Of a DNA stretch of 21,174 nucleotides, positions 1 through 21,174 are shown piece by piece; positions within the stretch are counted from its first letter, which is position 1; the number at the start of each line of letters is the position of its first letter. Below the pieces are notes generated by a model, which had not been told where the DNA came from, did no database searches, and saw only the letters and a program-made list of their open reading frames with translations. Origin of the DNA: a virus; IMG/VR virus record IMGVR_UViG_3300046005_000273, positions 1-21,174 of that record, one strand, 5' to 3'. A program made the position numbers and the translations under genes.

Positions 1-2988
1 ACTCTTATAATTTTCTAAGGATGCATACGCAATTCCTAATTCTTCACCTGACAACGCAGACGGTTGTTCTACTTTACCACTAGTGTCCTGGATCCACGAC
101 ACGTAGTCTTCTGCATACTGTTTAGTTAATACATACAAATCAATGATATTATTTGGACTAGGATCAATTCGACGATAGTTAGGTGTGTTATGTCTATATT
201 GGAAATAGATATCCTGACGACCCGATTTTGCTGTGTATCCTGTAACTTCTGATATATTGTATTGAGATCCTGTAATAGTCAATTGATAAAATTTATTCAA
301 ACTAGGAATATAAAATAGTTGTCCAGTTTGATATAGAGTTTTAGCAATTATAATTTCGTTTAATGTATTGTACAAACTAACCACAGTAGAGTTGTCTATT
401 GGTGATTGTACTACAAAGTTATCATAACCGTATGTATTTTGGAAGTAGACATATTTGTCATCTGTGTTGACCGTAGGAGCTACAATTAATTCAAATAGTT
501 CAGGATTGTCGGGTATACCATCGTAATCTGAGTCTGGGAATGTTATAAAAATCTTTTTAGGATTTTCGTATCCGTCAACCTCGATGATGTTTTTATATAT
601 GTACCACGTGTAATCTAATGCCAACTGTTCGCTGCTGTCAGGGCTATTGTTTACTTTAAGAATTTTGATCTGGTCATTGATTGTTACACCTGTTTTTGGA
701 TCAAAGACTTTAACCGCATCATCAAAGTAAAAATTAGTCTCTGCCTCGCTTTCAAATACATAATTTAATCCACGATAGTATACAGTATATGTTTGACCTA
801 GAGTTTGGAATCTGATTAACCAACTACTGTCACCATTTTGGCTCGATGTATCTCCAGCATAACTCAAACTGAATTCATTGGTGCTTAGGTCTGCGCCTTG
901 TATTAATTTCCAACTTACAGAATCTACATCATATCTTAGACCAAAGTCTTCAAAGGCCTGTATCTTACTAACCATTGTTGATATCAACGACGGTGAAAAC
1001 TCATTATTAAATACAGCAAATACTTTATCTGCAATTGCGCCGTCGGGTACTATCTGATTAATTGTTATTGGTCCAGCACCTGTAGAAAGATTACCTAAAC
1101 CACCGTTGGTGCCATCACCGACTATTTTTTGGATAGCAGAGTAGATATAATATTTGTCGCCCGGCTTGCTTGGAGTCCCTACCTGTACACGATTCTGAGC
1201 ATCAAAATAATTGCCAGCACCTGCACTAAATCTAACAATCGCACCTTGTACTATATATTTGTTTGCACTGGCAACTAAAGATCCTATTTGTAGAATTTTT
1301 CCTGCACTGTCAACAAAATATCCTGTATTGCCGTTGTTAATAGTAGTACTATAATGCCAATATATGTCAGATAAGTTGATCAACGGGAAATTTGCATAAA
1401 AATATTGCAGTGTTTCTTGTTCGCCCGCAATAGGTTTAACATTATTGTTGATGATCTTGTAAATATCATTGGTTGTTGCATAGTCAAAAGTAAATGAGTT
1501 TACAAACGGATCTCTGTACAAAACACCGTCCTGACAGAAAATATTCGTCGATGAATACTTACCAGTGGCGTCAATGACATCTAGATAGCGACTTACGCCT
1601 GAACTGGTACGATTTACTGCTTTAGCTTTTAGTACGTCATTAAACAGTGTGTAAGGCAAGATATTATAATCTTCGCCGGTTACCATACGATTTTGTGTGT
1701 AGTACTGTTGAGGTGCTTTTTGTCGAATTTCTTCAATCGTTTCTCTAGATACTGCATTTGCTACTGTGTATCTTAGACTTGCACGAATTGTTAATGTTTC
1801 TGTACGACCTGTTCGGCTTACATAATTAATAGGCATAACTACGCCTTGCATTTCGCTAGGTGTAATTTTATAGCTTAATCCATTAGACACACGATAATAG
1901 ATACGGAAATTACCTTGTGGTATATTAGAGAATGCACCGTCACCGAACACTAGATCAATTTGATCATTTGCTCGGGTGACAACTTGATACATGTTTCTAG
2001 ATTTAGATGATCCTTGATCACCTGTTTGATTATATATAATGTTTGTGGCGTTAACTGCTGGTACTGGAGTCCATAGTTGATCAGGATTGCCATTTTTGTC
2101 TATGCTGTACAACCACACGTCAGTGTTGTTAATGTTATCAACGTTAACGCTGTACACACGATTAGGAAGACTTTCTAAAAAGTTTACATCAACACTTGCT
2201 AGTGAGCCCTGTTTAAAATACAAGAAAAAGCCAGTGTTAACACTGAAATTACCTAGTCCGTCTGATTTATATAAAATATTAAAAGGTTGATTAGGAGTTG
2301 GCGGCACTTCGTAGATATAATTACGGCCTATGCCTGTTGGACTAACCATTTCAAACGGCGTTCTGCTTCCCTCAATACTAACATTAAATCCATACGTAGG
2401 AATTATACTATTGATTAGATTAATTTGATATTCACTATTAGTGATACCATTGATTATTTGACTATTGCTCGGTTTACTGATAGTTTGATTGGCCAACAGT
2501 GCTGAGTTAATAATTGCTGTAAACTGTTCCTGCCAGTTATCGTTACCGCTATCTGCCCAGTTAATAACTAATCCACTTAGATTGATGCCTGAACTATCAT
2601 AAACAGTTTCCGTTGTGCTCACACTGTCAAATTTTAAATATCCGTGTGCATTGTTATTACGTTTAGGATTGTAGCTGATTAGTTTAGCAAGTTTAAGAAT
2701 ACTGTCACGACGTTGTGCAGTATCCATAAAGTTTTCACGTGCATTTAAATCGCCGCGGAATGCTAGACTTTGCCCTAAGAAGGCAATAAGATCGATTAAG
2801 GCAATGAACTCACTTGATTCAATAAAGTCGTTGAAATCTTCCGGATAATAAGTGCGAAGATAATCAACCATACTTTTACGTAGAGTTTCAAAGTCGTAGC
2901 TCTTAAAATCCGCATTGCGGAACGTTTGATATAGTTTAGTCCAGTCTTCTGCGACTAATAAGCTAGTCTGTCTTGTGATGGTTGCCAT
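1..2988 (-). CDS. gp6: Baseplate wedge protein gp6, C-terminus beyond the window
   Basis: Structural wedge subunit of the T4-type baseplate, which joins neighbouring wedges into the ring around the hub. The minus-strand frame is open from the ATG at 2988 to base 1 (996 codons, no stop), so the gene continues off the left edge. The N-terminus (DWTKLYQTFRNADF, then FIALIDLIAFLGQSLAFR) and a central stretch near residues 336-360 (DLVFGDGAFSNIP, then FRIYYRVSNG) match the gp6 family as I know it. T4 gp6 is 660 residues, so this copy is much longer; the extra C-terminal part holds an Asp-rich DSDYDGIPD motif at residues 819-827. An AGGA lies 8 bases before the ATG, and a late-promoter motif lies just upstream. 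It is the last gene of the leftward baseplate operon inside the window. Confidence 0.9.
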   Translation of the reverse strand, partial: MATITRQTSLLVAEDWTKLYQTFRNADFKSYDFETLRKSMVDYLRTYYPEDFNDFIESSEFIALIDLIAFLGQSLAFRGDLNARENFMDTAQRRDSILKLAKLISYNPKRNNNAHGYLKFDSVSTTETVYDSSGINLSGLVINWADSGNDNWQEQFTAIINSALLANQTISKPSNSQIINGITNSEYQINLINSIIPTYGFNVSIEGSRTPFEMVSPTGIGRNYIYEVPPTPNQPFNILYKSDGLGNFSVNTGFFLYFKQGSLASVDVNFLESLPNRVYSVNVDNINNTDVWLYSIDKNGNPDQLWTPVPAVNATNIIYNQTGDQGSSKSRNMYQVVTRANDQIDLVFGDGAFSNIPQGNFRIYYRVSNGLSYKITPSEMQGVVMPINYVSRTGRTETLTIRASLRYTVANAVSRETIEEIRQKAPQQYYTQNRMVTGEDYNILPYTLFNDVLKAKAVNRTSSGVSRYLDVIDATGKYSSTNIFCQDGVLYRDPFVNSFTFDYATTNDIYKIINNNVKPIAGEQETLQYFYANFPLINLSDIYWHYSTTINNGNTGYFVDSAGKILQIGSLVASANKYIVQGAIVRFSAGAGNYFDAQNRVQVGTPSKPGDKYYIYSAIQKIVGDGTNGGLGNLSTGAGPITINQIVPDGAIADKVFAVFNNEFSPSLISTMVSKIQAFEDFGLRYDVDSVSWKLIQGADLSTNEFSLSYAGDTSSQNGDSSWLIRFQTLGQTYTVYYRGLNYVFESEAETNFYFDDAVKVFDPKTGVTINDQIKILKVNNSPDSSEQLALDYTWYIYKNIIEVDGYENPKKIFITFPDSDYDGIPDNPELFELIVAPTVNTDDKYVYFQNTYGYDNFVVQSPIDNSTVVSLYNTLNEIIIAKTLYQTGQLFYIPSLNKFYQLTITGSQYNISEVTGYTAKSGRQDIYFQYRHNTPNYRRIDPSPNNIIDLYVLTKQYAEDYVSWIQDTSGKVEQPSALSGEELGIAYASLENYKS

Positions 2989-3008
2989 ACTTTTTTCCTG
3001 TTATACAG

Positions 3009-3018
3009 TATTTATCGC
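3009..3018 (-). promoter_or_regulatory. Late promoter for gp6
   Basis: On the minus strand this reads GCGATAAATA, close to the T4 gp55-dependent late motif TATAAATA. With T4 spacing the transcript would start near 3003, just before the AGGA ribosome site of gp6. The 13 bases TGCGATAAATACT are identical to those upstream of the portal gene at 18995-19007. Confidence 0.65.
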
Positions 3019-3040
3019 AGGAAATTATGTGTGCAGTTAA

Positions 3041-3415
3041 TTATAAAACCGATAAACTATTGCTTTGATTGTCGAACTGTAGGCTCATATTGTCAACTTG
3101 ATTAGTCTGTAGATATCGCAATGTTAACAGAATTTGAATACCTTGATCAAATTCTGAAACAACGATATTGTCAAAACTAACACGAGGATCGTAATTAGCA
3201 ATAGTTTTAATATCTGCTTGGATTAGATTTTTAAGATCATCCGTAAATGGCTCATGTAATACGTTCCAGATTATAGTTCCAAACCCCGGGCGCATGAGCT
3301 TTTCACCTTTGCGGATGTGAAAGTGATTAACGATGTCTTGTTTAATTAGTTGTTGATCGGTCAAACGAAACTTTTTAGTTTGTCCGATTGTACTAAAACC
3401 TTTATATGTAGTCAT
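3041..3415 (-). CDS. gp25: Baseplate wedge protein gp25 (GPW/gp25 family)
   Basis: Small wedge subunit that, with gp6 and gp53, forms the conserved core of contractile-tail baseplates and starts sheath polymerisation. At 124 residues it is close to T4 gp25 (132). The diagnostic core is at residues 40-58: KLMRPGFGTIIWNVLHEPF, the family's R-P-x-x-G-x-x-x-W/L signature, followed by an amphipathic helix (DDLKNLIQADIKTIANYDPRV). It lies between gp5 (8 bases upstream) and gp6, as expected for a baseplate operon. No Shine-Dalgarno is visible; instead GCTAAATA sits exactly 5 bases before the ATG. Confidence 0.93.
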   Translation of the reverse strand: MTTYKGFSTIGQTKKFRLTDQQLIKQDIVNHFHIRKGEKLMRPGFGTIIWNVLHEPFTDDLKNLIQADIKTIANYDPRVSFDNIVVSEFDQGIQILLTLRYLQTNQVDNMSLQFDNQSNSLSVL

Positions 3416-3420
3416 AGTAA

Positions 3421-3428
3421 TATTTAGC
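3421..3428 (-). promoter_or_regulatory. TAAATA motif 5 nt before the gp25 ATG
   Basis: The minus strand reads GCTAAATA, then TTACT, then the ATG. The motif overlaps the TAA stop of gp5. The 5-base spacing is the same as at 13762, 14761 and 20744. It may be a late promoter that starts transcription on the ATG itself, or a non-Shine-Dalgarno translation signal. Part of the match is forced by the stop codon. Confidence 0.4.
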
Positions 3429-4638
3429 CCCTATTAAATGGCTCGTGTGTTGGCGCTATTGTGACAATAGAATTAAGCACATTGGCATTACTGGTCCATA
3501 CACCTATATCAGAATTAAACTCAGCATCGCTCAGTGAGTTTATTATAGCCTGCGTGTTGGCTGCTTTGTTCATATAAATGTTACCAACTGCGTGCATATT
3601 AATATTTTGATCACTGTGAATATTAACGTTGCCTTCACTGCGCAAATTAAATCCTTCCTTGCTAAAAATATTAATACTACCGTTAGCAGACAGTTCTACC
3701 CAACTTGATCCTTTAGCATGACTAATATAGACAACATCTTCAGTGTCATGGAATAATATTTGGTGACCACCGGCGGTGCGTAGTCTAACCAGTTGGTCGT
3801 TACCTATTACACTACCGTCATCCATAACAAACGTATGTCCACCTTTGCGTGATTTAACTCGATAATACTCTTCAGGAATAGTTCCTGCTGTTAGTCGCGC
3901 TATGTACGTAGGATCATCTGCTGGATCATTTGTTGGACGTCCTGGTGTGCTGATTCCAAATACATGACTAGGAGTTTCACGTTGACTACTACTAGATATT
4001 GTTCCCCTAATAGTATCTTGATGTAGTCCTTGATTTTTTAACACCGCATACTGTGTTTCGTGTATTGGTTTATCTATACTATAAAAATTTGGGTTACTTT
4101 GATTTTCTGATTTATTTTCGTTAAATTCTACCACAGGCACCGTAGTACCATTGACGTAGCTGGCTAATGTTGCAGCACTAGCCCCACCAAGATCAACAAA
4201 TTTGCTGCCAGCCATTGCAGGTAACATGTGTCTGCTTAGATTACTGTTTACACAGGCTATCCAATAACCTCGCATCGGATCTCCTGCTACAAATATAACA
4301 ATAACTTCTACACCAATATCTGGTGGCACCATCCACATACCGTAGGTATGACCTACAGATCCAAAATTATTTTGTGTATCTGGAATATCGCTTTGACTTA
4401 TTTCTGTGCTGGTGTAGCCCATATATGGGCTAGCGTAACTTACTGTGCGCCAATTAGTTTGATCATCTGGATTTCCACCTAGATCAGGAATATAAATCTG
4501 CATACGACCGCAACGAGTAGGGTCTAGATTATTCTTAACAATACCTATATACGGATAGGGATTTAAACTAGTAGCCGCTGCTTGACTGGCCTGCAGATTC
4601 TTATTGACTTTGGTTCCTATTCTACTATCGATAGCCAT
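3424..4638 (-). CDS. gp5: Baseplate central spike gp5, without a lysozyme domain
   Basis: Trimeric spike at the tip of the tail tube that pierces the outer membrane. Residues about 25-140 look like the gp5/VgrG OB-fold: PYIGIVKNNLDPTRCGRMQIYIPDL, then MWMVPPDIGVEVIVIFVAGDPMRGYWIACV. From about residue 260 the chain has the alternating short strands of the gp5 C-terminal beta-helix (GHTFVMDDGS, GGHQILFHDTEDVVYIS, then repeats of the type GNVNIHSDQNINMHA). The middle (about 140-260) shows none of the T4 lysozyme catalytic motifs; T4 gp5 carries its lysozyme there. The product is 404 residues against 575 in T4. The ATG overlaps the stop of the hub gene by one base (TAATG), so the two are probably translationally coupled. 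Confidence 0.88.
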   Translation of the reverse strand: MAIDSRIGTKVNKNLQASQAAATSLNPYPYIGIVKNNLDPTRCGRMQIYIPDLGGNPDDQTNWRTVSYASPYMGYTSTEISQSDIPDTQNNFGSVGHTYGMWMVPPDIGVEVIVIFVAGDPMRGYWIACVNSNLSRHMLPAMAGSKFVDLGGASAATLASYVNGTTVPVVEFNENKSENQSNPNFYSIDKPIHETQYAVLKNQGLHQDTIRGTISSSSQRETPSHVFGISTPGRPTNDPADDPTYIARLTAGTIPEEYYRVKSRKGGHTFVMDDGSVIGNDQLVRLRTAGGHQILFHDTEDVVYISHAKGSSWVELSANGSINIFSKEGFNLRSEGNVNIHSDQNINMHAVGNIYMNKAANTQAIINSLSDAEFNSDIGVWTSNANVLNSIVTIAPTHEPFNRG

Positions 4639-7460
4639 TATGTTGTTCTTCCAATTAATTTTGTAGGTGCTAAGTTATTAATTTTAGCCAACTCTTGTTG
4701 CGCTCGAGACTGTAATGATCCTAACTGACCACTAACTTCATTCAACGGCGGTCTTTTGAAAAGCTGTGCTGCGTCGTCGGCTGTTGCCTTTGGTGGTGTT
4801 CCTATGCTTAATGCAGCCGTGTTGGTTGTAGCTGAAGATATGAACTGCGGTTGTAGGTCTGATGCACGTTCATCTACTGCTGGTTTAGGAGGATACACAT
4901 AGTCATAGTCTGCTTGGTATGGAATACGTATCAAATCTAAGGTCTGTGTAAATTGTCCTTGTTTAAATTCGCTAGCTACTGTTAGTACTTTGTATATACC
5001 CGAAAACACACTAGTTTTATAATTATCATTGAATAATGTCATACCTGTTGATTCATCTATGTCAGTTGGTGTTCTAAACGTGAGCAAGACATAGATTTCA
5101 CCATAGTCTGTACGTAGACTATTATTTGGCGTCAGTCTAGGATCAAATTGAATAATATTACTGTTCAGCGGACTATAAAAGCAATCGTCCTGTTTGATAA
5201 ATTGAGGATCACCAATAATTTTCAGTTGCACATTTAGCATGTCTGCTGAACTTAATGTCATTAAACTATCTTCTAAGTCAGCAACTGCTACGTTTTTAGC
5301 AGATATAACACCGCCGGTTGCACGACTCTTAGCATTAAATACCTGCGGTTTCATTACCATTGGCATTACACTGTTTGCGCTCTGTGTAGCACCTTGATAT
5401 GAATCTGAGTTCTTAGCTGCTGATGAAGTTTGTGCACCGTCAGGTACTTTGTAGATATCCGCTAGAGCACTTCTATAGGCTGTCTGTGCAGTATAATACA
5501 AGGTATTAAATTCAATATTAAAATCCATAACATCTGAATTTTCACCGGTGTAAAGATAGTTGTATTGTTTTACAAAGTTGCTAATTTTACCTTGTGGTGC
5601 TACATCTGATTTAACATTATAAATCACATAAGGTACAATTGAATAAGTGATATTTCTGCCATAGATCTTACGTACTGGATCAAAATCGCCTAATTGAATT
5701 GAGGGAATTATTCTGTACCAATTCAAAGGTTTGTTAGCAAACTTGGCTTTTTCTTGAAGATAAGTCAGCGGATCTACACCATCGGGAATTACAACTTGAT
5801 TTTGTATATACGAACTGTTTCGTATTACGTAATCAATTACTCGATCAATACTAGTACCTGCGCTAATACTAAAATTACGTTTTGTTGTGTTGAACGATTT
5901 GGTATTGTTTCCGGCATTAGCTAGGCGAATATTCTTGGTATTATTAACTGGTGCCATCGGAGTGTCGCGATTGGATATAGATCCTGTTGCCGAAAACGTC
6001 GCACTAGCTATACTAGGATGCACATCAAAACTGTATGTATCTGGCACTCGTATTTTATGATTTTTAGCAAGATTACGGTGCCATGTATTCAATGCGTCGG
6101 CGAAGCTAACATCCTCTGAGGTGCCTGCTGTTAAAAATTCGCCCACTGTACTAGAAGTTATTTCAAAATTTGCCGGAGTTCCAATTACAGTCTGTTCAAA
6201 TGCTGTGTGGTTATAAGGCACTGCATTGATTTGATATTCAGACCCACGCACTCCCGTTTTAATATTCATTTGCGTTATCTTAATAGGCACTCGCTTAGTC
6301 GTCTCAGGAATAGCGCCTACTATTACACCAGTGTCGTCACTGGCAAAAAAGTCTATTTGTAATAGATAAACCATATCTAAATAATTACTACAGTTCATCT
6401 CCGGATCGTTGGCCTGATCTAATAGTCTGTTGATCAAGGTCATGCCGTATGGTTCTAGTAGTGTAAAATTAAATTCTATAGCATTAGTATTGCGACTGGT
6501 TTGATTTACACCAATCACTGTGTTCATTGTTAGTCCATCAAAGTAAAAGTCATCACTGAAGTATGGACTCCTGTTAAATACCCCATTAGGACCATTTGGC
6601 ATAACTCCGCCAGTTTCTGTATTATATCGGCCTGCACTTGCAATCAATACTCTAATAGGTTGATAATTTACAAGTTGCCCTGATACTAACCCGTTGTATT
6701 CGTCCGTAGTCAACAAATGTAGACTTAGTCCGTAGGTGTAGCTAGGATATTGATGAAGTATATTTTCTAAGGCCTGAGTAAAGTCTAATTGTCCAGGGAA
6801 CGGATTATTAAATTCAGTACCAGAACTCGGCGTTGCACCCGGATTTACACGATAAAATGGATCTATCTCAGGTTCGTATTGCGGAGTCTCTGTAGGCACC
6901 GGTGTTGGCGGTTTTGGTCCTAGACTAGGAGATGGGCCGCCACCGCCACTATCTGCAGCACTGGCCAATGTAACCGTACCGGCTCTATATCCTTCTACCT
7001 TATGTATTACCTCCAGCATTGCACGTTGTTGTGCAGGAGTCATTTGTCCTAATACTGTCTTGTCAGTTATTCCAGACACACCCGCAACAATAGTTTTAAT
7101 ATATTTTTCTGGGTTACCTTTTTGGCCTGTTGCTGTTTCAACCACAGGCGGAGTGTACATAAACATTGCATCACGCAGGGTTTTACTTGCGTAATTTTGT
7201 TTAGTACTACCTGGAACAAATAATAGTCGACGTTGGGCTTCTAATCCCTGCTCATATGTAGCAAATACTGGATCACCGTAGACGTCACGTCCGATAACTC
7301 CTTGTGCAGCGGTAGCATTAACTAAGTTACCAGGATTGTTGTTTCGCCAGTTTCTTGCACCGGTTACTTTGACCGTTTTACCGTCAGCAGTTGTTGCAAC
7401 AACATATCCTTTACCGGCGCTGACTACTTTGGTATAATTTGGTGCTGGAGATACAGCCAT
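4638..7460 (-). CDS. Large baseplate hub protein with N-terminal muralytic-like domain
   Basis: A 940-residue virion protein. Residues about 35-160 form a separate module starting RNWRNNNPGNL, with TYEQGLEAQRRLLF and later NPEKYIKTIVAGVSGI and HKVEGY. The RNNNPGNL signature occurs in phage virion-associated peptidoglycan-degrading modules, so a wall-cutting role is likely but the catalytic residue is not certain. A Gly/Pro-rich linker follows (about 170-200). The remaining ~740 residues contain motifs (PSYTYGLSLHLLT, YLDMVYLLQIDFF, GSEYQINAVPYNH) that I recall from large T4-like cyanophage structural proteins. Position next to gp5 suggests the role of T4 gp27, the hub ring that holds gp5. It starts 3 bases after the gp53 stop. 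The hub role is by position; the muralytic role is by motif. Confidence 0.75.
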   Translation of the reverse strand: MAVSPAPNYTKVVSAGKGYVVATTADGKTVKVTGARNWRNNNPGNLVNATAAQGVIGRDVYGDPVFATYEQGLEAQRRLLFVPGSTKQNYASKTLRDAMFMYTPPVVETATGQKGNPEKYIKTIVAGVSGITDKTVLGQMTPAQQRAMLEVIHKVEGYRAGTVTLASAADSGGGGPSPSLGPKPPTPVPTETPQYEPEIDPFYRVNPGATPSSGTEFNNPFPGQLDFTQALENILHQYPSYTYGLSLHLLTTDEYNGLVSGQLVNYQPIRVLIASAGRYNTETGGVMPNGPNGVFNRSPYFSDDFYFDGLTMNTVIGVNQTSRNTNAIEFNFTLLEPYGMTLINRLLDQANDPEMNCSNYLDMVYLLQIDFFASDDTGVIVGAIPETTKRVPIKITQMNIKTGVRGSEYQINAVPYNHTAFEQTVIGTPANFEITSSTVGEFLTAGTSEDVSFADALNTWHRNLAKNHKIRVPDTYSFDVHPSIASATFSATGSISNRDTPMAPVNNTKNIRLANAGNNTKSFNTTKRNFSISAGTSIDRVIDYVIRNSSYIQNQVVIPDGVDPLTYLQEKAKFANKPLNWYRIIPSIQLGDFDPVRKIYGRNITYSIVPYVIYNVKSDVAPQGKISNFVKQYNYLYTGENSDVMDFNIEFNTLYYTAQTAYRSALADIYKVPDGAQTSSAAKNSDSYQGATQSANSVMPMVMKPQVFNAKSRATGGVISAKNVAVADLEDSLMTLSSADMLNVQLKIIGDPQFIKQDDCFYSPLNSNIIQFDPRLTPNNSLRTDYGEIYVLLTFRTPTDIDESTGMTLFNDNYKTSVFSGIYKVLTVASEFKQGQFTQTLDLIRIPYQADYDYVYPPKPAVDERASDLQPQFISSATTNTAALSIGTPPKATADDAAQLFKRPPLNEVSGQLGSLQSRAQQELAKINNLAPTKLIGRTT

Positions 7461-7463
7461 ATG

Positions 7464-7772
7464 TTATAGCCCCAATGCCGACATAAGTGTTTCTTTTTTA
7501 GGAATGTAGATAACACTTCCTGGTATAAAATCAAACACTGGATCTTGTAATATGTTTGGGTTCCTAGCAGAAAACACCCACCACAGTGATGTATCGTTAT
7601 ACAGGTCATATGCTAACAAGTCTGGACGATTTTTGTATACTGCATCTATTTCATAACGAACATCACTAGAGTAGTAAGGTATCTCTGGAATAGTTGCTAT
7701 ATCTAAAAAGAAACTATAAGTAGACGTACTTGCATACGGGCTAGTTTTGCTATATTTTACAGCATTTGACAT
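7464..7772 (-). CDS. gp53: Baseplate wedge protein gp53
   Basis: Wedge component that with gp6 and gp25 makes the core bundle of contractile baseplates. At 102 residues it is about half of T4 gp53 (196) but keeps the characteristic block at residues 49-71: RPDLLAYDLYNDTSLWWVF, then ARNPN. The following stretch, LQDPVFDFIPGSVIYIP, resembles the LysM-like fold known for this family. Its ATG shares one base with the stop of the preceding gene (TAATG), and an AGGAGGA Shine-Dalgarno lies before it inside the upstream gene, so translation is both coupled and strongly primed. The conserved order gp53, hub, gp5, gp25, gp6 supports the call. Confidence 0.87.
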   Translation of the reverse strand: MSNAVKYSKTSPYASTSTYSFFLDIATIPEIPYYSSDVRYEIDAVYKNRPDLLAYDLYNDTSLWWVFSARNPNILQDPVFDFIPGSVIYIPKKETLMSALGL

Positions 7773-9250
7773 TAGATAAATCCTCCTAGGCCACGACGAT
7801 TGTCTTGTAACAGTTTGCCAGCGGCAAATTTATTTAGATCAAATCGTTGGTGCAGATTTCTACGACTGTACACTGGTTTAAGTGTAATTGTGATACTGCT
7901 AGTTGTTGGCACTCGTGTTTTTGTTACAATATTTTGAAACTCTGTTCTTTTACGCTGTTGAGACGCGGCCCCTAATGAACGTAGCAGACTAGGTACATAC
8001 TGTTGTTCTTCAGCGGAAAGATTTACCGACCCTCTAATTGTGTTTTCAGCTTGCATATCTACATCAACTAAAGATGTTGTAGTTACAGGTATTTCTATAT
8101 AGTCAACATCGGGTGTTAGTGTGTGTTGAAAACTGGATACTACACACGGAACATGCGGGAAGTAGTGATCGCCATATCCATCTAAGAATACCATCGGTGG
8201 AGGATTACCTACATTATTTCCAGAACCAAAAAACATTTTAGTAGCTGCTCTAAAAAAGTATATTGCTGCCATTAGATACTTACCTTCATCAATGCTCTGT
8301 ACAGTAAAATCTCCAGTGATAGTAATGTCTTGAACTTCACTATTGTTATAAAATTGCATTGGGTAATTACTGTGTGTCAACGGACTCGAAGTATAATTGG
8401 CCGCATGGGTTACTGATATACTAGGTGTGTATGGAAAAATTACACCATTTGTTTCAACTAGCGGACTCATAATATTCATATAGTTATTAGAGTCTTTATA
8501 AAATATATGTGCATTTTCTGCCAAACTGACTCTTATACGCCAGTCATTATTGGCTGATGTAGCTGCGCCGCCGCCATTAATACTCTGAAATGCTACACTA
8601 GGTTCTGATGCTGGTTCAGCGTTTTCTCCGCCTTCTCTCAGCCCGCTGGCTGCAAGACGAGCATTTTTTGGATCTTCTAATCCTGAAGTTGTAGGATCGT
8701 ATCCACCGCCGCCTTCTTCAGTTTGTTCTCCATAGTATCCGCCCGAATAGTTAGGTGCTAGATCATAGTTTTCACTAATAGCCGCGTCGCCGCCAACGGC
8801 TGTAGAACTAACACCACCATAAGAATCAGGATCGTAACCGCCACCGGAATCACCTGTGCTTTCACCATCGAATTCTTCAGAGGTCATAGTGTATGGTTCC
8901 GAAGATTCTACTGTAGGTTCAGTGGTAGCTATGAACCCGTCTGCTGTGTTATCAGCTTTCGGTGGAGGATCTTCAAAAGGATTTTCGTCAGTTGCTTCGC
9001 TGGTTATAGTTGGTTCAACAATTTGATTAGCCGGGTCAGTTTCTGCAAGTATAAGATTAGTAGCAGCTTCTTGCCCTTCTGGACTTTCTAAATTGGCTTG
9101 AGCTTCGGCGCTAACTATAGGTGTTGTATATGTTGCTGCCTTTTCCCCTGGGTTAGTCAGAGCAGGTGTATAATAGTAAGATCCGTCTTCTCTATAGTTA
9201 ATATAAGGAGAAAGTCGTTCTTTTTCTTCGTTAGTTAATTCTCTTGCCAT
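7772..9250 (-). CDS. Baseplate tail-tube cap protein, gp48/gp54-like
   Basis: First gene of the leftward baseplate operon, 492 residues. The C-terminal half (from about W237) is ordered and contains MNIMSPLVETNGVIFPYTP, YNNSEVQDITITGDFTV, YLMAAIYFFRAATKMFFG and PHVPCVVSSFQHTL, typical of the T4-like proteins annotated as baseplate tail-tube subunits (gp48/gp54), on which the tail tube starts. The first ~235 residues are acidic, rich in Gly, Ser, Thr, Glu and Pro, and probably disordered, with GGGYDP at 136-141 and again at 181-186. I cannot separate gp48 from gp54. A late-promoter motif lies 26 bases upstream of the ATG. The neighbour on the other side is divergent gp55. Confidence 0.72.
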   Translation of the reverse strand: MARELTNEEKERLSPYINYREDGSYYYTPALTNPGEKAATYTTPIVSAEAQANLESPEGQEAATNLILAETDPANQIVEPTITSEATDENPFEDPPPKADNTADGFIATTEPTVESSEPYTMTSEEFDGESTGDSGGGYDPDSYGGVSSTAVGGDAAISENYDLAPNYSGGYYGEQTEEGGGGYDPTTSGLEDPKNARLAASGLREGGENAEPASEPSVAFQSINGGGAATSANNDWRIRVSLAENAHIFYKDSNNYMNIMSPLVETNGVIFPYTPSISVTHAANYTSSPLTHSNYPMQFYNNSEVQDITITGDFTVQSIDEGKYLMAAIYFFRAATKMFFGSGNNVGNPPPMVFLDGYGDHYFPHVPCVVSSFQHTLTPDVDYIEIPVTTTSLVDVDMQAENTIRGSVNLSAEEQQYVPSLLRSLGAASQQRKRTEFQNIVTKTRVPTTSSITITLKPVYSRRNLHQRFDLNKFAAGKLLQDNRRGLGGFI

Positions 9251-9265
9251 ATTATCAAAAGCCTC

Positions 9266-9294
9266 TTGTATAACGTATTTATCGGCTATATAAT
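9266..9294 (+). promoter_or_regulatory. Sigma70-like promoter for gp55
   Basis: TTGTAT at 9266-9271 and a perfect TATAAT at 9289-9294 are separated by exactly 17 bases. Transcription would start near 9301, ahead of AAAAGGAAA and the ATG at 9323. This fits early or middle expression by host polymerase of the gene that makes the late sigma factor. Confidence 0.55.
9276..9284 (-). promoter_or_regulatory. Late promoter for the baseplate operon
   Basis: The minus strand reads CGATAAATA followed by C, matching the extended late motif seen before gp6, gp26 and gp20. The expected start near 9270 gives a leader of about 20 bases carrying GAGG before the ATG at 9250. It lies inside the spacer of the plus-strand promoter of gp55. 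Confidence 0.65.
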
Positions 9295-9322
9295 AGTAGT
9301 AGTTAAAAGGAAACCAGCAACT

Positions 9323-10204
9323 ATGAGAAAGGTCAATTATCTTAATAATAAAGATATTTTAAAAGAAATTCACAAAAGCAAATCAACATATTGTAGTTTT
9401 GCTAGCCCTAGTGACAAAGACTACGATATGATTGTATCTGGTGTTGCTAGTATCAATAAAAAGCACATAGAAGAAGCACGCAAGTCTCGAATTGAACGAT
9501 TAGCAAAAGAATTACAAGAACAAGATCTACTTAACGGTATTAAAAAGAAATTAGATGAATACGCTGCCCCGTTAAAAGACACCCCAAGCACAGATGTTGT
9601 ATTTCGTGTTATAACATGGGACCATATTCCAATTGACGAAATGAAGCAAAAGAAAGCAGATGCTAAACTACGTGAAGAGTTAGAAGAAGAAGACAATTTT
9701 GAGACAGAGTACGATGATCCTGACATGCAGATCAAAGCACCGGCAAAATATACTAAATGTAATTTTCCTCCGTTCCAGCACTATAAAGTAGATGCGGATA
9801 ATAAACCATATCTAGTAGGAAAAAGCCACTGGAAAGGCGATTTAGAAAAAGGCAAGTTTAGTAAAGATCACGGACAGATGACTCCTAAATTAGCACACAT
9901 GTTTATCAAACTATGTGAACGCTATGCTACACGTAGTAACTGGCGTGGTTATACCTATAACGATGAAATGCGCAGTCAGGCATTGTTACAGTTAAGTCAA
10001 ATTGGTCTACAGTTTGACGAATCAAAAAGTCAAAATCCATTTGCCTACTACACAGCGGCAATTACCAACAGCTTTACACGTGTTCTAAACATCGAAAAGC
10101 GTAATCAAAACATTCGTGATGATATCTTAGAAATGAACAATTATACTCCTAGTTACACACGCCAAGGAGATTGGGGCGGTGGTGGCTGGAGTGCAGACGA
10201 GTAA
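9323..10204 (+). CDS. gp55: Late-transcription sigma factor gp55
   Basis: Phage sigma factor that replaces the host sigma on RNA polymerase and directs it to TATAAATA late promoters, normally with the sliding clamp and gp33 as co-activators (not in this window). The C-terminal half carries the recognisable block: PKLAHMFIKLCERYATRSNW, then NDEMRSQALLQLSQ and NPFAYYTAAITNSFTRVLNIEKRNQNIRDD, a sigma region 2-like segment. It has 293 residues against 185 in T4; the first ~150 are a charged, lysine/glutamate-rich extension. I use the ATG at 9323, behind AAAAGGAAA, rather than the in-frame TTG at 9266, which would overlap the promoter. The stop abuts the stop of the convergent HNH gene. Confidence 0.9.
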   Translation: MRKVNYLNNKDILKEIHKSKSTYCSFASPSDKDYDMIVSGVASINKKHIEEARKSRIERLAKELQEQDLLNGIKKKLDEYAAPLKDTPSTDVVFRVITWDHIPIDEMKQKKADAKLREELEEEDNFETEYDDPDMQIKAPAKYTKCNFPPFQHYKVDADNKPYLVGKSHWKGDLEKGKFSKDHGQMTPKLAHMFIKLCERYATRSNWRGYTYNDEMRSQALLQLSQIGLQFDESKSQNPFAYYTAAITNSFTRVLNIEKRNQNIRDDILEMNNYTPSYTRQGDWGGGGWSADE

Positions 10205-10840
10205 TTAAGTGTAACTCCAATTTTTAAAATTCTTACTCTTGCTTTTACATCGCTTGCTCACGTTATTTGCTGTAATGCCGTGAGCAATGCCTGCTTCTTG
10301 CAATGAGTTAAATTCTTGCCCATTGATTATTACTTGTTTGTACTGTTTAGGACGATTTTTCATTTTATTAAGATAGATATCATCTTTCCATAAAGATTTT
10401 CTTAAAGCTGACATTTTTTGTTTATGTGTAATATCAGTTTCTAATTTCTTTAACCCAGACAATGCCTGCTCCCTATAACTAGCATTAGTTGCCCACATAG
10501 TTTTAAGGTGTTTGCTTTTTACACTTTTTAAATATTCATAAACACGAGAAGTGATATTTCCAATGCGTTTATGATTAGCATTATTCCAAGTCAAGAACGC
10601 AGACATTGCTTGCGCCATCCTGTATTGGTCTTTATCCAATGTCATCTTTACTAATAGTAAATGACAGATATAATGTTCTCTGGCTGTAAGTCTTACTAAA
10701 TTGTCTTTAGAATTACTGCCGCCCAAACTCTTTGGGATAATATGGTGAATTTCAGAATATATGTTAGTAGGAAGATTTCGTTGTTGTGCGGTAGTGATTA
10801 TAGAATAATACCACGTGGTATATTTGTTTTGTAAATACAT
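10205..10840 (-). CDS. HNH homing endonuclease, free-standing
   Basis: Predicted site-specific DNA nuclease that spreads by homing. The HNH core is complete: IHHIIPKSLGG at 31-41, N47 in KDNLVRLTAREH, then H56 and H60 in HYICH. The C-terminal part is basic; residues about 169-205 (VIINGQEFNSLQEAGIAHGI, then NVSKRCKS and NWSY) resemble the NUMOD1-type DNA-binding motif of homing enzymes. It sits on the opposite strand between gp55 and gp47 and its stop codon directly touches that of gp55, as expected for a mobile insertion into a gene boundary. The ATG has CGGAG 9 bases upstream. A late-type motif and a stem-loop lie farther upstream. Confidence 0.92.
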   Translation of the reverse strand: MYLQNKYTTWYYSIITTAQQRNLPTNIYSEIHHIIPKSLGGSNSKDNLVRLTAREHYICHLLLVKMTLDKDQYRMAQAMSAFLTWNNANHKRIGNITSRVYEYLKSVKSKHLKTMWATNASYREQALSGLKKLETDITHKQKMSALRKSLWKDDIYLNKMKNRPKQYKQVIINGQEFNSLQEAGIAHGITANNVSKRCKSKSKNFKNWSYT

Positions 10841-10866
10841 GTGCTGTAACTCCGTTTAGTTATAGA

Positions 10867-10897
10867 GCAGTTGGATATTTCCAGTATCGCGAACTGC
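10867..10897 (-). promoter_or_regulatory. Stem-loop in the leader of the HNH gene
   Basis: GCAGTT (10867-10872) pairs with AACTGC (10892-10897), with an inner GATA/TATC pairing (10874-10877 with 10885-10888). It lies between the late motif at 10903-10909 and the HNH start codon, so it would be at the 5' end of the late transcript. On the plus strand it is followed by a T-rich run, so weak termination is also possible. Confidence 0.4.
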
Positions 10898-10902
10898 ACT
10901 TT

Positions 10903-10909
10903 TATTTAT
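10903..10909 (-). promoter_or_regulatory. Possible late promoter for the HNH gene
   Basis: The minus strand reads GAATAAATAAAA; the ATAAATA core matches the late motif but lacks the upstream CG found at most structural genes. Transcription would start near 10897, giving a leader of about 57 bases that begins with the stem-loop. Confidence 0.4.
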
Positions 10910-10954
10910 TCAAAATTTGTTGCTTTTTAAGTTTATACCTGCTACACTTATTAT

Positions 10955-11971
10955 ATGACTACATTATTCAAAAAAGCTGCTGTGTTTACTGACTTACATG
11001 TGGGGCTGAAATCTAATAGTCAGCTACATAACGAAGATTGTTTAAATTTTGTTAAGTGGTTTATAGACGAAGCAAAGAAAGAAAATTGCGATACTGTTAT
11101 TATGACCGGTGACTGGCACAACAACAGGGCTGCTATCAATATTGTTAGCTTAAATTACTCTTTACGATGTTTAGAACTATTAAATGAAAATTTTAGTAAA
11201 ATCTTTATTATACCTGGTAATCACGATTTATATTATCGTGACAAGCGCGATATAAATTCTGTTGTATGGGCGAAGCATTTACCAAATATTACTATTATTG
11301 ACGATTTTCTTTCCGACGGCGACGTTATATTTGCTCCTTGGTTATTAGGGGATGAACATAAAAAACTCAAAAAAATGTCAAGCAAATATTTATTTGGACA
11401 TTTTGAATTACCACACTTCTATATGAATGCAAAAGTACTAATGCCAGAACACGGTGAATTTAAACAAGATGATCTTGGCTCGTTCGATACTGTGTTTAGC
11501 GGGCACTTCCACAAACGTCAAACTAATAAGAACATTACCTATATCGGTAATGCTTTCCCGCACAACTACGCAGACGCCGGTGATGATGATAGGGGTATGA
11601 TGATACTTACTTGGGGCGAGGATCCTGTGTTTAGAGCATGGCCTAATCAACCTAAATATCGTGTTTACGGATTGAGTGATGTGTTGCGTACACCAGAAAC
11701 ACTATTATTACCGCAGATGCACTGTCGTGTTAACATTGACATTGATATTACCTACGAAGAAGCTACGTTTATTAAAGAAACGTTCGTTGGTACATACAAC
11801 CTGCGTGAGCTTACTTTAATTCCTGTTAAGAATATGGACATTGGTCAAGATATTCAATTAGGTAATATTGCGTTTGAAAGTATTGATACCATTGTTACTA
11901 ACCAATTAACAAATATTAACAGTGATCATTACGATCCTAATCTTTTACTTGATATCTATAGGCACTTATAA
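10955..11971 (+). CDS. gp47: Recombination nuclease gp47 (SbcD/Mre11-like)
   Basis: Metal-dependent nuclease subunit that, with gp46, resects DNA ends for recombination-dependent replication and repair. At 338 residues it matches T4 gp47 (339). All Mre11 phosphoesterase motifs are visible: D13-x-H15 (FTDLHVG), GDWH at 52-55, GNHD at 88-91, the GHFE block, and SGHFH, together giving the two-metal site. It is followed without a gap by gp46, as in T4, where the two subunits form a complex. A weak sigma70-like pair may lie upstream (TTGCTT at 10920-10925 and TACACT at 10943-10948, 17 bases apart). No clear Shine-Dalgarno is present. Confidence 0.97.
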   Translation: MTTLFKKAAVFTDLHVGLKSNSQLHNEDCLNFVKWFIDEAKKENCDTVIMTGDWHNNRAAINIVSLNYSLRCLELLNENFSKIFIIPGNHDLYYRDKRDINSVVWAKHLPNITIIDDFLSDGDVIFAPWLLGDEHKKLKKMSSKYLFGHFELPHFYMNAKVLMPEHGEFKQDDLGSFDTVFSGHFHKRQTNKNITYIGNAFPHNYADAGDDDRGMMILTWGEDPVFRAWPNQPKYRVYGLSDVLRTPETLLLPQMHCRVNIDIDITYEEATFIKETFVGTYNLRELTLIPVKNMDIGQDIQLGNIAFESIDTIVTNQLTNINSDHYDPNLLLDIYRHL

Positions 11972-13744
11972 TTGTTCAGAATAAAAAATCTCACAGTACG
12001 TAACTTTATGAGTGTAGGTAATGCTACACAGGCCGTTGAATTTGATCGCCAAGACTTAACGTTAGTCTTAGGTGAAAACATCGACTTAGGCGGAGACGAC
12101 AGCGGAGCACGTAATGGTACAGGTAAAACTACTATCATTAATGCCTTAAGCTATGGCTTGTATGGTACGGCACTTACTAATATTAAGAAAGATAACTTAA
12201 TTAACAAAACCAATGCCAAAGGCATGTTAGTTACAATCGACTTTGAAGTCAATGGTGAAAGTTATCGTATTGAACGTGGTCGCAAGTCAAACGTACTTAA
12301 ATTCTACATTGGTGATCAAGAGCAAGAAGCCAAAGACGACAATAGTCAAGGTGATAGTAGAGAAACGCAGCAAGAGATTGAACGCTTGCTAGGTATGAGC
12401 CACGATATGTTTAAACATATTGTCGCACTTAACACCTATACAGAACCGTTCTTAAGTCTCAAAGCCAACGATCAGCGCACTATCATTGAGCAGTTACTTG
12501 GTATTACTCTGCTGTCAGAAAAAGCCGATGCACTTAAAGAGCAGGGCAAGGCTACTAAGGATGCAATTCAGCAAGAAGAGTTCAATATTAAGGCCATAAC
12601 CGACGCAAATGGCCGCATTCAAGAGCAAATTGAGAGCCTAAAACGTCGACAAAATATGTGGACTACCAAACACACAGAAGACGTAAACAAACTACAAACT
12701 GCACTAGATAATCTATTAGAGCTTGATATCGATACAGAAATTGCGGCTCACAAAGCGTTAACTACCCACAATCAAACACGTAAAGACATTGCTGACTTAG
12801 ATAAGGCTATATTGCGTGCTGATCAGGATTTAGCACGCGAAGCTAAAAATATACAGAAATTAGAAGCCGACATTGCATTATTACGTGATCACAAATGTAG
12901 CAGTTGTGGTCAAGATCTGCACGACGACAAGCACTCAGAGATGTTGGGCGTTAAAGAAATTAGCTTACGTGAAGTACAAACATTACATACCCAACACGAA
13001 ACAGATCTACAAGCATTGACTATAGCTAAACAAGAACTAGGCGAATTAGGAGTACAACCTCGAGTATTCTACGATAAAGAAGAAGATGCTATCCATCATC
13101 GTAGCACTGTAGCTAGCTTACAAACACAATTAGCGGGCAAAGTTGCTGAAACCGACCCGTATGATGAACAAATTGAAGAAATGAAAGCTACTGCATTGGC
13201 TGAAATTGATTACACAGTGATGAATGAGCTAATGCGTGTTAAAGAACACCAAGAGTTTTTATTAAAACTATTAACAAATAAAGATTCGTTTATACGTAAA
13301 CGTATCATTGACCAGAACTTAAGCTACTTAAATGCACGCTTGGGCTACTACTTAGATAAGATCGGCTTGCCGCATATCGTTAAGTTCTTAAACGATCTAA
13401 GTGTAGAAATACAGGAACTAGGCAGAGAGTTAGATTTTGATAACTTAAGCCGTGGTGAACGTAACAGACTTATACTATCGCTATCTTGGGCATTCCGTGA
13501 TGTGTGGGAAAGTTTGTATCAACCGATTAACTTATTGTTTATTGACGAGCTTGTTGACAGCGGCCTTGATTCCAGTGGAATGGAAAGTACTTTAGCAATA
13601 CTTAAGAAAATGAGTCGAGAGAATAATAAATCAATTTGGTTAGTTAGTCATAGAGACGAATTAGTTGGTAGAGTCAATCAAGTGTTTAAAGTAGTTAAAG
13701 AAAACGGATACACCACTTACAGCTCAGACACTGATATTATTTAA
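11972..13744 (+). CDS. gp46: Recombination ATPase gp46 (SbcC/Rad50-like)
   Basis: SMC-like ATPase partner of gp47. The N-terminal strand FRIKNLTVRNFMSVG leads into Walker A (GARNGTGKTT, 45-54), preceded by a short loop. Two coiled-coil arms flank a zinc hook at CSSC (C309 and C312). The C-terminal half has the ABC signature LSRGE at 492-496, Walker B LLFIDE at 521-526 and the switch His in SHRDE (H560). 590 residues against 560 in T4. The start is a TTG directly after the gp47 TAA; it is chosen because the first ATG (residue 13) would delete the first strand conserved in Rad50 proteins. Translation probably depends on ribosomes arriving from gp47. Confidence 0.96.
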   Translation: MFRIKNLTVRNFMSVGNATQAVEFDRQDLTLVLGENIDLGGDDSGARNGTGKTTIINALSYGLYGTALTNIKKDNLINKTNAKGMLVTIDFEVNGESYRIERGRKSNVLKFYIGDQEQEAKDDNSQGDSRETQQEIERLLGMSHDMFKHIVALNTYTEPFLSLKANDQRTIIEQLLGITLLSEKADALKEQGKATKDAIQQEEFNIKAITDANGRIQEQIESLKRRQNMWTTKHTEDVNKLQTALDNLLELDIDTEIAAHKALTTHNQTRKDIADLDKAILRADQDLAREAKNIQKLEADIALLRDHKCSSCGQDLHDDKHSEMLGVKEISLREVQTLHTQHETDLQALTIAKQELGELGVQPRVFYDKEEDAIHHRSTVASLQTQLAGKVAETDPYDEQIEEMKATALAEIDYTVMNELMRVKEHQEFLLKLLTNKDSFIRKRIIDQNLSYLNARLGYYLDKIGLPHIVKFLNDLSVEIQELGRELDFDNLSRGERNRLILSLSWAFRDVWESLYQPINLLFIDELVDSGLDSSGMESTLAILKKMSRENNKSIWLVSHRDELVGRVNQVFKVVKENGYTTYSSDTDII

Positions 13745-13761
13745 CGAGTTAGTAGATTGTT

Positions 13762-13769
13762 GATAAATA
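13762..13769 (+). promoter_or_regulatory. Late-type motif 5 nt before the GIY-YIG ATG
   Basis: GATAAATA, then ATAAT, then the ATG at 13775. No Shine-Dalgarno is present. With T4 late-promoter spacing the transcript would begin on the A of the start codon. Confidence 0.5.
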
Positions 13770-13774
13770 ATAAT

Positions 13775-14527
13775 ATGTATTATGTATATTCATTAATTGA
13801 TCCTAGAACAGACAAACCATTCTATATCGGAAAAGGTACAGGAAATCGCGTATTAACACATGAGAGTTTTAAAAGTAAATGTAATAATATACATAAAGAT
13901 AATGTTATTAAAAAAATCTTAAAAGAATACAACTCTGTTCCTTATGAAATTATTAAAGATGGCTTTGTAACTGAAGCAGAAGCATACGATTTTGAAGAAA
14001 AAATAATCAAGCAAATAGGAATTGAAAATTTAACTAATATCTGTCAGACAAGAAGACCGCCACAACAACTAGGTATCAAGCGATCCGACGAAACTATTAA
14101 AAAAATAAAAGAAAATAGTAAAAAACAAGGGCACGATCGTACTATTGAATATGTTAAACAAAATAGTAAAGTGATATTCTATATTTTAGAAAATATAAAC
14201 AATGGTATTAGGAGAGACACTGTAGTTAAACAATTAGATATCACAGTCGATCTATTTAATAAAGTAAAACACAAATATGTTATGTATGTTGATATTTTAA
14301 ATATCCATACGCCTTATAAAATTACTCCTATTACTGTTAAAAAAATTAATGGTATGAAATTAAAAGTCTATTCAGACAATAAAGACATATTATTAGAGAT
14401 GTATACTTTAATTAATCAAGGTCTGCGTCGAAAACAAGTAGCACAGCAATTAAACATATCCGTAGAATTTTATGATAGATTTAAAAATCAACAATTAGAA
14501 TTTTATGAATATATTAATAAGAAATAA
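13775..14527 (+). CDS. GIY-YIG homing endonuclease with NUMOD3 and duplicated C-terminus
   Basis: Free-standing homing nuclease, 250 residues from the ATG at 13775. The nuclease domain opens MYYVYSLIDPRTDKPFYIGKG, the variant GIY-YIG of the LEM-3/ANKLE1 type, followed by an EAEAYDFEEKII segment holding the expected catalytic Glu. A NUMOD3-like DNA-binding motif follows (GIKRSDETIKKIKENSKKQG, about 99-119). The rest is two copies of a ~33-residue unit, about 144-176 (NGIRRDTVVKQLDITVDLF) and 215-247 (QGLRRKQVAQQLNISVEFY), each helix-turn-helix-like. It is visibly more AT-rich than gp46, suggesting separate acquisition. An in-frame TTG at 13757 overlaps the promoter-like motif and is not preferred. 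Confidence 0.92.
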   Translation: MYYVYSLIDPRTDKPFYIGKGTGNRVLTHESFKSKCNNIHKDNVIKKILKEYNSVPYEIIKDGFVTEAEAYDFEEKIIKQIGIENLTNICQTRRPPQQLGIKRSDETIKKIKENSKKQGHDRTIEYVKQNSKVIFYILENINNGIRRDTVVKQLDITVDLFNKVKHKYVMYVDILNIHTPYKITPITVKKINGMKLKVYSDNKDILLEMYTLINQGLRRKQVAQQLNISVEFYDRFKNQQLEFYEYINKK

Positions 14528-14554
14528 TTTAGCCACCACTGTAGGTGGTTAAAT
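14527..14554 (+). other. Stem-loop over the GIY-YIG stop codon
   Basis: ATTTAGCCACC (14527-14537) pairs with GGTGGTTAAAT (14544-14554): 11 pairs including one G-U, loop ACTGTA. No T-run follows, so it is not a standard terminator. It ends 12 bases before the AAGGAG of the next gene and may protect or process the transcript. Confidence 0.55.
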
Positions 14555-14579
14555 AGACATAACAACAAGGAGACACATT

Positions 14580-14765
14580 ATGTCAATTCATGAAGATATC
14601 TTAGCAGCAGTAGCAGTATACACAGAAGAAAGCGCAAAGTTTGAAGACAAAGGCGTTAAGGCAGCGGCAGCACGTGCTCGTGGTGCATTAGGTGACTTGG
14701 CTAAACTAGCTAAAGCTCGTCGTGCAGAAATCCAAGAGAAGAAAAACGCAATGGCTGCGAAATAA
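14580..14765 (+). CDS. Small basic histone H1/Hc1-like phage protein
   Basis: A 61-residue lysine/arginine/alanine-rich protein. The core FEDKGVKAAAARARGALGDL, followed by AKLAKARRAEIQEKK, has the look of the short proteins of T4-like phages that databases label histone H1-like (Hc1 type): a helix, a KGxKAA turn and a basic helix. A DNA- or RNA-binding role is plausible but not shown by the sequence. It has the clearest ribosome site in this block (AAGGAG, 7 bases before the ATG), so high expression is likely. A strong stem-loop lies in its leader. Its stop overlaps the motif that precedes the next gene. Confidence 0.65.
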   Translation: MSIHEDILAAVAVYTEESAKFEDKGVKAAAARARGALGDLAKLAKARRAEIQEKKNAMAAK

Positions 14766-14768
14766 ATA
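14761..14768 (+). promoter_or_regulatory. TAAATA motif 5 nt before the next ATG
   Basis: AATAAATA, then GCAGC, then the ATG at 14774. The TAA stop of the preceding gene lies inside the motif, so part of the match is forced. No Shine-Dalgarno is present. Same geometry as at 3421, 13762 and 20744. Confidence 0.4.
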
Positions 14769-14773
14769 GCAGC

Positions 14774-15208
14774 ATGACTTACGAATATCCTTGGACGTAC
14801 AATGGTGTAATATTTGACTCTGAGGATATTCAAACTTATTATGGCTTTATATATAGAATAACTAACACCGTAAATGGCCACGATTACATTGGCCGCAAAT
14901 ACTTCATTACCATCAAAAAGAGACCACCTCTAAAAGGCAAGAAAAACAAAAGACACCAAGTCATAGAAACAGACTGGAAAGATTATTGGGGCTCATCACC
15001 GCGTTTAATGGCTGACATTAACGCACTAGGCAAAGAGAAATTTACTCGTGAGATTATACACCTGTGTAGCTCAAGAGGCGAAACTAATTACTTGGAAGCC
15101 TATTACCAATTTAAGGAAGATGTCTTGTTGCGTGAAAACAACTACAACGGCATTATTCAATTAAAACTTGGTAAAAATTCCGTAAAAGATTTAAAAATTA
15201 CAAAATAG
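14774..15208 (+). CDS. Short GIY-YIG endonuclease-like protein
   Basis: 144 residues of a type common in T4-like phages. GFIY at 24-27 and YIGRKYF at 38-44 form the GIY-YIG signature including the catalytic Arg (R41). A Glu in NYLEAYYQF (E108) and an Asn in NYNGII sit where the family has its metal-binding Glu and final Asn, so the active site looks intact. The basic stretch KKRPPLKGKKNKR probably contacts nucleic acid. No separate DNA-recognition domain is visible, unlike the longer GIY-YIG gene upstream, so it may be a resident phage enzyme and not a mobile one. It is the last protein gene before the structured RNA region. Confidence 0.78.
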   Translation: MTYEYPWTYNGVIFDSEDIQTYYGFIYRITNTVNGHDYIGRKYFITIKKRPPLKGKKNKRHQVIETDWKDYWGSSPRLMADINALGKEKFTREIIHLCSSRGETNYLEAYYQFKEDVLLRENNYNGIIQLKLGKNSVKDLKITK

Positions 15209-15725
15209 CCAATATCGCAGTTAATACTGTGTCATGAGGTGATCCTGCTCGCGTAATGGCCGCAGGTGGAACGTGTAGATTAGACTACACACATGACGGC
15301 ACGGCATGATCAATTAGGTGTAAAAACCAAAAGATTCGGGCACTGAAACAACTCAACCCGAGAGCAAAAACATAGTTGGCTAACTACGGCTATGTGAGCT
15401 ACCGCCAGATAAATCTAGAGTAGGGAGTACAGGCTGACCGCTTCCGTGTTTATGATAACAATCTCTTTTAGTTAGTGTGATGCCGTACTCGGATGATGCG
15501 ACAGTTTGCAATTTGCCTCGGATAGGTAAATTGTGACTGATATCTGGATGATAACGTTTAAGAGCATATAATTAAATCAACTTAATTAAACGTAATAAAG
15601 AATAGAAGAAAAGGCTTTAGAGCGATAGCGATAAAGCAGATGTCGTTAGACATCTTAAACTAGTAGTCAATAAAAAAGACTATAAACATATAGCCTTTAA
15701 TATGTACTTTAAGGATAATAATGAA
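15209..15725 (+). ncRNA. Candidate large structured non-coding RNA, class unknown
   Basis: 517 bases without a protein gene. By hand count 15241-15540 is 46% G+C (138 of 300), above the flanks; 15541-15600 is 23%. Visible helices: GTCATG 15231-15236 with CATGAC 15292-15297, closing a three-way junction that contains CCTGC 15244-15248/GCAGG 15262-15266 and GTGTAG 15273-15278/CTACAC 15285-15290; TTCGGG 15335-15340/CCCGAG 15357-15362; ACATAG 15370-15375/CTATGT 15390-15395; GAGTACaGGC 15425-15434/GCCGTACTC 15482-15490; CAATTTGCCT 15509-15518/AGGTAAATTG 15524-15533 with outer CAGT/ACTG; ACGTTTAA 15554-15561/TTAAACGT 15586-15593; GCTTTA 15614-15619/TAAAGC 15632-15637 with a GA/GA internal loop; AGATGTC 15638-15644/GACATCT 15649-15655; GTAGTC 15663-15668/GACTAT 15678-15683; ACATAT 15686-15691/ATATGT 15700-15705. 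The G-U pairs in three helices would be A-C on the other strand, so plus-strand transcription is favoured. Ends are approximate; no promoter was found, so readthrough is assumed. Confidence 0.7.
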
Positions 15726-15953
15726 TTAAAAGAACGGCATTTTTGTTTTCTGTGTTGTTTCTAAGTTCTCTTTAATCAGCTTACCAATTAATTCTTTGTC
15801 TATTCGAGTTAACATCATTGCATCTTCGTAACTAATACTACCACGCATGTACCAACAAATACGTATTGCGTCATCTTTATAGGCTTTTGACTGCTTTTCC
15901 ATATTGTCTAACAAGTCGACGATTTCCTCGTTAGACAGCGTCAAAAGCCTCAT
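15726..15953 (-). CDS. Small protein overlapping gp26, likely tail assembly partner
   Basis: 75 residues, of a kind seen beside gp26 in T4-like phages; no enzymatic motif. It contains SNEEIVDLLDNMEKQ, then CWYMRGSISYEDAMML and KLIKENLETTQKTKMPFF, mostly helical. The ATG overlaps the gp26 TGA (ATGA, 4 bases), which allows re-initiation. In addition, a U UUU UUC heptamer two codons before the gp26 stop puts this frame at -1 to gp26, so a fused gp26 product of 358 residues is possible. The pair lies next to the tape-measure gene, the usual place of frameshifted tail assembly chaperones. A chaperone role is inferred from position and this arrangement only. Confidence 0.75.
   Translation of the reverse strand: MRLLTLSNEEIVDLLDNMEKQSKAYKDDAIRICWYMRGSISYEDAMMLTRIDKELIGKLIKENLETTQKTKMPFF
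15905..15937 (-). other. Stem-loop downstream of the slippery site
   Basis: TGTCTAAC (15905-15912) is an exact inverted repeat of GTTAGACA (15930-15937): an 8-pair stem with a 17-base loop containing GTCGAC. It begins 18 bases after the slippery heptamer in the mRNA, farther than the 5-9 bases usual for a frameshift stimulator. Confidence 0.45.
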
Positions 15954-16801
15954 GCGAAAAAATTTGTTTGATTAAAGTCTACTTCTAATTTATATTCGCC
16001 TGTGCATTCGCTACAGTTGATATTCATCGGTTTTAATTTATTCTGTTCAATTGCAGTGTTAACTAGCGACTTAACTTCATCATATATATTTCTAGTAGTA
16101 TTAATTAGAAAGTCTTTGATTAATTCTTGACTGCCTACTTCAGTTCCATCTTCTGTAGTAATAGATTTAATACAGCTGACTAGTGTTTTGATGTTTAAAT
16201 CTGTTAATTTTTCAAAAACTTCGTTGAAGTGTGCTTTTTTCTCTTCAGGAGTTAACTCGCTCGATTCAATGCTGGATATTAATTTGCGTTGTTCGAAGCT
16301 GATTAACCCTACTAGGTTAATATCACGGAATATCTGCGGTTGTAGTTTAAAAATTAAACCGTCAATGTTGTATGATTGATCATATGCAGTATTTGGTTGT
16401 ATGCTATCTAATACACGTCTAAGGTCAATAGAATGTGAGTTTTCGTGTCCGCAGTGTGTGCAGGTACTATCTATGTCAACTGATTCGCCGTAACTAGCTA
16501 AACGCACTGCGATCAGCACAGCATCCAAATCTACAAGAGGTAGTGCATACGGGTCTTTAATAGCAGGACAGCAACTACGAATCATTTCAGCCATGCTTTC
16601 ACCATTCATTAATGCGTCCGGTGTTCTTAGCAATAATTCATCCTTAACGGTCATTGGGTACACAGGAATTTCACCAGTGACGCCGAGTTCTACAGTTTCT
16701 GGAGGATAATATTTGCCTCCACTAGGCAATTTTAAATAGATTGCTGGTTGTCTAAAATGTTTAGCTAATGGATTATTAGCAATTGGTGCAGCCATGGTCA
16801 T
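15950..16801 (-). CDS. gp26: Baseplate hub assembly protein gp26
   Basis: Equivalent of T4 gp26, needed to assemble the baseplate hub. The N-terminus NPLAKHFRQPAIYLKLPSGG, with PVYPMTVKDELLLRTPDALMNG, is the family signature as I know it. Four cysteines form a likely zinc ribbon: C114-x2-C117 (CTHC) and C263-x2-C266 (CSEC). 283 residues against 208 in T4. The ATG at 16801 lies 4 bases after GGAG; a second in-frame ATG two codons later is a possible alternative. It is transcribed away from gp29 from a late-type motif at 16834-16842. Its last codons hold a slippery heptamer, and its stop overlaps the next start. Confidence 0.87.
   Translation of the reverse strand: MTMAAPIANNPLAKHFRQPAIYLKLPSGGKYYPPETVELGVTGEIPVYPMTVKDELLLRTPDALMNGESMAEMIRSCCPAIKDPYALPLVDLDAVLIAVRLASYGESVDIDSTCTHCGHENSHSIDLRRVLDSIQPNTAYDQSYNIDGLIFKLQPQIFRDINLVGLISFEQRKLISSIESSELTPEEKKAHFNEVFEKLTDLNIKTLVSCIKSITTEDGTEVGSQELIKDFLINTTRNIYDEVKSLVNTAIEQNKLKPMNINCSECTGEYKLEVDFNQTNFFA
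15956..15962 (-). promoter_or_regulatory. Candidate -1 slippery heptamer U UUU UUC
   Basis: In the gp26 frame the mRNA reads AAU UUU UUC GCA UGA; the last U of AAU with UUU UUC forms the canonical heptamer. A -1 slip continues CGC AUG, entering the 75-codon frame directly. Confidence 0.5.
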
Positions 16802-16809
16802 TGAACTCC

Positions 16810-16816
16810 ATAAATA
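16810..16816 (+). promoter_or_regulatory. Late promoter for gp29
   Basis: CCATAAATAAG; the ATAAATA core would start transcription near 16822, giving a leader of about 30 bases to the ATG at 16852. It faces the gp26 promoter 18 bases away. Confidence 0.5.
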
Positions 16817-16833
16817 AGATAGTAGTACCCTAA

Positions 16834-16842
16834 TATTTATCG
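16834..16842 (-). promoter_or_regulatory. Late promoter for gp26
   Basis: The minus strand reads CGATAAATA, the extended late motif. Transcription would start near 16828, so the leader of about 27 bases carries GGAG just before the gp26 ATG. Confidence 0.6.
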
Positions 16843-16851
16843 GACAAAAAT

Positions 16852-18993
16852 ATGGCCAGAAATAAAGTAAAAATTACATTACCGAGAGATCTTGGTGAGA
16901 TTGAAGTAGATAACATTGCATCAGAAGAAACTCTCGAAGCTCTGGTAAAAGCATTAGAAGCATCAAAAGGTATTGATGACAAAAATGAGAAAAAACAAGC
17001 CGATGCACTTAAAAAAATAAACAAAGCCTTAGGGGATCAAGAAGATTCGATTGAAGAGAGTATCGAAGCATCTAAGAAAGAACAAGTAGCTAAAGGTAAG
17101 TTAAACAAAGAAACAGTATCATTCACTAAAGCACTTAAAGAAGGTGGTAAAGAAGTAGGGGCTGCGTTAGGCGATCTTGCAGGTGCTAGCTTAAATCAAT
17201 TTGCCAAGTACCTTTCAAAATATGACGAAATGGCCGCAGCACCGGTTGATGCTGGTAAAGATATGCTGCAATTTATGATAGACATAACTCAGCAGACTGC
17301 TAAATTAGCTGTTGGGGTCGTAAGCGGTGGGCTTCAGGCTATGGTAGGATGGATTCCGATGGTGGGCGACGGACTCCGTGGTATAGTTAGTAAGATCGAA
17401 GGTGTAGCACAGGATATATTATCATTTGCTGGTGACATTGCTACTTTTGTTAATGACCTATTAGCTAAAGAATTTAACAAACGTATCGAAACACTTAACA
17501 TGTATGCAGCTAGCTTTGTTAGTATTGCAGGCGGATTGAGTGATGTAGCTACATTAGCAGGTGGAGCCGCTTTACCAATTAAAGTATTTGGTGAAGCAGT
17601 AACTAAAGCTCGTCCGTATCTAACAGAAATTGGTCTTGCTGGCGGTGATGCAGCTAAATTAATCAGTAGAGCTATGGGTGCTCTTGCAACTACTACGGGC
17701 AAAGGCGGTCGTGCTCTGCGCGATGAAATGTTTGCTATGGGCATCAGTTTTGCTGATCAAGGTGCTATGATGGCGCAGTACATGGCTCAGATGAAGAGCT
17801 TAGGAAAAGATGTTAAGAGTATTCCTATGAGTACATTAGCACAAGGTACCGCAGAATATGCTAAACATCTACGAGTGCTTAGTGACCTAACTGGCCAAGA
17901 TGCATCTCAATTAATGGCGCAGGCTCGTGCTGAAGCACAACGCGGTGCATTAATGGAAACTCTTACAGCTAATCAAGCTCGAGCATTCCAGGACAGTTTT
18001 GCTATTTTTAGCACACTACCCCAACAACAAGGCGCTAAGTTGCAATCAGCGTTGGCACAATTATTAGCAGGTGGTGTAGTAACGGATCCTATAATTGCAG
18101 GTAATGCAATTATCATGGATATGTTGCAGAAAACAGCTATGCAGGTAGGCGAAGGTAACATTAATATGGTTACTGCTACTCAGACTAATTTAGCTCAGGC
18201 TGCTGATGATTATCGTGCGGCAGGAGAAAGTGTAACTGACTTTGCAACCTTAATGAGTCCAACAGGCACGGGTGCAGTAGCACAAGGTATGAGCCAATTT
18301 GGTAATGCACTACGTCAATATCGATACGATCCAGGCGCCGCTAAAGCTGCCCTACAACAAACAGAAGCTATGGCTAATGCTAGTGGTGAATATGTGGCTA
18401 TAACAGAAACTATGATGGGCTTCCAAATACAAATGGAAGCACTAACTGGCGCAGCGTTACCTATGTATACAGAAGCTATGCTATGGGCAACTGAGCAGAC
18501 TATGGATGTTATGGGTGACGGTATTAAGTATATCAAAGCTATGTACGAAGCTGGTGCTGATATGACTAAACAGCTTGCAGCGATAACAGCATTAGTTGCA
18601 GACTTAGTTAATGCACCAGCAAAACCATCAGGTGTAGTAGGCGAAGTGTTGGGCAAAGTAGACGAAGGTCTTGGTAGAACTGCATCAAAATTCACTGAAA
18701 TGGTACCTGACATCAGTCTCAGAGATATGCTCACTGAATCAGCAAACGGTAACGTTTTAGAAGGTCCTAAATCGGGATATCCTGCTATGCTACACGGAAC
18801 AGAAGCTGTAGTACCGTTACCTGATGGTAGAACTATTCCTGTTGAAATTAAAAATGCAGGACAAGTTGATAATACTGCAATGAATAACCTAACAGCGGCA
18901 GTGACTGTGCAAAACACCAAAATGGACGAATTAATAGGACTGATGCAGAGAAACAACCAGCTAACTTCAGGAATATTACAAGCAAGTGTGTAG
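16852..18993 (+). CDS. gp29: Tail tape measure protein gp29
   Basis: Sets the length of the tail tube and forms part of the baseplate hub. 713 residues against 590 in T4. Residues 1-110 are charged and helical, probably coiled coil (LEALVKALEASKGIDDKNEK and onward). Hydrophobic, glycine-rich stretches follow (LAVGVVSGGLQAMVGWIPMV; SIAGGLSDVATLAGGAALPI), as in tape measures that insert into the membrane. A long alanine/glutamine-rich helical part comes next, and the end has GYPAMLHGTEAVVPLP (LHGTEAVVPL at 647-656), a motif widespread in tape-measure C-termini. Divergent gp26 and its small partner lie next to it, in the usual neighbourhood of tail assembly chaperones. The ribosome site is weak (CGGAC). 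Confidence 0.88.
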   Translation: MARNKVKITLPRDLGEIEVDNIASEETLEALVKALEASKGIDDKNEKKQADALKKINKALGDQEDSIEESIEASKKEQVAKGKLNKETVSFTKALKEGGKEVGAALGDLAGASLNQFAKYLSKYDEMAAAPVDAGKDMLQFMIDITQQTAKLAVGVVSGGLQAMVGWIPMVGDGLRGIVSKIEGVAQDILSFAGDIATFVNDLLAKEFNKRIETLNMYAASFVSIAGGLSDVATLAGGAALPIKVFGEAVTKARPYLTEIGLAGGDAAKLISRAMGALATTTGKGGRALRDEMFAMGISFADQGAMMAQYMAQMKSLGKDVKSIPMSTLAQGTAEYAKHLRVLSDLTGQDASQLMAQARAEAQRGALMETLTANQARAFQDSFAIFSTLPQQQGAKLQSALAQLLAGGVVTDPIIAGNAIIMDMLQKTAMQVGEGNINMVTATQTNLAQAADDYRAAGESVTDFATLMSPTGTGAVAQGMSQFGNALRQYRYDPGAAKAALQQTEAMANASGEYVAITETMMGFQIQMEALTGAALPMYTEAMLWATEQTMDVMGDGIKYIKAMYEAGADMTKQLAAITALVADLVNAPAKPSGVVGEVLGKVDEGLGRTASKFTEMVPDISLRDMLTESANGNVLEGPKSGYPAMLHGTEAVVPLPDGRTIPVEIKNAGQVDNTAMNNLTAAVTVQNTKMDELIGLMQRNNQLTSGILQASV

Positions 18994-18996
18994 TGC

Positions 18997-19004
18997 GATA
19001 AATA
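18997..19004 (+). promoter_or_regulatory. Late promoter for gp20
   Basis: GATAAATA inside TGCGATAAATACT, 13 bases identical to those upstream of gp6. Transcription would start near 19010, leaving a leader of about 17 bases with GAGAGAA before the ATG at 19027. Confidence 0.65.
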
Positions 19005-19026
19005 CTACATCTTGAGAGAATAAACT

Positions 19027-20736
19027 ATGGCATGGAAAAAGTATTTCAAAACCGCTAACACTAGCGGGATGATGAGCCCGGTGGGTAGTAACAGTGGTAA
19101 TGGTGCTAGCATGGTTGATGCTGGGTATCGTAACTTTGCTAGTCAACTACCTGAAGTATATATTGGCCATCCAAATCGTACAGAACGATATAACCAATAC
19201 GAACAAATGGACATGGACAGCGAAGTTAATGCTGCCTTGGATATTCTTGCTGAGTTTATGACTCAAACTAATACTGAAAATGGTACAGGATTTGATTTGT
19301 TCTTTAAAGAAGATCCAACAGACAATGAAGTTAAAATTCTTAAAGATCAACTGCAACAATGGATTAGCCTAAACGATCTAAACAAAAGATTATTTAAACT
19401 AGTACGTAACACTATCAAATATGGCGACCAAGTATTTCTGCGTGATCCAGAAACATTTAAACTGTACTGGACAGAAATGTTTAAAGTTACCAAAGTTATT
19501 GTTAATGAAGCAGAAGGTAAGAAACCTGAACAGTACATCATTAAAGATCTAAACATCAACTTTCAAAACTTAACAGCAACAGCATTAAGTTCTAGCGATA
19601 CCTATATTAATCATCCACAAGTAGGTGGTCCGCAAGGCAGTTATACACAGCCAGCAACACCTTACAGTGGTGGTAGCCGTTTTAGTCATGCACAAAATGA
19701 AGCGGCTATTGATGCTGAACATGTGGTACATGTTAGTTTAACAGAAGGACTAGACTTAAATTGGCCATTCGGTAACAGTGTATTAGAAAGTATTTTTAAG
19801 ATCTTTAAACAAAAAGAACTATTAGAAGATGCTATCATTATCTATCGTATACAACGTGCACCAGAACGTCGTGTATTTAAAATTGACGTAGGTAATATGC
19901 CAACACACATGGCTATGGCCTATGTTGATCGTATTAAGAACGAAATCAGCCAACGTCGTATTCCTACACAGTCTGGTGGAGGTAGCAATATGATGGATGC
20001 TACTTATAATCCACTATCGACTAACGAAGACTATTTCTTTCCAGTGACAGCAGAAGGTCGCGGATCTACAGTAGAACCATTTCCTGGCGGAACTAACCTA
20101 GGTGAAATTACCGACTTACGTTTCTTTACTAATAAGATGTTCCGTGGTCTGCGTATTCCTAGTAGCTATTTGCCTACAGGCACAGACGAAGGTGAACGTT
20201 CATATGCAGACGGAAAAACAACCACTGCACTAATTCAAGAATGGCGCTTTAACCAATATTGTAAACGTCTACAAACACTGATCGCTGAAAAATTAGATAC
20301 AGAATTTAAAATGTTCATGCGATGGAGAGGTGTGAACATTGATAATGCACTATTTGAATTACGATTTAATGAACCACAGAACTTTGCAAAATATCGCCAA
20401 GCTGAAATTGATGCAGTACGTATTAGTACATTTACAGCGTTGGAACCTATTTCATATCTAAGCAAGCGTTTCTTATTAGAGCGTTACTTAGATCTAAGCG
20501 AAGAAGAAATGCAACGTAACGACGAGTTATGGGCACAAGAAAACGGCGCGGTAGCAGATACGGAAATTCCAGAAGCTGGTTTACGAGCAGTAGGCGTAAC
20601 TAATGCTGGAATTTCACAGGATTTAGAAAACACAGCACCACCAGAAGCTGAAGCAGAACTAGGCGTATCACCTGAAACTGGTGGAGAACCTGCTGCGCCA
20701 GCGGCACCAGCTGCACCTAGTGGGCTTGGATTTTAA
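19027..20736 (+). CDS. gp20: Portal protein gp20
   Basis: Dodecameric portal at the unique capsid vertex; it initiates prohead assembly and is the DNA entry and exit channel. 569 residues against 524 in T4. Clear gp20 blocks: QYEQMDMDSEVNAALDILAE near 57-76, YGDQVFLRDPETFKLYWTEM, EGLDLNWPFGNSVLESIFK, IYRIQRAPERRVFKIDVGNM, FFTNKMFRGLRIPSSYLPTG and the RSYADGKT segment. The last ~50 residues are a low-complexity Ala/Pro/Glu tail. It follows gp29 after 33 bases holding a late promoter and a GAGAGAA ribosome site. The identity is secure. Confidence 0.98.
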   Translation: MAWKKYFKTANTSGMMSPVGSNSGNGASMVDAGYRNFASQLPEVYIGHPNRTERYNQYEQMDMDSEVNAALDILAEFMTQTNTENGTGFDLFFKEDPTDNEVKILKDQLQQWISLNDLNKRLFKLVRNTIKYGDQVFLRDPETFKLYWTEMFKVTKVIVNEAEGKKPEQYIIKDLNINFQNLTATALSSSDTYINHPQVGGPQGSYTQPATPYSGGSRFSHAQNEAAIDAEHVVHVSLTEGLDLNWPFGNSVLESIFKIFKQKELLEDAIIIYRIQRAPERRVFKIDVGNMPTHMAMAYVDRIKNEISQRRIPTQSGGGSNMMDATYNPLSTNEDYFFPVTAEGRGSTVEPFPGGTNLGEITDLRFFTNKMFRGLRIPSSYLPTGTDEGERSYADGKTTTALIQEWRFNQYCKRLQTLIAEKLDTEFKMFMRWRGVNIDNALFELRFNEPQNFAKYRQAEIDAVRISTFTALEPISYLSKRFLLERYLDLSEEEMQRNDELWAQENGAVADTEIPEAGLRAVGVTNAGISQDLENTAPPEAEAELGVSPETGGEPAAPAAPAAPSGLGF

Positions 20737-20743
20737 CTTATAG

Positions 20744-20751
20744 TATAAATA
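20744..20751 (+). promoter_or_regulatory. Perfect late motif 5 nt before the ATG
   Basis: TATAAATA, the exact T4 late consensus, then TTGCT, then the ATG at 20757. No Shine-Dalgarno is present. With the motif at about -13 to -6, transcription would begin at the A of the ATG. Confidence 0.6.
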
Positions 20752-20756
20752 TTGCT

Positions 20757-20981
20757 ATGAACATACTTGAAATTTTCCAACCCATTCCTGCGGGTTATTC
20801 CACTGAGAAAGATGACCAAACTGCGGTCAAACTTAGTGACTTACGCAAGACAAAATTAACGTTAACTCAGTTAAATCGCCTGCGTATTATGAACGATGTA
20901 CGAAAGTTAGAGTATGAAAAGAAAATTGATGCAGTACAAAATCAATACAAAGCACCTCCTCCGCAAGAAGGCGGCATGTAA
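20757..20981 (+). CDS. Small conserved protein after the portal gene, gp67 position
   Basis: 74 residues: MNILEIFQPIPAGYS, then KLSDLRKTKLTLTQLNRLRIMNDVRKLEYEKK, and a Pro/Gln/Gly tail. The middle is basic and helical. I recall similar short proteins directly after gp20 in aquatic T4-like phages, without an assigned function. In T4 this slot holds gp67 (80 residues), a prohead core protein, but gp67 is acidic and I see no sequence match, so equivalence is by position only. It has no Shine-Dalgarno and a perfect late motif 5 bases before the ATG, so a leaderless late mRNA is possible. Confidence 0.75.
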   Translation: MNILEIFQPIPAGYSTEKDDQTAVKLSDLRKTKLTLTQLNRLRIMNDVRKLEYEKKIDAVQNQYKAPPPQEGGM

Positions 20982-21062
20982 TTATCACACTGTTTGATTC
21001 AAAAAACACACATAAAACCCCATTTTTCAATAAATTTTGTAAATATATAAACATATAACACA

Positions 21063-21093
21063 TTACATCCTTGTGATGTAAGTTTCGAAACTT
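21063..21093 (+). other. Two abutting inverted repeats in a leader
   Basis: TTACATC (21063-21069) pairs with GATGTAA (21075-21081) around CTTGT, and the perfect palindrome AAGTTTCGAAACTT (21080-21093) follows, sharing two bases. An AT-rich run comes next, then AAGGAG and the start at 21122. It could be a weak terminator after the 74-residue gene or a leader structure of the next gene. Confidence 0.4.
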
Positions 21094-21121
21094 ATATTAT
21101 TATTATTTTAAGGAGTTCATA

Positions 21122-21174
21122 ATGAACAAATACGAACAATTAGTTGAGTTCATCATTAATGATGAAAATGACAA
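21122..21174 (+). CDS. Start of a further gene, possibly prohead core (gp68 slot)
   Basis: 17 complete codons are visible: MNKYEQLVEFIINDEND. A strong AAGGAG lies 7 bases before the ATG, with a 140-base leader region upstream. The position two genes after gp20 is that of gp68 or gp21 in T4, and the opening EQLVEFIINDE resembles small prohead or scaffold-related proteins of T4-like phages. The function is tentative because the gene runs off the window. Confidence 0.6.
   Translation, partial: MNKYEQLVEFIINDEND

Follow-up and report, generated by a model that had tools for sequence, protein, structure and literature searches.

The locus and its gene neighbours

The window analysed here, meaning the whole stretch of 21,174 bases, corresponds to positions 1-21,174 of the IMG/VR virus record IMGVR_UViG_3300046005_000273 and, judging from the gene content around the RNA described below (gp46/47-like genes, a T4_baseplate gp26-like gene, PF12322, and further structural genes), derives from a T4-like phage. 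On the plus strand, a SegE-type GIY-YIG nuclease gene (14774..15208; PF19835, E=3e-37) lies directly upstream of the RNA, whose 5' end overlaps the stop codon of this gene. The syntenic downstream neighbour of the RNA is a 75-aa gene on the minus strand (15726..15953), convergent with it; the latter gene is taken as context, and the SegE gene is probably context as well, outside the RNA system. The conserved RNA stops near 15656 and is followed by a terminator-like, poorly conserved tail (15657-15725). Within this tail, between the convergent genes, there is an inverted repeat containing both an A-run and a T-run (15672-15700), also terminator-like, which other elements replace in relatives.

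The nuclease adjoining the RNA varies across relatives, being either a SegE GIY-YIG enzyme or an unrelated PDDEXK_15 protein, and in cultured relatives the slot is occupied by annotated Holliday-junction resolvases; on these grounds, the nuclease position may be read as a resolvase slot.

Secondary structure and covariation

As the comparison of homologues indicates, the window encodes a conserved, structured RNA of approximately 450 nt on the plus strand (about 15207-15656). A preliminary description of this DNA had proposed an RNA several hundred bases long, encoded by the phage, with covariation as the chosen test, and this has been borne out, the covariation being overwhelming. Its claims of a raised G+C content, the lack of a fitting reading frame and G-U pairs pointing to the plus strand were likewise confirmed. 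The MFE z-score was -5.25 for the plus strand and -4.13 for the minus strand, with 0/100 shuffles as good, G+C reached 46.0% over 15241-15540 against 37.7% for the whole window, and no plus-strand ORF of at least 60 aa was found within the RNA stretch. The plus strand is supported because the G-U pairs 15377/15388 and 15425/15443 are invariant, each being present in 40/40 sequences. All of this evidence is sequence, drawn mostly from metagenomic fragments.

The RNA, conserved in more than 100 viral contigs, is predicted to comprise a 5' three-way-junction domain, a 3' core and two 3' hairpins, all on the plus strand. In the 5' domain (15208..15300; model R2), 99.0% of the cells were paired, with a covariation of 0.575 compared with 0.186 after shuffling. 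Its helices are the closing P0 (15208-15210/15298-15300), P1 (15217-15230), P2 (15231-15236/15292-15297), P2a (15244-15266) and P2b (15273-15290), the last three representing the three-way junction already noticed at 15231-15297; 98-99% of their cells are paired, and 15/17 pairs show both-side changes. The stretch that follows (15317..15361) holds a weak P3 (15317-15328) and P4 (15336-15361), where Watson-Crick covariation was observed at 15336/15361, 15337/15360, 15338/15359 and 15344/15355.

The P5 hairpin (15370..15395), with both-side changes in 9/9 pairs of the broad set, offers in its loop the 5' strand of a pseudoknot, PK1 (CUAACUA, 15380..15386), the 3' strand of which (UAGUUAG, 15469..15475) covaries with that loop, located about 85 nt upstream. 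Both-side changes affect 7/7 pairs of PK1, as seen in the strand combinations CUAAUUA/UAAUUAG, CUGACUA/UAGUCAG, GCAAUUA/UAAUUGC, CAGACCA/UGGUCUG (L098) and AUCGCAU/AUGCGAU (L072). P6 (15417..15466, strands 15417-15420/15463-15466) encloses P7 (15423-15445), with the invariant GGCUGACC, and P8 (15447-15460); this element is 94-100% paired and shows compensatory changes. Downstream, the P9 hairpin (15485..15501) bears the first copy of a twin loop (15486-15497, UACUCGGAUGAU), the P10 hairpin (15506..15536) is 94-98% paired with covariation, and the second copy of the twin loop, UAUCUGGAUGAU, lies at 15541..15552. The RNA ends with P12 (15614..15637), a hairpin that has tandem G-A pairs, is capped by a GNNA-type loop and whose pair 15616/15635 switches between A-U and U-A, and with the terminal hairpin P13 (15638..15655, AGAUGUC/GACAUCU), whose pairs are kept in nearly all 76 homologues.

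Regarding the elements proposed in the preliminary description, its hairpin at 15509-15533 is P10 and its helix with a GA/GA loop at 15614-15637 is P12. The 9-pair helix at 15425-15490, on the other hand, found no support as main structure, since its outer pairs are invariant and thus uninformative, one of its pairs forms in only 12/40 sequences, and its bases are occupied by P7 (15426/15442, with 10 double changes) and P9. The loop-to-downstream pseudoknot, the twin loops and the kinship with Polynucleobacter-1 (RF01718) were absent from it.

For the 3' core, 96.1% of the cells in 40 sequences held standard pairs (86.6% when shuffled) and the covariation was 0.311 against 0.135, a value attained in 0/500 shuffles. 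With the pseudoknot included, 60 model-fitted sequences, bacterial ones among them, gave 0.551 against 0.200 shuffled, and sliding the partners abolished the signal (0.07-0.12); this alignment leans to the model, but the pseudoknot lies outside that model and still changed on both sides in all of its pairs. Shuffle tests being inflated by related sequences, weight is also given to the slides, to how many pair types occur and to the independent loci. Covariation is decisive for the predicted 5' three-way junction and pseudoknotted 3' core. Mutual information also connected positions 15414 and 15477 to P10 pairs, in what may be base-triple-like contacts.

Distribution among phages

The central 24-mer of the RNA was found exactly in 24 viral contigs, all aligning over up to ~460 nt with 73-87% identity, and looser patterns led to RNA homologues in more than 100 IMG/VR contigs. 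An RNA-independent search started from the gp26-like protein encoded nearby, which has 350 relatives in IMG/VR; 80 of their loci were examined with R1, a covariance model of the 3' core built from window-type RNAs. R1 matched 75 of the 80 loci, that is, 75/77 contigs long enough for the RNA, always on the opposite strand and about 0.3-1.4 kb past gp26. Three of the misses (L325, L385, L396) are contigs ending soon after gp26; in the other two, the long contigs L377 and L382, neither R1 nor RF01718 gave a match, and these count against the overall interpretation put forward here, though they may represent natural losses. Judging from these matches, nearly every phage of this large T4-like clade carries the RNA at the same locus. 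Since it is nearly never lost in phages, an important role is probable.

Blastn searches of cultured phages with four family members, and of plasmids with two, returned no homologue, and a single-sequence query of viral sequences gave nothing new. An 18-mer genome scan produced mostly chance GC-rich matches, of which only Ensifer L214 was kept by R1 (30 bits, E 5e-4, E-values from short calibrations being rough). The new loci recovered with the pattern TAGGTGTAAAAACCAAA were also mostly due to chance, except L140. Separately, a core match of 40.7 bits was observed at L119:1170-1362, overlapping the 3' end of an ORF beside a DNA methylase-like gene, in a GC-rich contig with no T4-like neighbours.

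Relation to Polynucleobacter-1 and bacterial copies

The preliminary description had named GOLLD and ROOL as possible distant relatives and had listed group I introns, RNase P and tmRNA for a search as well. No support was obtained for kinship with any of them: the GOLLD and ROOL models of Rfam matched neither the window nor any RNA locus searched, and no group I intron, RNase P or tmRNA was detected in the window by Rfam or ARAGORN. GOLLD and ROOL are likewise large, ornate, non-coding phage RNAs with pseudoknots, a comparison which refers only to how they may work, and they differ in that the window RNA has no Rfam match to them and no tRNA genes were found in the window (ARAGORN). The cmscan search of the window against Rfam gave chance matches only, with none to RF01718 either at the gathering threshold or at E<=5.

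Nevertheless, a relation with RF01718 emerged from the relatives. This family, Polynucleobacter-1, appeared in 2010 among candidate motifs, assigned to Burkholderiales and fresh water (Weinberg et al., PMC2864571). Its Rfam model spans 141 nt only, and neither twin loops, nor a pseudoknot, nor a phage location was found for it in the literature searched. Just 5' of the core, RF01718 scores 90 bits in L072/L117 and 39 bits in L064/L066/L076. It also matches 18/20 diverged loci of the gp26 clade (79-117 bits), immediately 5' of the shared core; conversely, R1 matches just 3' of RF01718 in L064 (88 bits), L371 (67), L347 (64), L072 (59), L279 (34) and L280 (31). The gene order SegE, RNA, convergent 75-aa gene and gp26-like gene is common to the window and to the RF01718-bearing phage relatives, where checked. 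Because these matches sit directly 5' of the core at a shared locus, RF01718 is, on positional grounds, the 5' third of the window-type RNA in another branch. The window RNA is, by locus and core, an ortholog of the RF01718-bearing RNA, while remaining below the RF01718 threshold by its own sequence. Polynucleobacter-1 shares with it the 3' core and the twin loops, which also come after RF01718 in the Polynucleobacter islands, and, in diverged relatives, the phage locus. Between the 5' domains the models gave no match: R2 matched no RF01718-type member, the window 5' domain is unmatched by RF01718, and the two show a loose likeness by eye. By these model searches, the window would carry a different 5' domain on a shared 3' core. 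In the predicted fold, the alignments show the 5' domain to be either exchangeable or strongly divergent and the 3' core, with its pseudoknot, to be conserved.

Among bacteria, RF01718 was present in 4/399 genomes of Burkholderiales, 3 of them scoring above the cut-off, and in 13/121 genomes of one genus, presumably Polynucleobacter, 12 of them above it. These copies occur in a recurrent island (L267-L280) made up of a divergent DUF6641 gene, the RNA, optional cargo, a small tyrosine recombinase, two unknown genes, an AAA ATPase and often a large integrase. R1 finds the core in 8/14 islands (18-34 bits) and the pseudoknot is retained, for example as GCACUUCGG/CCGAAGUGC in L280. The bacterial copies have no adjacent nuclease and no same-strand gene upstream. 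In addition, a diverged copy was noticed in Ensifer sp. IC4062 (L281:14282-14475, a 30-bit R1 match), where a SIR2-like gene, recognised by eye, ends ~1.3 kb upstream of the RNA; SIR2-like genes are a frequent anti-phage type.

In the window and in most phage relatives, the stop codon of the nuclease gene is where the RNA begins, as would be expected of a 3' UTR element of the nuclease mRNA controlling its decay or translation. However, homing genes of 0.7-2.2 kb intervene in several contigs with the RNA intact, the nuclease can be swapped for an unrelated fold (PDDEXK_15), and the bacterial copies follow no same-strand gene, all of which makes this explanation improbable. The first two of these facts, together with the bacterial copies having no nuclease beside them, weaken the earlier idea of a nuclease and RNA cassette. 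Since homing-endonuclease genes split the two and the Polynucleobacter copy is divergent from DUF6641, the RNA is better taken as a gene apart from the nuclease; the comparison of loci shows it to be a separate, putative phage RNA gene of ~450 nt, orthologous to RNAs having Polynucleobacter-1 as their 5' third. A little-noticed 141-nt Rfam candidate is in this way extended to a ~450-nt RNA of a large aquatic phage clade and of bacterial integrative elements. Extra genes, several of them homing-endonuclease-like, were observed between the nuclease stop and the RNA start in L005, L006, L013, L021, L026 and L036.

Identity covariation of the twin loops

Mutual information disclosed four column pairs carrying the same base at an offset of 55: 15486/15541, 15491/15546, 15495/15550 and 15497/15552. 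They belong to a variable code, which reads N-ACUC-RGAURAW in copy 1, within the P9 loop, and N-AUCU-RGAURAW in copy 2, 55 nt downstream. The columns covary to identity, not to complementarity (70/76 and 45/46 homologues), and identical codes were found at 100/~106 phage loci, with more than a dozen different codes. On a tree built without the loop regions, the code positions switch 12-22 times and 94-100% of the switches are shared, whereas random columns share a mean of 30% (95th percentile 62%); the twin loops resemble Watson-Crick partners instead. Block exchange was rejected as the cause of this identity, given that the intervening P10 columns share mostly 0-50% of their switches with the code. 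In the independent gp26-derived set, the variable letters were equal in both copies in 45/46 sequences (8.6 expected; a maximum of 17 in 5,000 shuffles), although the N position was equal in only 25/46. The alignments show two copies of a variable sequence in the 3' core, held identical by selection.

The codes of the Polynucleobacter-type islands are more varied (AGCGAAA, AGAGAAA, GGAGAAA, AACAAAA, AUCAAAA) and mostly the same in both copies; moreover, two RNA copies within one genome bear different codes. No convincing reverse-complement site for the twin loops was found near the RNA or in the Polynucleobacter islands, no complementary partner was enriched in five contigs of 111-189 kb, possibly incomplete, and no residues covarying with the code were detected in six neighbouring proteins. 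A SegE residue had seemed linked to the code, a link which was absent in the larger set.

The twin identity could in principle belong to the DNA, the repeat being a recombination site, such as the overlap sequences of tyrosine recombinases, and the RNA signal secondary. Recombination partners must share an identical overlap, and the Polynucleobacter copies do lie in islands with tyrosine recombinases. Nevertheless, the full-length covariation with conserved G-U pairs, the lack of any recombinase beside the RNA in phage carriers and the separation of the copies by 55-72 nt, with a conserved hairpin (P10) between them, make such a site highly improbable.

Function of the RNA

The RNA is, very probably, a trans-acting folded RNA. 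As for its twin loops, identity-coupled RNA specificity is, to our knowledge, otherwise familiar only from reverse-transcriptase templates. In an A-B-A' template, a reverse transcriptase would copy the 55-nt unit, the cDNA end would re-anneal at the identical copy and repeats would be added, as in DRT10 or telomerase, which predicts identity covariation between two short segments. This A-B-A' rule has been described for DRT10, where two segments, A and A', are likewise kept identical (PMC12632851). In the present RNA, however, the copies occupy separate loops on either side of the stable P10 hairpin, which takes up the would-be template, and an RVT_1 reverse transcriptase was found in 0/16 carriers (13 phage records, possibly incomplete, and 3 Polynucleobacter-type genomes) with positive controls, leaving the template explanation very unlikely.

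Our preferred, though tentative, reading is that the RNA would work in trans as a folded scaffold whose two loops jointly form one recognition module, displayed by the 3' core. Two options may be contemplated. In one, a single coevolving partner, carried by the phage or island that has the RNA, would be bound by both copies; in the other, the two copies would touch one another homotypically, inside one RNA molecule or across different ones. With similar reservation, loop identity might represent a recognition code read in one of these two ways. A fixed host factor is disfavoured as the sole reader, because the codes differ within one genome and between close relatives. A particular form of homotypic contact would be self-assembly of the RNA alone into a homo-oligomer, as in GOLLD or ROOL, with copy 1 of each molecule facing copy 2 of its neighbour as a self-recognition code, and the differences in code among related phages and between the two copies of one genome agree with it. 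It would, however, be unusual for C-C and G-G homopairs to span several positions, and the contacts described for GOLLD and ROOL are kissing loops and A-minor interactions; this form is considered unlikely, even with the precedent of ornate phage RNAs forming RNA-only multimers in which an unusual A-A helix occurs (PMC12286853). The explanation as a whole, comprising the RNA gene, its kinship with RF01718, the twin loops and a scaffold acting in trans, is judged likely.

The identity-coupled loops offer a sharp means of probing function, and they would teach something new to covariation analysis, normally restricted to complementarity. Furthermore, they hint at an unusual mode of RNA recognition, and an RNA common to phages and islands hints at phage-island conflict.

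Other candidate RNAs were encountered in phages. In the cultured phages Phosso and Cassandra, the equivalent slot holds a largely non-coding stretch of ~0.9 kb (L321:8300-9240 and L318:7980-8900, both minus strand), folding at z -4.65 and -2.5, respectively. R1 revealed no convincing homology in these two slots, even with filters off, and they could contain a diverged or analogous large RNA. Finally, the phage contig L077 contains, at 11068-11144, a match to the freshwater-2 RNA of Rfam, with 58 bits.

Follow-up and report, generated by a model that had tools for sequence, protein, structure and literature searches.

A probable programmed −1 frameshift signal in the gp26 gene of a T4-like phage, predicted to yield short and long tail chaperone forms

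A 2016 review describes tail chaperone frameshifting as a widely conserved trait of long-tailed phages, "except T4" (PMC5009743). In lambda, gpG and gpGT each associate with the tape measure, and gpGT also binds the tail-tube protein through its T part (PMC5009743). For T4-like phages, the accessible part of one article states that some carry separate short and long chaperone genes (PMC10274946, citing Vladimirov, Gautam and Davidson 2022), and the accessible part of another that the short-form genes are known to contain polyT slippery sequences (PMC12846349, citing Vladimirov et al. 2022). Frameshifted tail chaperones as such are already known, and judging from these partial sources some of the pattern reported here may have been published.

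We analyzed a window of 21,174 bases, the whole of an IMG/VR virus record from a large T4-like phage. Profile searches identified T4-like genes for a gp25-like baseplate wedge, a tail lysozyme hub, a late sigma factor, a metallophosphoesterase, an SMC-type nuclease, and a portal. The minus-strand gene at 15950–16801 encodes a 283-aa gp26 homologue (PF12322 T4_baseplate, E=1.8e-20, exceeding the curated cutoff; phrog_150 baseplate hub, E=8.8e-23), which would be the zero-frame short product, a putative TAC-N. Its 3′ end reads AAT TTT TTC GCA TGA, placing the slippery heptamer T TTT TTC in the gp26 frame at 15956–15962 (minus strand), one codon (GCA) before the zero-frame stop TGA at 15950–15952. 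In the −1 frame relative to gp26, an extension of 76 codons, RMRLL...KMPFF plus stop, occupies 15726–15956 (minus strand). It consists of a CGC Arg codon followed by a 75-codon ORF with its ATG at 15951–15953 and its stop at 15726–15728. The stop of gp26 and the start of this ORF overlap as ATGA (15950–15953, minus strand). A slipped product would read ...NQTNFF-RMRLLTL... and count 282+1+75=358 residues, the extension forming the C-terminal part of a putative TAC-NC.

We consider it highly probable (roughly 0.9), from comparison of homologous genes, that the gp26 gene has, at 15956–15962, a signal for programmed −1 ribosomal frameshifting and that the resulting short and long forms make up a tail chaperone pair. 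In the proposed mechanism, the two tRNA-Phe on T TTT TTC would slip back one base, aided by an RNA stem 5–6 nt downstream. The slipped ribosome would bypass the TGA and translate 76 more codons, yielding a minority 358-aa long form alongside the 283-aa gp26. By analogy with lambda G/GT, both forms would form a coat on the tape-measure protein, with the extension serving to recruit tail-tube subunits. We infer that ribosomes actually shift at the heptamer from a comparison that covers the heptamer, the frame, the extension protein, and selection on the stem.

To assess conservation, we assembled 78 distinct gp26 sequences from cultured jumbo phages and viral contigs. T TTT TTC was found in 76 of them and T TTT TTT in the remaining two, always at the last Phe-Phe. 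The −1 frame is open for 70–80 codons in 78/78 (in one, the contig ends at 71), compared with a +1 frame median of 8 codons. Sequencing error or a pseudogene was ruled out by this identical frame relation across all homologues. The seven-T site T TTT TTT replaces T TTT TTC in RAS14 and XacN1 (loci L010 and L011); a scan of the collection with the gp26 of these two phages gave no matches. Phe-Phe is also kept as protein (T4 gp26 has KEFFELL, encoded TTC TTT), so the choice of codons constitutes the test. In a diverged subset of 44 sequences (<60% identity), the codon preceding FF ends in T in 44/44 while encoding Asn, Ser, His, Asp, Ala, Arg, Tyr, or Thr, and the Phe pair is TTT TTC in 42 and TTT TTT in two. 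Under pooled codon usage in these 44 sequences, with shared ancestry uncorrected, the chance of the T-ending codon and of the Phe-pair pattern is log10 P of about −12 and −30, respectively. Elsewhere in the homologous gp26 genes, at 19,822 further codon positions, an in-frame T TTT TTY never occurs, and it is likewise missing from all 17 additional FF pairs.

The pattern extends to a cyanophage-type group that, together with a few other T4-like relatives, has T TTT TTC in 54 of 56 distinct sequences, the exceptions being T TTT TTG and C ATT TTC (one each). The Ser preceding the heptamer in cyanophage-type genes is encoded by AGT or TCT, T-ending in both cases. The non-canonical C ATT TTC belongs to Pseudomonas phage Cygsa01 (L113, 2770–2812), in which the −1 extension is present, and suggests a different or single-tRNA slip there.

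We then considered the RNA 3′ of the heptamer. The window sequence is predicted to fold into an outer stem whose 5′ arm, AGGCTTTTGAC at 15940–15950 (minus strand), lies 5 nt past the heptamer and pairs with a 3′ arm, GTCAAAAGCCT at 15881–15891 (minus strand). This stem, which starts 5–6 nt past the heptamer, spans 70 nt and encloses a second, inner hairpin (TGTCTAACGAG...CTTGTTAGACA, 15905–15937, minus strand), also predicted from the window sequence and unconserved in sequence among distant relatives. Since the two arms of the stem double as codons for conserved residues (RLL and SKA), random synonymous recodings of the extension were taken as the null. The window folds to −31.4 kcal/mol versus −9.0±2.7 for the recodings (z=−8.4). 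Among the diverged relatives, 32 of 44 reached p≤0.05 under the same null, and in a control stretch taken from the extension itself the mean z was −0.34. Fold stability along the gene peaks sharply, and solely, in the 70 nt immediately downstream of the heptamer (mean z at offset 0, −1.75; background, about −0.15; window, −3.2).

Covariation within the stem was scored in an alignment of 36 sequences. Double (compensatory) changes numbered 40 versus 19.1±3.3 in shuffled data (0/500), with fewer in every slid register. For example, columns 18/80 hold U-A in 21 sequences and C-G in eight, and columns 21/77 hold G-C in 23 and A-U in seven. The independent compensatory events behind this support are few, 2–3 per pair, with zero discordant. 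Over all 36 rows of the alignment, RNAalifold yielded no consensus structure, partly because one subclade relocates the 3′ arm. In XacN1, a perfect 11-bp stem, CCATCAAGTCC/GGACTTGATGG, lies at 6 nt and is unrelated in sequence. Cyanophage-type genes have a short hairpin 4–8 nt past the heptamer, with the same stability bias in 41 of 55 under the synonymous null. In the RaK2-type group the heptamer and the frame are kept, and 3′ structure was not significant under that null. An upstream Shine-Dalgarno-like stimulator was found in 0/44 diverged sequences. Judged by these comparisons, the downstream stem is under RNA-level selection. We are aware of no earlier description, in tail chaperone genes, of a stimulator with a stem span of about 70 nt enclosing a second hairpin.

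The window thus combines the elements of a frameshift cassette, namely a conserved zero-frame heptamer, a coding −1 frame, and a downstream structure at 5–8 nt. The initial annotation had proposed a −1 frameshift joining gp26 to the 75-codon ORF, and this proposal is borne out by the conserved heptamer, frame, and extension together with the selected 3′ RNA structure. Rereading the sequence confirmed its heptamer, coordinates, −1 frame, and 358-aa product. It had also named conservation of the heptamer and of the relative frame in homologues as checks: the heptamer is kept in all jumbo-type genes (78/78, two as T TTT TTT) and in 54/56 of the cyanophage type, and the −1 relation, found in 78/78 of the former, is nearly universal in the latter.

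Which T4 proteins the two products correspond to was addressed by profile comparison. T4 gp26 (208 aa) and gp51 (249 aa) are encoded by separate, divergent genes, and gp51 consists of PF12322 over residues 1–201 plus a C-terminal part. Against the cyanophage −1 extension, hhalign aligned this part from the slip point onward (E=2.6e-10; 0/100 shuffles scored as well). The window-clade extension has weak matches of about 30 columns both to gp51 (hhalign E=2e-3, probability 13%) and to the cyanophage extension (E=6e-4, probability 28%), with 0/100 shuffles as good in either case; one sequence, L123, was excluded from the hhalign shuffle controls against gp51. L123 carries at 1501–1860 a T4-type gp51 homologue that ends after 120 aa though tblastn matches the whole query, possibly by a frameshift or a sequencing error. 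The extension, clearly in its cyanophage form and weakly in that of the window clade, has its counterpart in the C-terminal segment that T4 gp51 has beyond gp26, and the short and long products would therefore match the T4 gp26/gp51 pair, which has been proposed to act in tail assembly as chaperones. The same two products would probably come from one gene and a −1 shift here and from two genes in T4. The make-up of gp51, gp26-like with an added C-terminal part that matches the cyanophage −1 extension, supports the earlier suggestion that gp26 and the extension are a T4-like chaperone pair. We infer that the short and long forms are a TAC-N/TAC-NC pair whose members are the separate genes 26 and 51 in T4.

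The candidate for a tape measure at this locus is the divergent neighbor at 16852–18993 (plus strand), which encodes a 713-aa protein and whose syntenic gene in RaK2 is annotated as "similar to tail tape measure protein". Its C-terminal GYPAMLHGTEAVVPLPDGR resembles, we presume, the C-termini of tape measures. The identification of the adjacent gene as gp29 in the initial annotation was not supported: profile searches of the 16852–18993 protein gave no tape-measure match. The 713-aa protein adjoins the portal gene, and a stretch of it has an IcmQ-like match (E=2.7e-7), probably a coiled coil. Sequence similarity is low among the syntenic genes of PA5oct, RaK2, and Phosso.

This bears on a reading in which the frameshift is real and yields a component of the baseplate hub, or an assembly catalyst, in place of a chaperone for the tape measure. 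We regard this as unlikely, though it survives best among the alternatives. The neighbor is a candidate tape measure only, T4 gp26 and gp51 have traditionally been regarded as factors in hub assembly, and gp26 itself was placed in the hub by some studies (PMC3004832). The same source, however, classes both T4 proteins as hub assembly chaperones, with gp51 absent from the particle; the arrangement in two forms is that of tail chaperones; and T4-like genes for tail chaperones were named in a dedicated study (Vladimirov et al. 2022, as cited in the accessible parts of later articles).

The extension is conserved as a protein of 70–80 codons with the consensus RxRLL...WYMRGG.SYD.AM.LS..EREII.KIIK.NLETTKKSGLPFF, and its AlphaFold model is all helical (mean pLDDT 90). 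A PDB fold search (Foldseek) with the gp26 and extension models gave no significant match, tail chaperones being absent among the matches listed, and VIA-align with the gp26 model reached a best Z below 8, to unrelated helical proteins. No ATG occurs over the first 25 extension codons in 31 of the 78 homologues (~40%), and extensions without an ATG near their start, such as those of PA5oct and RaK2, are still conserved as protein from the first residue past the slip. In these two phages the extension is unannotated (L006, about 2337–2560, and L008, about 2328–2545, respectively). This, together with the missing ATG in ~40%, indicates that the conserved product is the frameshift form and that a separate protein is not. 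In Atu_ph07 the annotated small gene begins ~100 bases too late for the −1 extension.

These data weigh on translational coupling, by which the 75-codon ORF would be made as a separate small protein through re-initiation at the ATGA and the heptamer would be incidental. The overlap occurs in the window, in Atu_ph07, in Phosso, in L023, and in the L082/L090 group, and for some phages depositors annotate separate small genes at the extension. Coupling as the conserved mechanism is nonetheless very improbable, given a heptamer that is universal among homologues, an ATGA found in 6/78 and replaced elsewhere by ATA, CTA, TTA, or an unrelated codon, and an extension conserved from the slip onward in genes that lack an early ATG. 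The initial annotation had put forward re-initiation as a second output alongside frameshifting; on the same two counts, 6/78 with the overlap and 31/78 without an ATG in the first 25 extension codons, this suggestion found no support, so that the ATGA becomes a possible non-conserved re-initiation site, and re-initiation a lineage-specific side possibility. Transcriptional slippage, in which stuttering of RNA polymerase at the T run would produce some mRNAs with one base more (or two fewer) that encode the fusion, is the least probable reading of all: the T6 run in all homologues and the T7 of RAS14 and XacN1 would suit it, but the run is kept at six T plus C, shorter than known slippage runs (Tn, n>8; PMC3711429), the terminal C preserves the tandem Phe pairing of a ribosomal heptamer, and a stem at ribosomal spacing under apparent RNA-level selection fits ribosomes.

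Elsewhere in the window, a GIY-YIG homing-endonuclease-like ORF of 144 aa lies at 14774–15208 (plus strand), followed by about 500 bases (15209–15725) without a long ORF. This stretch looked like possible group I intron sequence, with zero Rfam family matches there even at E=1; Rfam and tRNA scans of the whole window gave no matches. An HNH homing endonuclease (10205–10840, minus strand; phrog_655, E=3e-34) is flanked by the late sigma factor and metallophosphoesterase (gp47-like) genes.

Returning to ribosomal frameshifting as the preferred reading, its use would be nearly universal in T4's own gene family once the T4-type phages examined are set aside. We lean toward the view that T TTT TTC with a stem at 5–8 nt is the ancestral mechanism for making the long chaperone in the whole gp26 family, and that T4-type phages lost it as the long form passed to a separate in-frame gene 51. 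T4 gp51 would then have arisen from a frameshifted ancestor and represent the long form in a permanent state. In addition, the genomes of the cultured jumbo phages PA5oct, RaK2, and Atu_ph07 appear to miss or misannotate the long chaperone, and the stem of about 70 nt, apparently selected, offers a natural stimulator to set beside known frameshift elements.

Compared with known systems, the locus resembles lambda G/GT, P2 E/E′, and HK97 in that short and −1 extended forms would come from one gene with a slippery site near its 3′ end. We know of no sequence relation between gp26 and these chaperones, and gp26 differs from them in having two CxxC motifs. The layout also departs from the lambda type: the window gp26 gene is divergent from the candidate tape-measure gene, not upstream of it and co-directional. 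The Vandenendeviridae/Andersonviridae TAC described for phage Adele, in the accessible part of the source (PMC12846349), likewise has a conserved polyT −1 site and an unannotated −1 extension recognized by comparative genomics; it differs in its invariant motif, GTTTTT, and in belonging to other phage families, and that part of the source mentions no RNA stem. Closer are the cyanophage-type genes (Sf-FS3 and viral contigs), in which a Pfam-type gp26 is followed by a small ORF called "baseplate hub assembly catalyst", and which share the heptamer, the −1 frame, and a stem 4–8 nt downstream. Their extension can be aligned with gp51; they are distant in sequence, and their short hairpin spans ~31–33 nt, whereas the window stem spans ~70 nt with an inner hairpin. 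T4 gp26/gp51 itself shares with the window a short PF12322 protein and probably a long form whose C-terminal part starts at the slip position, and differs in that T4 has two divergently oriented genes, with gene 26 lacking the heptamer, whereas the window has one gene and a predicted −1 shift.
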